From positions 62,001 to 126,000 of the forward strand of contig JAFYHS010000006.1 in the NCBI GenBank assembly GCA_017539045.1: 64,000 nt of DNA. The letters run 5' to 3'. Below, one piece after another: positions 1 to 64,000 of this stretch. Position 1 is the first letter of the stretch. Each line of letters opens with the position of its first letter. Under the pieces are notes generated by a model. That model had not been told where the DNA came from. It did no database searches and was given only the letters and a program-made list of their open reading frames with translations. This stretch comes from Bacteroidales bacterium. Its GTDB lineage: Bacteria; Bacteroidota; Bacteroidia; Bacteroidales; F082. A program made the position numbers and the translations under genes.

Positions 1-905
1 ACGATGTTATCGGCATAGAGCAGCTGCTTCTCATACTGCTGTATGCCACCAAGACGCACCGTATTGCTTTCGGGATGCAGACGACCGCGCATGGTGTCGC
101 GCACGATGGTGGGTTGTTCGTAGATCTCCTTCATCATGAAATGGTCGAAGCCCGCCTTCTCGATGGAGTCGAGGTTCATCTTCAGCTCCTGCACATAGGG
201 CATGGCTTCCACGTCTTGAATGGTCTTGATGTGAAGCTCCTCGCCCAACTTGATGCGCACCACCTGCTCATCCTCAAGGTAAACCACCTTCTGGGTGCGG
301 CCCACGATAGGAGTGGCGTCGGAGGCGATGTAATACTCGTTTTCGCCTATGCCGATGACCATGGGGCTGCCTTTACGGGCGGCGATCAGTTCGTCGGGGT
401 GACCTTTTTCCACAATGGCGATGGCATAGGCGCCCACCACGTGGTTCAAGGCAATGCGCACGGCCTCAAACAAATCGACATGCTCGCTTTGCTGCACGTC
501 TTCGATGAGGTTGGTGAGCACCTCCGTGTCGGTCGACGACAGGAACTTAAACCCACGTTTTTCCAATTCCTTGCGGAGACTCAAATAATTCTCTATGATG
601 CCATTATGGATCAATGCGAGATTGCCCGATTGCGATCGATGGGGATGGGCGTTCACCTGATTGGGCTCGCCATGGGTGGCCCAGCGTGTGTGGGCGATGC
701 CGATATGGCCGCTGACGTCCTTGCCTTCAGCGAAAGCCTCCAAGTCGGAGACCTTGCCTTTGGTCTTATACACATTCAACACGTCGGCATCGTTGAGCAG
801 TGCCACGCCGGCACTGTCGTAGCCACGATATTCAAGACGTTTCAGGCCCTCAATCAAAATCGGATAGGCATCCTGATGGCCAAGATAAGCAACTATTCCA
901 CACAT
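1..905 (-). CDS. glmS: Glutamine--fructose-6-phosphate aminotransferase, N-terminal part (cut by window edge)
   Basis: Makes glucosamine-6-phosphate from fructose-6-phosphate and glutamine, the first step towards UDP-GlcNAc for peptidoglycan and glycans. The minus-strand frame opens with MCGIVAYLG, so Cys2 becomes the N-terminal nucleophile of the Ntn glutaminase domain. Further family motifs follow: RLEYRGYDSAG, GIAHTRWATHG and HNGIIENY. About 301 codons are visible; the sugar isomerase (SIS) domains lie beyond the left edge. The ATG at 903-905 is fixed by the need for Cys2. It runs away from a hairpin terminator that follows lemA. I see no glmS ribozyme-like leader upstream. Identification is very secure. 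Confidence 0.97.
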   Translation of the reverse strand, partial: MCGIVAYLGHQDAYPILIEGLKRLEYRGYDSAGVALLNDADVLNVYKTKGKVSDLEAFAEGKDVSGHIGIAHTRWATHGEPNQVNAHPHRSQSGNLALIHNGIIENYLSLRKELEKRGFKFLSSTDTEVLTNLIEDVQQSEHVDLFEAVRIALNHVVGAYAIAIVEKGHPDELIAARKGSPMVIGIGENEYYIASDATPIVGRTQKVVYLEDEQVVRIKLGEELHIKTIQDVEAMPYVQELKMNLDSIEKAGFDHFMMKEIYEQPTIVRDTMRGRLHPESNTVRLGGIQQYEKQLLYADNI

Positions 906-981
906 AATTGTAATCAGTTTTAAAGGTGCAAAAATAGTTTTTTTTGAATAGACAACGCAAAATCTGCCTTTTTTGAAAGGC

Positions 982-1015
982 AAAAAAAAGACCCGTACCA
1001 CAACGATACGGGTCT
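982..1015 (-). terminator. Rho-independent terminator after lemA
   Basis: Nine-base arms (AGACCCGTA / TACGGGTCT, 989-1015) enclose a short loop. A run of T on the minus strand follows (A-run 982-988 on the plus strand). It sits just past the lemA stop, between lemA and glmS. Confidence 0.85.
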
Positions 1016-1036
1016 ATTGCTCAAAAAAAACTCCTT

Positions 1037-1627
1037 TTATTCAAAGAGGTCCTTGACATCGGGGGCTTGCTGAGCGGCTTCGGAGGCCTCGAAATAAGGC
1101 TTCTTGTCGAAACCGAACATATTCGCCACGATATTGGCCGGGAAGCGACGGACGGCGGTGTTGTAGGCCTTAGCCGTTTCGTTAAACTCCCTTCTAGCGT
1201 TGGCGATGGTGTTTTCACAAGCCTCAAGTTGCGATTGAAGGTCGAGATAGTTCTGGTTGGCTTTCAAATCGGGATATTGCTCGACCGTGACCAACAGACG
1301 CGACAAAGCGCCCGACATCTCGTCCTGAGCGGCCTGGAAAGCTTTCATGTTTTCCTCGGTAAGGTTACTGGCATCAAGCGTGGTCGCCGTTGCCTTGGCT
1401 CTGGCCTCGACCACTGCTGTCAGCGTACCAGCTTCGTATTCAGCATAGTTTTTCACCGTGGCGACAAGATTGGGAATCAGGTCAGCACGTTTCTGGTAAG
1501 CCGTTTGCACATTGCCAACAGCTGTTTCGACAGCCTCTTGTTGCGAGACCAAACCATTGTAGATCTTCATTCCCCAAAGCACGGCAAGCAGTGCGAGGAT
1601 AAGAATCACGAGAATACCTTTCTTCAT
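1037..1627 (-). CDS. lemA: LemA family protein
   Basis: A 196-residue membrane-anchored protein of the LemA family, whose cellular role is not settled. One N-terminal membrane segment (about residues 4-22, ILVILILALLAVLWG) is followed by an all-helical domain. Family landmarks are VETAVGNVQTAYQKRADLIPN (about 34-54), TVKNYAEYE, and the C-terminal NxxARREFNETAKAYN and FP..IVANMFGF stretch. The length is normal for the family. It is monocistronic: the terminator at 982-1015 follows it, and the divergent PSP1 gene starts about 110 bases upstream. No TPM or M48 peptidase partner, often found beside lemA, is visible here. Confidence 0.93.
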   Translation of the reverse strand: MKKGILVILILALLAVLWGMKIYNGLVSQQEAVETAVGNVQTAYQKRADLIPNLVATVKNYAEYEAGTLTAVVEARAKATATTLDASNLTEENMKAFQAAQDEMSGALSRLLVTVEQYPDLKANQNYLDLQSQLEACENTIANARREFNETAKAYNTAVRRFPANIVANMFGFDKKPYFEASEAAQQAPDVKDLFE

Positions 1628-1695
1628 AGGAACTTATTTTTACAGTTAAACAATTGTTTCCTTAATATCGGCCACAAAGATATAGATTTTTTTCT

Positions 1696-1703
1696 TATTT
1701 TTG
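1696..1703 (+). promoter_or_regulatory. Bacteroidetes -7 element for the PSP1 gene
   Basis: TATTTTTG fits the TAnnTTTG -7 consensus and lies 36 bases before the PSP1 start. No clear -33 TTTG was found at ideal spacing. Confidence 0.5.
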
Positions 1704-1738
1704 CAGTTTATATATATGATTTAAAACGAATTTTATAC

Positions 1739-2857
1739 ATGTCTGACAATCAACATATTAATATGAACGACCGCACTGATGCCCAATTATTGAACCGAGG
1801 CTGTCGGCTAACCGAAGAGTATGTTCCGGGGCAAAAAGTGCTTTCTTGCGGCCGATGCAAGCTGAATCAGTTTGATTGGCTGAAAGATTATGAGAACCAG
1901 GAAGTGCAAGGCAACGTATGCCTTGCCGAGGTGCGTTTCAAGAACGATAGAAAAGACTATTTCACTTATCCTGAGGACCTTAACTTGGAGGTGGGCGAGT
2001 TGGTGGCCGTCGAAGCCGCCATCGGACACGACATCGGCATCGTCACCCTCTTGGGCGAGATCGTTAAGCGCCAGATGAAACGCAAGCGTTTCCGCACGCC
2101 GCTCAACGAGATGAAAAAAATCTACCGCAGGGCCCGTGCCAACGATATTGAGAAATGGCTCTCGGCCATCAAGTTGGAAGACGGCACCCTTTCGCGCACC
2201 CGGACCATCGCCGAGAACCTGGGGCTTGAGATGAAGCTGAACGACGTGGAATACCAAGGCGACAAGACCAAAGCCATCTTCTACTATACTGCCGATGGCC
2301 GTGTCGATTTCCGCGAACTCATCAAGAAACTGGCAGAGGAGTTCCACATCCGCATCGAGATGCGACAGATAGGCGTGCGACAGGAATCGGCCAAGTTGGG
2401 CGGTATAGGCTCATGCGGCCGTGAGTTGTGTTGCGCCTCTTGGATCAGCGATTTCCAGTCGGTGACTACCGGCGTGGCCCGTGTGCAGCAGCTCTCCCCC
2501 AACCCGCAAAAACTGGCTGGACAATGTGGCAAGCTGAAATGTTGCCTCAACTTCGAGTATGAGGCCTATGTGGAAGCCTTGAAGTCATTCTCCGACCCCA
2601 ACATCGTGCTGCATTTCGAAAGCGGCGATGCCATACACCAGAAAAACGATGTGTTCAAAGGCATCATGTGGTATTCCTACACCAACGACAAGGGGAACAT
2701 CATGGCCCTGCCCGTCGACAAGGTGAAAGAAATCATCGCCATGAACAAGAAAGGCCAAAAGCCTGCCAAGCTGGAAGACTATGCCATCACCAAGGAAGCC
2801 CAGACCAACACCAACGAAGGCTACGGCGAGGCCGACCTGAAGAAGATGAGTGACTAA
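1739..2857 (+). CDS. PSP1 domain protein (RicT/YaaT-like)
   Basis: A 372-residue protein with a PSP1 C-terminal domain. In Firmicutes the homologue RicT (YaaT) sits in a complex that affects RNA processing and development; the Bacteroidetes role is unknown. Visible motifs are the N-terminal SCGRCKLNQFDWL, a central arginine/lysine-rich stretch, and the double cysteine signature GSCGRELCCASW then GQCGKLKCCLNFEYE, likely metal- or cluster-binding. The start MSDNQHIN at 1739 is chosen because the reading frame upstream only runs antisense through lemA. It precedes gldH by 11 bases, a conserved neighbourhood in Bacteroidales, so the two are probably cotranscribed. Confidence 0.92.
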   Translation: MSDNQHINMNDRTDAQLLNRGCRLTEEYVPGQKVLSCGRCKLNQFDWLKDYENQEVQGNVCLAEVRFKNDRKDYFTYPEDLNLEVGELVAVEAAIGHDIGIVTLLGEIVKRQMKRKRFRTPLNEMKKIYRRARANDIEKWLSAIKLEDGTLSRTRTIAENLGLEMKLNDVEYQGDKTKAIFYYTADGRVDFRELIKKLAEEFHIRIEMRQIGVRQESAKLGGIGSCGRELCCASWISDFQSVTTGVARVQQLSPNPQKLAGQCGKLKCCLNFEYEAYVEALKSFSDPNIVLHFESGDAIHQKNDVFKGIMWYSYTNDKGNIMALPVDKVKEIIAMNKKGQKPAKLEDYAITKEAQTNTNEGYGEADLKKMSD

Positions 2858-2868
2858 AAAACACAAGA

Positions 2869-3333
2869 ATGAAAAGAAGACTCCATTGGATATTAGGGAT
2901 TTGTTGCATGATGGCCTTGGCTGCGTGCAGCAACGACTCATTCGACAAACGCACCGTCATCCCTGAAGCCGAATGGCCTCAGACCGAACGGGTGGCTTTT
3001 GATGTCGACATCAACGACACCATCAGCCCTTACCTATTTGGTTTAGGCTTGCGCCATCTGGAAAACTACCGCTACAGCAACCTCTTTGTCTTCCTTCACA
3101 CACGTATGCCCAATGGCAATGTCACCCACGACACCATAGAATGCACGCTGGCCACGCCCGATGGCAAATGGATCGGCAAAAGCAGTGGCAGCATGCGCGA
3201 CCTCACCATACCCTTGAACGAAAACCTGTTGTTCCCCTTGTCGGGGTCCTATCATTTCGAGATCGAACAAGCCATGCGCGACCCGATCTTGAAAGGCATC
3301 TCCGACATCGGACTATACATAGAAAAACAATAA
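2869..3333 (+). CDS. gldH: Gliding motility lipoprotein GldH
   Basis: A 154-residue lipoprotein of the GldH family. In gliding Bacteroidetes GldH is needed for motility, but non-motile Bacteroidales also keep it, so its general role lies in the envelope. The sequence has an N-terminal hydrophobic segment and lipobox MALAAC with Cys20 as the lipidated residue. The family pattern follows: W.....FDVDINDT, NLFVFLHTRMPNG, and a short C-terminal DIGLYIEK. It lies between the PSP1 gene (11-base gap) and the penicillin-binding protein (4-base gap), so it is likely in one operon with both. Together with the T9SS cargo at 50.4 kb it supports a Bacteroidales origin. Confidence 0.9.
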   Translation: MKRRLHWILGICCMMALAACSNDSFDKRTVIPEAEWPQTERVAFDVDINDTISPYLFGLGLRHLENYRYSNLFVFLHTRMPNGNVTHDTIECTLATPDGKWIGKSSGSMRDLTIPLNENLLFPLSGSYHFEIEQAMRDPILKGISDIGLYIEKQ

Positions 3334-3337
3334 TATC

Positions 3338-5584
3338 ATGAATAACAGCAAGAACAAACCTACGGAAGGAAAATCAAAAGCCGTCAAGAACCTCTGGATC
3401 ATCTTCGGATCGGTCCTCTTGTTCATCATTTTGTTCTTCTTCTGTGTCGCCGTTGGCATTTTTGGCAAGATGCCGAGTTTCGACGAGCTGGAAAACCCAC
3501 GCACCAACCTCGCCACGGAGATTTTCTCCGCCGACGGCAAACTGCTGGGATCCTATTTCGTTGAAAACCGCTCCAATGTGCGATATAGCGAGCTCTCGCA
3601 TTATATGCCTGAGGCTTTGATCAGCATCGAAGACGAGCGCTTCACCGAGCACTCGGGCATCGACGAGAAAGCCCTCTTCCGTGTCGCCTTCGGCGTGCTG
3701 ACGGGTAACAAAAGAGGTGGTGGTAGCACCATCACGCAACAGCTGGCCAAAAACCTCTTCCCTCGCGGCGAGAACCTAAGCACCCCGAAGCTGGTACTGC
3801 GTAAATTCAAGGAATGGATCACGGCCACCAAACTAGAACGCAACTACTCGAAGGAAGAGATTGTAGCCATGTATCTCAACACAGTGGCTTTCGGACACAA
3901 CTCCTACGGCATCCGCTCGGCAGCCAACACTTTCTTTGACAAGAATCCCAAAGACCTCACCATGGAGGAATGTGCACTGATGGCTGGCGTGGTCAACGCC
4001 CCCACCCGTTACAGCCCAATACGTAACCCCGAGCGTTCGTTGGGCCGACGCAACCTGGTGCTCCAAAAAATGGTCGACAACGGCTTTATCACCCAAGAGG
4101 AGTGCGACTCCGTGTCGCAAATCCCGATCGATATGTCGCATTTCAACGTCTCGGACCACAACACCGGACAAGCCACCTATTTCCGTGAATTCCTCAGAGG
4201 CTACCTCAACGACTGGGCGAAAAACACGACCCGTGCCGACGGCGAGCCTTACAACATCTATCGCGACGGCTTGCGTATATATACCACCATCGACTCACGC
4301 ATGCAACGTTATGCCGAAGAAGCCGTCAAGGACTTCATGAGCAAGGAGTTGCAACCCATGTTCTTCAACCACTGGAAGGGATACAAGAATGCACCGTTCT
4401 CCAATGTCTCAGCCGATGAAATCGACCACATCCTGGAGACGTCGATGAAGCGCTCCGACCGTTACCGTTCGCTGAAGAACGCTGGCATGTGCATGGATTC
4501 CATCAAGGCCGAGTTCAACAGACCCGTGCCCATGACCCTCTTCTCGTGGAACGGACCTATCGACACGGTGATGAGTCCGATGGACTCCATCCGTTACTAC
4601 AAATGGTACCTGCAAGCCAGCTTGGTCTCTATCGAGTCGCACACCGGCCATGTCAAGGCCTACGTCGGCGGCATCGACTACCGTTTCTTCAAATACGACC
4701 ACGTCACCCAAGCCCGTCGTCAGGTGGGTTCTACCTTCAAGCCCTTCGTTTATACCTTGGCCATGCAAGAAGGCGAGTTCACGCCATGCACGAGAATCCC
4801 CAACATCCCATACAACATCGAGCTTCCTGACGGTCGTTTCTGGTCGCCTGGTAACTCCGGTGGCGGCGGTGGCGAGATCACGCTGAAAAACGCTTTAGCG
4901 CAATCCAACAACTGGATCTCGGCTTATCTGATGAACCAATTCGGTCCTGAGGCCGTCATCGGCATGGCCCGCCGCATGGGCGTTGAATCACCCATCGACC
5001 CAGTGCCCTCCATCTGCTTGGGTGTGTGCGACCTCAAACTTATCGAGATGGTCGGAGCCATGAGCACCTTCGCCAACCAAGGCGTCTACATCAAACCCAT
5101 GTTCATCACCCGCATCGAAGACAAGAACGGCAACGTCATCCAACGTTTCACTCCCGAAGAGACGGAAGCGATGAGCGAGGTGACCGCCTATAAGATGGTG
5201 GAACTGATGAAAGGCGTCGTGCAAAGCGGCACCGGTGTACGCCTGCGTTCTTTGTACGGCTTCAAGAACCCCATCGCTGGCAAGACGGGAACCACCCAAA
5301 AGAACAGCGACGGTTACTTTATGGGCATCACCCCCGACCTCACCACTGGCGTATGGGTAGGTGCCGAAGACCGCAGCGTCCACTTCCGCTCGACTCGTTT
5401 GGGACAAGGCTCGCATACGGCATTGCCGATATGGGCCATGTATATGAAGAAAGTTTATAACGACTCGAAACTGGGAATCAGCCAAGGTGATTTCACGAAG
5501 CCCTATGCTCCTGGTGTTGACCTCGACTTCAACTGCTGGCAATACAACGACAACGAGAGCGACGAATACATCGATGAGTTTTAA
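3338..5584 (+). CDS. Class A penicillin-binding protein 1A (transglycosylase/transpeptidase)
   Basis: A 748-residue bifunctional peptidoglycan synthase. It has a cytoplasmic tail, one membrane anchor (about 18-42), then a GT51 glycosyltransferase with the catalytic region ISIEDERFTEHSGID (about 96-109) and GGGSTITQQLAKNLF (about 127-141). The transpeptidase follows: SxxK in GSTFKPF (about 465), SNN in AQSNNW, and KTGTT (about 648). All catalytic motifs are present, so both activities should work. Length and architecture are normal for PBP1A (ponA/mrcA type). It starts 4 bases after gldH and ends 21 bases before obg, in a row of envelope and growth genes. Confidence 0.96.
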   Translation: MNNSKNKPTEGKSKAVKNLWIIFGSVLLFIILFFFCVAVGIFGKMPSFDELENPRTNLATEIFSADGKLLGSYFVENRSNVRYSELSHYMPEALISIEDERFTEHSGIDEKALFRVAFGVLTGNKRGGGSTITQQLAKNLFPRGENLSTPKLVLRKFKEWITATKLERNYSKEEIVAMYLNTVAFGHNSYGIRSAANTFFDKNPKDLTMEECALMAGVVNAPTRYSPIRNPERSLGRRNLVLQKMVDNGFITQEECDSVSQIPIDMSHFNVSDHNTGQATYFREFLRGYLNDWAKNTTRADGEPYNIYRDGLRIYTTIDSRMQRYAEEAVKDFMSKELQPMFFNHWKGYKNAPFSNVSADEIDHILETSMKRSDRYRSLKNAGMCMDSIKAEFNRPVPMTLFSWNGPIDTVMSPMDSIRYYKWYLQASLVSIESHTGHVKAYVGGIDYRFFKYDHVTQARRQVGSTFKPFVYTLAMQEGEFTPCTRIPNIPYNIELPDGRFWSPGNSGGGGGEITLKNALAQSNNWISAYLMNQFGPEAVIGMARRMGVESPIDPVPSICLGVCDLKLIEMVGAMSTFANQGVYIKPMFITRIEDKNGNVIQRFTPEETEAMSEVTAYKMVELMKGVVQSGTGVRLRSLYGFKNPIAGKTGTTQKNSDGYFMGITPDLTTGVWVGAEDRSVHFRSTRLGQGSHTALPIWAMYMKKVYNDSKLGISQGDFTKPYAPGVDLDFNCWQYNDNESDEYIDEF

Positions 5585-5605
5585 TCCATAAAAAAGTAGA
5601 GCATT

Positions 5606-6613
5606 ATGACTTCTAACTTTGTCGACTACGTCAAGATCTTCTGCCGTTCAGGCAAGGGCGGACACGGTTCGTTGCATTTCCGCCGCGAGAAATACATCCC
5701 GAAAGGCGGACCCGACGGCGGCGACGGCGGTCGTGGCGGCAACGTCATCATGCGCGGCAACGCCCAACTATGGACCCTACTACATCTGCGCTACACGAAG
5801 CATATCTATGCCGGCGACGGCGTGCCGGGGGGCAAAAACCAACTCACAGGCGCCGCTGGTGATGACATCTACATCGACGTCCCGCTAGGCACCGTAGCCT
5901 ATCGGGCAGAAGATCACACCATGATGGGCGAGATCACCGAAGACAAGCAAGAAATCGTGCTCCTCAAAGGCGGACGCGGCGGAAAAGGCAATGCCTTCTT
6001 CAAGACGGCCACACTGCAAGCACCCAAGTTCGCACAACCGGGCGAGCCCTGCCAAGAGGAATGGATCACCTTGGAGCTGAAGCTGTTGGCTGATGTCGGT
6101 CTGGTCGGCTTCCCCAATGCAGGCAAGTCGACACTACTCTCTGTCGTCTCCGCAGCCAAGCCCGAGATTGCCGATTATCCCTTCACCACCCTTGTGCCCA
6201 ACCTCGGCATCGTCAGCTATCGTGGCCACCGCAGTTTCGTCATGGCCGACATCCCTGGCATCATTGAAGGCGCAGCCGAAGGCAAAGGACTGGGCATCAG
6301 ATTCTTGAGACATATCGAAAGAAACTCCACCCTGCTGTTTATGGTGCCTGCCAACACCGAAGACGTCAAGGCAGAATACGATATCCTGCTCAATGAGTTG
6401 AAGAAATACAACCCCGAGCTGATGGACAAGGACCGCATCCTAGCCATCACCAAGTGCGATTTGGTGGACGACGACACCATCAAGGAAATCAAGAAGCACC
6501 TGCCTAAGAAGATACCGCATGTCTTCATCAGCTCCGTCGCCCAGCAAGGCATCGACGAGTTGAAAGACCTGATTTGGCTGACGCTGAACAAAGGAGACGA
6601 AGAAGACTGGTAA
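5606..6613 (+). CDS. obg: GTPase Obg/CgtA
   Basis: An essential GTPase of 50S ribosome assembly and stress control. The glycine-rich Obg domain occupies about residues 1-158 ([29 protein letters not shown]). The G domain follows, with G1 GFPNAGKST (about 168-176), switch [13 protein letters not shown]3 [10 protein letters not shown]4 TKCD and G5 SSV. At 335 residues it stops soon after the G domain. The acidic C-terminal tail found in many Bacteroidetes Obg proteins, and the OCT domain of Firmicutes, are missing. It is 21 bases downstream of the penicillin-binding protein gene, and the PAP2 gene follows after 11 bases. Confidence 0.96.
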
Positions 6614-6624
6614 ACACAGCAACC

Positions 6625-7200
6625 ATGGATTACCTCTCCTCCATCGATTCCGACCTCTTCCTCTTTCTCAACGGCCTCCATGCCGATTGGCTGGACAAGG
6701 CTATGATTGCCGTCACGCGGATGTGGGTGTGGTTGCCCTTATACGCTTTATTCGTTTATTGGATCGTGAAGCAGTACGGCAAACGTTGTTGGTGGATATT
6801 TTTGGCCGTCGGTTTGGTCGTGCTTTGCTCCGACCAGCTCTCTGCCCATGTCTGCAAGCCCTTGTTTCATCGCCTGAGGCCTTGCTATAATGTCGACTTC
6901 CAAGATTTGATTTATCTTCCCAATGGCATGGCAGGAGGCAAATACGGCTTCGTCTCATCACATGCGGCCAACACCTTTGCGATTGCCGCTTTTCTGACAG
7001 GGGCACTGGGCAAAAACCGCTGGTGGGCTGGCTTGATGCTTTATCTTTGGGCTTTCATCTCTAGTTACAGCCGCATTTACATAGGATTCCATTACCCTGG
7101 CGACATCATTTGCGGCGCACTCTTAGGCATACTCATCGGGCTGATACTCTGGAAAGTGTTTCAGCTGGTTGTCGTCAAAAAGGTTTGGAAATCAGAATAA
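6625..7200 (+). CDS. PAP2-superfamily membrane phosphatase
   Basis: A 191-residue integral membrane phosphatase with about five membrane segments. It may act on undecaprenyl-pyrophosphate or other lipid phosphates at the periplasmic face. The acid phosphatase signature is clear: KPLFHRLRPCYN (K.x6.RP), SSHAAN (SGH equivalent with Ser-Ser-His), and SRIYIGFHYPGDI (SRx5HxxxD). The ATG at 6625 gives MDYLSSIDSDLFLFLN, the usual start of this Bacteroidetes subfamily; an upstream in-frame ATG at 6574 would lie inside obg. The stop overlaps the convergent SAM hydrolase gene by 9 bases. The exact lipid substrate cannot be read from the sequence. Confidence 0.92.
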   Translation: MDYLSSIDSDLFLFLNGLHADWLDKAMIAVTRMWVWLPLYALFVYWIVKQYGKRCWWIFLAVGLVVLCSDQLSAHVCKPLFHRLRPCYNVDFQDLIYLPNGMAGGKYGFVSSHAANTFAIAAFLTGALGKNRWWAGLMLYLWAFISSYSRIYIGFHYPGDIICGALLGILIGLILWKVFQLVVVKKVWKSE

Positions 7201-8007
7201 GGAATCCAAAGTAGGCGTCGTTTTCCCGTCATCGAAGATCACCTTGATGGTGGAGGAAGGCTCGATGCCGCAGAGCGAGGCCAACTTGGCCTTGTTCAAG
7301 GCCAGTTCGAGATAGCCATGAGTGCCGAAGATGGCCACCAGATCCACCACATCGACATCCAGATAACTATCCGAGATTTCCTCGACGGTATAGAGAGCGC
7401 CTTTTACCTGAATGACAAAGTCGCGGCCACGACGCTCCTTCTCAAACAACTCCTTGGAGATATTGGTAATTAAGTTGTCGTATGAGTCGATATGCATCAC
7501 CACGCCCTCGATGGTGTTGTCGCGAGCCACGGCACAGAAAGCGCCACCAGGATTAAGCTTCAAGCGCGGCTCACCGATGTTCGACAACGGTTCGCCTTTG
7601 GCTATCATCACGGCCACCTTAACAAAACGGTCGCGCGTAGCAAACGTGAAGAAATCGGAGTCCTGCATCACATCGACGCAATAGGCCTCGTCGTATTTCC
7701 CGTCAAGGATATGGCTGAAGATGCCATTATCGGTAGAGATGAAGTATTGTCCTTCGGCTTTCACCACCACATGCGGGCATTCAGCTGACTCGATCGTGTC
7801 AACAGCAATGATGTGAATGGTACCAGGAGGGAAACAGCGATAGCAGTTTTTTAACGTGAACCCAGCCTGAGCGACATTGAACGGCTCAATTTCGTGGGTA
7901 ACATCAACGATAGTGGCATCGGGCAATTGCGACAGAATCGTTCCTTTCACTGCCGCAGCATAATAATCCTTCGTTCCCCAATCGCTTGTTATTGTGATAA
8001 TTGCCAT
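7192..8007 (-). CDS. SAM hydroxide adenosyltransferase (DUF62 family)
   Basis: A 271-residue member of the family that contains SAM-dependent fluorinase and chlorinase. Ordinary bacterial members hydrolyse S-adenosylmethionine to adenosine and methionine. Family signs are the start MAIITITSDWGTKDYYAAAVKG (Asp/Ser-rich SAM pocket), VDVTHEIEPFNV, AFTLKNCYRCFPPGTIHIIAVD, and FISTDNGIFS. The C-terminal part has the typical beta-rich swap domain, including HIDSYDNLITNISKEL. The gene is single, divergent from phoH and convergent with the PAP2 gene. Hydrolase rather than halogenase activity is inferred from taxonomy, because true halogenases are rare. Confidence 0.88.
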   Translation of the reverse strand: MAIITITSDWGTKDYYAAAVKGTILSQLPDATIVDVTHEIEPFNVAQAGFTLKNCYRCFPPGTIHIIAVDTIESAECPHVVVKAEGQYFISTDNGIFSHILDGKYDEAYCVDVMQDSDFFTFATRDRFVKVAVMIAKGEPLSNIGEPRLKLNPGGAFCAVARDNTIEGVVMHIDSYDNLITNISKELFEKERRGRDFVIQVKGALYTVEEISDSYLDVDVVDLVAIFGTHGYLELALNKAKLASLCGIEPSSTIKVIFDDGKTTPTLDSLF

Positions 8008-8091
8008 CGTCTGCTAAAAGTGGTATAGAGATTTTGCAAAGGTATATCATTTATGTGAAACTTGCCATAGGTTTTAGAAAAAAAATATCAC

Positions 8092-8099
8092 TATCTTTG
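8092..8099 (+). promoter_or_regulatory. Bacteroidetes -7 element for phoH-purC
   Basis: TATCTTTG matches TAnnTTTG exactly. It is followed by GCG and lies 41 bases before the phoH ATG, in the 132-base gap between divergent genes. Confidence 0.6.
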
Positions 8100-8139
8100 C
8101 GAGCAAATAAAAAGACATACATCGACGAACTCAGTAACC

Positions 8140-9132
8140 ATGGCAGAACAGATTCTTCAGATAGAAAATGTTGATCCTAAAGAACTTCACGGACCCAACG
8201 ACAAATACCTGGAGTTGGTGAAGAGCATGTTCCCTAAGTTGAAAATCATCGCTCGCGGCGACTTTGTGAAAGTGATTGGCGACGACGATGAGATTGAGTA
8301 TTTCGCCAGCCGTTACGAGACCCTGATGGTGCAGTTGGAACGTTTTGGCAAACTCACCGCCCAGACCGTGGAAGACGTGATGATGGCGGCTACCGACAAC
8401 GAGCTGCAACAGAAGATGTCGGAAAGTGACGTGCTCGTGTTCGGACGCAGCGGTGTCCCCGTCAAGGCCATCACTGCCAACCAAAAACGCATGGTGACGG
8501 CATCGGAACAGAAGGATCTGATCTTCGCCATCGGTCCCGCTGGCACGGGCAAGACCTACACCGCCGTGGCTTTGGCTGTCCGTGCCCTGAAAGCCAAGCA
8601 GGTCAGGAGAATCATTTTGACACGTCCCGCCGTAGAAGCAGACGAGCACCTAGGCTTTCTCCCTGGCGACCTCAAGGACAAACTCGACCCCTATCTGCAG
8701 CCGCTTTATGACGCCTTGCGCGACATGATCCCTGGCACCAAACTTGAGGGTTACCTCGAAGACCACACCATCGAGATTGCGCCATTGGCCTTCATGCGCG
8801 GCCGCACCTTGGACCATGCCTTCGTTATCCTCGACGAAGCCCAAAACGCCACGCGCAGCCAGCTGAAGATGTTCCTCACCCGCATGGGACGCTCGGCCAA
8901 GTTTATCGTCACGGGCGACATCACCCAAATCGACCTGCCACCTAAGACGCCGTCGGGATTGCCGCAGGCCATGGAGGTGCTGAAAGACGTGAAAGGCATC
9001 GAATTCATTTATCTCGACGACAAAGATGTGGTGAGACATAAACTGGTGACGGATATCATCAATGCTTATAAGAAGCACCATGATGATGAGGAGTCGACCG
9101 AACAACTGCCAACTGAACAACTGAACAACTAA
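8140..9132 (+). CDS. phoH: PhoH family protein (PhoH-like ATPase)
   Basis: A 330-residue PhoH-like NTPase, a family tied to RNA metabolism and often paired with YbeY. Walker A is GPAGTGKTY (about 132-140). DEAQN (Walker B, about 232) and GDITQIDLP come later. The N-terminal KH-like region (GDFVKVIGDDDEIEYF) also fits. The very end of the frame is a short imperfect tandem (TEQLPTEQLNN), produced by repeated AACTGAAC units around 9098-9140, and the repeat continues into the 12-base gap before purC. Probably cotranscribed with purC. The residue pattern makes the family secure; the cellular role is not established. Confidence 0.93.
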   Translation: MAEQILQIENVDPKELHGPNDKYLELVKSMFPKLKIIARGDFVKVIGDDDEIEYFASRYETLMVQLERFGKLTAQTVEDVMMAATDNELQQKMSESDVLVFGRSGVPVKAITANQKRMVTASEQKDLIFAIGPAGTGKTYTAVALAVRALKAKQVRRIILTRPAVEADEHLGFLPGDLKDKLDPYLQPLYDALRDMIPGTKLEGYLEDHTIEIAPLAFMRGRTLDHAFVILDEAQNATRSQLKMFLTRMGRSAKFIVTGDITQIDLPPKTPSGLPQAMEVLKDVKGIEFIYLDDKDVVRHKLVTDIINAYKKHHDDEESTEQLPTEQLNN

Positions 9133-9144
9133 CAACTGAATATA

Positions 9145-10089
9145 ATGAACGCATTAACTAGAACAGATTATCAATTCCCTGGCCAGACCAAGGTGTATCA
9201 CGGCAAGGTCCGCGATTGTTATTTCATCAACGACGAATATATGGTGATGGTCGCCACCGACCGCATCTCGGCATTCGACGTCATCCTGCCCAAGGGCATC
9301 CCCTATAAGGGACAGGTGCTCAACCAGATTGCCGCCATGTTCCTCGACGCCACCGCCGACATCGTCCCCAACTGGAAGCTCGCCACCCCCGACCCGATGG
9401 TCACCGTGGGTCGCCTCTGCAAGCCCTTCCCCATTGAGATGATCATCCGTGGCTATCTCACCGGTAGCTCATGGCGCACCTACAAGAGCGGCCAACACAC
9501 CATCTGCGGCGTGCAGATTCCCGACGGCATGAAGGAACACCAGCGCTTCGCCGAGCCCATCATCACCCCAACCACCAAGGCTGAGGAAGGCCATGACGAG
9601 GACATCTCACGCGAGGAAATCATCAGCCGTGGACTCATCAGTGAGAGCGATTATGTGCAGATTGAAGACATCACCCGCAAGCTCTTCCAACGCGGTACTG
9701 AAATCGCCGCCAAGCAAGGCTTGATACTCGTCGACACCAAGTACGAGTTCGGCAAGATTGGCGACCAAATCGTGCTGATGGACGAAATCCACACCCCCGA
9801 TTCGTCGCGTTACTTCATCGCTGACCAATACGAGGAACGTTTCGCCAAGGGAGAGCCGCAGGTGCAGCTCTCCAAGGAGTTTGTCCGTGAGTGGCTGATG
9901 GCCAACGGTTTCAAAGGCAAGGAAGGCCAACAAGTGCCGGAGATGACCCCCGAATATGTGAACAGTGTTTCGGAACGTTACATCGAACTGTACGAGAAGG
10001 TAACGGGGCACAAGTTTGAGAAGGCTCCCGATTCGGAAGACCTTGTCAAGCGTATTGAAAAGAATGTGATGAACTATCTGAAACTGTAG
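9145..10089 (+). CDS. purC: Phosphoribosylaminoimidazole-succinocarboxamide synthase
   Basis: Catalyses the ATP-dependent joining of CAIR and aspartate to SAICAR in purine synthesis. The 314-residue product is the longer bacterial/yeast-like form of SAICAR synthetase. Signatures include [11 protein letters not shown] (N-terminal, ATP site), [28 protein letters not shown], and LVDTKYEFG with [11 protein letters not shown] near the C-terminus (aspartate/metal site). It starts 12 bases after phoH and is followed by a strong stem-loop terminator at 10112-10160. I see no purine riboswitch or other leader in front of it, as the gap is too short. Confidence 0.97.
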
Positions 10090-10111
10090 GATTTACTATG
10101 GCTTATGGCCT

Positions 10112-10160
10112 ATGACTATGGCCGCTCTTACAATGGTGAGGGCGGCCATAGTCATTTTTA
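10112..10160 (+). terminator. Terminator after purC (possibly bidirectional)
   Basis: Perfect 14-base arms (ATGACTATGGCCGC / GCGGCCATAGTCAT, 10112-10125 and 10142-10155) are followed by a T-run. It lies between convergent purC and the PHP phosphatase gene. Confidence 0.85.
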
Positions 10161-11027
10161 TTATAAGCCAACTTCGATCCAATGTCCATCCTTGAAATTG
10201 ACCACGCTATGGTAGCCAGCGCGTTTCAAGGCTTCCTCGGCAGCGTCAAATTCTAGAGTGATTTCACTGAAATGGTGGGCGTCAGCGGAGATGATGGCGG
10301 GAATGTGCATCTTACAAGCCTCCTCCATCAGCCAAGGCGAAGGATAGAAGCCGTTGTAGCGTTTCTTGTAGATGCCGCGCGTGTTGACTTCCATGACGAG
10401 GCCTTTTTCGCGGATGAGATCGAGAGTTTCGAGGGCTAGTTTGCGATACCAAGGCTCATCTTCGTGGAAATAGCGGTCGCGGTTGTGCATCTTGATTTTG
10501 TCGAAATGGGCGATGATGTCAAACGGCTCGTTTTCAATCATTTCGTTCGACTGCTCAAAGAAGCGGCGCACGGCACGACGGATGTCGCCACCAAAAAACT
10601 TCTGCAATCCTTCGTCATAGACTTCCCACTTGGGGCCATCGATAAACCAAATTTGGTCGGCAAGAGGTCCCTGAGCCTGTCGAAGGGCCGGTTCAATAAC
10701 AAGATGAACTCCTCCAATCAGATAATCAAGATGATACTTCTCCTTGGTAATGGCAAAAGGCTCGGAAATGCCTGTGAGATAATCGGCCTCCAAGGCGCAG
10801 TAGATGTCGATTTGGTCCTTGAATTCCTCTTTCAGTTGCGCGATTTCCGCCACATAACGCGGCATGTCGGCCGATTTCACCGAGAAAGTATTGTCGAAAG
10901 GCAGCGGGCTGTGTTCCGAAAAACCAATTGTGGTCAGGCCCTGACGGATAGCCTCTTCCACGATTTCGCGAGGCTGCGACTTGCCGTCGGAATAAATGCT
11001 ATGGGTATGTAGATTGAAGTTTTGCAT
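10161..11027 (-). CDS. PHP-domain histidinol-phosphatase (HisK/HisJ-like)
   Basis: A 288-residue PHP phosphoesterase, most likely the monofunctional histidinol-phosphate phosphatase of histidine synthesis. Metal-ligand motifs are HTHSIYSDG at the N-terminus, the GFSEHSPLPF region, a central IGGVH, and ISADAHH near the C-terminus. No other his gene is in the window, so the substrate is an inference from the family. Oddly, residues of the type ALRQAQGP are encoded by a 26-base copy of a dispersed repeat (10666-10691), inserted in frame in a loop after IGGVHLVIEP. The gene ends next to the purC terminator. Confidence 0.85.
   Translation of the reverse strand: MQNFNLHTHSIYSDGKSQPREIVEEAIRQGLTTIGFSEHSPLPFDNTFSVKSADMPRYVAEIAQLKEEFKDQIDIYCALEADYLTGISEPFAITKEKYHLDYLIGGVHLVIEPALRQAQGPLADQIWFIDGPKWEVYDEGLQKFFGGDIRRAVRRFFEQSNEMIENEPFDIIAHFDKIKMHNRDRYFHEDEPWYRKLALETLDLIREKGLVMEVNTRGIYKKRYNGFYPSPWLMEEACKMHIPAIISADAHHFSEITLEFDAAEEALKRAGYHSVVNFKDGHWIEVGL
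10666..10691 (-). repeat. Dispersed GGCCCTTCGACAGGCTCAGG repeat inside the PHP phosphatase gene
   Basis: Read with the gene it encodes ALRQAQGP. The same unit occurs at 44946-44970, 52519-52545 and 63698-63725, with a diverged inverted copy at 63755-63780, in each case inside a coding sequence. Confidence 0.85.
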
Positions 11028-11155
11028 GATTGCTCTTTTTCGGTTTTATGTAGAAAGAATTATGCAAAAATACGGCTTTTTGCAAAAAATCTTCTTGATT
11101 TGTAACTTTTCGGCGATTTCTCCGTATTACTATGGAAATTCAAATCCAATCAACA

Positions 11156-11671
11156 ATGAAAACACAAATCTTAAACAGAGCTTTGATGCTGATGGCTTTA
11201 TACCTCGTTGCCTTTGGTTGCAACGCCCAAAAAATCGACAACTCCACCGTGAAAACCATCGACTTGAACCGCTATGCTGGCGAATGGTACGAGATTGCCC
11301 GTTTTGACCACCGTTTTGAACGTGACCTTGACTATTGCAAAGCTACCTACGTGCTGTGTTGCGACAACCGAATCAATGTTTTAAATACAGGTCAGAAAAA
11401 CGGCCAATTCAAGTCTTCATCAGGGAAAGCCAAGACAACCAAAGAGCCTGGCCGCCTGCGCGTTTCCTTCTTCGGGCCTTTCTATTCTGATTACCGTGTC
11501 ATGATGCTTGACCCTGATTATCAGTATGCCCTCGTAGGCAGCAAAAGCGCAAAGTACCTTTGGATCCTTTCTCGCACACCGAAACTGGACGAGAACGTAA
11601 AGCAAGCCATTCTTGCAGAAGCCACACGCCGAGGCTACGATGTCAGCAAGCTTATTTGGGTAAAGCAATGA
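11156..11671 (+). CDS. Lipocalin family lipoprotein (Blc-like)
   Basis: A 171-residue outer-membrane-type lipocalin similar to bacterial Blc, which binds lysolipids or fatty acids. The start MKTQILNRAL gives a signal segment and a probable lipobox ending at Cys22 (VAFGC). The lipocalin signature GEWYEIARFDHRFERD (GxW motif) follows soon after, then the Blc-like YQYALVGSKSAKYLWILSRTP and the C-terminal A...GYDVSKLIWVKQ. An upstream ATG at 11132 would add eight residues and spoil the signal peptide, so 11156 is preferred. It is a single gene, convergent with the U32 peptidase across a palindromic spacer. Confidence 0.92.
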   Translation: MKTQILNRALMLMALYLVAFGCNAQKIDNSTVKTIDLNRYAGEWYEIARFDHRFERDLDYCKATYVLCCDNRINVLNTGQKNGQFKSSSGKAKTTKEPGRLRVSFFGPFYSDYRVMMLDPDYQYALVGSKSAKYLWILSRTPKLDENVKQAILAEATRRGYDVSKLIWVKQ

Positions 11672-11677
11672 ATGGTT

Positions 11678-11749
11678 TGTAGGACTGTCATACTATGGCC
11701 GCCGCACGACGAATTTTCGAAGCGGCTGCCTCGATGCGACAGCCCTACA
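11678..11749. repeat. Long imperfect palindrome between convergent genes
   Basis: Outer arms TGTAGGACTGTC and GACAGCCCTACA plus inner arms GGCCGCCGC / GCGGCTGCC form a 72-base imperfect hairpin. It contains the U32 stop codon. The ends resemble the TGTAG...CTACA palindromes at 63369 and, more weakly, those at 15304 and 61506. It may double as a terminator for both genes. Confidence 0.6.
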
Positions 11750-12983
11750 TGGTGGAAACCACCTTATAAACCTTATCCCCGCGCCTCACCAACGACTTCA
11801 CGGGAATGGAGCAAAATTCGCCTTTCACCGTCTGCGGCACCGAACCCAAATCCACGCGGATTTCGCTCAAAGTGTCTTCATAAACGCCGGTGGTCGGCCC
11901 GATAATCATGATTTGTTCGCCGAGTTTGAGGTCGTGGCTGTCCATTCGGATTTCGGCCACGCCCAATTTGCTGTAGTAGTTGGTAATCAGGCCGATATAC
12001 TCCTTGGTTTGGGTGGCTTGCGAACCGTATTGCTTCGACCACTCGAAGGTGCGCCGGCCCAAATAATAGCCGTCCCAGAAGCCACGATTATAAACGCTCT
12101 TCAACCGTTCCATCCAAGCGTCAATCTTCTCTTGTGTGAAGGTACCTTCCTGAATGGCTTTCACCGCCTCACTATAAACCGATACCGTCAGTTTGGTGTA
12201 TTCCGGCGAGCGACCACGGCCTTCGATTTTCAACACTTCCACGCCTGCATCCAAAACCCGGTCTAAAAACGGCAAGGTGCAGAGGTCCTTCGGCGACATG
12301 ATGTATTCATTGTCAAGCATCAACTCAAAGCCTTCCTCGCGCTCGCGCACATCGTAGCCGCGACGACAAAGCTGCATGCATGCACCACGGTTGGAGGACG
12401 AGCTATAGATATCTTGGCTCAGGTTGCATTTACCCGAGATGGCCATACACAAGGCGCCATGACAGAACACCTCGATGCGTACCAAGTCGCCATGGGGACC
12501 ACGGATTTGCTGGCGTTCAATCTCTTCAGTGATGTGGCGCACCTGGTCGATGTTTAACTCGCGGGCGGTCACCATCACATCGGCAAACTGGGAGTAATAG
12601 CGCACTGCCTCCAAGTTGGTGATATTGCATTGCGTTGACATGTGTACCTCAACACCGATTTGTCGGGCATATTGAATCACGCTTTGGTCGGAAGCGATGA
12701 TGGCCGAGATGCCGTTGGCCTTGATGGCATCGAGCAACTGATGCATCTCCTCCATCTCCTCGTCGTAGATGATGGTATTGACTGTAACATAGCTTTTTAC
12801 ATTATGCTCTTTGCAGGTTTCAGCCAATTGGTGCAAGTCATCAAGGGTGAAGTTCTTCGCCGAGCGCGAGCGCATGTTGAGTTTGCCGATGCCGAAATAG
12901 ACGCTACCGGCACCAGCTTGTATGGCGGCTGCGAGAGCTTCGTAGGAGCCCACGGGGGCCATGATTTCAATTTGTTTTTTCAT
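11745..12983 (-). CDS. U32 family peptidase / tRNA hydroxylation-type protein (YegQ/TrhP-like)
   Basis: A 412-residue peptidase U32 family protein. E. coli relatives (TrhP/YegQ) are needed for prephenate-dependent 5-hydroxyuridine formation in tRNA, and others act on 23S rRNA (RlhA). The protein begins MKKQIEIMAPVGSYEALAAA, has the family block GKLNMRSRSAKNF, and four conserved cysteines in FCHGALCMAISGKCNLS and RGACMQLCRRGY that suggest an iron-sulfur cluster. A frame extension to 13043 would read back into the tRNA, so the ATG at 12983 is chosen. It lies directly downstream of tRNA-Pro but behind that tRNA's terminator. Confidence 0.9.
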   Translation of the reverse strand: MKKQIEIMAPVGSYEALAAAIQAGAGSVYFGIGKLNMRSRSAKNFTLDDLHQLAETCKEHNVKSYVTVNTIIYDEEMEEMHQLLDAIKANGISAIIASDQSVIQYARQIGVEVHMSTQCNITNLEAVRYYSQFADVMVTARELNIDQVRHITEEIERQQIRGPHGDLVRIEVFCHGALCMAISGKCNLSQDIYSSSSNRGACMQLCRRGYDVREREEGFELMLDNEYIMSPKDLCTLPFLDRVLDAGVEVLKIEGRGRSPEYTKLTVSVYSEAVKAIQEGTFTQEKIDAWMERLKSVYNRGFWDGYYLGRRTFEWSKQYGSQATQTKEYIGLITNYYSKLGVAEIRMDSHDLKLGEQIMIIGPTTGVYEDTLSEIRVDLGSVPQTVKGEFCSIPVKSLVRRGDKVYKVVSTM

Positions 12984-12993
12984 AGGCATTATG

Positions 12994-13020
12994 AAAAAAC
13001 CAGCTTGATTCTCAAGCTGG
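12994..13020 (-). terminator. Terminator of tRNA-Pro
   Basis: Nine-base arms CCAGCTTGA / TCAAGCTGG with a 3-base loop are followed on the minus strand by six T. It lies just 3' of the tRNA-Pro and overlaps the leader of the U32 gene. Confidence 0.85.
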
Positions 13021-13031
13021 CTTTGACAAAG

Positions 13032-13105
13032 TCGGGATGACAAGATTCGAACTTGCGGCCTCTTCGTCCCGAACGAAGCGCGCTACCGGGCTGCGCTACA
13101 TCCCG
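13032..13105 (-). tRNA. tRNA-Pro (anticodon CGG)
   Basis: The minus strand folds as a complete cloverleaf of 74 bases. Acceptor arms CGGGATG / CATCCCG pair with discriminator A. The D-arm is TAGCGCAGCCCGGTAGCGC. The anticodon stem CTTCG/CGAAG carries loop TTCGGGA with anticodon CGG. The T-arm contains GTTCGAATC. CCA is not encoded. Confidence 0.95.
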
Positions 13106-13179
13106 AACCGTTTTGCGCTGCAAAATTACATAATATTTTGATATGGTGTGCAATTAATTGGTCAGAATTTTCTTTTCCG

Positions 13180-13752
13180 TCAAAAACTGATAATGCCCAA
13201 ATGCTCCAAAAGAATCTTCAAACCAATGAGAATCAAGATGATACCACCAATAATCCCAGCTGACTTCTCATATTTCGAACCGAAGACATTGCCAATCTTG
13301 ACACCTAAGACGGAGAAAAGGAAGGTAGTAAAGCCGATGACCACTACCGATGACCACAGCTTCACCTGGATGCATGCAAACGAAACGCCCACTGCCAAGG
13401 CATCAATGCTGGTGGCGATGGCCAATAGCAACATGGTCTTGAAATCGAGGGCACCGTTTTCTTTGCCTTCTTCTTCCTTACCCCAAATGGCTTCCCGAAT
13501 CATGTTGGCACCAATAAGGAAAAGAAGACCAAAAGCGATCCAATGGTCGTAGGCTTCGATCATCTCCTGGAACTGTGCACCCAAGAAATAGCCAATCGTG
13601 GGCATCAAAGCCTGGAAAAAGCCAAACCAAAGGCCACAGACCAAAGCCATACGCCAAGAAAACCGCTTAGTAGTCAAGCCTTTGCAGATGGAGACCGAGA
13701 AGGCATCCATGGAGAGACCAATGGCAATCAGTAATAGTTCGATGAAGCTCAT
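13180..13752 (-). CDS. mntP: Manganese efflux pump MntP
   Basis: A 190-residue inner-membrane exporter of Mn(II) with six predicted membrane helices. The two halves each carry the family acidic motif: LSMDAFSVSICKG near the N-terminus and ATSIDALAVGVSFA in the second half, where the aspartates are needed for transport in E. coli MntP. It begins MSFIELLLIAIGLSMDAF at 13752; a longer frame from 13896 runs back into the promoter of the divergent outer-membrane gene. Length matches the family. I see no Mn riboswitch (yybP type) in the short upstream gap. Confidence 0.93.
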   Translation of the reverse strand: MSFIELLLIAIGLSMDAFSVSICKGLTTKRFSWRMALVCGLWFGFFQALMPTIGYFLGAQFQEMIEAYDHWIAFGLLFLIGANMIREAIWGKEEEGKENGALDFKTMLLLAIATSIDALAVGVSFACIQVKLWSSVVVIGFTTFLFSVLGVKIGNVFGSKYEKSAGIIGGIILILIGLKILLEHLGIISF

Positions 13753-13811
13753 TTCACTATAATTGTGGGGCAAAAATAGCACATTTTGTTGGTGACTCTT
13801 AAAAAATACTT

Positions 13812-13819
13812 TATTTTTG
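13812..13819 (+). promoter_or_regulatory. Bacteroidetes -7 element for the outer-membrane barrel gene
   Basis: TATTTTTG followed by CAATC, 25 bases before the ATG at 13844. Confidence 0.5.
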
Positions 13820-13843
13820 CAATCAACAAATCCCTTTTCTGCT

Positions 13844-15178
13844 ATGAAAAAGACCTTATTCCTTATGCTTGCACTACTGTTGGCCATGGGCGGCATGGCT
13901 CAAGAAAAGAAAGCCAAGAAAGAAAAGACCTACAACGAAAAAGGCGAAATCATCAAGAAAGGCTGGAACTTTGGTCCACTGCCTGTGGTGGGCTATGATG
14001 CCGACCTGGGCTTCCAGTACGGAGTGACTTGCGACATCTTCAACTTCGGCGATGGCTCTCGTTATCCCCGCTACAACTACAAGTTCAATGTGGAGGCCTC
14101 GCGTTACACCAAAGGCTCGGGCGTGTTCCGCTTCTATAGCGACATGCCATATGTCGTGAAAGACACAAAACTCTTCTTCGATGTGACCTATTTCTACGCC
14201 AAGAAATACGAGTTCTTCGGCTTCAATGGCTATTTTGCCAATCCATTCGACCCTTATGCAGACATTGAAGGGGTCAAAAGCGGCTATCACTTCCTCAACC
14301 GCAACCAATTCCGCTTTGTAGGAAGTATGCAGAGACCTTTCTTTAGTGTACCGAACCTCTATTGGACGGCAGGTTTGGCTTTCTACAGCACCAAGACTTC
14401 TTCGCTTGATACCATCAAAATGCCAGACTACGCCGGTCAAGCTACTTTGTACGAAAATTATGTGCGCGGAGGTGCAATATTCCCCAGTGAGGTTAATGGC
14501 GGCATTACCACCCAACTCCGTCTCGGCATGATTTACGACAGCCGCGACCACAATAGCGACCCCACGAGAGGTATCTATGCTGAGGGAACACTTGTCGGAG
14601 CCACTGATATTTCCAAGAACAACCTTTCCTTCACTTTCCTTTGGAGACACTATATTCCCATTTATAAAGACAAACTGACCTTCGCCTATCGCATTGGTGC
14701 CCAAAACCGTATTGTAGGCAGGACGCCTTGGTATATGATTAACAATCTAAATACCATGTTTTTCCAAAAGATGTACACCGAAGGTTTAGGAGGCAGCACG
14801 ACCTTGCGTGGTGTGGACCGCAACAGTGTCATTGGTGAAGGTTTTGCTTTTGCCAACTTGGAGTTGCGTTGGCGTATCGTAGGTTTCCAGTTTATCAACC
14901 AGAACTGGCTAGTGGCCTTGAATCCTTTTTTCGACGCAGGCTTGGTAACACAGAAATACAATGAAGAATGGATGATTAGGCCTGACAATATGGTTTTTGA
15001 ACCGCCTATTCCCAAGTTATGCAGTGGTGAAAAAGAAAGACTTCATACTAGTGCAGGCTGCGGCCTCAAGCTCATCATGAACCGCAACCTTGTCGTATCG
15101 GTTGACCTAGGCAAAGCCTTGGACAAACGCGACGGCGAGAAACTGAAAACTTTCGTCGGATTTAATTATATTTTCTGA
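13844..15178 (+). CDS. BamA/TamA-type (Omp85) outer-membrane beta-barrel protein
   Basis: A 444-residue exported protein with a cleavable signal peptide (LALLLAMGGMAQ, about 1-19). The rest is a series of amphipathic, aromatic-rich strands ending in FVGFNYIF, as expected for a porin-like barrel with a C-terminal aromatic. Features of the surface antigen D15/Omp85 barrel are RLGMIYDSRDHNSDPTRGIY and the GGSTTLRGVDRNSVIGEG segment (substrate-lid RGxR-like loop). No POTRA domains are visible, so it is a barrel-only relative. Function unknown; it could be a channel or a small secretion pore. A strong stem-loop follows at 15230-15265. Confidence 0.85.
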   Translation: MKKTLFLMLALLLAMGGMAQEKKAKKEKTYNEKGEIIKKGWNFGPLPVVGYDADLGFQYGVTCDIFNFGDGSRYPRYNYKFNVEASRYTKGSGVFRFYSDMPYVVKDTKLFFDVTYFYAKKYEFFGFNGYFANPFDPYADIEGVKSGYHFLNRNQFRFVGSMQRPFFSVPNLYWTAGLAFYSTKTSSLDTIKMPDYAGQATLYENYVRGGAIFPSEVNGGITTQLRLGMIYDSRDHNSDPTRGIYAEGTLVGATDISKNNLSFTFLWRHYIPIYKDKLTFAYRIGAQNRIVGRTPWYMINNLNTMFFQKMYTEGLGGSTTLRGVDRNSVIGEGFAFANLELRWRIVGFQFINQNWLVALNPFFDAGLVTQKYNEEWMIRPDNMVFEPPIPKLCSGEKERLHTSAGCGLKLIMNRNLVVSVDLGKALDKRDGEKLKTFVGFNYIF

Positions 15179-15229
15179 TTTTTCGGAAGCAAATCTGACA
15201 TAAATCTTACATAAATAGACTACAAAACA

Positions 15230-15265
15230 ATCGGTCGACGATGGTTCTTCGTCGACCGATTCTTA
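15230..15265. terminator. Stem-loop terminator between convergent genes
   Basis: Perfect 12-base arms ATCGGTCGACGA / TCGTCGACCGAT (15230-15260) are followed by TCTTATTT. It probably serves the Omp85-like gene. Confidence 0.7.
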
Positions 15266-15303
15266 TTTGTAATAGATTTGTGGTAGATTTGTTTCCCTTT
15301 TCT

Positions 15304-15324
15304 GAGACGCATGCAATGCGTCTC
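15304..15324. repeat. Palindrome GAGACGCAT-GCA-ATGCGTCTC
   Basis: Perfect 9-base arms are followed by TACAAA on the right. It resembles the palindromes near 61506-61524 and 63369-63398; all are intergenic. Confidence 0.7.
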
Positions 15325-15337
15325 TACAAATCCACAT

Positions 15338-16084
15338 TTATTTCGCTTTGCCTTGGTTGGCGACGGCGGCCATCAGCGCGGCCACCTTTTCAGGATCGCC
15401 GAGGAAGAAGTCCTTCTGGAGCTTCATATTGTCGTCAAACTCGAAGACATACGGGATGCCCGTCGGGATGTTGAAGGCGATGATTTCATCGTTGCTCATG
15501 CCCTTCAGCACCTTCACCACACCGCGCAGGCTGTTGCCATGGGCCACCACCAGCACCTGGTCGTGGGTCTCAAAGGCCTTCATAATGTTGTTTTCATAGT
15601 ACGGCATCACACGCTCGATGGTGTCGCAGAGGGCCTCGGTGAGCGGGATCTGCTCGTCGGTGAGCTCGGCATAGCGCGGGTCCATGCGGGGGCTCTTGGG
15701 GTCGTTCATCTCCAACGCGGGCGGACGCACGTCGAAGGCGCGGCGCCACAGGCGCACCTGCTCGTCGCCGTATTTCTCAGCGGTCATCTTCTTGTCGAGG
15801 CCTTGCAGCTGGCCATACGACTTCTCATTGAGACGCCATGACTTGTACACCGGCAGCCAGTCCATGTCCATGGCTTCGAGAGCCAAGTTCAAGGTCTTGA
15901 TGGCGCGCTTCAGATAAGAGGTGAAGCAGATTTCAGGCTTGTAGCCGTTTTCTTTCAGCGTTTTGCCCGCTTCGATGGCTTCTTGTACACCTTTCTCAGA
16001 GAGGTCGACGTTGGTCCACCCCGTGAAGAGGTTCAATTTGTTCCATTCACTTTCTCCGTGACGGATGAGGATGAGTTTCTTCAT
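15338..16084 (-). CDS. gpmA: 2,3-bisphosphoglycerate-dependent phosphoglycerate mutase
   Basis: Interconverts 3- and 2-phosphoglycerate in glycolysis and gluconeogenesis. The 248-residue product starts MKKLILIRHGESEWN; the His of LIRHGESEWN is the phosphorylated catalytic residue. LFTGWTNVDLSEKG, CFTSYLKRAIKTL, RLNEKSYGQLQG and VVAHGNSLRG (second catalytic His) follow. Length is almost identical to the E. coli enzyme. It lies 12 bases downstream of the OstA-like gene on the same strand, so the two are likely one transcript. Assignment is secure. Confidence 0.96.
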   Translation of the reverse strand: MKKLILIRHGESEWNKLNLFTGWTNVDLSEKGVQEAIEAGKTLKENGYKPEICFTSYLKRAIKTLNLALEAMDMDWLPVYKSWRLNEKSYGQLQGLDKKMTAEKYGDEQVRLWRRAFDVRPPALEMNDPKSPRMDPRYAELTDEQIPLTEALCDTIERVMPYYENNIMKAFETHDQVLVVAHGNSLRGVVKVLKGMSNDEIIAFNIPTGIPYVFEFDDNMKLQKDFFLGDPEKVAALMAAVANQGKAK

Positions 16085-16096
16085 ATTGATTAAGTA

Positions 16097-17743
16097 TTAA
16101 TTGTTGTTGTTTTCTCTTTTTGCCCTATGCCGCTTGGGCTGTTCTTCTTCTCCTTCAGGCTTCTCCTCCCCTTGCTGAGTTGCCGTTGGGGCGACCACGG
16201 GCATCTCAGCCTCGACACGACGGAAGATGTCGGCCTTGTCCTTTGGGCGAGCCTCGTCATTCCACTTGAAGCCTGGCAGATAGCGGTCGTTTTCCTTCAA
16301 GTCTTCTTCAGGATACATGGTCTCGGTGATGTCCTTGAAACCTTTGATTTTATCGACACTGTTGTCTTTCATCTCGATGACCATGGTCGTCGACTTCGAC
16401 ACATCGATACCGATGGTCCCGCCTTCGTCATCGCGAATCCAATAGATGGTCTCGGCTTTGTCGCCGTCCACGTTGACACGATGAATGCTACCGCTCTTGA
16501 AACGCGAAATGATGTCACGTCCTTTAATTTGGTTGAAGCCCTCTATAGAATCTTGCGAGATGATGAAGGCATTTCCCTTTTGCAGCACCCAGTCGACATT
16601 ATGGTCTTTGAGCTTGATGTCGATGTCGGTGCCCGACATCTGGCTGTCCTCGGCCCACAAGATAGGCGCTACGCGCATGCGGATGGTGGAATCAGCCATC
16701 AGATAGGTCAAGGTGTCGCACTTACCCTGCATGTCCGACTTGAAGAAACGAACATTTCGGCGAGCGATGAGCTTCTCAGCCTCCTCCTTTTGCTTGTTGA
16801 AGTACATGAACAACGTGTCGCCATGGATATACAGGGAGTCGCCACCGTCGTAGCTGATGGCATAGGCGCTGTCGGTGGCAAAGGAGAAGCCCCTGTTCTC
16901 CCACATCTCCACATAGTCGCCTCGCATGACGACCTTATACGAGGTGTCGATCATGTCCACCTGACTATAGGCCTGCGCCAGTCCAAGATTGCGGTCATAA
17001 AAGATGGAATCCGACCACATCTGTTGGGTCTCGTTATGCATATAGGGCCGCCGGTCGAGATACACATGGTCTTCATTGACAAGATAATAGCCGTGCTTCC
17101 CCTCCAACACATTTTCCTTGTTGATGATGGTCGTAGGTCCTTCAAACCACATCTTTTCGATGTCGGTGTTATAAAACAAAGTGTCAGTATACATCTGATA
17201 CTTAGGGCTATAGACCTCCACATTCTCAAAGAAAGAAAACTCTTTCAGCCGGTCGCGGTAATAGCCGTAATGGCTTTTCAAGGTCTTGTCGCCTCGCACC
17301 GTGGTAGCGCTGTCGGGATAACTGGCCAGATGCAAGTTACGGTCGTAGGTCAGGTATTCGGTGTAAAGCGTAGTGGAGTCGTCACGCAGCCGTACGTTGT
17401 CGTGAAACTCGGCAAAACGCATGTTGCCATCATAGTTCAACAGGTCGCTGAAGATCTCCACGCTGTCGTTGACGATGATATGGACATTTTGATACGCGTC
17501 GAAGCTGTTGGTTCTCTGGTAAAAATAGGCACTATCGCAGAAGAAATAGGCTGAGTCGTGACGCATCTTCACATGACCGATGAGTTTCTGCATCTCGCCC
17601 TGACTCTTCGAGAAAGTGGCCTTGTCGTAATGCTCGATGTGGATACGGGTCTTCTTGCGCTGCACAGTATCCTGCCCTTGTGCCACAAGCATTTGTGACA
17701 GCAGGAGAATCAATGATGCAATAAACAGCGCTTTACCTTTCAT
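16097..17743 (-). CDS. OstA-like periplasmic protein (LPS transport, LptA-type repeats)
   Basis: A 548-residue exported protein of the Bacteroidetes OstA-like family, related to LptA/LptD N-terminal domains that form the periplasmic bridge for lipopolysaccharide. A signal peptide (about 1-21, ending MLVAQGQD) precedes a long run of beta-jellyroll repeats, seen as recurring DSAYFFCDSAYFYQ, V.VYSPKY.MYTDTLFYN and DRNLGLAQAYSQVDM units. The C-terminus is a charged tail rich in Glu, Lys, Arg and Asn, ending in KRENNNN. Role in LPS export is inferred from the fold. It leads the gpmA transcript; a TAATTTTG -7 element lies at 17761-17768 on the minus strand. Confidence 0.85.
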   Translation of the reverse strand: MKGKALFIASLILLLSQMLVAQGQDTVQRKKTRIHIEHYDKATFSKSQGEMQKLIGHVKMRHDSAYFFCDSAYFYQRTNSFDAYQNVHIIVNDSVEIFSDLLNYDGNMRFAEFHDNVRLRDDSTTLYTEYLTYDRNLHLASYPDSATTVRGDKTLKSHYGYYRDRLKEFSFFENVEVYSPKYQMYTDTLFYNTDIEKMWFEGPTTIINKENVLEGKHGYYLVNEDHVYLDRRPYMHNETQQMWSDSIFYDRNLGLAQAYSQVDMIDTSYKVVMRGDYVEMWENRGFSFATDSAYAISYDGGDSLYIHGDTLFMYFNKQKEEAEKLIARRNVRFFKSDMQGKCDTLTYLMADSTIRMRVAPILWAEDSQMSGTDIDIKLKDHNVDWVLQKGNAFIISQDSIEGFNQIKGRDIISRFKSGSIHRVNVDGDKAETIYWIRDDEGGTIGIDVSKSTTMVIEMKDNSVDKIKGFKDITETMYPEEDLKENDRYLPGFKWNDEARPKDKADIFRRVEAEMPVVAPTATQQGEEKPEGEEEQPKRHRAKRENNNN

Positions 17744-17760
17744 GGTGCATTAATAACGTG

Positions 17761-17768
17761 CAAAATTA
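17761..17768 (-). promoter_or_regulatory. Bacteroidetes -7 element for the OstA-gpmA transcript
   Basis: Minus-strand TAATTTTG (TAnnTTTG) lies 18 bases before the OstA-like start, between it and the glnS terminator. Confidence 0.45.
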
Positions 17769-17800
17769 CGATTATTGTCGGAATTAGAGACCCATAGCAT

Positions 17801-17834
17801 AAAAAAGTGGAGACGGTGTGCACTCCGTCTCCAC
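17801..17834 (-). terminator. Terminator after glnS
   Basis: Ten-base arms GTGGAGACGG / CCGTCTCCAC (17807-17834) are followed by six T on the minus strand (A-run 17801-17806). Confidence 0.85.
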
Positions 17835-17861
17835 AGAACAATGCATTCAAGATGATTACAA

Positions 17862-19607
17862 TTACATTGTCTTAGCCCATGTGTCCTTCAGCGCCACGGT
17901 GCGGTTGAAGACCAGATGACCTGGCGTGCTGTCCTTGTCGACCGTGAAGTAACCGATACGCTGGAACTGGAAGTGGTCGAGCGGCTTGGCGTCGGCCAGG
18001 TATTCCTCCACGTAGCAAACGGGACGAATCTCCAGTGAGTTGGGGTTCATCATCTCCTTCATGGCTTCCAACGCGGTCTTGCCTTCGCCTTGCAGGCGGG
18101 CCAGTTCGTCGCGCGGGTTCTCCACCTTCCAGAGTCGGTCGTACATGCGTACTTCGGCTTCGAGACAACGCTCGCAGCTCACCCAATGGATGGTACCTTT
18201 CACCTTGCGGTTGGCACCAGGCATGCCGCTCTTGGTGTCGGGATCGTATTCGGCATATACCTCCACGACCTCTCCATTCTCATCCTTCTTGCAGCCCGTG
18301 CATTTCACGATGTAGGCGTTCTTGAGGCGCACCTCGTTGCCAGGGGTCATGCGGAAGTATTTCTTCGGAGCGTCTTCCATGAAGTCTTCCTTCTCAATCC
18401 ACAACTCGCGGCTGAAGGCAATCTTGTGGCTGCCGGCCGTTTCGTCCTCGGGGTTGTTGATGGCTTCCATCTCCTCAATTTGTCCTTCGGGATAATTGGT
18501 GATGACGAGCTTCACCGGGTTGACCACAGCAGCCACACGGTTGGCGGTGGCGTTGAGGTCCTCACGAATGGCACTCTCCATCAGGGCGAAATCGTTCAAA
18601 GCATCGTAGGTGGTGTAGCCAATCTTGTCGATGAACTTATGGATGCCACCAGGGGTGTAGCCACGACGACGGAAGCCACAGATCGTGGGCATACGCGGGT
18701 CGTCCCAGCCGCTCACAAGGCCTTCGTTGACGAGGACGAGCAGGTTACGCTTACTCAAGAGGATATAGTTGAGGTTCAGCTTATTGAACTCAGTCTGACG
18801 CGGACGGTTGTCGTCCATGTTGTCGCCCTCGCCACGGATTTCCTTGAGCCAATCGACGAAGAGGTCGTAGAGCGGACGGTGCACCACAAACTCGAGCGTG
18901 CACAAGGAATGGGTGACACCCTCGAAGTAGTCGCTTTGTCCGTGGGCAAAGTCATACATTGGGTAGGCGTGCCACTTGGTGCCCGTGCGGTGGTGCGGCG
19001 TGTCGACGACGCGATAGATGATGGGATCGCGGAAATGCATGTTCGGGTTGGCCATGTCGATCTTGGCACGGAGCACCATCTTACCCTCGCCAATTTCGCC
19101 GTTGTTCATCTTGTTGAACAAGTCAAGCGATTCTTCGACAGGACGGTTGCGGTAGGGGCTTTCGATGCCGGGTTGGGTTGGCGTGCCCTTCTGAGCGGCA
19201 ATCTCTTCCGAGCTCTGCTCGTCGATGTAAGCCTTGCCGCGTTTGATCAGCTCTATGGCAAAATCCCAGAGTTGCTGGAAGTAATCGGACGCGTAGTATT
19301 CGTTGCCCCACTGGTAGCCAAGCCATTGGATATCCTCTTTGATGGCGTCGACGTACTCCATGTTCTCCTTGGTGGGGTTGGTGTCGTCGAAGCGCAGGTT
19401 GCACACGCCGCCGTGTTGGGCAGCGATGCCGAAGTCGAGGCAGATGGCCTTGGCATGGCCGATGTGGAGGTAGCCGTTCGGCTCTGGGGGAAAGCGTGTC
19501 TGCACGCGTCCTCCGTTCTTGCCGTTGGCGAGGTCTTCTTCCACTTTCGCTTCAATGAAATTGAGCGACTTCTTTTCCGTTACTTTTTCTTCTTCCGGGT
19601 TTGTCAT
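17862..19607 (-). CDS. glnS: Glutaminyl-tRNA synthetase
   Basis: Charges tRNA-Gln with glutamine directly. The 581-residue class I synthetase has the HIGH motif in PPEPNGYLHIGHAKA (about 42-56), the family FDDTNP, GTKWHAYPMYDFAHG, and the KMSKS equivalent LLSKRNLL (about 284). The C-terminal anticodon-binding beta-barrels are present to the end (HFQFQRIGYFTVDKDSTPG). A short N-terminal extension precedes the catalytic core. It is slightly longer than E. coli GlnRS. The upstream spacer to the C69 peptidase gene (25 bases) contains AAACTTTAAACTCTAAACTTT repeats, and the two genes may be cotranscribed. Confidence 0.97.
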   Translation of the reverse strand: MTNPEEEKVTEKKSLNFIEAKVEEDLANGKNGGRVQTRFPPEPNGYLHIGHAKAICLDFGIAAQHGGVCNLRFDDTNPTKENMEYVDAIKEDIQWLGYQWGNEYYASDYFQQLWDFAIELIKRGKAYIDEQSSEEIAAQKGTPTQPGIESPYRNRPVEESLDLFNKMNNGEIGEGKMVLRAKIDMANPNMHFRDPIIYRVVDTPHHRTGTKWHAYPMYDFAHGQSDYFEGVTHSLCTLEFVVHRPLYDLFVDWLKEIRGEGDNMDDNRPRQTEFNKLNLNYILLSKRNLLVLVNEGLVSGWDDPRMPTICGFRRRGYTPGGIHKFIDKIGYTTYDALNDFALMESAIREDLNATANRVAAVVNPVKLVITNYPEGQIEEMEAINNPEDETAGSHKIAFSRELWIEKEDFMEDAPKKYFRMTPGNEVRLKNAYIVKCTGCKKDENGEVVEVYAEYDPDTKSGMPGANRKVKGTIHWVSCERCLEAEVRMYDRLWKVENPRDELARLQGEGKTALEAMKEMMNPNSLEIRPVCYVEEYLADAKPLDHFQFQRIGYFTVDKDSTPGHLVFNRTVALKDTWAKTM

Positions 19608-19632
19608 ATCTCTAAACTTTAAACTCTAAACT

Positions 19633-21375
19633 TTAATAGGCTTTGTATTTGTCACCCGTCTTCTCGATGAGGATACGATAGTATTCATCGCTATACTTGG
19701 GGTGTTCGCTCTTGATGGGCGTGTATTTGCTGCCGGGTTGGGTGGGTTGGGCAGTGTTGAGGTTGCCGTCGACATACTTCATGAACAGCTCCTGATAAAA
19801 CTTCTTCCAGGTTTTAACGAGTTTAGTGGCAGCGTTGTTGGAGAACTGCGTGAGTTCCCTGATTTGAGCCTCTCTGCCCTTGATGGTGTTGACGTACTCG
19901 TCCAAGGCGGGGATTTCTCTATTTACCCAACCTTCCTCCAACTCACGCTGACGTTTCCTGATTTCAGGGTGAATATAGTCATACTTGGTGTAGGCCCAGT
20001 TGCTCATCTGGTTGAAGGTCCAGAAAGCGGAGGTCTCCGACCACTCACTCATCGAGCCATTGCCCTCGCGGAAGCACTCAGGGATCTCGGTCATGCAGGT
20101 GTACATCGGGCAGTAAACGGTGTTGTCGGTGTCGTCGACGCCAAACCAAATGATGCCGCCGATGGGCCATTCCCAATTGCCACGGCTTTGGGCCACGAAG
20201 CTGAAGCCTGTCTGCTGGGTAGCGGTGGTGCGCTCGTGTACATAGGTCACACCGTCGACTTCCCAGTCCATGGGGCGCCAACGATAAGGGCAGTGGAACG
20301 GGCCAGCACCCACGTCTTGCGACATATCGAGTTCGGTTCCTTCGAGGTGGTCGCGCATAAAGTCCATCATATCGAGGACGCTAATTTTGCGGTTGGGTTT
20401 CACCCAAAGAGGCATGCGGTTGGTCGGGAAGTTGTCAGGCGTCTGGCACATACCTTTCTGGTAAGGCTGGGGGCGTTGGATGTCACGACCTGTGGCATAG
20501 CCCCAATAGTCCTTCATGTTGTCGGTCACCTTGTTGAACATGGCCCACACGCGTAGGTCGCAGGCACGGGCAGCGCTGAAATCGACAGGAGCGTAAACAT
20601 CGGAGAACGAGAACTTGTCATCGGGACCGTTGTACAGCTTGGCTTGCTTGGCGAAGCTGATGACATCGTCGGAATAGACACAGTCAATGTTCGGGTCTTT
20701 CAAGAGCTTGTCGATAATCTTGAAGGTGATGCTGGTCTTGCATTTCTTGGATGCCAAGGGGAAAGTGGTGATGCGAGCCTGGTTAGCGTGACCGCTCACA
20801 TAACCGTCGGGGATGCGGCGGGCCACCCACACGGCGCCCTTGCTGGCCTTGCCTTTGCCAATCATCTCGAGGATCCAGCACTCTTCGGTGTCGCTGATGC
20901 TGAACGACTCACCCTCGCTGACATAGCCGTAGTTGGCCACTAGTTCGCCCATGCATTTGATGGCTTCACGAGCGGTCTTGGCGCGCTGTAAGGTGATGTA
21001 TATCAAGCTGCCGTAGTCGATGATGCCAGGGCCTTCCCAGAGGCTCTCGAGGCCACCGTAGGTCGTCTCGCCAATAGCCAATTGGTATTCATTCATATTG
21101 CCAACCACATTGTAGGTGTGGGCCACCTGTGGGATTTGGCCGCGATACATGCCGCCGTCCCAGTCGTAGACATCGAGCATGGCGCCAGCCGGCCAGTCAG
21201 TGGCTGGATAATGGTAAAGTTCACCATACAGCACATGGCTGTCGGCAGCATAGCTGATCATGCAGGAGCCATCAGTTGAGGCACCTTTAGTGATGAGAAA
21301 GTTGGTGCAGGCGTTGGCTTTCCCGAAGGAAAAAACAAGGGCCAAAGCCAGGATTGCAGTGAATAATTTTTTCAT
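19633..21375 (-). CDS. C69 family dipeptidase (peptidase D-like), exported
   Basis: A 580-residue Ntn-hydrolase of peptidase family C69, which cleaves dipeptides or short peptides. The signal peptide ends right before ACTNFLITKGAS. The Cys of NACTNF becomes the N-terminal nucleophile after processing, as in family members. Other family blocks are IGETTYGGLESL, EGESFSISDTEECWILEMIGKG, and GHANQARITTFPL. The start at 21375 (MKKLFTAILALAL) gives a clean signal peptide; an upstream frame to 21441 runs into the promoter. Such enzymes suit a peptide-using Bacteroidales lifestyle, together with the S46 peptidase at 25.5 kb. Confidence 0.93.
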   Translation of the reverse strand: MKKLFTAILALALVFSFGKANACTNFLITKGASTDGSCMISYAADSHVLYGELYHYPATDWPAGAMLDVYDWDGGMYRGQIPQVAHTYNVVGNMNEYQLAIGETTYGGLESLWEGPGIIDYGSLIYITLQRAKTAREAIKCMGELVANYGYVSEGESFSISDTEECWILEMIGKGKASKGAVWVARRIPDGYVSGHANQARITTFPLASKKCKTSITFKIIDKLLKDPNIDCVYSDDVISFAKQAKLYNGPDDKFSFSDVYAPVDFSAARACDLRVWAMFNKVTDNMKDYWGYATGRDIQRPQPYQKGMCQTPDNFPTNRMPLWVKPNRKISVLDMMDFMRDHLEGTELDMSQDVGAGPFHCPYRWRPMDWEVDGVTYVHERTTATQQTGFSFVAQSRGNWEWPIGGIIWFGVDDTDNTVYCPMYTCMTEIPECFREGNGSMSEWSETSAFWTFNQMSNWAYTKYDYIHPEIRKRQRELEEGWVNREIPALDEYVNTIKGREAQIRELTQFSNNAATKLVKTWKKFYQELFMKYVDGNLNTAQPTQPGSKYTPIKSEHPKYSDEYYRILIEKTGDKYKAY

Positions 21376-21413
21376 ATTGGTAGGTTTTATTGTTTGTTGC
21401 ATAAAAAACGCCA

Positions 21414-21421
21414 CAAAGATA
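21414..21421 (-). promoter_or_regulatory. Bacteroidetes promoter for the C69 peptidase gene
   Basis: Minus-strand TATCTTTG at 21414-21421, with a TTTTGG box about 17 bases further upstream (21438-21443), fits the -7/-33 layout. Confidence 0.6.
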
Positions 21422-21593
21422 GGAAAATAATCGCACTCCAAAAGAAATAATACAACATTGTTGATTTACAATAATATATCCGACAACAAACGACAACAAA
21501 CGACTGCTGTCGACTACAAACGTTTGTTCAACGGCTTGCTCTTGACTAGGTTTAGATCTTTGCAGCAAGAAAAGCACAAACCCCACCACAAAA

Positions 21594-24143
21594 ATGAAAA
21601 ATAATCCATATTTTAGCCAATTGAATACGATTGAAAGCATGGCGCAGCAAACCTTTACTAACCAGAAACTTGACTTCGTCGAGGAGTTGGTACTCTACAC
21701 CGACTCGCACATCTTCCTCACTGGAAGAGCAGGCACCGGAAAGACCACTTTCCTGAAGAACCTACCGCTGAAGACATACAAGCGTATGGCTGTGGTAGCG
21801 CCTACGGGCGTAGCTGCACTCAACGCGGGCGGACAGACCATCCATTCGTTCTTCCAGCTTCCTTTTGGACCACAACTGCCTGAAAACGCATTGGGTAAAG
21901 GCTATAATGCAAAATCGTTGGCCGCACAATACCAGAAACTCAATAAAAAGAAAATCAACCTCATACGCAGCCTCGACTTACTCATCATCGATGAGATCAG
22001 CATGGTGCGCGCCGATGTCTTGGATGCCATCGACGCGGTGTTGCGCCGGTTACGCCGTTCTCAGAAACCCTTCGGAGGACTGCAACTGCTGATGATTGGT
22101 GACGTACACCAGTTGGCGCCTGTGGCCAAGGCCGAGGAATGGGAAATCCTATCACCTTATTACGACACGCCGTATTTCTTCGGTAGCCAAGTGCTGAAAA
22201 AAGCACCCTACGTCTGCGTGGAACTGGAACACATCTACCGACAACACGACGAAGACTTCATCACGCTACTGAATAAGGTACGCGACAACCGTATGGATGC
22301 CGAATGCGTCCGCTTGCTCAACAGCCGCTTCATGCCGAACTTCGTGCCTAAGGACAGAGAAGGCTACATCACTCTGACCACCCACAACTACCAAGCCGAC
22401 CAAATCAACGAGTCGAAACTGGAAGCTATCAAGGAGAAATCTCTGATTTTCAATGCAGAAGTCCACGGCACTTTCCCCGAAAACACCTATCCCACCAAGG
22501 AAGAACTGGAGCTGAAAGTCGGAGCACAAGTGATGTTCGTCAAGAACGATCCTAACCCTGAGAAGGCCTATTACAATGGAAAGATAGGCATGTTGGTCGG
22601 CTATGACGAGAAGGAAGGCACCGTCACAGTGGAAAGCGAAGGCGAGCGCATCACCGTGCCTAAGGTGAAATGGGAGAACATGGAATACACCATAAACGCT
22701 GAGAATCAAGATATTGAAGAAAGAGAAATCGGCAGTTTTACACAGATCCCATTGCGTTTGGCCTGGGCGGTCACAATCCACAAGAGCCAGGGGCTGACCT
22801 TCGACAAGGTCATCGTCGACGCCGGTCAGGCCTTCGCCCACGGGCAGGTCTACGTCGCCCTCAGCCGCTGCACCTCGTTGGAAGGCCTCGTGCTGAAGAC
22901 ACGCATCACCTCCAATGCCTTAGTCAACGACTATTCCGTCAACCAGTTTGTGGAAATGCTTCCTGAGAAGGAACCCACACAAGAGAAAGTGGACCAGCTG
23001 CGCCACGACTACGAGTTGGAGACCATACTCGAACTCATCGACTTCGATGGCATCTACAAGGACTTCGGCAGACTGATGAAGGTGGTTTATGACAACGACA
23101 CCCTCTTTGAAGGCGCGATGATCCAAGACCTCTCGCAGCGGCGTAACAAGATTCATGAGGAACTTTGTTCGGTCGGCATCAAGTTCGAAGGCCAGATCCG
23201 GAAACTGCACGACCAAGCACCTTCGTGCGAGCACAATCCAGCCTTGCAGGAGAGACTGATAAAAGGTGTTGCCTATTTTGACGAACACTTAAAAGCCATT
23301 GCCAAGGGTTTGTTCGACTTGCCCTTCAAAACCGACAACCAAGCTGTCAACGAGCAACTCACCGAGGCATTGAAACTGCTCAAAGAAGACATCTATCTGA
23401 AAGGGTGTTGTTTGGAGGCCTGCAAAGACGGCTTCACGGTCAGGGAATACCAAAAGACCAAGTCGGTGAAAGCCATCGAGGCAGAGAAAAGTGGGAAGAA
23501 GAAGGTGGAAATCAAATTTGAGCCAAGCAAGAATGGCAGTCTATATTCCATTTTGCTGTCATGGCGTGCAGCACGAGCCGAAGCCGACGATGTGCCCCCT
23601 TCTAACATCGCGCCTATCAGAACCCTCAAAGCTATTGCTTCTGAAAAGCCCGTCACACTGTCGGAATTGAGGACAATAGAAGGCATGGGGACCAAACGCA
23701 TTCGAAACTTTGGCGCCGAGATTCTTGACATTGTTCTGCGCTCAATGGGTAAAGACTCGGAAGCTGCTCATTTTGAAAAGATGCCCGCAGAGTTTGAGAA
23801 AAAAGAGAAGAAACAAAAAGGCGAAACCTACCTTGTCACCAAAACGATGTTCGACAATGGCATGTCGATAGAGGATATCGCCAAAGAACGGGGTCTTGCC
23901 ATCGCCACAATACACGGTCACTTGGCCCATTTGGTAAGGCAAGGTGCGCTTGAAGCATCACAGGTTGTTGAGAAAGAGAAATACAACGAGATCCTGGACT
24001 ATTTCGAGTCCACGTTCGACCCCAGTCTGGGCGCAGCCAAGGATGTGCTTGGAGATAATTACGAGTACTGGGAAATCAGAATGGTACTCGCCGAACTAGA
24101 ACGGGAGCATTTCTTTGTCAACCCACCGAATATGGAAGATTGA
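21594..24143 (+). CDS. Pif1/RecD-like superfamily 1 helicase with HRDC and HTH domains
   Basis: An 849-residue DNA helicase of a type common in Bacteroidetes. Walker A is GRAGTGKTTF (about 44-53), Walker B LLIIDEISMV, and the UvrD/Pif1 C-terminal motif is LAWAVTIHKSQGLTFDKVIVD with YVALSRCTS. After the motor come a linker of unknown role, an HRDC-like stretch (SELRTIEGMGTKRIRNFG, about 684-701), and a helix-turn-helix near the end (MSIEDIAKERGLAIATIHGHL). This order suggests nucleic-acid remodelling in repair or replication. The start could also be the ATG at 21639 (MAQQTFTNQ), which matches many homologues. It is a single gene, divergent from the C69 peptidase. Confidence 0.9.
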   Translation: MKNNPYFSQLNTIESMAQQTFTNQKLDFVEELVLYTDSHIFLTGRAGTGKTTFLKNLPLKTYKRMAVVAPTGVAALNAGGQTIHSFFQLPFGPQLPENALGKGYNAKSLAAQYQKLNKKKINLIRSLDLLIIDEISMVRADVLDAIDAVLRRLRRSQKPFGGLQLLMIGDVHQLAPVAKAEEWEILSPYYDTPYFFGSQVLKKAPYVCVELEHIYRQHDEDFITLLNKVRDNRMDAECVRLLNSRFMPNFVPKDREGYITLTTHNYQADQINESKLEAIKEKSLIFNAEVHGTFPENTYPTKEELELKVGAQVMFVKNDPNPEKAYYNGKIGMLVGYDEKEGTVTVESEGERITVPKVKWENMEYTINAENQDIEEREIGSFTQIPLRLAWAVTIHKSQGLTFDKVIVDAGQAFAHGQVYVALSRCTSLEGLVLKTRITSNALVNDYSVNQFVEMLPEKEPTQEKVDQLRHDYELETILELIDFDGIYKDFGRLMKVVYDNDTLFEGAMIQDLSQRRNKIHEELCSVGIKFEGQIRKLHDQAPSCEHNPALQERLIKGVAYFDEHLKAIAKGLFDLPFKTDNQAVNEQLTEALKLLKEDIYLKGCCLEACKDGFTVREYQKTKSVKAIEAEKSGKKKVEIKFEPSKNGSLYSILLSWRAARAEADDVPPSNIAPIRTLKAIASEKPVTLSELRTIEGMGTKRIRNFGAEILDIVLRSMGKDSEAAHFEKMPAEFEKKEKKQKGETYLVTKTMFDNGMSIEDIAKERGLAIATIHGHLAHLVRQGALEASQVVEKEKYNEILDYFESTFDPSLGAAKDVLGDNYEYWEIRMVLAELEREHFFVNPPNMED

Positions 24144-24347
24144 TTACGGTTCGGGCAACTGATTCTGCTGCGGAACTATAATAGCGCAGATGATGTAGGC
24201 CAACAAGCCTGCACCACCCATAAAGGTGAAGATGACCCATAACAGACGGATCAAGGTGGGATCCACCTCAAAGTATTCGCCAAGTCCGCCACACACGCCG
24301 CAGAGCTTCTTGTCGGCCAGTGAACGATAGAGTTTCTTGTTGTTCAT
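24144..24347 (-). CDS. PspC domain small membrane protein
   Basis: A 67-residue PspC-type protein. PspC domains sense envelope stress in the phage-shock response of Proteobacteria; single-domain copies are common in Bacteroidetes with unknown partners. Family signs are KLYRSLADKKLCGVCGGLGEYFEVDPTLIRLLW followed by one membrane helix (VIFTFMGGAGLLAYIICAIIVP). MNNKKLYRS at 24347 is the natural start; a longer frame to 24389 lacks support. It is convergent with the helicase gene and shares its stop region. No pspA is in view. Confidence 0.92.
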   Translation of the reverse strand: MNNKKLYRSLADKKLCGVCGGLGEYFEVDPTLIRLLWVIFTFMGGAGLLAYIICAIIVPQQNQLPEP

Positions 24348-24427
24348 TTTATCTTGTTTTTTAGTTTTAGGACGCAAAAATACATACAAATTCCATGCCT
24401 CGAAAGGGGGTTAAACGGTTTTGTAAT

Positions 24428-24450
24428 GAAAAAGTCGGAATTTCCCGACT
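24428..24450 (-). terminator. Terminator at the end of the GreA/B-Nudix gene
   Basis: A small hairpin AGTCGG / CCGACT (24433-24450) overlaps the stop codon and is followed by T on the minus strand. Confidence 0.6.
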
Positions 24451-25466
24451 TAATCTTTATCAAAAATACTGCTATACGCTTCCCCCTCTGGTGGCAGGGG
24501 CAAATCAGCTTCAGAAACAACCGTGAAAACATAAACCAACTCCTTCTCGTTCTTGGTCTCCCTGATGTATTGCCGCTTCAACTTCGGATTTGCTCCCGAC
24601 AACCCCAGCGTTTCCGCCATCTTCCGCTTGAGCGTTCTCTCCGGCGTGTCGCCAAACGCCACATGCCACCAATAACGCCTCGTGGTCACTCCCTCACCAT
24701 TGATGACATGCAGATGCGCGACAGGGTGCAGCATCTTGTTGCCATTATGCAACTCCACATACATGGCCCGCCCCACGATGTTGCCCCGTTCGTTGACGAT
24801 GGGCAGGAACTCTATGGGATTCTCTTCGGGCTCAAACCGGTGCGGTCCATCCGCTTTAACTGGAGAAGCAAGGGGTTCGTCCTTTACCATCGGCTGTGTC
24901 TGTGCCATCGGCTCGGGCTGCTCTTCGATGATTCTTCGAGGGCGTCTTTCTGTTGTTTTAGCTGTTTGATCGGGCTTGTCTTGTACAATCTGCGTGAGTT
25001 CCATCGGCTCAAAAGAAACCTCCTCCACCTCTATCCTCTCCGAACCTTTCAATTCAATGACATCTCCCGCCTTCTTCCCTATTAATAACTTGGCTACGGG
25101 TGAGATGAACGAAATGAGGCCTTTGTTCACGTCGGCTTCATCCACGCCCACAATCCGCACCACACGCCTGTTGTAGCGCACCCAAGCTCCAAAGCTGACC
25201 GTATCTTTTTTGGACTTGGAAAGATCAATCTCAACAGCGTTATTGATACGGTCAACGAGCAACTTGATCGTCGCGTCGATGAAGTTGACCATGATGTAGT
25301 TGTCGCCCGCCTTGACGCGCTCCGCCTCAAGGTCCTTCAGCTCCACTTTAAGTGCCTCAAGTCCTTCTTTCGTGACATAGTTGGGCACACCTTCGGGCAG
25401 GTATGCCCTCATCGGCACCCTCGGAATCTCTTCTTGGTCGCCTTCTTTGATGAAACCCCTACTCAT
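24450..25466 (-). CDS. GreA/GreB-like domain fused to a degenerate Nudix domain
   Basis: A 338-residue two-part protein. Residues about 1-160 resemble GreA/GreB transcript-cleavage factors: the start SRGFIKEGDQEEIPRVP and YLPEGVPNYVT is typical of GreB-like proteins, and the C-terminal FKBP-like fold follows (VSFGAWVRYN, KGLISFISPVAKLLIGKKAGDV). A charged, proline-rich linker (about 165-215) leads to a Nudix-like domain (LPIVNERGNIVGRA, LHPVAHLHVING). The Nudix box there reads FGDTPERTLKRKMAETLGL. Two of the usual metal-binding glutamates of REUxEE are replaced (Lys and Thr), so it is probably a binding rather than hydrolytic domain. It begins 14 bases after the S46 peptidase gene. Confidence 0.75.
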   Translation of the reverse strand: MSRGFIKEGDQEEIPRVPMRAYLPEGVPNYVTKEGLEALKVELKDLEAERVKAGDNYIMVNFIDATIKLLVDRINNAVEIDLSKSKKDTVSFGAWVRYNRRVVRIVGVDEADVNKGLISFISPVAKLLIGKKAGDVIELKGSERIEVEEVSFEPMELTQIVQDKPDQTAKTTERRPRRIIEEQPEPMAQTQPMVKDEPLASPVKADGPHRFEPEENPIEFLPIVNERGNIVGRAMYVELHNGNKMLHPVAHLHVINGEGVTTRRYWWHVAFGDTPERTLKRKMAETLGLSGANPKLKRQYIRETKNEKELVYVFTVVSEADLPLPPEGEAYSSIFDKD

Positions 25467-25480
25467 AGGAGTGGCTTTTC

Positions 25481-27622
25481 TTATTTGATCACCAATTCCT
25501 TGATGATGTTGTCGCACTTACCCACCTTCTCGATACACCAAAGCAGGTAGCGGGCGTCCATACAGATGGTGCGCTGCACCTTGTTCTCGAAGCTGAGGTC
25601 GCCGCTCATGGCTTCCCAGTTGCCGTCGAAGGCCAGACCGATGAGGTTGCCCTCGCCGTCGATGACGGGACTGCCCGAGTTGCCACCTGTGATGTCGTTG
25701 GTGGTGATGAAGTTGACGACCAACTCACCGTTTTCGTTGGCATAGCGGCCGTAGTCCTTCTTGGCCACAAGGTCGCGTACATCCTGCGGAATGTCGAACT
25801 CCCAGTTGCCAGGCACGTACTTGGCCATCACACCATCCATGGTGGTGTAATAGTTGTAGTTGACGGCATCGGCGGCCTTGTAAGGCTCCACAGTGCCGTA
25901 GGTCAGACGCATGGTGAAGTTGGCGTCGGGATAGAAGTTGCGGTCGCTCTGCATCTCCATCAAGCCTTTCATATAGAGGCGCTCGCCCTTGTTGCCGAGG
26001 TTTTGGGCTTCCTCATAGCGGGCATACAAAGTCTGGTACGAGTCGATGATGTTCGTCGTGAGGGCAAAGATCGGGTCTTTGTCCAGGGCTTTAGGCTTCT
26101 GCATCCACTTCTCTAGGCGGGCCTTGTCGGTGAAGATGGACTTCTCGAAGGCCTTGGCCACATAGGCGCTGAAATCGCCATTGTTTTCCAAACCGATGCG
26201 AAGAACCTCGCTAGGCATGAGCTTGGCAGGGATGTTCTTGTAGAACAAGCCGAGCAAGGCGGCGGTCACGTCTTGGTCAAGCGGCATGCTGTAATCCTTG
26301 AAGAAAGCATCCACGCTGGGTTGCATCTTCTCGACTTCAGCCTTGATGTCGGCTTTGTCGGCCTTGGCCTCCATCATTTTGTTGATGCGCATGAACCGGC
26401 GGCTGAAGGCGATGGCCTCGCCACCGTTCCAACCGGCCTCACGGTGGTAAACAAACGATTTCTGAATCTCGTCAAGGATGTTCCACTTTTTGACAATGCC
26501 TTTTAAGATGTCGCCATATTCGGCCATGCGGCCAGCGTCGGCACCGACCCATCTGGCGAAGTCTTCCTCTTGAGCTTGACGGCGCTCATACACGTGGTTG
26601 CGCTTGAGCTGTTTCACCTGACCGATGTAGTATTTCCAATAGTTCGACACACTGGCCTGCTTGGAAGCATATTTGATGAACACCTCTTGGTCGGCATCCA
26701 TGTGCTTGCGGTAGTTATCGAGCTTGGTCGTGCGGCAGTCGATGATGGCAGGACCTTCCTCATAGATGACGTTCTTCACCGTGTAAGAGGTGGAGTAACG
26801 GTCGGTCGAGCCAGGATAACCAAGGATCATGGCATAGTCGCCGGGCTTCACGCCACCTAAATTAATAGGCAGGTACCACTTGCTCTTCATAGGGATGTTG
26901 TTTTCCGAATATGCAGCGGGGCTACCATCGGGGGCGGTGTAGACGCGGAAGATGTTGAAGTCGCCCTTGTGGCGCGGCCAGGTCCAGTTGTCAGTGTCGG
27001 CGCCAAACTTGCCGATGCCCCAAGGCGGGCAGCACACAAGGCGCACGTCCTTGTACTCGTCGTACTCGAAGAGGATGTATTGGTTGCCACTATAGAAAGG
27101 AACAATCTCGATGCGCACGTTGCGTTCGCCTTTGCGGTCTTTCTCGAGTTGGCGGGCGTTCTTTGCCACAAGTTCCTCACGGTCAGCCTCGCTGGTCTGA
27201 GTGGTGACGCCTTTCAGCACGGCCTCGGTGACGTCTTCCACCTTATTTAAGAAAAGGACAGAGAGGCCGGCGTTGGGCAGTTCTTCGCCCTTGCTCTTGG
27301 CCCAAAAGCCGTCGGTGAGGTAGTCGTGCTCGATGGATGAGTGCTTCTGCACATAGCTCAGGCCACAGTGGTGGTTGGTGAGCAGCAAGCCTTCAGGAGA
27401 GATGATCTCGCCCGTGCAGCCGCCACCGAATTGCACGATGGCGTCCTTGATGCTGGGTTGGTTGAAGCTGAAGATCTGCTCAGCCGTGAGTTTGCAGCCC
27501 ATGGCTTGCATCTCGGCCAAGTTTTGTCCGTTGAGGGCGTAAGGCAGCCACATGCCTTCGTCGGCGCGGGCCACCATGAGTGTCAGCATTAATGATGCGA
27601 TGAGGGATAAGGTCTTTTTCAT
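25481..27622 (-). CDS. S46 family dipeptidyl-peptidase (DPP7-type)
   Basis: A 713-residue exported exopeptidase that removes dipeptides from peptide N-termini in the periplasm. A signal peptide ends about residue 20 (VARADEGMW). The triad is visible: His85 in LLTNHHCGLSY and Ser649 in GGNSGSPV, with the Asp expected between them. Eighteen residues after the Ser, in FDGNW, is Gly667. At this place Porphyromonas DPP7 has Gly and DPP11 has Arg, so hydrophobic P1 specificity (DPP7) rather than Asp/Glu is predicted. A -7 box TATCTTTG lies at 27660-27667. The GreA/B-Nudix gene follows on the same strand. Confidence 0.93.
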   Translation of the reverse strand: MKKTLSLIASLMLTLMVARADEGMWLPYALNGQNLAEMQAMGCKLTAEQIFSFNQPSIKDAIVQFGGGCTGEIISPEGLLLTNHHCGLSYVQKHSSIEHDYLTDGFWAKSKGEELPNAGLSVLFLNKVEDVTEAVLKGVTTQTSEADREELVAKNARQLEKDRKGERNVRIEIVPFYSGNQYILFEYDEYKDVRLVCCPPWGIGKFGADTDNWTWPRHKGDFNIFRVYTAPDGSPAAYSENNIPMKSKWYLPINLGGVKPGDYAMILGYPGSTDRYSTSYTVKNVIYEEGPAIIDCRTTKLDNYRKHMDADQEVFIKYASKQASVSNYWKYYIGQVKQLKRNHVYERRQAQEEDFARWVGADAGRMAEYGDILKGIVKKWNILDEIQKSFVYHREAGWNGGEAIAFSRRFMRINKMMEAKADKADIKAEVEKMQPSVDAFFKDYSMPLDQDVTAALLGLFYKNIPAKLMPSEVLRIGLENNGDFSAYVAKAFEKSIFTDKARLEKWMQKPKALDKDPIFALTTNIIDSYQTLYARYEEAQNLGNKGERLYMKGLMEMQSDRNFYPDANFTMRLTYGTVEPYKAADAVNYNYYTTMDGVMAKYVPGNWEFDIPQDVRDLVAKKDYGRYANENGELVVNFITTNDITGGNSGSPVIDGEGNLIGLAFDGNWEAMSGDLSFENKVQRTICMDARYLLWCIEKVGKCDNIIKELVIK

Positions 27623-27659
27623 GGTATTATGTGTTTGTTGTTTTATGCGATTGAGGATG

Positions 27660-27667
27660 CAAAGATA
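27660..27667 (-). promoter_or_regulatory. Bacteroidetes -7 element for the S46 peptidase gene
   Basis: Minus-strand TATCTTTG lies 38 bases before the S46 start, in the short gap after the aldehyde dehydrogenase stop, so the peptidase can be transcribed on its own. Confidence 0.55.
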
Positions 27668-27672
27668 GGAAA

Positions 27673-29046
27673 TCATACGAACTTTTTCAGTATGCCTATA
27701 TATTTATAAGGTGGGTATTTCATCGCCATGTCGATCTTGTCGGACGACCAGAGCACGGAGCGGCTATTGCTGAAAGCCAAGAAGCTCTCTTTGCGGTGAT
27801 AGCGTCCCATGCCGCTGTTGCCTGTGCCACCGAAAGGCAAATGAGGGTTGGAGACATGCAGGACGGTGTCGTTGACGCAGGCACCTCCCGAGGTAGTGGC
27901 CGAAAGCACCTTACGCGCCTGGGCTTTGCTGCCGAAGTAATACAAGGCCAAGGGCTTGGGGCGTTCGTTGACGAAGGTGATCACCTCGTTGATGTCGTTG
28001 AAGGTCATGATAGGCAGTATGGGACCGAAGATCTCCTCCTGCATGATACGCATCTCGGGCTCCACCTCGATCAAGGTGGGTTGGATGTAACGCGCCGTGG
28101 CATCGGTCTTGCCGCCACAGAGGATCTTGCCTTCCTTGAGATAGGCCGAGAGCCTGTTGAAGTGTTTGTCGGTGATGATACGGCAGAAGGTGTCGCTCTT
28201 CTCGGCGTCTTGACCATAGAAGCGCTCGAAGTCGGCCATCAGCCGCTCCACGAGGCCCTCTTTCACCGACTCGTGCACGAGCAGGTAGTCGGGGGCGATG
28301 CAGGTCTGACCAGCATTGATGGTCTTGCCCCAAGCCAGACGGTGGGCCGTCAGGTCGAGGTTGGCGTCACGGTCGACGATACAGGGGCTCTTGCCTCCCA
28401 ACTCGAGCACCACGGGGGTGAGGTGTCGGGCGGCGGCGGCCATCACCACCTTACCCACGGCGGGGCTGCCTGTGTAGAAGATCTGGTCGAAATGCTGCTC
28501 GAGCAGCATGGCGTTCACCTCGCGGTGACCCTGCACCAGGGCGACATATTGTTCTTCGAAGGTCTCCTTCACGATCTGGTCCATCACATCAGCCACGTTG
28601 GGAGCATATGGCGAGGGCTTCAGCACAGCGCAGCAGCCTGCCGAGATGGCGCCTACCAACGGACACATCATCAAGTTGAAAGGATAGTTCCATGGTGCCA
28701 CGATAAGGGCCAAGCCCTTAGGCTCGCGGATGACGCGGCTCTTGGAAGGGAAGAGATACAGCGGGGTGTGCACCCTCACCGGTCGCACCCAGCGGCGCAG
28801 GTGTCGGATATGGCAGTCGATCTCGTTGATGACAATGCTCAGCTCCGTCAGATAGGCTTCCTCTTCCGACTTGTGAAGGTCGGTCCAAAGGGCCTGATAG
28901 AGGTCTTCCTCATGCGCCATGATGGCGGTCTTCAGCTGCTTCAGCTGATTGATGCGCCAGTTGACGGGCTTGGTGGCCTGCGAAAGGAAGAAACAGCGCT
29001 GACGGGTGACCAGGTCTTGTATGGCTTCCAAAGTGTTGTAATGCAT
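27673..29046 (-). CDS. Aldehyde dehydrogenase (class 3-like, NAD(P)-dependent)
   Basis: A 457-residue ALDH superfamily enzyme oxidising aldehydes to acids. It belongs to the short class 3/fatty aldehyde branch, judged by length and by IVAPWNYPFNLMMCPLVGAISAGC. Catalytic residues are present: Glu in VVLELGGKSPCIVD and Cys in NAGQTCIAPDYLLV (about residue 248). The C-terminal block PFGGTGNSGMGRYHRKESFLAFSN is typical. Its leader is unusual: a hairpin with T-run (29065-29099) lies between a -7 box at 29170-29177 and the start codon. Substrate cannot be told from sequence. Confidence 0.93.
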   Translation of the reverse strand: MHYNTLEAIQDLVTRQRCFFLSQATKPVNWRINQLKQLKTAIMAHEEDLYQALWTDLHKSEEEAYLTELSIVINEIDCHIRHLRRWVRPVRVHTPLYLFPSKSRVIREPKGLALIVAPWNYPFNLMMCPLVGAISAGCCAVLKPSPYAPNVADVMDQIVKETFEEQYVALVQGHREVNAMLLEQHFDQIFYTGSPAVGKVVMAAAARHLTPVVLELGGKSPCIVDRDANLDLTAHRLAWGKTINAGQTCIAPDYLLVHESVKEGLVERLMADFERFYGQDAEKSDTFCRIITDKHFNRLSAYLKEGKILCGGKTDATARYIQPTLIEVEPEMRIMQEEIFGPILPIMTFNDINEVITFVNERPKPLALYYFGSKAQARKVLSATTSGGACVNDTVLHVSNPHLPFGGTGNSGMGRYHRKESFLAFSNSRSVLWSSDKIDMAMKYPPYKYIGILKKFV

Positions 29047-29064
29047 GGCTCTTGTGTTATATCA

Positions 29065-29099
29065 ACAAAAAACCCCTCCTGATGGGGAAAAAGGAGGGG
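29065..29099 (-). terminator. Terminator/attenuator-like hairpin before the aldehyde dehydrogenase gene
   Basis: Arms CCCCTCCT / AGGAGGGG (29073-29099) are followed by TTTTTTG on the minus strand. It may end the rpmF transcript. However, a TATCTTTG box upstream of it (29170-29177) means it could also act inside the aldehyde dehydrogenase leader. Confidence 0.75.
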
Positions 29100-29169
29100 A
29101 AAAACAATATAAAGATTATGAAAAAAATCCGTATTTGGTTTTTCAATGCTCTCGCATCAAATTCTGATG

Positions 29170-29177
29170 CAAAGATA
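29170..29177 (-). promoter_or_regulatory. Bacteroidetes -7 element upstream of the aldehyde dehydrogenase leader
   Basis: Minus-strand TATCTTTG lies about 124 bases before the ALDH start, with the small hairpin GCATCA/TGATGC just downstream. The remaining part of the 255-base gap holds no convincing gene. Confidence 0.5.
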
Positions 29178-29301
29178 AGCATTAATTTCATTCACGGCAC
29201 ACTTTTGGACATTTTTTTGGAAAAATTTCCAATTTTTTATCCCATCAGGGTACAAATCACCCTTTCCCGTCCACGTTGGAGCCGTGATCACGCGCCAGCA
29301 A

Positions 29302-29487
29302 TCACTGCTTGGCGGCCATGACCAGCTGACCTCTGTAGTACAGGTCGCCGTCCACGTAGTAAGCACGGTGCATCACGTGCATGGTGCCAGTGGTAGGATC
29401 GATGGTCACGTTCGGGGTTTCAGCCTTGTAATGTGTTCTTCTCTTAGCGCCTCTGGTATGAGACTGTCTTCTTTTAGGATGTGCCAT
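29302..29487 (-). CDS. rpmF: 50S ribosomal protein L32
   Basis: A 61-residue ribosomal protein of the large subunit. It starts MAHPKRRQSHTRGAKRRTHYK, the standard L32 N-terminus rich in Arg and Lys; a beta-hairpin part (MHVMHRAYYVDGDLYY) follows. The zinc-binding cysteines present in some L32 forms are absent, so this is the C-minus type. It lies 35 bases downstream of the YceD-like gene on the same strand, the classical yceD-rpmF pair conserved across bacteria. Identification is secure. Confidence 0.97.
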   Translation of the reverse strand: MAHPKRRQSHTRGAKRRTHYKAETPNVTIDPTTGTMHVMHRAYYVDGDLYYRGQLVMAAKQ

Positions 29488-29522
29488 TTCTTTGTTATTT
29501 TAACTAGTTAATTACCAATTGT

Positions 29523-30053
29523 TTATTTATCGTTCAAATCTATGTCTTTCAAAGCGGCCCAACGTGGGTCGATGGTGTCGGTGGCCTCGTCCTCTTCGGC
29601 GGGTGCTTCCTCGCGGTTGAGCATCTCGATCACGGCGGGGTTGCACTGGCCTTCGGGATGCACACGGTGCATCGGGATGGCGAGGATGATGTACTCGTAC
29701 ACCAAGGGGCGGATGTCATACTCGCTCAGATCGGGCGAAACGACAGCCACGTCGTCCGACTCTTGGGCATTCTCCGTTCCCAACTTGAGGAAGAAGTCCT
29801 GCTGGCTCTCGATGTGCTGGTCGAACTCGTCGGCGCAGCGGTCGCAAGGCACGCGCACGCTACCGTTGAGGTCGAAGTGCAGCGTCAGCATGGTCTCCTG
29901 GCGGTCGATGTCGACCTTGACAGACACCTTTCCTTGCTGAACTTCGGAGTAATCCATCCCTGCGAAGAAATCGTTATTGATCTCATACTCAAAGGAATGG
30001 CTCCCAAGGGCAAGGCCGCTGACCGGGATCAGGAATTCGTTCTTCTTTTCCAT
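29523..30053 (-). CDS. YceD family protein (DUF177)
   Basis: A 176-residue DUF177/YceD protein. In plants and bacteria the family is linked to 23S rRNA accumulation and it is nearly always encoded before rpmF, as here. The paired cysteines of the family are visible as VPCDRCADEFDQHIE (C-x2-C, about 83-97), with the second site near QCNPAVIE. An acidic C-terminus (EEAPAEEDEATD) follows. The gene begins at 30053, divergent from the DUF4298 gene. Function in ribosome assembly is inferred from its partner. Confidence 0.88.
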   Translation of the reverse strand: MEKKNEFLIPVSGLALGSHSFEYEINNDFFAGMDYSEVQQGKVSVKVDIDRQETMLTLHFDLNGSVRVPCDRCADEFDQHIESQQDFFLKLGTENAQESDDVAVVSPDLSEYDIRPLVYEYIILAIPMHRVHPEGQCNPAVIEMLNREEAPAEEDEATDTIDPRWAALKDIDLNDK

Positions 30054-30133
30054 TCTGCCTAAAAATCGGGCTGCAAAAGTACGGAATTAATTTGAATGTG
30101 GAACATTTGAAGTGGATTTTTCGCAAAATTCAG

Positions 30134-30141
30134 TATTTTTG
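30134..30141 (+). promoter_or_regulatory. Bacteroidetes -7 element for the DUF4298 gene
   Basis: TATTTTTG followed by CCTCAC lies 20 bases before the start at 30162, in the 108-base divergent gap. Confidence 0.45.
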
Positions 30142-30161
30142 CCTCACTAAAACCGCTGATT

Positions 30162-30446
30162 ATGACACGCATCGAACGCATCACGAACATGGAAACCCTC
30201 TTCGACAAGAGCGAGGAGGTCGTCAAACGACTGGAAGCCGCCCTCGAGGACTTCGCCAAGCTAGAGCACGACATTGCCAAGTTGGAGGCGTATTACAACT
30301 CGCCGCAGTGGCGCAAGGACTTCGAAGCCGACGAGGCCGGCAAGTTGCCCAAGGACCTCAAGCGAGGCGTCTTGAGCGAGGATGGCATCTATGACTTGCT
30401 GTCTGACTACCAATGCTTGAAGGATCAGATCAGAACCATTGAATAA
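30162..30446 (+). CDS. DUF4298 domain protein
   Basis: A 94-residue soluble, helical protein of the DUF4298 family, common in Bacteroidetes and Firmicutes but without known function. Family features are the heptad-like N-terminal helix (RIERITNMETLFDKSEEVVKRLE), LEAYYNSPQWRKDFEADEAGKLP and LKRGVLSEDGIYDLL. The predicted structure is a coiled-coil pair followed by a short helical cap. Its stop overlaps the next ATG (30446) by one base, so it is translationally coupled to the ICMT-like membrane protein. Confidence 0.85.
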   Translation: MTRIERITNMETLFDKSEEVVKRLEAALEDFAKLEHDIAKLEAYYNSPQWRKDFEADEAGKLPKDLKRGVLSEDGIYDLLSDYQCLKDQIRTIE

Positions 30447-30931
30447 TGCACAAACTCAGAGAAATAGCCGGCTACGCCCTCGGCGGCTTGATGTTCGTGC
30501 TGCTCATCCCAACCTTGATGTGGTTGGCCTCAGGTCGTCCTGACCTTTGTGCTGTTCCTGTCTGGAGGATGGTTATAGCCATAGTGCTCGCTGTGCTCGG
30601 ACTATCGCTCAGTGTGTGGAGTATCGTCTATATGCGGCACAAGGGCGACGGCAACCCTATGGATGCCTTCGGGCATGAGGTAGCACCCCGCACGAAACAC
30701 CTGATGACGGATGGTCCCTATCGCCTAAGCCGCAACCCCATGCTGACAGGAAGCTTCGTCTATTACGCCGGTATTTGCGTCTGGCTGTGGAGTTGGCAAG
30801 CATTGCTGGTGTATATCGCATTCATTATCGTCATGCTCTTCCAAGTGCGCAGTGAGGAGAAACGCCTTTGTCGAGACTTCGGCGAGGAGTATGAAGCGTA
30901 TTGCCGCCGCACAGGGCGGTTCTGGCCGTAG
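30446..30931 (+). CDS. ICMT-like membrane methyltransferase family protein
   Basis: A 161-residue protein of the isoprenylcysteine carboxylmethyltransferase-like family (also NnrU/PEMT-type). About four membrane helices are predicted. The C-terminal family motif is intact: SRNPMLTGSFVYYAG, then RSEEKRLCRDFGEEYEAYCRRTGRF (HPxY-like and E-E...Y..Y elements, with Asn replacing His). In eukaryotes this fold uses SAM to methylate prenyl-cysteine; the bacterial substrate is unknown, perhaps a lipid. It is coupled to DUF4298 upstream. Two further members of the superfamily lie on the other side of the defence island (43.7 and 45.5 kb). Confidence 0.85.
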   Translation: MHKLREIAGYALGGLMFVLLIPTLMWLASGRPDLCAVPVWRMVIAIVLAVLGLSLSVWSIVYMRHKGDGNPMDAFGHEVAPRTKHLMTDGPYRLSRNPMLTGSFVYYAGICVWLWSWQALLVYIAFIIVMLFQVRSEEKRLCRDFGEEYEAYCRRTGRFWP

Positions 30932-30996
30932 CTGCAGCCATGTCATGCCAGCGTGGGCAGGTGCGGTGGCGGGCATCTATGGCTGCTTTTATATTC

Positions 30997-31022
30997 GTTC
31001 GTTCTTCTTGATAAGAACGAAC
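30997..31022. repeat. Perfect hairpin GTTCGTTCTT...AAGAACGAAC
   Basis: Ten-base arms with a 6-base loop are followed by CAAAGAATCAAGGC. It could end the ICMT-like gene, but no T-run follows. It is the first element of the gene-free stretch 30932-31725. Confidence 0.6.
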
Positions 31023-31070
31023 CAAAGAATCAAGGCCGACATCATCGGTCCCAACGCACAAAGCGGGCGT

Positions 31071-31341
31071 AATCCCCCGCCCTTTGGGCACCCCCTTAAA
31101 GGGGGAAGCCCGCCATGTCGGCCAGCCCACGCACCCAACCCAGCTGGGTTTTGGCGTTCCCGCACACGGCATAAAGACAAGAAACAGCACTCCAACGGAC
31201 CAAGCCTCACCCTTTACCCTCATGGCAGACCCTCATTCCGCGAATGTGGAACGCCATCTCCTATACCGCCAGAGGACTACACCCCTTGTCGTCGCTTCGC
31301 GCCTTCCCCCTTTTAAGGGGGTGCCCGAAGGGCGGGGGATT
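31071..31341. mobile_element. MITE-like non-coding element with ~38-base inverted ends
   Basis: The left end (31071-31108) starts AATCCCCCGCCCTTTGGGC and the right end (31303-31341) is its reverse complement with only one substitution and one extra base. Each arm itself folds (CCCCCTTAAAGGGGG and GCCC..GGGC). The 190-odd bases between hold no credible gene. No target duplication is obvious. A MITE, or a pair of oppositely oriented REP-like units, are both possible. Together with the hairpin at 30997 and the debris at 31447-31563 it fills the 795-base gap between the ICMT-like gene and the defence operon. Confidence 0.6.
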
Positions 31342-31446
31342 CAAAGGCACGAAGCGATCCATTTATGACAGATTTAGCTTCGCTGAATGCAGAGCATTTA
31401 TGGAAGATTTATTTCCAAAAAACATCCATTTTCATTTCCAGTATTT

Positions 31447-31563
31447 TACCCGACAGCCCACGACCGCTTCCTCTGCATCGACGACACGGTATATCATATC
31501 GGCGCCTCGCTGAAGGACTTGGGAAAGAAATGGTTTGCTTTTAGTCGGATGGAGGTGGGGGGG
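31447..31563 (+). pseudogene. Fragment of a protein with a PLD-like HxR(x4)D motif (ORF6N/RhuM-type C-terminus?)
   Basis: A run of about 35 codons reads AHDRFLCIDDTVYHIGASLK then DLGKKWFAFSRMEVG. HDRFLCID followed by GAS six residues after the next Asp is like the HKD box of phospholipase D-type folds. I recall similar C-terminal stretches in ORF6N/RhuM-like proteins of Bacteroidetes. It has no matching upstream part and runs into unrelated sequence (GGQMGCGRKRDGHRRKN), so it is a remnant. Frame and codon use look host-like. The parent gene is uncertain, and a fresh search would be needed to name it. Confidence 0.5.
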
Positions 31564-31669
31564 CAGATGGGTTGCGGGAGAAAACGTGATGGGCATAGAA
31601 GAAAAAACTTTCCATAAAACAGCAAGAGAAAGAAAAAACATGTCGCGAATCAGAAAAACGGAGAAATAG

Positions 31670-31702
31670 TTTGCTTCGATTATCGAAAAACTCGTATATT
31701 TG
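31670..31702 (+). promoter_or_regulatory. Promoter of the defence operon with central palindrome
   Basis: TTTG (31670-31673) and TATATTTG (31695-31702), 21 bases apart, fit the Bacteroidetes -33/-7 pattern. The transcript would start just before the ATG at 31726. The perfect palindrome TTCGATTATCGAA (31675-31687) sits between the two boxes, exactly where a repressor, or a methylase acting as its own regulator, could bind. No other promoter is seen inside the seven-gene operon. Confidence 0.65.
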
Positions 31703-31725
31703 CAGATTAATATGGTATATTGGCG

Positions 31726-32787
31726 ATGAAAGCATGTAATAATCAGAAATTCAAAGCAATAGACTTCTTCTGCGGAGGAGGCGGGATGACGTGTGGATTG
31801 CGGCAAGCAGGGATTGATGTGATTGCTGGGGTGGATTTTGACGGGAATGCAAAGGAGACGTACGAATATAATAATCCTGGCAGTATTTTTATTTACAAGG
31901 ATATCAAGAACCTTTGGAGCAACTATTTTGAAAGGAACTTTGGCGTTTCAAAATATGATGACAACTTGATTATGGTGGGTTGCAGCCCATGCCAATATTA
32001 TAGCATTATCAATACCGACCATAGCGGAGCAGAAACTTCAAGAGGGCTTTTGATCAATTTTGCCCGGTTTATTGAATACTACAAACCTGGGTATATCTTG
32101 GTTGAAAATGTCCCTGGAATTGTCACGAATAAAGAAACCGTTTTATACCGTTTTCTGGAGAAACTAAACGCTTTGGGGTACAAAAACATGGTGAAAGAAA
32201 TTGTCGATATGAGACAATACGGAGTTCCGCAAAGCCGTCGGAGGTTTTCACTCATTGCTACCCGATTGGAAGGCGTAAGAGTTGCTTTGCCCAAAAAGTC
32301 AGAAAGAGTCTTAACCGTGGCGGATGTGTTAGGGGAAAAGAATGGCTTCCAGAAAATAAAGGCGGGTCATAAAGACACTACTGACTTCCAACACACTGTG
32401 GCTGGATTAAGTGAGGTAAGTTTAAAACGCATGGCGATGACGCCTCATAATGGCGGCAATCGCTTGAGTTGGGCAAACCAACTCGAATTACAACTTGATT
32501 GTTACATCGGGAAAGACGATATATTCAAAGACAATTATGGCCGAATGTGGTGGGATAAACCTTCGCCGACAATAACAACCAAGTTTTTCAGCATTTCTAA
32601 CGGGCGTTTCGCTCACCCCGATGAAGACAGGGCCATTTCCATCCGAGAAGGAGCCACTTTGCAATCCTTCCCGAAAGACTACGTTTTCAAAACCAATAGT
32701 ATCGCTGGCGCAGCTCGAATTATTGGTAATGCTGTTCCTTGCGAGTATGCGAGAAGATTAGGTGAAACGATAATATCTAATTCTTGA
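31726..32787 (+). CDS. DNA (cytosine-5) methyltransferase 1 of the defence operon
   Basis: A 353-residue C5-cytosine DNA methyltransferase. Motif I is AIDFFCGGGGMTCGL, motif IV GCSPCQYYS with catalytic Cys89, motif VI VENVPGI, motif VIII QSRRRFSLI, motif IX in the region of SIREGATLQSFP, motif X IIGNAVPCEY. All catalytic motifs are intact; the target-recognition region (about 190-300) gives no hint of the target. ATG at 31726 is chosen over the upstream TTG. It is AT-rich and the first gene behind the operon promoter. The MORC-like gene follows 5 bases later, a pairing known from comparative studies of MORC-type systems. Confidence 0.93.
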   Translation: MKACNNQKFKAIDFFCGGGGMTCGLRQAGIDVIAGVDFDGNAKETYEYNNPGSIFIYKDIKNLWSNYFERNFGVSKYDDNLIMVGCSPCQYYSIINTDHSGAETSRGLLINFARFIEYYKPGYILVENVPGIVTNKETVLYRFLEKLNALGYKNMVKEIVDMRQYGVPQSRRRFSLIATRLEGVRVALPKKSERVLTVADVLGEKNGFQKIKAGHKDTTDFQHTVAGLSEVSLKRMAMTPHNGGNRLSWANQLELQLDCYIGKDDIFKDNYGRMWWDKPSPTITTKFFSISNGRFAHPDEDRAISIREGATLQSFPKDYVFKTNSIAGAARIIGNAVPCEYARRLGETIISNS

Positions 32788-32792
32788 TTGTT

Positions 32793-34445
32793 ATGCCAGA
32801 AAACACAAAGGAAGAACAAAAACTCATGATGAGTTTTGACCCTCAAACCATAGAGCATTTGGGCGTCAAAATGTATTCACAATTGCCTAATGCTATCGCA
32901 GAGTTAATAGCAAATAGCTATGATGCGGAATCACCAGAGGTACATATCATCCTTACGGACAACGAAAATGAAAAAAGTATTGCAGTTGTTGATAAAGGTG
33001 TGGGTATGACATTTGATGAAATCAATGATAGCTTTTTGCGGATAGGGCGGAAAAGAAGAGAATCCGACAATGGATATAGTCCTAATGGGTTAAGAAAAGT
33101 TACTGGCCGAAAAGGATTAGGAAAATTGGCATTCTTTGGTATAGGTGACACCATACAAATAATCACAAAGAAAAACGGAAACTGTGTAATCTTTACAATG
33201 AATTGGGATGATATTATCCATTCTCAAACTCCTAATTATGAGCCCGAGTTTACACAAAGCCCATGTGACGTTCAAGAACAAGGGACAACTATCATACTTA
33301 CAAACCTTAAGCGAAAAACTGCTTTTGATGTTGAAGAATTAGCAAATAGTCTTGCTCGATTATTTGATTTCTTTGATGATAATTTTGTTGCAGATATAAC
33401 ATTAAATAATGGCAAACCTATTCTTATTGATAAATCACTGAGATATAAAAATATAGATGCTCAATTCAAATGGGAGATACCCGATTTTATTAAAGACGTT
33501 GAGCATTATATTCACCAAAAGCATGTGACTGGAGAGTTATTAGCAACCGAAAAACCATTAAAACCAGGACTACGAGGAATAACATTGTATGCTCACGGAA
33601 GAATGGTTAATGCGCCAGAATTCTTTGGAGTGGGTGAATCTAGTCACTTTTATTCATATTTGACTGGTTGGTTAGATGTGGATTTCGTTGATGAACAAGA
33701 AGATGATATTATCTCAACAGACAGGCAGTCTCTAAGTTGGGATTTGCCAATGACTTCTGAACTGCGAGACAATTTGAAACTATTGCTTACTTCAATAGAA
33801 CGTAATTGGCGTGAGAAAAGAAAAACGGAACGTGAACGAAAAATAACAGAAAAGACAAAAGTAGATGTTGGCCAATGGTATCCAACATTAACACCAGATA
33901 TTCAAAAAGGAGTTGAAAAGATTGTAAGTTCTGTGGTTGAAAATTCCGAATTAGAAGAGGATAAACAAAGTGAAGTTATTGGAGCCTTGCACACTCTTAT
34001 TCCCGAATATGCACAATATCATTGGCGGCGTTTGCACAAGACCGTGCAAGATGCTTCTTATGATGACTATAAAAAAGAAGATTTTTATCGTGCTGTGGAA
34101 GAAGCAATAAAAAGATTTGAATCAGTTACAAAAACCAAATCTGGTAATAACCAGACAGGACGGGATTTGATGGCACAGGTTTTTGGTAAAGATAAGTGCC
34201 TTTCTGTTACATCAAAATACAAAAAAAGAGATGGGAGTGACTTCGGTTCTGACACTCAAGAAAACATAGAAGAAGGACAAAAATTTATGTCCATGGGTAT
34301 GATGGCAGGCGTTAGGAATCCGTTGGCTCATGAAGAAAAAATTGAGTTGAAAGAGACGGGGTTGTTTTCCGAAAATGATTGCCTTGATATTTTAAGCTTA
34401 TTATCACATTTGTGCAGAAGATTAGATGATGCAGTTAAAAAGTAA
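32793..34445 (+). CDS. MORC-like GHKL ATPase with C-terminal HEPN/Ymh-type domain
   Basis: A 550-residue protein. The N-terminal Bergerat ATPase fold has N box AIAELIANSYDA (Glu37, Asn41, Asp44), DKGVGM (Asp67, Gly69, Gly71) and GRKGLGKLA (about 105-113), typical of MORC/MutL-type ATPases known beside bacterial C5 methylases. An S5-like middle part follows, then a charged region. The last 120 residues look like the TIGR02391/Ymh family, with MAGVRNPLAHEE giving R508-N509-x3-H513, the RNxxxH signature of HEPN ribonucleases. ATPase gating of an RNase or nuclease is my inference. The most AT-rich gene of the operon; its end overlaps methyltransferase 2 by 20 bases. Confidence 0.82.
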   Translation: MPENTKEEQKLMMSFDPQTIEHLGVKMYSQLPNAIAELIANSYDAESPEVHIILTDNENEKSIAVVDKGVGMTFDEINDSFLRIGRKRRESDNGYSPNGLRKVTGRKGLGKLAFFGIGDTIQIITKKNGNCVIFTMNWDDIIHSQTPNYEPEFTQSPCDVQEQGTTIILTNLKRKTAFDVEELANSLARLFDFFDDNFVADITLNNGKPILIDKSLRYKNIDAQFKWEIPDFIKDVEHYIHQKHVTGELLATEKPLKPGLRGITLYAHGRMVNAPEFFGVGESSHFYSYLTGWLDVDFVDEQEDDIISTDRQSLSWDLPMTSELRDNLKLLLTSIERNWREKRKTERERKITEKTKVDVGQWYPTLTPDIQKGVEKIVSSVVENSELEEDKQSEVIGALHTLIPEYAQYHWRRLHKTVQDASYDDYKKEDFYRAVEEAIKRFESVTKTKSGNNQTGRDLMAQVFGKDKCLSVTSKYKKRDGSDFGSDTQENIEEGQKFMSMGMMAGVRNPLAHEEKIELKETGLFSENDCLDILSLLSHLCRRLDDAVKK

Positions 34446-35589
34446 ATATGGCGTGAAGAAGTTAAATTCTCAACATAGAATGGTTGACCTCTTTGCTGGT
34501 TGTGGAGGCCTCAGTTTAGGTTTGGAGCAAGCAGGGTTTATGCCGTGGTTTGTCAACGAAATTGTTGAACAGTTCGCGAACACATACAAATTCAACCATA
34601 AGCTTGCAGACGATCATTATTACATTGGTGACATTGCTGTGCTCAATGAACATCTGTATGAATACGAAGAAATGTTCAAAGATATTACCCTTGTATGTGG
34701 CGGACCTCCTTGTCAAGGATTCTCTATGGCCAATAGACAAAGGATTCTTGATGACCCTCGAAATAATCTGTATAAGCAGTATTTGATTTTCTTAAGCATA
34801 GTACGTCCTAAATTCTTCATCATGGAGAATGTGAAGGGTATGATGAATAAAAAGGATGAAATCATACAAAACTTCAAAGAATATCTTGGGGAAGAGTATT
34901 TATTTGATTACGATGTGCTTAAAGCCCAAGATTATGGTGTTCCTCAAAACAGAGAGCGTTTTATTATGATTGGCAATCGCATAGGTGTCCAGCCCAAAGA
35001 GATCTTTGAAGAAGTGTATCGCCACAAACGTGAACCTTTTGTATTGCGCGACGCATTATATGGACTTCCTCATTTAGAAGCAAAGAAAGACAAAGGGCAA
35101 AGTGGTGTTGAGGACGCTCAATCCGGTTTTACTGAATGCGATTTTGAATATCCGAAGACCAAATTCTATTATTTCATAAATGGTAATAGGGTCATAACAA
35201 AGCTATACAACCATAAAAACAGGTATAATAACGAAAGAGACATCGAGATTTTTAGGCGACTTCCTCAAGGAGCAAATTCTCTTCATGAATCTATTGCCGA
35301 TATTATGCCCTATAAGAGACGTAACGACATCTTTAAGGACAAATATTTTAAATTAGACGAAACACAAATTTGCAAGACCATTACTTCTCACATGAAGTTT
35401 GATTGCAACATGTATATTCATCCATGGGAAGCAAGAGGGCTGAGCCCAAGAGAGGCTGCTCGTATACAAACCTTCCCTGATGACTTCGTTTTTACAGGAG
35501 CGCAGAATATGTGGTACGCCCAAGTTGGAAATGCGGTACCGGTTAAACTTGCAAAGGCCATAGGAGACGGCATAATGAAATTTGTATGA
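34426..35589 (+). CDS. DNA (cytosine-5) methyltransferase 2 of the defence operon
   Basis: A 387-residue C5-cytosine DNA methyltransferase. Motifs: I MVDLFAGCGGLSLGLEQAGF, IV GGPPCQGFS (catalytic Cys96), VI IMENVKGM, VIII PQNRERFIMIG, IX SPREAARIQTFPDDF, X QVGNAVPVKLA. The long stretch between VIII and IX (about 200-330) is the target-recognition domain. It overlaps the MORC gene by 20 bases and methyltransferase 3 by 4 bases (ATGA), a tight translational coupling. AT-rich like its neighbours. In LlaJI-type systems two C5 methylases each modify one strand of an asymmetric site; genes 2 and 3 are candidates for such a pair. Confidence 0.95.
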   Translation: MMQLKSKYGVKKLNSQHRMVDLFAGCGGLSLGLEQAGFMPWFVNEIVEQFANTYKFNHKLADDHYYIGDIAVLNEHLYEYEEMFKDITLVCGGPPCQGFSMANRQRILDDPRNNLYKQYLIFLSIVRPKFFIMENVKGMMNKKDEIIQNFKEYLGEEYLFDYDVLKAQDYGVPQNRERFIMIGNRIGVQPKEIFEEVYRHKREPFVLRDALYGLPHLEAKKDKGQSGVEDAQSGFTECDFEYPKTKFYYFINGNRVITKLYNHKNRYNNERDIEIFRRLPQGANSLHESIADIMPYKRRNDIFKDKYFKLDETQICKTITSHMKFDCNMYIHPWEARGLSPREAARIQTFPDDFVFTGAQNMWYAQVGNAVPVKLAKAIGDGIMKFV

Positions 35590-36650
35590 ATCACGTAGAA
35601 CTTTTTGCTGGTATAGGTGGTTTTAGAAGGGCCATGGATTTAATTTCTCATGACCTTAGTATTCCTATTGATACAATCGCTTTTTCCGAGATTGACAAAA
35701 CGGCAATTAGCACCTACAAAGCAAATTATGATACTGATGGCGAATTTCCGATGGGAGATATCGTAGATTTTGTGAAGAACAAAAAATGGATGAAACAATT
35801 CCCTAAATATGAGATTCTTTCAGGAGGGTTTCCGTGTCAAACGTTTAGTATGATGGGAAGCCAAGAAGGATTTGAGGAAGAAAGAGGACAAATGTTTTTC
35901 CGAATCATGGATATGGTAAATAGTAGACATCCACGCTATGTTCTCTTGGAGAATGTCAAGAACTTAAAGAATCATGATAAGGGAAACACAATTGCTGTTA
36001 TAAAAAGCGAATTGGAGAATGCTGGGTACATTGTAAAAATGGATGTTTTCAACTCGAATGATTTTGGCCTACCACAAAAACGCAATAGGGTTATTATTTT
36101 TGCAAGAAGAAAGTACTTAGGCCGTTTTGATTTCACGTCGGATCTTGTTAAAGCCTCTTTTAGTCAAATGGATAGAAGCAAATGTTCGCTGCATTTCTAC
36201 AATTCGACCATTGATTTGCTTGACAGAGATGTTGATAAGAAATACTACCTTTCAGAAAAAATAAAACCGACAATATTAAGTGATGGCAGTTCTGGTTTTA
36301 AATCAAAATCGGAAATTGACCAGATTATTGCTCGGCCATTAACTGCCACCATGCACAAAATGCATCGCGCTTGTCAAGATAACTATTATAGTGATTTGTT
36401 TATTCAATCAAAGGGAAAAGATAAACCAGCAGAGAGAATGAGCAAAGAGGAATTGGCTAAGATAGCGATTCGAAAACTGACACCTAAAGAAGCTTTCATG
36501 ATTCAAGGATTTGGGCCTGACTTTGCGACAAAGGCTGAAGAAGCAGGTGTCCCAGATGGAGCAATGTATAAACAAGCTGGCAATGCCGTTAGCGTGAATA
36601 CTATATATGCAGTGATGTATTATTTGATTACAAAAAAAATACTTTCATAA
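35586..36650 (+). CDS. DNA (cytosine-5) methyltransferase 3 of the defence operon
   Basis: A 354-residue C5-cytosine DNA methyltransferase. Motif I is HVELFAGIGGFRRAM, IV GGFPCQTFS (catalytic Cys84), VI LLENVKNL, VIII LPQKRNRVIIFA, IX TPKEAFMIQGFG, X QAGNAVSVNTIY. All motifs are present, though motif X has Val-Ser in place of the usual Val-Pro. The recognition part lies at about 170-300. It starts inside the stop of methyltransferase 2 (ATGA overlap), and the McrB-like gene begins one base after its stop. AT-rich. Likely partner of methyltransferase 2 in protecting the same recognition site; this is an inference from the arrangement. Confidence 0.94.
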   Translation: MNHVELFAGIGGFRRAMDLISHDLSIPIDTIAFSEIDKTAISTYKANYDTDGEFPMGDIVDFVKNKKWMKQFPKYEILSGGFPCQTFSMMGSQEGFEEERGQMFFRIMDMVNSRHPRYVLLENVKNLKNHDKGNTIAVIKSELENAGYIVKMDVFNSNDFGLPQKRNRVIIFARRKYLGRFDFTSDLVKASFSQMDRSKCSLHFYNSTIDLLDRDVDKKYYLSEKIKPTILSDGSSGFKSKSEIDQIIARPLTATMHKMHRACQDNYYSDLFIQSKGKDKPAERMSKEELAKIAIRKLTPKEAFMIQGFGPDFATKAEEAGVPDGAMYKQAGNAVSVNTIYAVMYYLITKKILS

Positions 36651-36651
36651 T

Positions 36652-38679
36652 ATGATTACCAAACGCATTCACTCCCAAGACGCACACTACAAGCTTTCTC
36701 CAAAGAACTCTGGAGAAACAAGTCTTAATCTTTCAAATGAGATATTGCAACTGATTGCACCAACATTAACGAAAGGTTCAGAAACACCTATCTCATTTAC
36801 ACTTTATAGAGCAGATTATTTAAAAGCACTTGGGGCAATCGTCAACTGTTCACCTCTATACATTACGACTTCCTCTTCTTCAACGGTAGTTAGCTCTGAC
36901 CCAAATGTGTTTATTAAAGACTTTCAAGCTATTTGCTCATTTTTTGGGCCAAATGAGAAAAAAACATATTCTGTAAATCTAATTTATCGGAATGACGGAC
37001 GTATTTATCTAAATGCTTTAGAAGACAAGAGCAGCAAGTTTAATATACGTCATTTCTTGCTCGAAGAAAGATCCGTTTTAGAGTTTTACAAAGATGATAA
37101 TTCTGTTACTATTAGATTAAAACTTGATTCGTCCGAGGATGATGTTTCATCACAAAAAAATGTAACCGAACTCATTTTTAGCGAAAAGAATCTTACTTCA
37201 TTCGTCTTGTCTGTAATTCAATATGTTAACAAAATAGATGGATTAGATGCTATTGTTCCTTATGCAAGCTCTACTTCACCAATCAAGGTAAGCAAAAGAA
37301 GCACCTTTAAATTAACAGGGATGTTTTTAGAATCCACCTTAGATGATGTAAAGGCAAGAAATCTTAGTCATACGAGATGGTTTGAAGACCAATTTACACT
37401 GGGAGAACGAAATGTATTCCTAAGCACTCAATGGAATGCAAATGGAGATTACCAACTGACACTTGATGATTTTATCAAGATGATTCAATGTTGCTACGGG
37501 ACTAATTACCTATACAAAACAGGCCCCAATGGAGAGCATCAATTATACCTTGTTTCCAAAAAAGCCAATAATGATTTGAAAGGATACCCTCTCCAGCAAA
37601 TCTTCTACGGCGCCCCAGGTACAGGCAAATCCCATAGAATCAAGGAAATTATCCGAGAAAACGGCATTGACGAGAAGAAACAAGTCATCCGCACCACCTT
37701 CCATCCCGATAGCGACTATTCCACTTTTGTGGGTTGCTATAAACCTATCATGAAGTCCGTGCTGCAAACCTACGTGGTGGAGGGCAACGAGAAACCCGTG
37801 ATGGCTGACAAAGATAACCAAGCCACCAAAGAGGAAATCGTTTACGACTACACGCCACAAGCCTTTGTGCAAGCCTATACCAAGGCATGGACTACGAACA
37901 AGCCTGTCATCCTTGTCATCGAGGAAATCAACCGTGGCAACTGCGCCCAAATCTTCGGCGACATCTTCCAACTCTTAGACAGAGGCGATGACGGCGTTTC
38001 AGAGTATGAAATCAAACCCGACAAAGCCTTGGAAAACTATCTGAGGGAGTATTTCGCCACTTTCGAGGATGTGGACGAACAAATAAAGAGCGGAAAAATA
38101 ATGAAGTTGCCTTCCAACCTCTACATCTGGGCCACCATGAACACCAGTGACCAAAGCCTCTTCCCCATCGATTCGGCTTTCAAGCGCAGATGGGAGTGGA
38201 AGTATATCAAGATTGCCTGGCCTTACAAGAAAAACGAAGACGGCTCCTTCAAAACGGACGAAAACGGAGAGAAGGTTCACTTCAATTACTCGATTGAAGG
38301 CGATCACGACTGGTGGAAGTTCCTGCAACAAATCAACGCCATCATCGACAAAATGACCAATTCGGCCGACAAGCAGTTGGGCTATTTCTTTGCCAAAGCA
38401 AAGGATGGCATCATTTCTTACGATACCTTCGTTTCGAAAGTCTGCTTCTACCTCTGGAACGACATCTTCAAGACCTACGCCCTCGACGAACAGCAAGGCG
38501 ACTTGTTCAAATTCGCGAAGAAAATCAAAGACAAGGACGAAAACGAGAAGGAAGTCATAGGTCATCTCTCTTTCCCCGAATTCTATGATGGTGACGGAAA
38601 TGTTGTGCCAGACGTGGCAAGGCAGTTCATAGAACATGTGATGGCTTGGAACACGGAAGGCAAGAAAGAGAATAGTTGA
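36652..38679 (+). CDS. McrB-like AAA+ NTPase (R1.LlaJI-type restriction subunit)
   Basis: A 675-residue AAA+ protein of the McrB branch, which usually hydrolyses GTP and drives DNA translocation for a partner nuclease. Walker A is GAPGTGKS (320-327), Walker B VILVIEEINRG. MNTSDQS corresponds to the McrB guanine-discriminating NTxD motif, and FKRRWEW carries the sensor-2/arginine finger. Residues 1-310 have no recognised domain and probably bind DNA. Base composition changes near 37588 (about residue 312): the N-terminal part is AT-rich like the methylases, the AAA+ part is GC-rich like the host. In McrB and R1.LlaJI the N-terminus decides target recognition. Confidence 0.9.
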   Translation: MITKRIHSQDAHYKLSPKNSGETSLNLSNEILQLIAPTLTKGSETPISFTLYRADYLKALGAIVNCSPLYITTSSSSTVVSSDPNVFIKDFQAICSFFGPNEKKTYSVNLIYRNDGRIYLNALEDKSSKFNIRHFLLEERSVLEFYKDDNSVTIRLKLDSSEDDVSSQKNVTELIFSEKNLTSFVLSVIQYVNKIDGLDAIVPYASSTSPIKVSKRSTFKLTGMFLESTLDDVKARNLSHTRWFEDQFTLGERNVFLSTQWNANGDYQLTLDDFIKMIQCCYGTNYLYKTGPNGEHQLYLVSKKANNDLKGYPLQQIFYGAPGTGKSHRIKEIIRENGIDEKKQVIRTTFHPDSDYSTFVGCYKPIMKSVLQTYVVEGNEKPVMADKDNQATKEEIVYDYTPQAFVQAYTKAWTTNKPVILVIEEINRGNCAQIFGDIFQLLDRGDDGVSEYEIKPDKALENYLREYFATFEDVDEQIKSGKIMKLPSNLYIWATMNTSDQSLFPIDSAFKRRWEWKYIKIAWPYKKNEDGSFKTDENGEKVHFNYSIEGDHDWWKFLQQINAIIDKMTNSADKQLGYFFAKAKDGIISYDTFVSKVCFYLWNDIFKTYALDEQQGDLFKFAKKIKDKDENEKEVIGHLSFPEFYDGDGNVVPDVARQFIEHVMAWNTEGKKENS

Positions 38680-38687
38680 TTGGCATT

Positions 38688-39854
38688 ATGGGCAAAGCGG
38701 TAACCATACAAGACAAGGAGTATCTGGAGTGGATAAAAGATTTAGGCACCCGCTTCCGCCGGAGTCAAATCAAGGCTGCGGTGAAGGTGAACGAGGAAAT
38801 GCTCCGTTTCTATTGGGAGTTAGGCCATGACATCGTGGAAAGAGATGCCGAGAACCACTATGGTAGCCGGTTCTTCTCTATATTGAGCCATGATTTGAAA
38901 GAGGCAACATCCATGACATCAGGTCTGTCGGAGAGAAACATCCGATATGCCAAAGATTTTTATTTACTTTATAGTCAAGAAGTTGGAATTTTGCAGCAAC
39001 CTGCTGCAAAATCTGACCTTGAGGATGTTACCAAAGACGAGGAAAAATTGCAGCAACCTGCTGCAAAATCCAATGATACAATTCTGCCTCAACTTGTGGA
39101 GCAAATCAAAAGTGAAATATTCTCCGTCCCGTGGGGGCACCACATGTTGCTCATTGACAAATGCAAAAACGCTCCGCAAAAAGCACTATTCTTTGTCCAT
39201 CAGACCATGCAAAACGGTTGGAGCCGCAACATGCTGCTCAACTTCCTTGACACCGACCTCTACGAACGGCAGGGCAAGGCGTTGACCAATTTCAGTCGCA
39301 CTTTACCAGATGAGACGAGCGACCTGGCGCAAGAATTGACAAAAGACCCGTACGACTTTGCCTTTACTGGCATCACCGGTAAATACAACGAACGGTTGTT
39401 GAAAGACAAACTGCTCAACAACATCACACAATTCTTGGTAGAATTAGGCACAGGCTTCGCTTATGTGGGCAAGGAATACCGCTTGCAGATAGGCGACACG
39501 GAGAACTTCATCGACCTACTTTTCTACAATTTGAACTTGTCGTGCTACGTAGTGATTGAGGTGAAAATTGGCAAGTTTGAGTTTGCCGATGCTGGACAAC
39601 TCGGAGGGTATGTCGTGGCATGCAACCACATATTGAAGAAAGAAGGACGTGACAATCCCACTATCGGCATCTTGATTTGCAAGGAGAAAGATAGCCTTGT
39701 GGCACAATATGCACTGGAAGCCAGCAGTCAGCCTTTAGGCATTTCGGAGTACGAACTGGCCAAACTCTATCCAGAGAAAGTGGAAGGAACCATCCCTACC
39801 ATTGAAGAAATAGAACAGAATTTGGGCAACAGAATCAAAAACGACGAGGACTAA
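38688..39854 (+). CDS. DUF1016 / YhcG-type PD-(D/E)XK nuclease-fold protein
   Basis: A 388-residue DUF1016 protein. The N-terminal DUF1016-N helical domain (LGTRFRRSQIKAAVKVNEEMLRFYWELGHDI, GLSERNIRYAKDFY) probably binds DNA. The C-terminal PD-(D/E)XK-like core shows FIDLLFYN, then VVIEVKIGKFEFADAGQLGGY, with Asp and Glu-x-Lys in order. Such proteins lie in mobile and restriction loci with unsettled function. ATG at 38688 is used; a TTG at 38676 overlaps the McrB-like stop. It interrupts the usual McrB-then-nuclease order and is host-like in composition. It contains two copies of the palindrome TTGCAGCAACCTGCTGCAA, each encoding LQQPAAK. Confidence 0.85.
   Translation: MGKAVTIQDKEYLEWIKDLGTRFRRSQIKAAVKVNEEMLRFYWELGHDIVERDAENHYGSRFFSILSHDLKEATSMTSGLSERNIRYAKDFYLLYSQEVGILQQPAAKSDLEDVTKDEEKLQQPAAKSNDTILPQLVEQIKSEIFSVPWGHHMLLIDKCKNAPQKALFFVHQTMQNGWSRNMLLNFLDTDLYERQGKALTNFSRTLPDETSDLAQELTKDPYDFAFTGITGKYNERLLKDKLLNNITQFLVELGTGFAYVGKEYRLQIGDTENFIDLLFYNLNLSCYVVIEVKIGKFEFADAGQLGGYVVACNHILKKEGRDNPTIGILICKEKDSLVAQYALEASSQPLGISEYELAKLYPEKVEGTIPTIEEIEQNLGNRIKNDED
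38988..39070 (+). repeat. Two palindromic units inside the DUF1016 gene
   Basis: Copy 1 (38988-39012) has perfect 11-base arms ATTTTGCAGCA / TGCTGCAAAAT around ACC. Copy 2 (39048-39066) keeps 8-base arms. Copies start 57 bases (19 codons) apart and both encode LQQPAAK. Confidence 0.8.
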
Positions 39855-42079
39855 TGTATATCATTTTTGAGGAACACCAATATGCTGCCGAAGATGTCAA
39901 AGTAGCGCTACACGGTATCAGTGAGTTGCAAGACATCAACAAAAACGTCAGCGTGAGCTATGTGGGTTATTACTACGAGCCCGCCATACCCGATTGCGTG
40001 TTTATTCTCCCCAAGGTTCTGCTCAACGACAAGGATCAATTGGTGGTTGGCCCCAATACAACTATCGACCCAAAAGAAATCATCACACCTGAAGGACAGC
40101 AGAAACACTTGACCCAAGAATACCGCAAGTTCCTTTACGAGTTTGCTGTATGGATTTATAGGACAATTGCTGTTTACCACCAGCATAAACCCAATTCACA
40201 GGCCATCTATTACCGTCGTCTGCCACGCTCGGGGAAAGGGATGCGGCATCAAGCCAACACTTATCTCGACATCATCCTGTCCCTCATCCAATTCAACCAA
40301 GAGAACCAGGATTTCTTTCTATACACGGTCAAAAACATCCACTCGGGACACAACAAAATCAACTGGACGCGGACCATCTCACAATCAGAAGCCATCCTCC
40401 AAAACGGCACACCTGTTTATCTGGATCCCGTCAACCGCAAACGACAGATCAATTTCGACGAGGAGTTGTTCGTCATCTTCTTCTCCATCCTTGACTATGT
40501 CAACCGCGAGTATGGATTCCGTGCACCCATTAATATGCAATATGAGTTGCTCACTCCGTCGCAGTTTGAGACCTATCGCAAAGGCTACGGCAAGACCAGA
40601 CTGAAGGAAATCCGATACAAATACTTCTCCGACAAGGCGGTGATGCTATGGGAACTCTGCTATGCGTTTTTCGACAACACCTACCTGCTAGCCGTCAACA
40701 CCGAAAACAAGGAATATCTGCTTGCCAAGAAATACAATATCATCTTTGAGGCGATGATAGACGAACTCATAGGCACTTCTCATGACAAAATACCGCCCGG
40801 TTTGGCCGACCAAGACGATGGCAAGCAAGTGGACCACATGTACACTGACTTGGCGCTTACTTCGCCTCAAAACCGAGAAGTGTACTACATCGGCGATTCC
40901 AAGTATTACAAGATGTCGACGGCTCTTGGAAAGCCTTCCGTTTCGAAGCAATACACCTACGCCCGCAATGTGATACAATGGAACATTGACTTGTGGAAAG
41001 ACAATGAAGAAGGGCGACGGATGAAAAGTGAGACCGATAAAAGATACAAAGACATAAGGCTGCGCCCTGATTCGCCCAACGAGGGTTATGACATCATTCC
41101 CAACTTCTTCCTTTCCGCTTTTGTTGACGACCAACCGACCTACGACCGTGGCACTGATACCGAAGGGAACGACTTGAATGTCAAACCTCGTGAAGAGACC
41201 TATATCTCCACCCAATTCGACAATCGCCTCTTCGACCGCGACACCTTATTGTTAATGTATTATGACATCAATTTCCTATTTGTTGTCAGAATGTACGCGC
41301 GAAACAAAGAATCGGAGAAGGCGCAATGGAAAACTCATGTCAGAACCATCTTTAGGAAGAAAATCCAAGAGGTGTTGGCATCCAAATTCCAATTCTATGC
41401 CTTTGCTCCCAAGCCATCCACCTACGCCAAAGGCTATATGGATAAGAACCTGAAGAAACTGATTGGCAAGGTGTTCAGTCCGTTTGCCAACGAAGAGGTT
41501 TTTGTGCTGGCATTGGAGAACACTGAAAACGAACAGGAAAGGCAAAAAAATGAGGCATTGTTATCTGAACTAAAGAAGTATTTCTTTATAACTGAAAAAG
41601 AAGACTATAAATTAGGAGAAGACCCAACACAGAAACTGAAAGAAATGGGCTACACTAGTGGAATGAAGGGTCCTCAACAAAAGAAAGAAGAATTGATGAT
41701 CGTATTCTCCATTGACAAAAAAGTCAATGATTTAGAAGCTTTGATGGAGGGTACGGCTGAAGAATTTCTTTCGGGATACAAGCCCAACTTGATGCAGGAT
41801 TTCTCCCGAATCAAATATCTCGCACCATTTGACAACAAATCTCTTCTTGGGGCATATAAGATTGAATCCATCACATTGACTAATCTGACAGATAATGAAA
41901 ACCCTGTAAGATTACTATTTAAATTAGGGAATTATTACAGATTTAAGCAACCCATTGGTTATATGCTTCCAAGAGCAGCCTCTGCCGGACACTCCCGTTC
42001 ACCAGAGGATTTGGCTCGCTTAATTGGTGACAATACACCTTATCAAACATTTGACTTCCTTTTCGATAAACCTAACTAA
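39854..42079 (+). CDS. LlaJI R2 / McrC-like PD-(D/E)XK restriction nuclease
   Basis: A 741-residue protein that fits the LlaJI R2/DUF2357-type nuclease partner of McrB-like motors. An N-terminal beta-rich region (about 1-190) leads to a helical part and a PD-(D/E)XK core: Glu299 in IIFEAMIDELIG, Asp332 in DHMYTDLAL, then YIGDSKYYK with Asp348 and Lys350. A C-terminal domain of about 180 residues (559-741) follows, with no recognised fold. The base composition switches near 41530 from host-like to AT-rich exactly where that domain begins. It overlaps DUF1016 by one base (TAATG) and ends the operon. Family call is from motif and context; specificity is unknown. Confidence 0.72.
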   Translation: MYIIFEEHQYAAEDVKVALHGISELQDINKNVSVSYVGYYYEPAIPDCVFILPKVLLNDKDQLVVGPNTTIDPKEIITPEGQQKHLTQEYRKFLYEFAVWIYRTIAVYHQHKPNSQAIYYRRLPRSGKGMRHQANTYLDIILSLIQFNQENQDFFLYTVKNIHSGHNKINWTRTISQSEAILQNGTPVYLDPVNRKRQINFDEELFVIFFSILDYVNREYGFRAPINMQYELLTPSQFETYRKGYGKTRLKEIRYKYFSDKAVMLWELCYAFFDNTYLLAVNTENKEYLLAKKYNIIFEAMIDELIGTSHDKIPPGLADQDDGKQVDHMYTDLALTSPQNREVYYIGDSKYYKMSTALGKPSVSKQYTYARNVIQWNIDLWKDNEEGRRMKSETDKRYKDIRLRPDSPNEGYDIIPNFFLSAFVDDQPTYDRGTDTEGNDLNVKPREETYISTQFDNRLFDRDTLLLMYYDINFLFVVRMYARNKESEKAQWKTHVRTIFRKKIQEVLASKFQFYAFAPKPSTYAKGYMDKNLKKLIGKVFSPFANEEVFVLALENTENEQERQKNEALLSELKKYFFITEKEDYKLGEDPTQKLKEMGYTSGMKGPQQKKEELMIVFSIDKKVNDLEALMEGTAEEFLSGYKPNLMQDFSRIKYLAPFDNKSLLGAYKIESITLTNLTDNENPVRLLFKLGNYYRFKQPIGYMLPRAASAGHSRSPEDLARLIGDNTPYQTFDFLFDKPN

Positions 42080-42088
42080 AAACATAAA

Positions 42089-42244
42089 ATGTCCTGCCTC
42101 CAAGTCATCCTAGCTATCATCTTCCCGCCGATGGCGGTATTCGACCGCGGCTGCGGGTCGATGCTCATCGTGCTTCTGCTCACGCTCTGCGGCTGGGTGC
42201 CTGGCGTCATCGCAGCACTCATCATCCTCAACAAGAATAAATAA
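42089..42244 (+). CDS. YqaE/Pmp3 family small membrane protein
   Basis: A 51-residue proteolipid of the UPF0057 family, conserved from bacteria (YqaE) to plants and yeast (Pmp3), where it is stress-induced. It reads MSCLQVILAIIFPPMAVFDR then a second membrane helix ending VPGVIAALIILNKNK. The FPPMAVF motif in the first helix is diagnostic. It begins 10 bases after the last defence gene and ends 12 bases before the phosphatase-dipeptidase fusion. Composition is host-like and GC-rich, so the island boundary lies at about 42080. Two helices are predicted, with both ends on the same side. Confidence 0.9.
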   Translation: MSCLQVILAIIFPPMAVFDRGCGSMLIVLLLTLCGWVPGVIAALIILNKNK

Positions 42245-42256
42245 AACCACCAAAAC

Positions 42257-43657
42257 ATGAAACGACTCAACCTTTTCATCATCGCCGCCATCTTGTTCTA
42301 CGGCAACCTTGCGACTCGAGCACAAGACAACGGCGTCACGCTGTATTTCAGCGCCGAGGAGATGCCTGACCTCATCAAATGCCTGCCCCCGCCGCCCGAC
42401 ACCCTCGGGAACGACTTCGCCAACGACATCATGCACTACATGTGGGGCAAGCAGCAACGCAACGACCCCGAACGCGCCGCCCTCGTCTTCCAAGATGCCG
42501 TGTGGAACCTCGACTCGCTCTTCGCCGTGTTCAAAGTGCCCTTCGGCCTCGAAATCACTAAGGAAGGCACTCCCGAGATCTATAAGCTCTTAGTCAACAG
42601 CCTCTCCACCATCGACGCGACACGCGTCAAGCCGAAGGCTTTCTATCACCGCAAGCGGCCGTTTGAGCGTTTCCACGAGCACATGCTCACAAGATACGAG
42701 GAAGCGGAACTGTCGGGTGAAGGCTCCTACCCCTCTGGCCACAGCCAGCGTGGCTATGCCACCGCCTTGCTGCTCTCCGAGATCAACCCCGACAACGCCG
42801 ACACTATCATGGCGCGTGGCTATATGTACGGCGAGAGCCGTGTCATCGCGGGCGCCCACTGGCAGAGCGACGTCGACGCCAGCCGGCTCTGCGCCGCCAT
42901 CGGCGTGAGCCGACTGCACACCAGCCCAGAGTTTTTGACACAGCTCGAGAAAGCCCGCAACGAGTTCCAATGGCTGACGGGTCAACTGTCGCCCACCGAC
43001 GACGCCAGCCAGTTCGTGAACATCACGGATGTCGTCCCCGACGCCATCTTGGAGATCCGCTACCATAGCACCTATAACTTCGTAGGCACGCGTGTGGATG
43101 GCTATCTTGAACCCGTCGCACTGCTCACCCGTCAGGCCGCCGACAGCCTCCGTGCCGTGAGCGACGATCTGAAACAACAAGGCTACCGCCTCAAAATCTT
43201 CGATGCCTATCGTCCACAGTGTGCCGTCGACCATTTCATGCGCTGGGGTGCCGACGTCAGCGACACGCTCATGAAGTCCTATTTCTATCCCGAAGTGCCT
43301 CGCGACAGCCTCTTCGAACTAGGCTACATCGCCAGGAGAAGCGGCCATACGCGCGGCTCCACCGTCGACCTGACCCTCTTCGATATGGCTACGGAAAAAG
43401 AAGTCGACATGGGCGGCACCTTCGATTGGTTCGGCTTGGAAAGCCATCCAGATTTCGGTGGCAACCCCGAGACAGGAGAATATTTGGGCAACGGCCGCAT
43501 CACCGCCGAGCAATTCCACAACCGTATGATCCTGAGAGAAGCCATGTTGCGCCACGGCTTCAAGGCTATTGACGAGGAATGGTGGCATTTCACCTTGAAA
43601 AACGAGCCGTTCCCCGACACCTATTTCACCTTCCCAGTGAAGCAACTCAGCAAATGA
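42257..43657 (+). CDS. PAP2 acid phosphatase fused to D-Ala-D-Ala dipeptidase (VanX/DdpX type)
   Basis: A 466-residue exported fusion. Signal peptide about 1-22 (LATRAQD). Residues about 80-225 are a class A/PAP2 acid phosphatase: KPKAFYHRKRP (K.x6.RP), YPSGHSQRGYA (about 157-167), SRVIAGAHWQSDVDA (SRx5HxxxD). Residues about 260-466 are a VanX/DdpX D-alanyl-D-alanine dipeptidase (family M15): FDAYRP, SGHTRGSTVDLTL (zinc His and Asp, about 361-373) and EEWWHF (catalytic Glu and third ligand, about 440). All active-site residues of both halves are present. It may act on periplasmic phosphate and peptidoglycan peptides together. No van genes are in view, so glycopeptide resistance is not implied. 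Confidence 0.9.
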   Translation: MKRLNLFIIAAILFYGNLATRAQDNGVTLYFSAEEMPDLIKCLPPPPDTLGNDFANDIMHYMWGKQQRNDPERAALVFQDAVWNLDSLFAVFKVPFGLEITKEGTPEIYKLLVNSLSTIDATRVKPKAFYHRKRPFERFHEHMLTRYEEAELSGEGSYPSGHSQRGYATALLLSEINPDNADTIMARGYMYGESRVIAGAHWQSDVDASRLCAAIGVSRLHTSPEFLTQLEKARNEFQWLTGQLSPTDDASQFVNITDVVPDAILEIRYHSTYNFVGTRVDGYLEPVALLTRQAADSLRAVSDDLKQQGYRLKIFDAYRPQCAVDHFMRWGADVSDTLMKSYFYPEVPRDSLFELGYIARRSGHTRGSTVDLTLFDMATEKEVDMGGTFDWFGLESHPDFGGNPETGEYLGNGRITAEQFHNRMILREAMLRHGFKAIDEEWWHFTLKNEPFPDTYFTFPVKQLSK

Positions 43658-43680
43658 TACGCTGAAACAATACTATTCTG

Positions 43681-44352
43681 ATGAAATCAAACTTGTTTTT
43701 TCAAGCGATAACGAAATTCCTCCTCGGCGTCATCATTTTGGGTCTGCTCATCTTTCTGCCCGCAGGCTCGCTCCACTATTGGCAGGGCTGGCTACTGATG
43801 GGCATTTTGTTCGTCCCTATGTTCATAGCAGGGCTGGTTATGATGGCCAAAAATCCCGGATTATTGCGTAAACGTTTAAACGCCAAGGAACAGGAAAAGG
43901 AACAAAAGACCGTCGTGGCGCTGAGCGGTTTGTTATTCATTGCCGCCTTCGTTGTGGCAGGCCTCAACTGGCGTTTCCAATGGTGCGTGCTGCCGAATTG
44001 GGTCGTGTGGGTGGCCGCTGGCCTTTTCTTGGTGTGCTACCTGCTTTATGCGGAAGTCCTGCGCGAAAACACATATCTCTCTCGCACCATTGAAGTGCAG
44101 GAGCATCAAAAAGTCATTGACACTGGGCTTTATGGTATCGTCCGTCACCCGATGTACATGGCCACCACCCTCCTCTTCCTGATGATGCCTTTGGTGCTGG
44201 CCTCACCGATTTCGTTTGCGATTATGCTGTTGTATATCCCTTTGATAGCCAAACGCATCCGCAACGAAGAAGCCGTGCTTGAACAAGGGTTGGAAGGTTA
44301 CAGCGAGTACAAACAACGTGTGAAATACAAGGTTTTGCCTTTTATCTGGTGA
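43681..44352 (+). CDS. ICMT-like membrane methyltransferase family protein
   Basis: A 223-residue integral membrane protein of the isoprenylcysteine carboxylmethyltransferase-like superfamily. About five membrane helices are predicted. The SAM-binding C-terminal motif is intact: YGIVRHPMYMATTLLF, then RNEEAVLEQGLEGYSEYKQRVKYKVLPFIW. Bacterial targets are unknown and may be lipids. It is followed by the HAD phosphatase gene after 4 bases, which in turn overlaps vsr, so the three are probably cotranscribed. A shorter relative lies at 30.4 kb, on the far side of the defence island, and a DUF1295 member at 45.5 kb. Confidence 0.87.
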   Translation: MKSNLFFQAITKFLLGVIILGLLIFLPAGSLHYWQGWLLMGILFVPMFIAGLVMMAKNPGLLRKRLNAKEQEKEQKTVVALSGLLFIAAFVVAGLNWRFQWCVLPNWVVWVAAGLFLVCYLLYAEVLRENTYLSRTIEVQEHQKVIDTGLYGIVRHPMYMATTLLFLMMPLVLASPISFAIMLLYIPLIAKRIRNEEAVLEQGLEGYSEYKQRVKYKVLPFIW

Positions 44353-44356
44353 AGTC

Positions 44357-45028
44357 ATGAGATACAAATTAGTGATATTTGACCTCGACGGCACGCTGCT
44401 CGACACCATCGACGACCTCAAGGAGGCCGTCAACCACGCCATGAGCTTGAGAGGTTTCCCGACCTTTACGCGCGAAGAAGTCATGGCCATGGTCGGGCAT
44501 GGCGCCCGCAACCTGATGCGAAAGGCATTGCCTGATGGGCACAAAGATGACGACATGGTGGATGCAGCCTACAATGACTTCAGGAACTACTACATTAACC
44601 ATATCGACATACATACAAAGCCTTTTGTTGGAATACAAGACCTCTTAACCCAACTGCACCAAGAAGGCGTGATGCTTGCCGTGGCCTCCAACAAATTCCA
44701 AGAAGGCACGGAGCACCTCATCAAGGAGTTCTTTCCCGAGATTCCCTTTGTGACGGTCCTGGGCGGTCGCCCCGACTTCCCCCTCAAGCCCGACCCTGAA
44801 ATCGTCAACGAAGTGCTCCGCAAGGCAAACGTCGAAAAAGAGGATGCCGTTATGGTCGGCGACTCCGACACCGACATGGAAACCGCTACCAACGGCGGCG
44901 TCATGGGCATTGCGGTGAATTGGGGGTATAGAAATATGAGAGAAACGGCCCTTCGACAGGCTCAGGGACCTCAACGCATGAAGGTGGTTGAAACCGCTGA
45001 AGAACTACAACAATCGCTACTGCCATGA
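44357..45028 (+). CDS. HAD family phosphatase (phosphoglycolate phosphatase-like)
   Basis: A 223-residue haloacid dehalogenase-type hydrolase, most like Gph/PgmB phosphatases. Motif I is FDLDGTLLDT (residues 8-17, Asp nucleophile and general acid), motif II is in AVASNKFQ, and motif III/IV is KPDPEIVNEVLRKANV with MVGDSDTDMETA. A helical cap (about 20-85) lies between. Near the C-terminus ALRQAQGP is encoded by a copy of the dispersed GGCCCTTCGACAGG repeat (44946-44970), inserted in frame after RNMRET. Its ATGA stop overlaps the vsr start by 4 bases. The natural substrate is not known. Confidence 0.88.
   Translation: MRYKLVIFDLDGTLLDTIDDLKEAVNHAMSLRGFPTFTREEVMAMVGHGARNLMRKALPDGHKDDDMVDAAYNDFRNYYINHIDIHTKPFVGIQDLLTQLHQEGVMLAVASNKFQEGTEHLIKEFFPEIPFVTVLGGRPDFPLKPDPEIVNEVLRKANVEKEDAVMVGDSDTDMETATNGGVMGIAVNWGYRNMRETALRQAQGPQRMKVVETAEELQQSLLP
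44946..44970 (+). repeat. Dispersed repeat inside the HAD phosphatase gene
   Basis: Same unit as at 10666-10691, read in the same phase (ALRQAQGP). Confidence 0.85.
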
Positions 45029-45537
45029 CTGACAAAATGACTCCCGCTCAGCGGCATTACTGCATGTCGCGCATCCACGGCAAAAGCACCAAGCCCGAGC
45101 TAAAGGTCAGGCAATGGCTGTGGCGGCATGGCTACCGCTATCGCCTCAATGTGAAGAGCGTGCCAGGCAAGCCCGACATCGTCATGCGGCGGTATCGCAC
45201 GGCTATTTTTGTGAATGGGTGTTTTTGGCACGGCCATGATGATTGCGACAAATTCAAAATTCCACAGACAAATCGGGAGTTTTGGGTGAACAAAATCAAG
45301 AGTAATCAAGAGCGCGACAAAAAGAACTATCAAGTGCTGCACGACAACGGCTGGCAGGTTGTCGTCATTTGGGAATGCCAACTGACGCCCAAGCGCATCG
45401 AGGAGACGATGCTCCGCGTGGAACTGATGCTCAACGAGTATTTCTTGGCTTTACACCAACCTAAGGTGGTACCGTACGATTTTCAGGAGACTCCAGCGGC
45501 TATGGCGGCGGAAGAGCTTTCTTCTGGGCAAAAATAA
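45025..45537 (+). CDS. vsr: Very short patch repair endonuclease (Vsr)
   Basis: A 170-residue Vsr endonuclease, which nicks 5' of the T in T:G mismatches arising from deamination of 5-methylcytosine. It starts MTDKMTPAQRHYCMSRIHGKSTKPEL and has the metal and catalytic blocks GKPDIVMRRYRTAIFVNG (catalytic Asp) and CFWHGHDDC (His pair), then VVVIWECQLTP. Length and motif order match the family. It overlaps the HAD phosphatase gene by 4 bases rather than sitting next to a methylase, as usual; the three C5 methylases are about 8-13 kb upstream. It would protect a genome that carries m5C. Confidence 0.94.
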   Translation: MTDKMTPAQRHYCMSRIHGKSTKPELKVRQWLWRHGYRYRLNVKSVPGKPDIVMRRYRTAIFVNGCFWHGHDDCDKFKIPQTNREFWVNKIKSNQERDKKNYQVLHDNGWQVVVIWECQLTPKRIEETMLRVELMLNEYFLALHQPKVVPYDFQETPAAMAAEELSSGQK

Positions 45538-45541
45538 TCCG

Positions 45542-46390
45542 TCAAATCAGCATTCTTGTCTTTTGCCTATACTCAGCATAGCCCGGCTTGTTTTGGAGCT
45601 GACGCCGTTCCATCATGGGGATGCTGATAAACAGGAAGAGTGCCGTCATGGCTACGGGGGCTAAGATCAGCCAATCCAAGCCGTAAATCGAGGCGTACAT
45701 TGTCCAAACGCCCCACCACATTGAGATTTCGCCGAGATAGTTGGGGTGACGGCCATGTTTCCATACGCCTATATTACAATACTGACCAGGATGCTGTTCC
45801 CGGAAACGATGGATCTGGGTATCGGAAACCAACTGTAAAGTGGCTGCAGAAATGCAAATTGCAAAGCCGATCCAGGTCAGAATGTTGGCTGCGGCAGTTG
45901 TCTCAAACAAACCGAAACCGGGAAGCATGGTGGCAAACACCAGAACAGTCGGCATCATGTTCAAGCCGAAGAAATTGATGATTTGGAAAATGAAGGGCGA
46001 TTGCGTCTCACGATAACGGGTGTAACGCCAATCTTCGTATGCAAGGCCCTTGAAGGTATAGACCCAATTGCCCGTCAAACGGATGCCCCAATACCAAACG
46101 GCGATGAGCAGCAGAATAACCGGCAAAGTGAAGGCCGACTTGTAAAAAGCCCATAAGGTGAACATCACGGGAGGTGCCACGCTCCAATAGGGATCATAAA
46201 CCGAAACGTTTTTGTAATAAAGGCCAAATCCCCACACAACGACCGTTGCCACCACATCAGCCAAAAACAAGGCCACCAACTCGTGTAGTCCCTTGTTTAA
46301 CATCCTGAAAACAAAATAACCTAATAAAGTGGCTATCAGATAAATAATTCCGATGATAACGATGCTAACTGTTTTGTTTTGATTCTTCAT
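45542..46390 (-). CDS. DUF1295 membrane protein (steroid 5-alpha-reductase-like)
   Basis: A 282-residue integral membrane protein of DUF1295, in the steroid 5-alpha reductase/ICMT-like superfamily. Seven or so membrane helices are expected. The C-terminal motif is GRHPNYLGEISMWWGV, followed by PMMERRQLQNKPGYAEYRQKTRMLI, where the Arg-His-Pro-Asn-Tyr box and the Glu-Arg...Tyr-Tyr tail are typical. Members may reduce isoprenoid or lipid double bonds, but the bacterial substrate is unproven. The gene follows GH92 by 7 bases on the same strand and is convergent with vsr. It is the third member of this superfamily in the window. Confidence 0.87.
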   Translation of the reverse strand: MKNQNKTVSIVIIGIIYLIATLLGYFVFRMLNKGLHELVALFLADVVATVVVWGFGLYYKNVSVYDPYWSVAPPVMFTLWAFYKSAFTLPVILLLIAVWYWGIRLTGNWVYTFKGLAYEDWRYTRYRETQSPFIFQIINFFGLNMMPTVLVFATMLPGFGLFETTAAANILTWIGFAICISAATLQLVSDTQIHRFREQHPGQYCNIGVWKHGRHPNYLGEISMWWGVWTMYASIYGLDWLILAPVAMTALFLFISIPMMERRQLQNKPGYAEYRQKTRMLI

Positions 46391-46397
46391 GTTCCAA

Positions 46398-48626
46398 TTA
46401 TTTCAAGATAAACTCCAACGTTCCACCTGACATGATTTGCTGATGGGTTAGCTTGTAATCCTTGATTGCTTTGCCGTTCAGTTTCACGCTCTTGACATGG
46501 ATGCGCTCAGGGGTCTTGTTCTTAGCCGTAATGACGAAGTCATTCCCATTCTCAAGATGCAAAGTGGCCTTGGTGAACAAGGGTGTGCCGATGACATACT
46601 CTGCCGAACCCGCATGGAAGGGATAGAAACCCAAAGCGGAGAAGATATACCAAGCCGACATCTGGCCGCAGTCGTCGTTGCCGGCATAGCCGCAAGGCGT
46701 GGCACGATAGAACTCGCTCCTCACCTGCTCCACTAATTCCTGTGTGCGCTCAGGCTTGCCTGCAAAGTTGTAGAGATAAACAGTGTGATGACTAGGTTCG
46801 TTGCCATGGGCATATTGCCCGAGGAAGCCGCTGGCGTTGCCATTCACTTCGCCCGAAGTGGCGGTCAGACTGAAGTTCTCGTCAAGTTTCTTTAAGAAGC
46901 CTTTTGTGCCGCCAAAAAGGTCGATGAGTCCTTGCGGGTCTTGCGGCACAAACCACATGTACTGCCAGGCATTGCCTTCCACGAAGCAAGGTTGTTCATA
47001 CGACAGCGGGTCAAAGCCTTCCATCCAGATGCCCTTCTCGTCTTTGGGACGGAAGAACCCAGTTTCAGGATCGAAGAGGTTTTTGTAGAACATGCTGCGA
47101 CGATAAAAGCGCTCGTAATCTTCGGTTTTTCCGAGTTTCTTTGCCACCAAAGCCACGCAAGCGTCGTCGAAAGCCTGCTCCATGGTGATACTCACGCTCT
47201 CGTCTTGCAAGGTCTGCGGCAGGTAACCATATTGCTCCCAGATTTCAAATGGCGAATTGAAGTGGCTCCTAGTACTGCTCTCCACCATAGCTTTGTAGGC
47301 CTCTTCCACATCGATACCTGGAATCTCGGCGAGGATGGCATCGGCCAAGACAGGGATGGCGTGGTTGCCTATCATGCAGTAGTTGTCCTGTCCCCAAAGA
47401 TCCCAAATGGGCAAGTAGCCATAGGTCTGATGATGCAGCACCATATCTCTCACGAACTGCGCAGCAATGTCGGGAGCAATAAGTGTGTAAAGCGGATGTG
47501 CGGCGCGGAAGGTGTCCCATAGACTGAAGGTGCTGTGATAGGTCTGTCCCTTGGGCATCTGCTTAATTTCGAAGTTAGTGGTCATGTAGCGACCGTCCAC
47601 GTCACTCATGGTGTTGGGCTGCATCAAGACGTGATACAAGCCTGTATAGAATATGGTTTTCTGCTCATCAGTGCCTTCGATGTCGATGCGGCTGAGTTCG
47701 CGCTGCCATGTGTCATGGGCGGCTTTGACATAGCCGTCAAAGTCCCAACTTTGGGCTTCGGCCAGTATGTTTTTCCGTGCGCCGTCGTTATCGACAGGCG
47801 AGATGGCGACTTTCACGATAAGTTCATTACCTTCTTTAGGGTCAAAACTCAAGGCTGCACGCAGGGTGCGACCATTCACTACATCGCTGTTACCGACATT
47901 TAGTCCGCCATTCATCAACAGATGCTGGTTGAACGGCCTTGAGAACTCGGCGCGAAAATACACTTTACGCAGTTTAGCCCACCCGCAGACGACACGATAA
48001 CCTTCAATGGTGTGGTCGTCAACGAGACGGATTTGAGCCTGGATGATATCGTAATAACGGCGGCCTGAGTAATAGGCATCACCACGATAAGTCATTCTGT
48101 CGAGATCGAGCACCACAGTCTGCGGCTGGCCCTCGGGGAAAGTATAGCGATGGATGCCCGTGCGCGTGGTGGCCGAAAGCTCCACATTCACGCCACTCTC
48201 CTGCAACAGCACTTGATAATACCCAGGCCGAGCGGACTCCTTGTCGTGACTATAATGTTGCCCGAAGTCAGCGGCCTTCAATTGCTCTGGCGTCACTGCG
48301 CTGCACAAAGGCATGAGGCTCACGTCGATGAGATCGGTACAGCCCGTGCCGCTGAGGTGGGTATGGGTGAAGCCATAGATGATGTCCTTGTTGTAGTCAT
48401 AGCCCGAGCAAGGGTCCCAAGTCACCATTTGTTCCGTCTCGGGGCTCAGCTGCACCATGCCTTGCGGCATCGTAGCACCAGGAAAGGTGCTGCCGCTGAG
48501 GGCGCCTGTCTCGTCGGTCTGTGTGCCGATGAATGGATTCACAAATTGGGTGTAGTCGTTGGCGCTTTGGGCGCAGAGGAAAAGAGGCAACAGCAAAAGT
48601 GCTGCGATGAGTTGTGTGCGTTTCAT
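46398..48626 (-). CDS. GH92 family alpha-1,2-mannosidase, exported
   Basis: A 742-residue glycoside hydrolase of family GH92, a calcium-dependent exo-alpha-mannosidase group used by Bacteroidetes to trim host or fungal glycans. A signal peptide (about 1-20, LLPLFLCAQS) is followed by the family start YTQFVNPFIGTQTD, FPGATMPQGMVQLSP, and SGYDYNKDIIYGFTHTHLSGTGC. Later blocks FGLWDTFRAAHPLYTLI-like (FSLWDTFRAAHPL), GNDDCGQMSAWYIFSALGFYP and PLFTKATLHL are all typical. Start at 48626 gives a good signal; a longer frame to 48731 is rejected. The DUF1295 gene follows. The substrate linkage is inferred from the family. Confidence 0.94.
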   Translation of the reverse strand: MKRTQLIAALLLLPLFLCAQSANDYTQFVNPFIGTQTDETGALSGSTFPGATMPQGMVQLSPETEQMVTWDPCSGYDYNKDIIYGFTHTHLSGTGCTDLIDVSLMPLCSAVTPEQLKAADFGQHYSHDKESARPGYYQVLLQESGVNVELSATTRTGIHRYTFPEGQPQTVVLDLDRMTYRGDAYYSGRRYYDIIQAQIRLVDDHTIEGYRVVCGWAKLRKVYFRAEFSRPFNQHLLMNGGLNVGNSDVVNGRTLRAALSFDPKEGNELIVKVAISPVDNDGARKNILAEAQSWDFDGYVKAAHDTWQRELSRIDIEGTDEQKTIFYTGLYHVLMQPNTMSDVDGRYMTTNFEIKQMPKGQTYHSTFSLWDTFRAAHPLYTLIAPDIAAQFVRDMVLHHQTYGYLPIWDLWGQDNYCMIGNHAIPVLADAILAEIPGIDVEEAYKAMVESSTRSHFNSPFEIWEQYGYLPQTLQDESVSITMEQAFDDACVALVAKKLGKTEDYERFYRRSMFYKNLFDPETGFFRPKDEKGIWMEGFDPLSYEQPCFVEGNAWQYMWFVPQDPQGLIDLFGGTKGFLKKLDENFSLTATSGEVNGNASGFLGQYAHGNEPSHHTVYLYNFAGKPERTQELVEQVRSEFYRATPCGYAGNDDCGQMSAWYIFSALGFYPFHAGSAEYVIGTPLFTKATLHLENGNDFVITAKNKTPERIHVKSVKLNGKAIKDYKLTHQQIMSGGTLEFILK

Positions 48627-48706
48627 TATCTTTTGTATTACATGGGCAAAAGTAGTGTTTCGCTTCACAAAACGCCAAACTTTTTTCAACGAAACAAAAC
48701 ATTTCC

Positions 48707-48714
48707 TATCTTTG
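48707..48714 (+). promoter_or_regulatory. Bacteroidetes -7 element for the acyl-CoA ligase gene
   Basis: TATCTTTG followed by CATCTCC lies 27 bases before the ATG at 48741, in the divergent gap with GH92. Confidence 0.6.
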
Positions 48715-48740
48715 CATCTCCAAATCCTCAATCATATCTT

Positions 48741-50402
48741 ATGAAAACAACTAAACCTCTAGAACCAACCAAACATTTTTTTGAATACTTCAACGAGAAC
48801 CTTCCTAAGAACTGGGATGAACCTGCTCTGACCGATTACGATGACGTCACAAGCTATACCTACGGTGAGATGGGTACCAAGATGATGCAGGTGCAGGCCA
48901 TGCTCGAGGTAGCTGGCCTGAAAGCAGGCGACAAGATCGCTATCTGCTCGAAAAACTGCGCCAACTGGGCCGTCGCCTTCCTGGCTATCGCCGCCAACCG
49001 TGGTGTGGTGGTGTCCATCATGGACGCCTTCGTCGAAAGCGACATCGAGAACCTCGTCACTCACTCCGACGCCAAGGCTATCTTCGTCGGTCCCGCGGTA
49101 TGGAAACGCCTCCATCCCGACAAGATGCCCAACATACAAATCGCCATCGGAACGGAGCAGTTCCGTGTCCTCTATACCAAAGACGAGCAACTGAACACGG
49201 TGAAAGAAGACGCCGAAAAGCTATTCAACGAAAGATACCCCAACGGCTTCACCAAGGCCGATGTCAACCTGCCCACCGACAACCTCGACGAGCTGATGAT
49301 CATCAACTACACCTCAGGTACCACCAGTGCGCCTAAGGGTGTCATGCTGTCGTATCGCGCCATCTCCGCCAATGTGCAATACAGCCAAGAGACCATCCCC
49401 AACCATGCCGGCTGGACCGAAGTGTGCATGCTGCCCCTCTCCCACATGTTCGGCATGACCATCGAGTTCCTATACCAGATTGCTGGCGGCTGCCATGTCT
49501 ATTTCCTAAGCAAGACGCCTTCGCCGTCGGTACTGCTGAAGGCTTACAAAGAGACAAAGCCTTATATGATCCTCACCGTGCCCTTGGTACTCGAGAAAAT
49601 CTTCAAGGCAAAGATCTTCCCAGCCTTGAACAAACCCATGGTGAAATTCCTTTGGCATACACCCCTACTCTGCAAGATCGTGGAAAAGACCATCTACAAG
49701 CAGCTGATGGAAGCCTTCGGCGGCAACCTCATCTGGCTCATCACGGGTGGTGCCGCCATCAATGCCGAGGTGGAAAAGGTGTTCCGCCGCATCAAGTTCC
49801 CCTTCGTGGTGGGCTATGGCATGACCGAAGCCGGACCGCTCATCTGCTACGAACACTGGTACAACGAGATGCTGGGCTGCTGCGGCTCATGTGTCACCCG
49901 CAACGAGCTGAAGATCGACTCACCCGACCCGGAGAATGTGGTCGGTGAGATCCTGTTCCGTGGCGAACATGTGATGATGGGTTATTACAAGAACGAAGAA
50001 GCCACCCACGCCGCCATCGACGAAGAAGGATGGTTGCATACAGGCGACCTCGGCACCCTGAACAAGAAGGGCTTGCTGTTTATCAAAGGCCGTTCAAAGG
50101 CCATGATCCTCAGCTCCAACGGTCAGAATATCTATCCCGAGGAGATTGAAGACAAGGTGAACAACCTGCCTGGTGTGGTCGAGTCGCTCGTGGTAGGCCG
50201 TCAGGGCAAAATCGTAGCCCTCGTCTACCCCGACGAGAAATACGACCTGCAAGACAAGAGCATCGACGAGCTGATGAACGAGAACCTGGCCACGCTCAAT
50301 GCCATGCTACCTGCTTATTCCAAGGTGTCATCCATCGTCCTTGTTGACAAGGAATTTGAGAAGACACCCAAACGCAGTATCAGAAGATTCTTGTACTCTT
50401 AA
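48741..50402 (+). CDS. AMP-dependent acyl-CoA synthetase/ligase
   Basis: A 553-residue ANL superfamily enzyme, probably a long-chain fatty acyl-CoA (or acyl-acyl carrier) ligase. Core motifs are YTSGTTSAPKGVMLSY (A3, about 190-205), GYGMTEAGPLICY (A5), EGWLHTGDLG (A7), KGRSKAMILSSNGQNIYPEEIED (A8) and the catalytic Lys region EKTPKRSIRR at the C-terminus (A10). The frame begins MKTTKPLEPTKHFFEYF. It is a single gene, divergent from GH92 and convergent with the T9SS protein. The acyl substrate cannot be read from the sequence; long chain is the guess because of the family resemblance to FadD-type proteins. Confidence 0.9.
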   Translation: MKTTKPLEPTKHFFEYFNENLPKNWDEPALTDYDDVTSYTYGEMGTKMMQVQAMLEVAGLKAGDKIAICSKNCANWAVAFLAIAANRGVVVSIMDAFVESDIENLVTHSDAKAIFVGPAVWKRLHPDKMPNIQIAIGTEQFRVLYTKDEQLNTVKEDAEKLFNERYPNGFTKADVNLPTDNLDELMIINYTSGTTSAPKGVMLSYRAISANVQYSQETIPNHAGWTEVCMLPLSHMFGMTIEFLYQIAGGCHVYFLSKTPSPSVLLKAYKETKPYMILTVPLVLEKIFKAKIFPALNKPMVKFLWHTPLLCKIVEKTIYKQLMEAFGGNLIWLITGGAAINAEVEKVFRRIKFPFVVGYGMTEAGPLICYEHWYNEMLGCCGSCVTRNELKIDSPDPENVVGEILFRGEHVMMGYYKNEEATHAAIDEEGWLHTGDLGTLNKKGLLFIKGRSKAMILSSNGQNIYPEEIEDKVNNLPGVVESLVVGRQGKIVALVYPDEKYDLQDKSIDELMNENLATLNAMLPAYSKVSSIVLVDKEFEKTPKRSIRRFLYS

Positions 50403-50407
50403 CGGTA

Positions 50408-51913
50408 TTATTCCTTTACCAACTTAATGGTGCGCGTGCCGGTTTCGCTCGAGATGCGTGCCAAATAGACGCCCTTGGCAAAAGCGCTAAGGTCAATCTC
50501 GGCGCGGCCTTCGACGACCGTAGTCGTCAGCACCTGCTTGCCCATCATGTCAAAAACTGCGACATCGCCCTTGGCAACATTGGCGGACAAGGTGACTATG
50601 CCGTTGGTGGGGTTGGGGCTGACTGTGGCGACCAAAGCAGAATGCTCGTCGACGCCGACATCTGGGTTGTTGCCCACATACACGTCGTCAACATATACGC
50701 CATCAGCCTCATTCGACTTGGCCTTGAAAGCGATGAGAAAGGCATCCGAAGCCTCGGGCAAGGCAAAGGTGATGGTCTCCCAGTCCTCGCAGGCATAGGT
50801 ATATTCCCCAAGGAGATGCCAATAATCGTCCAGGGAAGTGGCATACCAAACCGACAGCTCATCCACAAATTGACCCAGCGCACGCTGCCTGTGCTTGAAA
50901 GTCAGTGTTGGGTTAGTAACGGCGGTGATGTCTAATGAGCCCGAGACGAGCATGGCCTCATCACCCAGCCAAATGAAGAAAGCCGTGTTGTTGGGGATGA
51001 GATAACCAGGGTCAACCACCCATCCGTCCTCACCGGAGAGGATATCATTACGCCAGCATATGAAATCTTCAGAGGCTTCAAAGTCGTCGAAATAAGGCAG
51101 CTCGTCCGTCACAACAATAACGTCACACAATGTCTTGAAAGTGATAGGCTGCGACCACTCCGACTCCATCCCTTCGCCACAGATAGCCTTGACGCGGAAA
51201 ACATATTCGGTATTCGGTTCCAGATCCTCGTCCAGATAAGGCTGAGCTTCGACCGTCCTCGGATGACCGTTCAATTCAATCGTCCATTTCTCTTCGTTGC
51301 CCACTGTCGACCAACCAAGAAGGGCTGTGGTAGTAGTGATTTCGGTGGCACTCAGATTCACAGGACGGGCACAACCGCCTGCTGAGGCAATCTCAATATC
51401 GTCAACGAAGATATAGTATCCGCCGTTGCAATGCCCCAAAAACGAGACCTGGAAAGTGGAACTCAGGTCGTCCAACGCAAACGAGGCATCATAGGTATTC
51501 GCCCAGTCGCTGAGGCTATAAGTGGCCAGTTGGTGCCAGTTGTCGGAAGGTGAGGTACGATAACTCACCGTGAGCTCATCGTAAGGAGGATATAGCGCCA
51601 TCATGGCATATGAGAAGCTGAAGGTGGCATTGTTGCTACCCGTCAAGTCGAAGGTGGGCGACACTAGACGTGCCTCATCGCCAGCGGATGCACTTTGGAA
51701 GGCCACCACGTTGGAGCCTGCACCTTGCATCACCGCCCAAGTGGCCGAACTCGTCGTCTCCACCGTCCAGCATTCCATCTCCCCCGATTGAAAGTCTTCG
51801 ATGTAAGACTGTCCAGGGGCGATGGGGATCACACATTGTGAGAAAGCATTAACAGAGCAACACGCCAACACTAAGGTGAGTAGGGCAAGCAAAGTAAATT
51901 GTTTGTTTTTCAT
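50408..51913 (-). CDS. Exported adhesin-like protein with T9SS C-terminal sorting domain
   Basis: A 501-residue secreted protein. A signal peptide (about 1-25, LACCSVNAFS) is followed by a jellyroll of the cleaved-adhesin/MAM-like choice-of-anchor J type (about 30-175: YIEDFQSGEMECWTVE, FVDDIEI), a fibronectin type III domain (about 180-265), a second jellyroll (about 268-405: YFDDFEASEDFICW, YVDDVYVG), and a type A T9SS sorting domain at the C-terminus (about 430-501: VSPNPTNGIVTLS, VAVFDMMGKQV, GVYLARI). It is expected to cross the outer membrane and be anchored on the surface. The partner it binds is unknown. A TATCTTTG box lies upstream. Confidence 0.9.
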   Translation of the reverse strand: MKNKQFTLLALLTLVLACCSVNAFSQCVIPIAPGQSYIEDFQSGEMECWTVETTSSATWAVMQGAGSNVVAFQSASAGDEARLVSPTFDLTGSNNATFSFSYAMMALYPPYDELTVSYRTSPSDNWHQLATYSLSDWANTYDASFALDDLSSTFQVSFLGHCNGGYYIFVDDIEIASAGGCARPVNLSATEITTTTALLGWSTVGNEEKWTIELNGHPRTVEAQPYLDEDLEPNTEYVFRVKAICGEGMESEWSQPITFKTLCDVIVVTDELPYFDDFEASEDFICWRNDILSGEDGWVVDPGYLIPNNTAFFIWLGDEAMLVSGSLDITAVTNPTLTFKHRQRALGQFVDELSVWYATSLDDYWHLLGEYTYACEDWETITFALPEASDAFLIAFKAKSNEADGVYVDDVYVGNNPDVGVDEHSALVATVSPNPTNGIVTLSANVAKGDVAVFDMMGKQVLTTTVVEGRAEIDLSAFAKGVYLARISSETGTRTIKLVKE

Positions 51914-51949
51914 AGTTTTTTATTTTTGATAATGAATGTTTTACGGAGG

Positions 51950-51957
51950 CAAAGATA
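51950..51957 (-). promoter_or_regulatory. Bacteroidetes -7 element for the T9SS cargo gene
   Basis: Minus-strand TATCTTTG lies 37 bases before the start at 51913, in the gap after the EFR1 gene stop. Confidence 0.55.
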
Positions 51958-51978
51958 AAAAGAAATCCTGATTTCAAA

Positions 51979-52764
51979 TTATCCTTGTATTCCAAAGTAG
52001 TACTGCCCCTTCCCTTCCGTCGCCTTGCTGTATTGGATAGCATTCACAGGACAATGATGGTAGCAGCCCATACACATCGTGCAGTGGCCGTTCCATTTTG
52101 GGTGGCCGTCTTCCATGGTGATGTTCTTCAACGGACATACTTCCGCGCACTTGCCACAATGGACACAAGCCTCCGTGACGTGATACTTGCTGTCGTCGGT
52201 GGCCGAGCGGTTGAAACCAGGATTCACCATGTAAGTTTTGAGCCACGCCAAACTGCCTACGACCATTTCTGAAAAGCCTTCCCTATTGATGAGGCGTGTG
52301 ATATCCTTCCTTAACAAGTCGTCCGCTCTTTCAATTTTCAGCTGGGCATTTTCAGGGGTGTCAAGTTTGAAGCCTGCCATACCGATGTAGGTCTCAGGCA
52401 TTTGCACACTGAAACAGGCCGACAGCGACCAACCTTTTTCTTCCACAGCCTTTCGGAAAACCTTTTCCGTGAGGCCGCAATTGTCGCCACAGGTGCAGGC
52501 GAAATAGGTATAAGGCAAGGTCCCTGAGCCTGTCGAAGGGCCGACATTTATGTTTAGCTTTTCCACAAAGTCAAGCACCAATCGTGGCGGTGCCCAAGAA
52601 TAGATGGGAAACACGAAGCCAAGCCTTTCGCCTTCGGCCAATTCGTATTCATAACGGCCTTCGCGAGCCGCCTCGGGGATGAAAGTCAATGTGTCGTTGA
52701 GACCTGCGGCGATCGTTTCCGCCACATGTTTGCTGTTGCCACAACCAGAGAAATAAAAGATCAT
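51979..52764 (-). CDS. EFR1 family flavodoxin-ferredoxin protein
   Basis: A 261-residue fusion of an N-terminal flavodoxin fold and a C-terminal 2x[4Fe-4S] ferredoxin, as in the EFR1 family. The FMN site reads MIFYFSGCGNSKHVAE (residues 1-16). Iron-sulfur motifs are CVHCGKCAEVCP and CTMCMGCYHHCPVNA in the C-terminal quarter. It should move electrons between FMN and clusters; redox partners are unknown. Residues of the type GPSTGSGT come from an in-frame copy of the dispersed repeat (52519-52545), here read in another phase than in the PHP and HAD genes. The start at 52764 (MIFYF) is better than 52788 because the flavodoxin strand begins there. Confidence 0.9.
   Translation of the reverse strand: MIFYFSGCGNSKHVAETIAAGLNDTLTFIPEAAREGRYEYELAEGERLGFVFPIYSWAPPRLVLDFVEKLNINVGPSTGSGTLPYTYFACTCGDNCGLTEKVFRKAVEEKGWSLSACFSVQMPETYIGMAGFKLDTPENAQLKIERADDLLRKDITRLINREGFSEMVVGSLAWLKTYMVNPGFNRSATDDSKYHVTEACVHCGKCAEVCPLKNITMEDGHPKWNGHCTMCMGCYHHCPVNAIQYSKATEGKGQYYFGIQG
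52519..52545 (-). repeat. Dispersed repeat inside the EFR1 gene
   Basis: Same unit as at 10666-10691, but in a second reading phase: it encodes GPSTGSGT. Confidence 0.85.
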
Positions 52765-52832
52765 AATTCCAAGTATTTGATACCGCAAAAATAGGAAGAA
52801 TGTAGTACTTTTGCAACCTCAACATCATCCCC

Positions 52833-54146
52833 ATGCGCAAAGACTCGCTCAACCGCTCGATACTGAAGCTCGCCGTGCCCAACATCATCAGCAACATCAC
52901 CGTGCCGCTGCTGGGCTTCGTCGACATGATGCTGATGGGCCATCAGGACAGCATCGCCTACATCGGCGCCATCGGCTTGGGTGGCACCATCTTCAGCGTG
53001 ATGTACTCCATCTTCAGCTTCATGCGAGCAGGTACGACGGGTTTCACGGCACAGGCCTATGGCGCCAACGACCGTACCGAGATGGCCTATTCGCTCTATC
53101 GCTCCCTATGCATTGCATTGATTGCCACCATTTTGGTGCTTTCGCTTCAAGGTCCGGTGGAATGGCTCAGCATGAAGCTACTGCACGGCAGCGAGGAAGT
53201 GTTGGCCTACACCGCCACCTATTTCAGGGTACGCATCTGGGCGGCACCCGCAGTGCTCTGCCTCTATGCCTTCAACGGCTGGTACATCGGCATGCAAAAC
53301 ACCACCATCCCCATGATCATCGCCATCCTGACCAATGTGGTCAACATCATTTTGAGCATCGTTTTCGTCAACTTCATGGGCATGGGCGTCACGGGAGTGG
53401 CTTTGGGTACCGTCATCGCTCAGTATTGTGGTCTGCTGACTGCCATTATCTTCCTCCTCGTCAAGTTTCGCTATCATCTCATCCCTGTCCGGCGGGTGTT
53501 GTTGCTGCAGAGCGACAAACTGAAGCGTTTCTTCAAGGTGAATGCCGACTTCATGATCCGCAGCATCCTCTTGGTGCTGAGCATCGCCTTCTTCAACAAC
53601 CAGTCGGCCAAACTCGGCGACGACATGTTGGCCGTCAACATGATCCTTATGCAATTCTTCTACATCTTCTCCTACTTCACCGATGGCTTTGCCTATGCGG
53701 GCGAGGCTTTGGTGGGACGTTTCACGGGTGCGCACGACGGCAAGCAGCTCCGCCAGACCGTCAAACTGCTATTCCTTTGGGGATTCTTCATCGCCTTGCC
53801 TTTCACGGTGCTCTATGCCCTCTTCCCCGACTGGTTCATCGGCCTCGTCAGTGACCAACCAGGCATCATCCCCATGGCCCAGCCTTACCATATCTACCTG
53901 GCCGCCATCCCGCTCATCACCTTCGCCGCCTTCCTTTGGGATGGCGTCTACATCGGTGCCACGGCGGCACGTGCCATCCGCAACACCATGCTTATCTCGG
54001 CCGTCGGCGTCTTCCTTCCCGCCACCTTATTATTAATGCCTCGTTTTGGCAACCATGGTCTTTGGATTGCTTTCCTGTTGTTCATGGTGGCACGAGGCCT
54101 TTCCATGACCTTGATGGCGAAAAAGGCCGTGTTCGGTGCAGAATAA
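52833..54146 (+). CDS. MATE family efflux transporter
   Basis: A 437-residue multidrug and toxic compound extrusion antiporter with twelve membrane helices in two homologous halves. Typical MATE elements are SILKLAVPNIISNITVPLLGFVDMMLMG at the start, the loop after helix 3 (MYSIFSFMRAGTTGFTAQAYGAND) and the second-half counterpart AYAGEALVGRFTGAHDGKQL. Substrates and ion coupling cannot be read off; Na+ or H+ coupled export is normal for the family. It is divergent from the EFR1 gene, and the DUF2461 gene follows 27 bases later with its own -7 box. Start MRKDSLNRSI at 52833. Confidence 0.92.
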   Translation: MRKDSLNRSILKLAVPNIISNITVPLLGFVDMMLMGHQDSIAYIGAIGLGGTIFSVMYSIFSFMRAGTTGFTAQAYGANDRTEMAYSLYRSLCIALIATILVLSLQGPVEWLSMKLLHGSEEVLAYTATYFRVRIWAAPAVLCLYAFNGWYIGMQNTTIPMIIAILTNVVNIILSIVFVNFMGMGVTGVALGTVIAQYCGLLTAIIFLLVKFRYHLIPVRRVLLLQSDKLKRFFKVNADFMIRSILLVLSIAFFNNQSAKLGDDMLAVNMILMQFFYIFSYFTDGFAYAGEALVGRFTGAHDGKQLRQTVKLLFLWGFFIALPFTVLYALFPDWFIGLVSDQPGIIPMAQPYHIYLAAIPLITFAAFLWDGVYIGATAARAIRNTMLISAVGVFLPATLLLMPRFGNHGLWIAFLLFMVARGLSMTLMAKKAVFGAE

Positions 54147-54151
54147 ATCCG

Positions 54152-54159
54152 TATATTTG
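54152..54159 (+). promoter_or_regulatory. Bacteroidetes -7 element for the DUF2461 gene
   Basis: TATATTTG followed by CAAAA lies 14 bases before the start at 54174, so the leader would be very short or absent. Confidence 0.5.
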
Positions 54160-54173
54160 CAAAAAATTCATCC

Positions 54174-54839
54174 ATGGAAGAGATCCTAACTTTCCTCGAC
54201 GACGTCCTCCACAACAACAACCGCCCTTGGTTTCAGGAGCACAAGAAACAATACCAAACGGCACAGGCCAACTTCAACGCCTTGGCCGAGCAGATCATCG
54301 CCGGCGTGCAGAAGTTCGACGACAACTGCAAGGGCCTGACCTTGAAGGACTGCACCTATCGTTTCTATCGCGACACCCGTTTCTCGCCCGACAAGCGGCC
54401 CTACAAGACCCACTTCGGCGTGTTCGTCTGTCCCGAAGGCAAGAAGTCGATGCTGAGCGGTTATTACTTCCACTTGGAGGCGAAGGAGTCGGAATACCTG
54501 GGCCACAACATGCTATGCACGGGAATGTACATGCCCAACACAACCATGCTGAAGACCATCCGCGACGAGATCCTCTTCAATGGTGAGCCCTTAGTGGAAG
54601 CCATCGCCAAAGCCAAAGGTTTTGACTTGGACACCAGCCATGCCATGAAACGCGTGCCCAATGGCTATCCCAAGGACCACCCGCAGGCCGAGCTCTTCAA
54701 GCAACGCGACTGGCTCGTGGTGCAGGACCTCTCCGACAAACGCCTCTCCGATCCGCACCTCGTCGACTGGGTGCTGAGTGAGTTCGAGAAAACGAAGGAC
54801 TTCTGCCAGTGGCTGAATAGGACGGTGAGAGGAGAATAA
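54174..54839 (+). CDS. DUF2461 domain protein
   Basis: A 221-residue protein of the DUF2461 (TIGR02453) family, widespread in Bacteroidetes and also found in fungi, with unknown function. Family signs are the N-terminal [44 protein letters not shown], and [28 protein letters not shown] further conserved block near the end is LKRVP-like ([22 protein letters not shown]). It is soluble and alpha/beta. The DUF2130 gene begins 22 bases downstream on the same strand, so the pair may be cotranscribed, although the functional link is unknown. Confidence 0.88.
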
Positions 54840-54861
54840 AAACAAAAACAACAATAAAGCT

Positions 54862-56193
54862 ATGAAAGAACTGAAATGCCCCAAATGCGGAAGTGTTTTC
54901 TCGGTTGACGAGGCCGACTACGCCTCCATTGTCAACCAGGTGAAAAACGCCGAGTTCGCTTCGGAAGTGAATCGTCGTTTGCAAGAGTTACACCAACAGC
55001 ATCTTGCAGAACAGCAAACAGCAGAAGCCAAGCTGGAGAAAAACTATCTGATGGAACTTGGCAAAAAAGACCAGGACTTGAACCGCAAGGAGTTGGAAAT
55101 CACACAACTTAAAAAGGACTTGCAAAACATAGGCCAACAAAAGAAATCTGAAATGGATTTGGCTTTGGCTGAAAAAGACAAAACCATCAATGAGTTGCGT
55201 GCACAGATTGCCCAAAGCAACAATCAGCAACAGTTGGCTGTGATGGAGGTGCGTCAAAAGGCACAAAGCGTGCTGAACCAGAAAGACGTGGAAATCACCA
55301 AACTGAAATCAGACGTCCAAGCGCAAAAGATGGAGGCAGACTCGAAAATGGCTGTTTTGAAGGAACAATATGAGGGGAAGCTGAAAAATGCCCAAGACCA
55401 AGTGGATTATTATAAAGATCTGAAAACCAAGATGTCGACAAAGATGGTGGGCGAAACACTTGAGATACACTGCAGCACCGAGTTCAACCGTGTGCGCCCG
55501 CTTTTCCCCAACGCCTATTTCGAGAAGGACAACGACGCTTCTGGCGGCAGTAAAGGCGACTTCATCTTCCGCGACTATGAAGACGGTATTGAATATGTCT
55601 CCATCATGTTCGAGATGAAAAACGAGATGGATGAGACATCAACGAAGCATAAAAACGAGGATTTCTTCAAGAAACTGGACACTGACCGCAATACGAAAAA
55701 ATGTGAGTTCGCCGTGCTCGTCAGTCTTCTCGAACCCGAGAGCGAGCTATACAACACAGGCATTGTAGATGTTTCGCATCGTTATCCAAAGATGTATGTC
55801 ATCCGTCCACAGTTTTTCATCCCTTTAATTACCTTGCTGGTACAAACCTCAAAAAAGAGCCTCGACTATAAACGCCAATTAGCCATCGCCCAAAGTCAAT
55901 CACTTGACGTGACCAGATTTGAACAACAGCTGTTGGATTTCAAGGATAAATTTGGCAGAAACTACCGACTGGCCAGTGAGAAGTTCCAAAAAGCCATTGA
56001 AGAAATCGACAAATCAATCGACCATCTTCAAAAAATCAAGGAAGCACTGATTGGCTCTGAGAACAACCTCCGTTTGGCTAACGATAAAGCTGAAGACTTA
56101 ACAATCAAGAAGCTAACCCACAATAATCCGACCATGAAAGCCAAATTCGAAGAAGCCCGCGCGAAGAATGACGGCGGGCTATTCGATGATTAA
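54862..56193 (+). CDS. DUF2130 domain protein with zinc-finger-like N-terminus and coiled coil
   Basis: A 443-residue DUF2130 protein of unknown function. The N-terminus [20 protein letters not shown] carries one Cys-x2-Cys pair, perhaps part of a zinc ribbon. A long coiled coil (about 30-185, with [27 protein letters not shown]) leads to the DUF2130 core. This core contains [45 protein letters not shown] and [15 protein letters not shown], which I read as a restriction-endonuclease-like fold (GDFIFRD...FEMKNE with Asp and Glu-x-Lys), though this is only a suggestion. It follows DUF2461 by 22 bases and is convergent with pheS. Confidence 0.87.
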
Positions 56194-56224
56194 TAAAAAG
56201 GTCAAAGCTAACTCTTGGCTAAAC

Positions 56225-57256
56225 TCACGCCAGCTCAAACTGCTCCAAGAACTTCATGTCGTTCTCGAAGAACAGGCGTAGGTCGTTGATGCCATATTTC
56301 AGCATGGCGATACGTTCCACACCCATGCCGAAGGCGAAGCCGGTGTATTTCTCCGGGTCGATGCCGCTGGCGATAAGGATGTTGGGGTCGCACATGCCAC
56401 AGCCTAAGATTTCAACCCAGCCCGTATGCTTACAGATGTTGCAGCCCTTGCCACCACAGATGTTGCACGAGATGTCCATCTCAGCCGAAGTCTCGGTGAA
56501 GGGGAAATACGACGGGCGGAAACGCACCTTGGTGCCCTCGCCGAAAAACTCCTGCACGAAGTGATACAAGGTCTGCTTCAGGTCGGCAAACGACACGTTT
56601 TCGTCGATGTAGAGGCCTTCAATCTGGTGGAAGATGCAGTGGGCACGGGCCGAGATGGCCTCGTTACGGAACACACGGCCAGGGGCGATGATGCGGATGG
56701 GCGGCTGATGGGTTTCCATCACGCGAACCTGCACGCTCGAGGTGTGGGTGCGCAGCAGCACGTCTGAAGCCTTGTTCACGTTAGGCTCCTTGCTGATGAA
56801 GAAGGTGTCCTGCATGTCGCGTGCAGGATGGTCGAGCGGGAAGTTCAAGGCCGAGAACACGTGGTAGTCGTCCTCAATCTCGGGACCTTCGGCGATGGTG
56901 AAGCCGAGGTGCGAGAAGATCTCGTTGATGTCTCGACGCACGATAGACAAGGGATGACGGGCACCTTTCATGTCGGCGGCGGGCATGCTCATGTCGAAGC
57001 CGGCATCGTTGCTGTGCTGGTTTTCAAACTTCTGCAGTTGCTCCTCCACCTTGTCCTGCACGACGTTCTTCAACTCGTTGAGCTTCATACCCATCTCCTT
57101 GCGGAGCTCGGGGGCCACGTTCTTGAAGTCGGCAAACAGGGCGGGGATGATACCCTTCTTGCTCAAATAAGTGATGCGGAAGTTCTCCAAAGCCTCTTTG
57201 CTGTCGGCCTGGAAGTCACGCACCTGGGATAGTATCTCTTCGATTCTTTCTTTCAT
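56225..57256 (-). CDS. pheS: Phenylalanyl-tRNA synthetase alpha subunit
   Basis: Together with PheT (not in the window), charges tRNA-Phe. The 343-residue product has an N-terminal coiled coil (about 1-90), then class II synthetase motifs: HPLSIVRRDINEIFSHLGF, DTFFISKEPNV, LLRTHTSSVQVRVME (motif 2 area), APGRVFRNEAISARAHCIFHQIEGLYID, and the C-terminal motif 3 GFAFGMGVERIAMLKYGINDLR. GKGCNICKHTGWVEILGCGM contains extra cysteines, common in Bacteroidetes PheS. Length is normal. It is 31 bases downstream of the cyclophilin gene on the same strand and no Phe attenuator is visible directly before it. Confidence 0.97.
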   Translation of the reverse strand: MKERIEEILSQVRDFQADSKEALENFRITYLSKKGIIPALFADFKNVAPELRKEMGMKLNELKNVVQDKVEEQLQKFENQHSNDAGFDMSMPAADMKGARHPLSIVRRDINEIFSHLGFTIAEGPEIEDDYHVFSALNFPLDHPARDMQDTFFISKEPNVNKASDVLLRTHTSSVQVRVMETHQPPIRIIAPGRVFRNEAISARAHCIFHQIEGLYIDENVSFADLKQTLYHFVQEFFGEGTKVRFRPSYFPFTETSAEMDISCNICGGKGCNICKHTGWVEILGCGMCDPNILIASGIDPEKYTGFAFGMGVERIAMLKYGINDLRLFFENDMKFLEQFELA

Positions 57257-57287
57257 TGTTTTATACTTTTGGCTCTAGCCAATGTCT

Positions 57288-57923
57288 TTATTTTTCAATC
57301 GTAACGGAAAGGATGGTCACGGGCTCAACGGGCACGTCCATGCGGCCAGTCTTCACGGCAGCGATCTTGTCGACCACCTCAAGGCCCTCGATGACTTCGC
57401 CGAACACGGTGTATTCACCATCGAGATGCGGGGTGCCACCCACGGTCCTGTAGGCCTGACGCTGACGGGCGCTGAACACCTTGCCCATGCGACCCTCAAA
57501 CATGTCCAAAGTACGGTCGTCATACACCTTGCCTTGCACGATGTAGAATTGCGAACCGCTGGAGGCCTTCTGAGGATTCACTTGGTCGGGCTGACGGGCA
57601 GCACAAAGGGCACCTTTCTTGTGGAAGTGGTTGCCCTTGAACTCTGCAGGCACCCTATAGCCTGGGTCGAGACGACCATCGGCATTCTGACCGCCTTGGA
57701 TCATGAAATCCTTGATGACGCGGTGGAACGGCGAGCCGTTGTACCAGCCTTCGTTCACCAACTTGATGAAGTTGTCACGATGCTTAGGGGTGTCGTTATA
57801 CAATTTGGCCTTTATGGTTCCCATGCTCGTCTTGATGACGACGACGGTTTCCTTTTCTGTTGTTTTTTGTGCCTGGCAGGTCAATCCAACCAAAACCAAA
57901 GCAGCGATAATCAGTTTCTTCAT
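57288..57923 (-). CDS. Exported cyclophilin-type peptidyl-prolyl isomerase
   Basis: A 211-residue cyclophilin that should speed cis-trans prolyl isomerisation in folding proteins of the periplasm. Signal peptide about 1-20 (LVLVGLTCQAQ). Domain motifs are VIKTSMGTIKAKLYNDTPKH, SPFHRVIKDFMIQGG (catalytic Arg in FHRV), and SGSQFYIVQGK with HLDGEYTVFGEV. A few residues of the active site (usually Trp and Phe-Met-Gln) are partly kept. It starts at 57923 (MKKLIIAALV), which gives a proper signal; pheS follows. It is isolated in function from pheS, so shared transcription is likely only positional. Confidence 0.93.
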   Translation of the reverse strand: MKKLIIAALVLVGLTCQAQKTTEKETVVVIKTSMGTIKAKLYNDTPKHRDNFIKLVNEGWYNGSPFHRVIKDFMIQGGQNADGRLDPGYRVPAEFKGNHFHKKGALCAARQPDQVNPQKASSGSQFYIVQGKVYDDRTLDMFEGRMGKVFSARQRQAYRTVGGTPHLDGEYTVFGEVIEGLEVVDKIAAVKTGRMDVPVEPVTILSVTIEK

Positions 57924-57998
57924 ATTTCTAATCATTTATAATTCAACATTGACTTCGTCGAAATCGAAGATTCAACGTAGTTAATACTTCGTATTTCC

Positions 57999-59348
57999 TC
58001 ATTCATTTACGATGGAATAGGTAACTTCCAACCTCATCTTCTCTCCTTCGGGCGCTTCGGGGCCATTGATGACGAAACGCTGGGCGTTATAGGAGCCCCC
58101 GTTGATACCCAGACTCAAGCCGTAGTCGTCTTTCTTGCCCATGATCACACTCTGCATGTACTCGGAGATGCGGAAGGTGACCGACTCCTTACTGGTGTTA
58201 TAAGAGCCGCCAAAGAAGTTGGTGCCTTCGTAGTAGTCGGGAAGCAGATAAGTGCTGTTGTCTTCGTTGAAGCCCATCAGGACAAAGGCCTGCGGAGCTT
58301 TATAGATGGAGTCTAACGACAAGGACGAGGCGGGGATGATAAGTTTGGCTTCGTTGACGACAAGGTGTCCGGCCTGCAGCGTATCGAGCCAATGCGGCAG
58401 ATTGGGGAATTGGATACGGGTCCTCACGCCACCCATGGTCTGCAAATAAACCGTCTCTTGTCCCAAGGCCGTCTGACCATCGAGCAGCTGATCGGTAAAT
58501 GCTTGGCTGCCCTGCGTGTAGTCGTGGTCGAAATGGTTGAAATAGGCATCCGAGGAAGTGACGAAGAAGCTATAACGCATGGCCTTGTCGGGAGTGGCTG
58601 CATCATGGTAATAGAGTTGCAGCATCGAGAAGCTGTTGTTGGTGAGGTTGATGTAGCTGATCGCTCCACCTTGACCAACGGGGTCGCAGGTGACATACAA
58701 GCCTTTGAAATACTCCTTGAAGAGGTCGGGGCGCGAATAAGCCAAGGTGTCGAGGCCTACAAGATAGTTGCCCAGATCCAGGCTCAGCGGGATGCGGATG
58801 ATGGGCTGCGGGACGGTGTCGTTACCCACTACGTTGCTCTTCGTTCTGGGGTGCGGATGAAACTGATATCCACCCGCTTGATCGACCGGGTCGGTCGTCA
58901 CTTCGGAATAGTTGTAATAGGTCTCGTTGATTGACAGGGTGTCGGTCAGTTGGTAGACATGGGCCGTCTGCATCACGGTGGTGTCGCCATAATAGCCTGA
59001 GATATAGAGTTGGAGCACCAACGAGTCGACGACCGGACTGCTGCCAAAGCTCTGACCCGCCACCGAGGGGCGGAACTGGGTGTAGAACCCGGCTTCGGTG
59101 GTACCGAAGACAGGGTCTTTCATGGCGCCGATCAAGGCATTGGTGGTGTTGCGTGTAGCAACAGAGTCCATGTAAGAATGACAAACCACGGCAATCGTAT
59201 CCGTATGATAAACGTCGATATAGTTGTTTTCCGAAATCAGGTTGTTACCAATGGTCTCAGGGGATTTCTTACAAGAGGAAAATGCCAATATCAGAAGGCC
59301 AATCATTAACGCTATTCCAGTGCGAGCAGTTGAATGATATGTTTTCAT
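57999..59348 (-). CDS. DUF4270 lipoprotein
   Basis: A 449-residue surface or periplasmic lipoprotein of the DUF4270 family, confined to Bacteroidetes and of unknown function. Lipobox LAFSSCKKSPETIGNNL sets the lipidated Cys (about residue 26). The body is beta-rich, with family-typical TETIGN-like start, GAMKDPVFGTTEAGFYTQFR, DSLVLQLYISGYYGDTT and a C-terminal SLGINGGSYNAQRFVINGPEAPEGEKMRLEVTYS. It is situated between cyclophilin and a GT5-like synthase gene, all on the minus strand, a neighbourhood repeatedly seen in Bacteroidales. This could mean a joint envelope role with the sugar enzyme, but no function is established. Confidence 0.88.
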   Translation of the reverse strand: MKTYHSTARTGIALMIGLLILAFSSCKKSPETIGNNLISENNYIDVYHTDTIAVVCHSYMDSVATRNTTNALIGAMKDPVFGTTEAGFYTQFRPSVAGQSFGSSPVVDSLVLQLYISGYYGDTTVMQTAHVYQLTDTLSINETYYNYSEVTTDPVDQAGGYQFHPHPRTKSNVVGNDTVPQPIIRIPLSLDLGNYLVGLDTLAYSRPDLFKEYFKGLYVTCDPVGQGGAISYINLTNNSFSMLQLYYHDAATPDKAMRYSFFVTSSDAYFNHFDHDYTQGSQAFTDQLLDGQTALGQETVYLQTMGGVRTRIQFPNLPHWLDTLQAGHLVVNEAKLIIPASSLSLDSIYKAPQAFVLMGFNEDNSTYLLPDYYEGTNFFGGSYNTSKESVTFRISEYMQSVIMGKKDDYGLSLGINGGSYNAQRFVINGPEAPEGEKMRLEVTYSIVNE

Positions 59349-59401
59349 TTGATCGAAAATTGTTGCGTTTTATCGTTTGAGATAACTCAAAAAAGGGATC
59401 C

Positions 59402-60226
59402 TTATTGTTTTTCGAGGATAGTATCGTAGAAAGCATTGCAAGCCTGGGCATAGTGCACCTGCTCGGGATAGGTGAGGATGGGCTTCTTCACCGTCTGCAG
59501 ATGGGCTTCGATTTCGGGATGCAGCTTCTCGGTGCATACCACGATGCCGTCGGCGTAGTCGATGGCGGCCTTAGTCAGGTTGACATAGTCGGCCCCCTTG
59601 AAGTATTTGAGGTCTTTGGCATTCATGCCCGGCAGCTTCATCTTCTTGTCGAAGCCAGCTCTGAAGCTCTCCTCAAAGCCGTCGTCATAGATTGAATAAA
59701 CGATCTTGGTCTCGTTGAAGAGCGGGTTGTCGCGCACCGTCATCGCACGTTTGATATAGACGGGCATCAATGCCGAGATCCAGCCATGACAGTGGATGAT
59801 ATCGGGCGACCAGTTGAGTTTCTTCACCGTCTCGATGACACCACGCGTGAAGAAGACACAACGGCTGTCGTTGTCCTCACAAAACTTGCCTTTTTCGTCA
59901 TACATCAAGTACTTTTTCTTCGTGAAGAAGTCGTCGTTGTCGATGAAATAGATCTGCATCCTCGCCTTCTGGATAGAGGCCACCTTGATGATAAGGGGGT
60001 GGTCCGTGTCGTTGATGATGAGGTTCATGCCCGAGAGGCGAATTACCTCGTGAAGCTGGTTGCGGCGCTCGTTGATGACACCATAACGGGGCATGAAGAT
60101 GCGGATTTCCTTACCGCTTTCTTGGGTGGCTTGCGGCAGGTAGCGACCAACGAGGCTCATCGGAGTTTCGGGTAGATAAGGAGCAATTTCCTGGTGGACG
60201 AATAGTACTCTTGTCTTGCTAGTCAT
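59402..60226 (-). CDS. Glycogen/starch synthase-like protein, N-terminal GT5 domain only
   Basis: A 274-residue protein matching the N-terminal Rossmann domain of glycogen/starch synthase (GT5). It starts TSKTRVLFVHQEIAPYLPETPMSLVGRYLPQ, followed by FMPRYGVINERRNQLHEVIRLSG, and DIIHCHGWISALMPVYIKRA (the catalytic His region). The nucleotide-binding C-terminal GT-B half is absent, although the frame runs to a normal stop, so this is the short Bacteroidetes form rather than a truncation. Without the second domain it is unlikely to make glycogen itself; it may bind sugars or act with a partner. DUF4270 follows on the same strand. Confidence 0.87.
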   Translation of the reverse strand: MTSKTRVLFVHQEIAPYLPETPMSLVGRYLPQATQESGKEIRIFMPRYGVINERRNQLHEVIRLSGMNLIINDTDHPLIIKVASIQKARMQIYFIDNDDFFTKKKYLMYDEKGKFCEDNDSRCVFFTRGVIETVKKLNWSPDIIHCHGWISALMPVYIKRAMTVRDNPLFNETKIVYSIYDDGFEESFRAGFDKKMKLPGMNAKDLKYFKGADYVNLTKAAIDYADGIVVCTEKLHPEIEAHLQTVKKPILTYPEQVHYAQACNAFYDTILEKQ

Positions 60227-60300
60227 GGGCTGTAGTGTTACTTAGAAACTACAAAATTACGCATTTTTTTTGGAATAACGCAAATAAAAATAAAAAACCC

Positions 60301-60308
60301 TACCTTTG
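60301..60308 (+). promoter_or_regulatory. Bacteroidetes -7 element for meaB
   Basis: TACCTTTG followed by CG lies 14 bases before the first start codon at 60322, suggesting a very short leader. Confidence 0.5.
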
Positions 60309-60321
60309 CGAAATCAAACCG

Positions 60322-61449
60322 ATGCCCGCTATGGAATACGAACACTTTGAAAATCAGGAACATGAATGGGAATCAAACCTTCGAGTGACCGAAGGGGTCG
60401 ACGGTCCCATCCAGGTCAATCCGAACGCTTTGGAGCGCATGAAGCGCAACCAGCAGCAACTGATGCCGCTGGAATGGTATGTCGACGGCATCCTCAAAGG
60501 CGACCGCGTGACGCTCAGCAAGGCCATCACCTTGGTGGAGAGCGCCCTGCCCAAGCATCAGGAGTTGGCGCAACAGATCATAGCGGCATGTCTGCCCCAT
60601 GCAGGCAAAGCCTTGCGCCTGGGCATCACGGGCGTTCCTGGCGCGGGCAAGAGCACTTTCATTGAGGCTTTGGGCGTGCATCTCTGCGACAAAGGACAAA
60701 AGCTGGCGGTGTTGGCCATCGACCCGTCGAGCCAACGCTCCAAGGGCAGTATCTTGGGCGACAAGACCCGCATGGAGACGCTCTCCGTGCATCCCAACGC
60801 CTATATCCGTCCTTCGGCCTCGGCTGGTACTTTGGGCGGCGTGGCACGTAAGACAAGGGAGACGATTATCCTTTGCGAAGCAGCGGGCTATGATACTATT
60901 TTCGTGGAGACGGTGGGCGTAGGTCAATCCGAGACGGCAGTGCATTCCATGGTGGATTTCTTCTTGTTGATATTAATCAGCGGTGCGGGCGATGAGCTGC
61001 AAGGCATCAAGCGCGGCATCATGGAGATGGCCGACGGCATCGCGGTGAACAAGGCCGATGGCGACAATGTGATGCGCGCCAACCGTGCCGCCGCCGAATG
61101 CCGCAACGCACTACACCTCTTCCCCCTGCCCGAATCGGGACAGGAAACCAAGGTGCTGACCTGCTCCGCTTTGACGGGTTTCCAAATCGACGAGGTGTGG
61201 CAGATGGTCGCCGACCACGTGCAGGCCATCCGCGACAATGGCTACCTTTATAGGAAACGCGCCCAACAGGACGTGCAGATGATGTACGACTCGATGGACA
61301 GCGCCTTGAAAAACGATTTCTACCAGAACCAACTCGTCGCCGACTTGCTTCCCTTGGTCGAAGCCGACGTGCGCAGCCAGCGCATGAGCGCTTATATCGG
61401 GGCGCAAAAACTGTTGGATGCTTATTTTAATATGCTGAAACGGGAATAA
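60322..61449 (+). CDS. meaB: Methylmalonyl-CoA mutase-associated GTPase MeaB
   Basis: A 375-residue G3E-family GTPase that guards and reloads adenosylcobalamin-dependent methylmalonyl-CoA mutase, the key enzyme of propionate formation from succinate in Bacteroidales. Walker A is GVPGAGKSTF (about 104-113), DPSSQRSKGSILGDKTRM (switch), the G3 region VETVGVGQSE, and G4 NKADGDN. The C-terminal dimerisation arm (KDFYQNQ-like LKNDFYQNQLVADLLPLVEADV) is present. Start at 60322 or 60331 is possible. The mutase genes are not in the window. A cluster of three hairpins separates it from the small convergent gene. Confidence 0.94.
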   Translation: MPAMEYEHFENQEHEWESNLRVTEGVDGPIQVNPNALERMKRNQQQLMPLEWYVDGILKGDRVTLSKAITLVESALPKHQELAQQIIAACLPHAGKALRLGITGVPGAGKSTFIEALGVHLCDKGQKLAVLAIDPSSQRSKGSILGDKTRMETLSVHPNAYIRPSASAGTLGGVARKTRETIILCEAAGYDTIFVETVGVGQSETAVHSMVDFFLLILISGAGDELQGIKRGIMEMADGIAVNKADGDNVMRANRAAAECRNALHLFPLPESGQETKVLTCSALTGFQIDEVWQMVADHVQAIRDNGYLYRKRAQQDVQMMYDSMDSALKNDFYQNQLVADLLPLVEADVRSQRMSAYIGAQKLLDAYFNMLKRE

Positions 61450-61456
61450 TCTTGTA

Positions 61457-61524
61457 CGGACACACCGCGTGTGTCCGCACCGAAACACACACTCGTTTGT
61501 GTTTCGGACGCATGCGATGCGTCC
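61457..61524. repeat. Three hairpins in tandem between meaB and the small convergent gene
   Basis: Palindromes at 61457-61477 (CGGACACAC-CGC-GTGTGTCCG), 61480-61507 (CCGAAACACA / TGTGTTTCGG) and 61506-61524 (GGACGCAT-GCG-ATGCGTCC) follow one another. They may act as terminators for meaB and its neighbour. The third resembles the palindrome at 15304. Confidence 0.75.
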
Positions 61525-61761
61525 CTACAGGGACAAATTCTTATAATAATCCGCCTTATTCTCATCGCCATTGAGGGCATACAATTCGCTAAGGTTACGA
61601 CAAACTTCCTTGCGGACGTTTTCTTGTGCTTCGGTGAGCGGGCCTTCACCCAGTTTTTCGATCACACGCTCATACTCCTCAATCAATTCAGGACCTTCCT
61701 CACCGTTCGACTCCATCGTCTTGGCGTTGTTGAAGGCAATCATCCAGTCTCTTAGTGCCAT
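61525..61761 (-). CDS. Small conserved-looking helical protein of unknown function
   Basis: A 78-residue acidic protein without a recognised domain. It reads MALRDWMIAFNNAKTMESNG then a helix-rich body (LIEEYERVIEKLGEGPLTEAQENVRKEVCRNLSELYALNG) ending DENKADYYKNLSL. No signal peptide, membrane helix or cysteine cluster is visible beyond one Cys. Codon use is host-like and the frame has its own start and stop in a space that otherwise lacks a gene, which supports it being real. It is divergent from glnA, but the TTTG (61777) and TATCTTTG (61799) promoter signals between them serve glnA. A nitrogen-related role is only a guess from position. Confidence 0.65.
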   Translation of the reverse strand: MALRDWMIAFNNAKTMESNGEEGPELIEEYERVIEKLGEGPLTEAQENVRKEVCRNLSELYALNGDENKADYYKNLSL

Positions 61762-61776
61762 AATTTCTTTATTTTG

Positions 61777-61806
61777 TTTGCCGTTGAATAATAATTGTTA
61801 TCTTTG
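61777..61806 (+). promoter_or_regulatory. Bacteroidetes promoter for glnA
   Basis: TTTG (61777-61780) and TATCTTTG (61799-61806), 18 bases apart, form a good -33/-7 pair 42 bases before the glnA ATG at 61849. Confidence 0.7.
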
Positions 61807-61848
61807 CGCAAAATTAGTAAAAACTATCAACTAAATACAATAATTGTA

Positions 61849-63360
61849 ATGGACCAAAGAATTTCCATGAACCCCAATCGTCTGGTGCAGTACCTTCAGA
61901 AGCCTGCAGCAGAATTCACTCGCGCCGACATCATCCGTTACTGCGAGGAAAACCAAATCGAATTCGTCAACTTCCACTATTGTGGCTGGGACGGCAGGTT
62001 GAAGACCTTGAACTTCGTGATCCACAGCCTCGAACACCTCGAGAGCATCCTCACCGCTGGTGAGCGCGTCGACGGTTCGAGCCTCTTCCCCTTCATCGAA
62101 GCCGGTAAGAGCGACCTCTATGTGGTGCCGAAGTACAAGACCGCCTTCCGCAACCCCTTCACTGAGACGCCCACCCTGGACATCCTCTGCTCGTTCTACA
62201 ACCGCGACGGCGAGCCTTTCGAGAGCTCACCTGAACATATCCTCCACAAAGCCCACGAAGTGTTCAAGAAGACCACGGGCTTGCAGATGGAAACCATGGG
62301 CGAGCTGGAATACTACATCATCGCCGACGACGAGGAAATCTACGAAGTGCCCGACCAACGTGGCTACCACGAGAGCGCCCCGTTCAACAAGTTCACCGAA
62401 TACCGCGTCGAGGCCATGCGCCTCATCGCCCAAGCTGGTGGCTTGATCAAATACGGTCACTCCGAAGTGGGCAACTTCACCCTCGACGGCAAGATCTACG
62501 AGCAGAACGAAATCGAGTTCCTGCCCACCAACATCGAAGACGCTGCCGACCAACTCGTGGTCGCCAAGTGGATCATGCGCCAACTGGCTTACGAATATGG
62601 CGTCACTCTGACCTTCGCCCCGAAGATCACTGTGGGCAAGGCTGGTTCGGGCATGCACGTGCACTGCAAGTTCACGAAGGACGGCAAGAGCGTCATGGTC
62701 AACAAGGGCGAACTCAGCGACTATGGCAAGAAAGCCATCGCCGGTTACATGGACGCTGGCACTTCGCTGCCTGCCTTCGGTAACCCCAACCCGCTGTCGT
62801 TCCTCCGTCTGGTGCCCCATCAGGAGGCCCCGACCTCGTTGTGCTGGTCCTACAGCAACCGCAGCGCCTTGGTGCGTGTGCCGCTGGGCTGGATCAACAA
62901 CGGCAAGGACATGGCTGCCAACGCCAACCCGCTTGAGAAGAAGTCGAACAAGGACTTCAGCAGCAAGCAGACCTTCGAATGGCGTGCCTCCGACGGCTGC
63001 GCCGACATGTACCTGCTGATGGCCGCCCTCTGCGCCGCCGCTCGTCACGGTTTCGAGATGCCCAACGCCCTCGAAGTGGCCGAGAAGACCTATGTCGGCC
63101 TGGGTGTCAACATCCACGATGCCAAGAACAAGAAGGTGCAAGAGAGCCTCGAACAACTGCCCGACAGCTGCGTGGCTGCCGCCAAGGAGCTCAAGAAAGA
63201 CCGTAAGATCTACACCGAGAAGGGTGTGTTCTCCGATGCCATAATCGACTACATGATCAAGTTCCTCAGCGACTTCAAGGATGCCAACCTCCGCAAGGAA
63301 TTGGGCAACGACACTGAGAAGATCATGAAACTGGTGAAGGAAAACATTCACGTCGGTTAA
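61849..63360 (+). CDS. glnA: Glutamine synthetase (GSI-type)
   Basis: Makes glutamine from glutamate, ammonia and ATP. The 503-residue product is a class I-like enzyme, shorter than GSIII of many Bacteroidales. Motifs are GERVDGSSLFPFIEAGKSDLY (metal and flap region), ELEYYIIADDEEIY, KAGSGMHVHCKF (ATP/glutamate, about 266-277), and NRSALVRVPLGW (about 337-348). No adenylylation tyrosine motif of the E. coli type (NLYDLPPEE) is visible, so covalent control is unlikely. ATG at 61849 follows a good promoter; a longer frame from 61795 would read through it. Downstream hairpin 63369-63398 precedes the glycosyltransferase. Confidence 0.95.
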   Translation: MDQRISMNPNRLVQYLQKPAAEFTRADIIRYCEENQIEFVNFHYCGWDGRLKTLNFVIHSLEHLESILTAGERVDGSSLFPFIEAGKSDLYVVPKYKTAFRNPFTETPTLDILCSFYNRDGEPFESSPEHILHKAHEVFKKTTGLQMETMGELEYYIIADDEEIYEVPDQRGYHESAPFNKFTEYRVEAMRLIAQAGGLIKYGHSEVGNFTLDGKIYEQNEIEFLPTNIEDAADQLVVAKWIMRQLAYEYGVTLTFAPKITVGKAGSGMHVHCKFTKDGKSVMVNKGELSDYGKKAIAGYMDAGTSLPAFGNPNPLSFLRLVPHQEAPTSLCWSYSNRSALVRVPLGWINNGKDMAANANPLEKKSNKDFSSKQTFEWRASDGCADMYLLMAALCAAARHGFEMPNALEVAEKTYVGLGVNIHDAKNKKVQESLEQLPDSCVAAAKELKKDRKIYTEKGVFSDAIIDYMIKFLSDFKDANLRKELGNDTEKIMKLVKENIHVG

Positions 63361-63368
63361 AACATCAT

Positions 63369-63398
63369 TGTAGAGACGTGGCGCGCCGCGTCTCTACA
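63369..63398. repeat. 30-base palindrome TGTAGAGACG...CGTCTCTACA
   Basis: Almost perfect (one G-T pair) and centred on GCGC. It fills the 40-base gap between glnA and the glycosyltransferase, ending 2 bases before the latter's first ATG. It may terminate glnA or fold over the ribosome site. Confidence 0.8.
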
Positions 63399-63400
63399 GA

Positions 63401-64000
63401 ATGAACAATGCCATGACAAAGGACAAGATATTCAACTGGAGATTTTGCCTTTGTTGTGGCATTTTCATTTGGTTTGTCATCAACCTGTTGCAAGGCATCT
63501 TCACCGAGATACAGGAAGACGAGGCCTATTATGCCCTTTATGGCGAGTACCTCGCTTGGGGATATTATGACCACCCGCCCATGGTGGGGCTGATGACCTT
63601 CTTAAGCAGCCTCTTCTTCTCGGGTACCTTGGGTGTGAGGTTCTTTACGATCATTGCGTCTTGTTTGTCGCTGTGGGTGATGTGGTTGATAGCTATTGGT
63701 CGGCCCTTCGACGGGCTCAGGGACCTTAACCTTTCATCCACCGTGAAAGCAAAGTTCGTTGAGCCTGTCGAAACGCCGACTTGTATGCATGTCTTCCTGT
63801 TTTTCGTTTTGACATGCTCCATCGTGATGTTCAACATCTACGGCTTCGTCACTACGCCCGATGCGAGCCTGATCCTTTTCTCTGCCCTGTTTTTGCTTGT
63901 TTATCAGCGCTATCTGGAAAACAAATCATGGAAAAACGCGCTGCTGATGGGCCTATTCATGGCCTTGATGATTTACAGCAAGTACCATGCTTTCCTATTC
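63401..64000 (+). CDS. Glycosyltransferase family 39/ArnT-like membrane protein (cut by window edge)
   Basis: The first 200 codons of a PMT/ArnT-like polyprenyl-phosphate-dependent glycosyltransferase. Start MNNAMTKDKIFNWRF or MTKDKIFNW (63413). After the first membrane helix the catalytic loop reads TEIQEDEAYYALYGEYLAWGYYDHPPMVG (Asp-Glu-Ala-Tyr-Tyr and Asp-His-Pro-Pro, typical). Helices follow to the window end (FVTTPDASLILFSALFLLVY, MALMIYSKYHAFLF). Between helices two and three lies an in-frame insert (GRPFDGLRDLNLSSTVKAKF, then VEPVETPT) produced by two facing copies of the dispersed repeat at 63698-63725 and 63755-63780. Donor and acceptor sugars are unknown. Confidence 0.88.
   Translation, partial: MNNAMTKDKIFNWRFCLCCGIFIWFVINLLQGIFTEIQEDEAYYALYGEYLAWGYYDHPPMVGLMTFLSSLFFSGTLGVRFFTIIASCLSLWVMWLIAIGRPFDGLRDLNLSSTVKAKFVEPVETPTCMHVFLFFVLTCSIVMFNIYGFVTTPDASLILFSALFLLVYQRYLENKSWKNALLMGLFMALMIYSKYHAFLF
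63698..63780 (+). repeat. Two facing copies of the dispersed repeat in the glycosyltransferase gene
   Basis: Copy A (63698-63725, third reading phase, RPFDGLRD) and inverted copy B (63755-63780, FVEPVETP, diverged) enclose 29 bases. The 83-base unit is like a small palindromic element that stays open in frame. Confidence 0.8.

Follow-up and report, generated by a model that had tools for sequence, protein, structure and literature searches.

The described systems closest to the locus analysed here include LlaJI and BsuMI. LlaJI combines two C5 methylases with an McrB-like R1 and a PD-(D/E)XK nuclease, R2, in the available passages of PMC1459862, which name BsuMI once. R1 proteins of the LlaJI type have an N-terminal B3 domain for site recognition (PMC7680126 and PMC12707154, in part). 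Fusions of a Ymh-HEPN domain to paraMORC ATPases occur in restriction–modification operons, and an RNA-cutting role has been proposed for them (PMC3710099, in part). Modules with paraMORC, HEF_HK and Response_reg_2 are described in PMC8011034, the main text of which mentions McrB and LlaJI 0 times each. The BbrUII/HgiDII restriction enzymes (NF050001) also have an N-terminal GHKL region, and the target of M.HgiDII is GTCGAC (PMC5867850, in part).

The window, the whole stretch of DNA that we analysed, comprises 64,000 nt from a Bacteroidales bacterium (F082; assembly GCA_017539045.1, contig JAFYHS010000006.1, positions 62,001–126,000 of the forward strand). The host is a gut-type bacterium. 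Window proteins were scored with Pfam profiles and motifs were located as strings, to which we gave the motif names that we take them to represent. The initial annotation had described a tight run of seven plus-strand genes with intact catalytic motifs and one promoter, and all of this was borne out. The seven ORFs span 31720–42079 without internal stops (Table 1), and the gaps in gene order are −4, −20, −4, +1, −4 and −1 bases. String matches were found across the seven proteins: PCQ, ENV and GNAV in the methylases, GAPGTGKS (Walker A), EEINRGN and MNTSD in the McrB-like motor, IEVK in the DUF1016 protein and VDH and DSK in R2. The promoter scan used a consensus that we assume to hold for Bacteroidota. 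It gave 7 matches across the window versus 0.46 expected, and the one in the operon region is the sole match between 13820 and 48646. A looser pattern added one operon match, inside M2 and 66 bases past its start, and an in-frame ATG at 31726 is an alternative start for M1. Scans for terminators and sigma-70 promoters gave a signal near the shuffled background. The genes form two modules, A (M1 and MORC-HEPN) and B (M2-M3-McrB-(DUF1016)-R2, a LlaJI-like core). The locus is a new combination of known kinds.

Table 1. Features of the locus in window coordinates.
Feature	Position	Strand	Assignment and support
Conserved left border	31456–31600	.	Just upstream of the promoter
Exchangeable cassette	~31590–42084	+	Between conserved chromosomal flanks
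Promoter match	31670–31703	+	Bacteroidota-type, TTTG-N21-TATATTTGC; consensus scan
M1	31720–32787	+	C5 cytosine methylase, module A; PF00145 173.5 bits
MORC-HEPN	32784–34445	+	MORC/paraMORC GHKL ATPase; HATPase_c_3 83.7 bits; C-terminal Hypoth_Ymh (HEPN) 76.5 bits
M2	34426–35589	+	C5 methylase, module B; PF00145 229.6 bits
M3	35586–36650	+	C5 methylase, module B; PF00145 239.8 bits
McrB	36652–38679	+	McrB-like AAA+ motor, R1 of LlaJI-like core; AAA_5 25.5 bits (cut-off 22)
DUF1016 (YhcG)	38676–39854	+	PD-(D/E)XK-type domain; YhcG_C 187.8 bits, DUF1016_N 110.3 bits
R2	39854–42079	+	LlaJI-R2-like nuclease; RE_LlaJI 22.8 bits (cut-off 23.6)
Vsr	45025–45537	+	Mismatch endonuclease; TIGR00632 154.6 bits; right flank, outside cassette

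Module A resembles the Ymh-paraMORC systems in the available part of PMC3710099 in having a GHKL ATPase with a C-terminal Ymh/HEPN domain, a neighbouring methylase and an intact Rx4H motif. It differs from them in being stacked on a LlaJI-like core, a combination that the available passages do not describe. The N-box and glycine motifs of the MORC protein are intact, and it carries RNPLAH (Rx4H) at residues 511–516, of which R511, P513 and H516 are invariant in 8/8 aligned proteins, the window's among them. C5-MORC-HEPN was found at nine loci besides the window and the C5 methylase adjoins in all nine, which supports the earlier suggestion that M1 and MORC-HEPN make up a second layer. Vsr is present at eight of these nine loci, and McrB/R2 was found at none of the nine within the DNA examined per locus. 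The window MORC protein has the N-terminal GHKL region in common with BbrUII/HgiDII but matches NF050001 only in part (232 bits, below the cut-off of 550) and ends in a Ymh domain. From kinship with BbrUII/HgiDII, GTCGAC would be the predicted specificity of M1. In relatives, the place upstream of a LlaJI-like core is taken by HEF_HK/Response_reg_2 modules, with both families occurring in L099 and L103. By contrast, neither HEF_HK nor a receiver partner is among the families of the seven window proteins, and the window protein pairs a single ATPase domain with a HEPN tail and comes without a receiver gene. M1 is 87% identical to the C5 methylase of L103 and 56% identical to that of L121.

Module B has the two C5 methylases, McrB-like R1 and PD-(D/E)XK R2 of LlaJI in the same orientation. 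The window differs from LlaJI in the third methylase and MORC-HEPN upstream, in the DUF1016 gene between R1 and R2, and in the N-terminal part of R1 (~1–300), which has no sequence match to B3 or another known DNA-binding fold. In L320 this part reappears next to relatives of M2-M3, where another protein carries it. A relative of M2 with more than 50% identity occurs at 10 non-redundant R2 loci and an M3 relative adjoins it at all 10; the M3 protein is 100% identical in L094/L124. This co-travel agrees with the previous proposal that M2 and M3 are probably the methylase pair of McrB/R2, and constancy of the pair with McrB/R2 is expected if both methylate one asymmetric site. In the R2 family, 12 of 21 members match the RE_LlaJI profile at E 0.01 or better, and D327, D348 and K350 are invariant in 21/21. 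DUF1016 lies directly before R2 in 9 of 99 R2 loci, a sample that includes the best 80 of 440, and is an optional insert.

The cassette lies in a conserved chromosomal context. In 6/6 relatives compared, the left border has 86–94% DNA identity over 87–239 aligned bases, ending at 31554–31605; it also occurs in L105, L123 and L128 and is inverted in L126. The right flank picks up again at 42084–42089 in five of the six relatives and at 42216 in one, and to the left of the border five relatives have matching genes, L320 (3.4 kb compared) being the exception. Because slot contents differ from those of the window in all six, the slot looks, from these alignments, like a chromosomal hotspot at which relatives bear other such systems. 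Vsr was rejected as a part of the cassette because it lies within the conserved right flank; L318 and L321, which have different cassettes, likewise carry it in that flank, and the DNA examined in the other four relatives ends before or inside Vsr.

Within the cassette, the modules have been exchanged separately. L124/L094 share 34486–42139 with the window at 91.9% identity, a match from which M1-MORC is entirely absent, and the ATPase module upstream of their core differs from the window's. L103 shares M1 (31739–32766) and not MORC. The joint between the modules, a 20-base overlap of MORC-HEPN and M2 (34426–34445), is a breakpoint of DNA similarity. The initial annotation had proposed that all seven genes form one system, and had itself taken recurrence as independent sub-blocks to count against this. 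A search for the set elsewhere recovered no second locus with MORC-Ymh and McrB/R2, and co-occurrence of the seven genes is rejected. Since each module exists alone elsewhere and the joint is a breakpoint, the claim of unity fails by that criterion. The two layers of that proposal are supported as modules and not as one seven-part system, although stacking of GHKL modules on such cores recurs.

We consider the best explanation, at a probability of roughly 0.6, to be a stack of two restriction modules that share one transcription unit at a cassette hotspot, with B LlaJI-like and A a second methylation-guided system. Intact motifs, tight spacing, one consensus promoter, the LlaJI precedent (PMC1459862, in part) and the Ymh-paraMORC proposal (PMC3710099, in part) support this, as do the separate recurrence of the modules, the constant M2-M3 pair and the exchange of cassettes in the slot. 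The score of the window R2 below the RE_LlaJI cut-off (22.8 versus 23.6) and the lack of a sequence match to B3 or another known DNA-binding fold in the McrB N-terminus count against it. By analogy with LlaJI, M2 would mark one strand of an asymmetric site and M3 the other. Recognition of the unmarked site may fall to the N-terminal part of McrB, the AAA+ ring would move on DNA and R2 would cut, with DUF1016 a putative accessory nuclease-fold insert. In module A, M1 would mark self, and a GHKL ATPase clamp that meets unmarked or damaged DNA may switch on the HEPN tail, a predicted RNase that would cut RNA and stop the infected cell.

To survey recurrence we used 110 R2 loci (L001, L092–L120 and L122–L201), reduced to 99 by dropping 11 that share the first 400 R2 residues. 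Of the sampled loci, 80 are the best 80 of 440, so the sample leans toward close relatives; L097 and L107 are pieces of one genome counted separately, McrB is split across two frames in L106 and L147, and gene labels come from profiles built from window proteins and their matches. In this sample, which includes the best 80 of 440, a GHKL module lies upstream in the same operon in 19 of 99 loci and downstream in none, with gaps to the core of at most 208 bases. All 18 stacked loci other than the window encode GHKL proteins with a second, kinase-like ATPase domain, the next gene is receiver-like in 11 of them, and HEPN on the GHKL protein occurs in the window only. The core has no GHKL gene in 47 of 59 operons whose 5' end lies within the DNA examined. 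The GHKL label changes 12 times, at least 10 of them forced by starred branches, on a quick R2 tree of 97 rows (two loci with R2 below 500 aa were left out) in which 32 rows have no GHKL label and three GHKL rows (L106, L108 and L109) carry a long-branch flag. The parts are known; the repeated stacking of GHKL modules on LlaJI-like cores is the new point.

This pattern could be read as one coupled two-layer system, in which the GHKL module would keep watch on the LlaJI-like nuclease, or on the DNA that it targets, and turn failed restriction into a response at the level of the cell, through HEPN in the window and through receiver-linked partners in relatives. We regard this as doubtful, even though fixed upstream stacking, small gaps and repeated label changes favour it, as do the 9 of 30 GHKL loci returned for the family that sit in an R2 operon, the more frequent downstream Vsr (9/19 with GHKL versus 7/47 without) and an IMG/VR contig (L279) with McrB-RE_LlaJI and then C5-GHKL. 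Small-gap stacking and receiver-like partners are not explained by two independent systems and hint at coupling. However, MORC-HEPN adjoins McrB/R2 in the window and, within the DNA examined, in none of its nine other loci, GHKL modules elsewhere are also found on their own or next to other sets of genes, and each window module supplies its own methylases. In 6 of the 19 stacked loci no additional C5 methylase lies between GHKL and McrB, which suggests that one methylase may serve both modules there, but this argument for coupling is weak, as 14 of the 47 operons without GHKL likewise have no C5 methylase gene ahead of R2. The promoter test for a single transcript was uninformative in relatives, with the looser consensus in the 300 bases before the module start in only 4/19 loci; its one match no more than 400 bases from the start of the core (1/19) is the window's own, inside M2.

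The modules might instead be accidental neighbours gathered at a defence hotspot, with read-through from one promoter as their sole link. Other cassettes in the slot of all six relatives, mosaic breakpoints and two more R2 loci whose GHKL gene is not part of the operon (in L175 it lies upstream in the same orientation, in L185 on the opposite strand) fit this idea, but the overlap at the joint and the fixed order exceed what we would expect of random stacking, and we think it quite unlikely. That McrB/R2 is a modification-dependent, McrBC-like (type IV) nuclease is very improbable: the motor family matches solved McrB structures (e.g. 6ut5, E 1.9e-23) and the window R2 matches RE_LlaJI weakly, but the conserved adjacent C5 pair would turn self DNA into a target and R2 relatives match RE_LlaJI down to 1.2e-9.

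Two stacked modules remain our preferred reading. A speculative and rather improbable extension is that GHKL (MORC/paraMORC) modules are exchangeable signal or effector heads that couple DNA cutting by LlaJI-like cores to a cell-level response, with a HEPN RNase head and a kinase-receiver head as alternatives on one and the same methylase and core. Natural swaps exist, both as close M1 relatives with HEPN or HEF_HK heads and as near-identical M2-M3-McrB-R2 cores with different heads. If the modules are coupled, restriction systems would come with their own means of escalation, and exchanging heads on a single core would make each step separately testable. If they are not, the locus still shows restriction–modification systems put together in a chromosomal slot as parts are exchanged at the joints between modules.

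The initial annotation described a closely packed seven-gene operon in the window, and this was borne out, all genes being present and intact. Pfam assigned them to three C5 methylases (M1 to M3), a GHKL ATPase with a Hypoth_Ymh domain (MORC-Ymh), an AAA_5/McrB-like motor, DUF1016/YhcG and the R2 nuclease. One promoter match, to the Bacteroidota consensus, ends 16 bases 5' of the TTG start of M1. The window R2 reaches 22.8 bits against RE_LlaJI, below the 23.6 cut-off; 12 of 21 aligned R2 proteins match this profile (best E 1.2e-9), and none of the 21 varies at D327, D348 or K350. M1 and MORC-Ymh form module A. Judged from its sequence, the remainder, module B, is a LlaJI-like core. The individual parts and both sub-layouts are already in print. 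Among the open-access papers listed by our literature searches, no title or abstract opening describes a LlaJI-like core with a GHKL or MORC-HEPN module stacked on it.

The flanking PAP2 protein has a strong match in 60 genomes of the genus, and the six best-matching additional ones were compared. Left border and right flank fall at nearly the same positions (see table), and the slot contents differ from the window's in all six, ranging from 1.1 kb (locus L321) to about 14 kb (L320). Five relatives also match in the genes that lie left of the border; the 3.4 kb examined of L320 has no such match. Because the borders are nearly constant and the contents differ, the window operon is an exchangeable cassette occupying one chromosomal slot. 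The border sequence is common to many cassettes of this slot, resembles a decayed gene end by eye and is present twice in L318. The nearly empty slot of L321 encodes a 253-aa protein that looks HNH nuclease-like by eye.

Coordinates of compared features (L-numbers are loci)
Feature	Locus	Coordinates	Remark
Border sequence	window	31456-31600	
Left border end	window	31554-31605	6/6 relatives
Right flank resumes	window	42084-42089	5/6 relatives
Right flank resumes	window	42216	one relative
Common with L124	window	34486-42139	91.9% identity
Common with L123	window	38110-43669	
Common with L122	window	39037-42248	
Cassette	L320	3981-17499	same border and right flank as window
253-aa protein	L321	6772-7533	
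NOV_C-domain protein gene	L177	5349-6398	
ATPase and ~205-aa protein	L143	887-2655	
McrB, RE_LlaJI, C5-GHKL	L279	263-7016	IMG/VR contig
Receiver-like next gene	L099, L103, L106, L108, L109, L112, L115, L125, L147, L149, L177		

Exchange was also seen at the module joints. In L124 (same locus as L094), M3 is identical to the window's and R2 97% identical; upstream of the common stretch lie an N6/N4 methylase, a GHKL protein with two ATPase domains and a protein of 386 residues. L103 has M1 as its sole module A part in common with the window (87% protein, 81.6% DNA), followed by a HEF_HK protein. L320 contains AIPR, a helicase, M2-M3 relatives (76% and 63% identical) accompanied by a DUF2357-PDDEXK_7 nuclease, and a Schlafen-type protein; R2 profiles found no R2 locus there. 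An 857-residue protein encoded there shares its N-terminal part with McrB (37% identity over 298 residues), and behind this part there are sub-threshold P-loop matches only. The joint presence of the M2-M3 pair and this N-terminus supports the N-terminus as the putative site-recognition part of the motor.

An R2-alignment scan of the species-genome collection confirmed 440 relatives, and the best 80 of 440, genus loci and the window gave 99 non-redundant R2 operons. Relatives placeable by name among the best 80 of 440 are presumably Bacteroidales. In this sample with the best 80 of 440, McrB occurs in 86/99 operons, Vsr lies downstream in 25/99 and DUF1016 immediately 5' of R2 in 9/99, the last label changing four times on the R2 tree. 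M2 relatives of >50% identity occur in 10 other non-redundant R2 loci, each with an M3 relative alongside. In L177 a NOV_C gene separates the M2-M3 pair from McrB; L169, L183 and L192 have genes of similar size, L177 alone being domain-scanned.

Within the same sample, a GHKL gene lies upstream of R2 in the same operon at 19/99 loci (12/59 operons with a visible 5' end) and downstream within the operon at 0/99; in L175 and L185 it is nearby but outside the operon. All 19 modules lie within 208 bases of the core. On the R2 tree (97 rows, 65 of them labelled as with or without a GHKL module) there are 12 changes of this label, and starred branches force at least 10 of them. Shuffled labels gave a mean of about 17 changes, with 3/500 shuffles as low as 12, so the label is somewhat clustered. 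By domain scan, all 18 non-window stacked GHKL proteins end in a histidine-kinase-like HATPase_c; 17 have an N-terminal HATPase_c_3 (L177 is incomplete at its contig start), and L099 and L103 have HEF_HK. The next gene is receiver-like in 11/18, above the curated cut-off in four (L099, L103, L106, L177), and lacks a receiver assignment in the other seven. By the Ymh profile, the window alone among stacked operons has a HEPN head. The module described in PMC8011034 is in part the same as these GHKL/receiver-like modules, and neither McrB nor LlaJI occurs in the main text of that paper. In viral contig L279 the module order is the reverse of the window's: C5-GHKL comes after McrB and an RE_LlaJI that is clear at 138.6 bits. 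L143 has an ATPase (AAA_15/AAA_21, ~360-380 aa) followed by a ~205-aa protein, a gene pair often immediately 5' of methylase-GHKL modules; pairs in L103, L106, L204, L214 and L218 resemble it, judged on size alone.

Near-full-length MORC-Ymh relatives are rare: 2/173 family, 2/393 order and, at E 1e-30 or better, 4/395 phylum genomes, each including the window's. Family, order and phylum genomes, viral contigs and a Neisseria record yielded nine non-window loci (L121, L251, L256, L257, L258, L275, L323-L325), the Neisseria record and similar contig L256 counting as one. A C5 methylase adjoins MORC-Ymh in all nine, with an additional C5 gene upstream in L251. Within the retrieved locus DNA, Vsr is near in eight (exception L257), and profile searches found McrB or R2 beside none of the nine; the co-occurrence of the gene set proposed for checking in the initial annotation does not extend to these loci. 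The Rx4H residues R511, P513 and H516 are invariant in 8/8 aligned proteins. The gonococcal record (L270, Neisseria gonorrhoeae) is filed as a plasmid yet is of chromosome size; there and in L256 the C5-MORC-Ymh-Vsr module has broken methylase and ATPase frames.

Modules, motifs, joints, exchange and recurrence are direct observations. PMC3710099 tables Ymh as a HEPN family and proposes PrrC- and RloC-like action for Ymh fused to paraMORC in the vicinity of R-M genes. Phage defence by a GHKL-nuclease fusion is described for VcSduA from Vibrio cholerae (PMC12137116), whose authors hypothesise that the ATPase controls the nuclease; the family of VcSduA differs from that of the window GHKL protein. 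Module A may sense unmarked or damaged DNA through its ATPase and cut RNA with its HEPN tail, and module B would recognise and cut an unmethylated asymmetric site, as in LlaJI. Coupling of the two modules to each other is possible.
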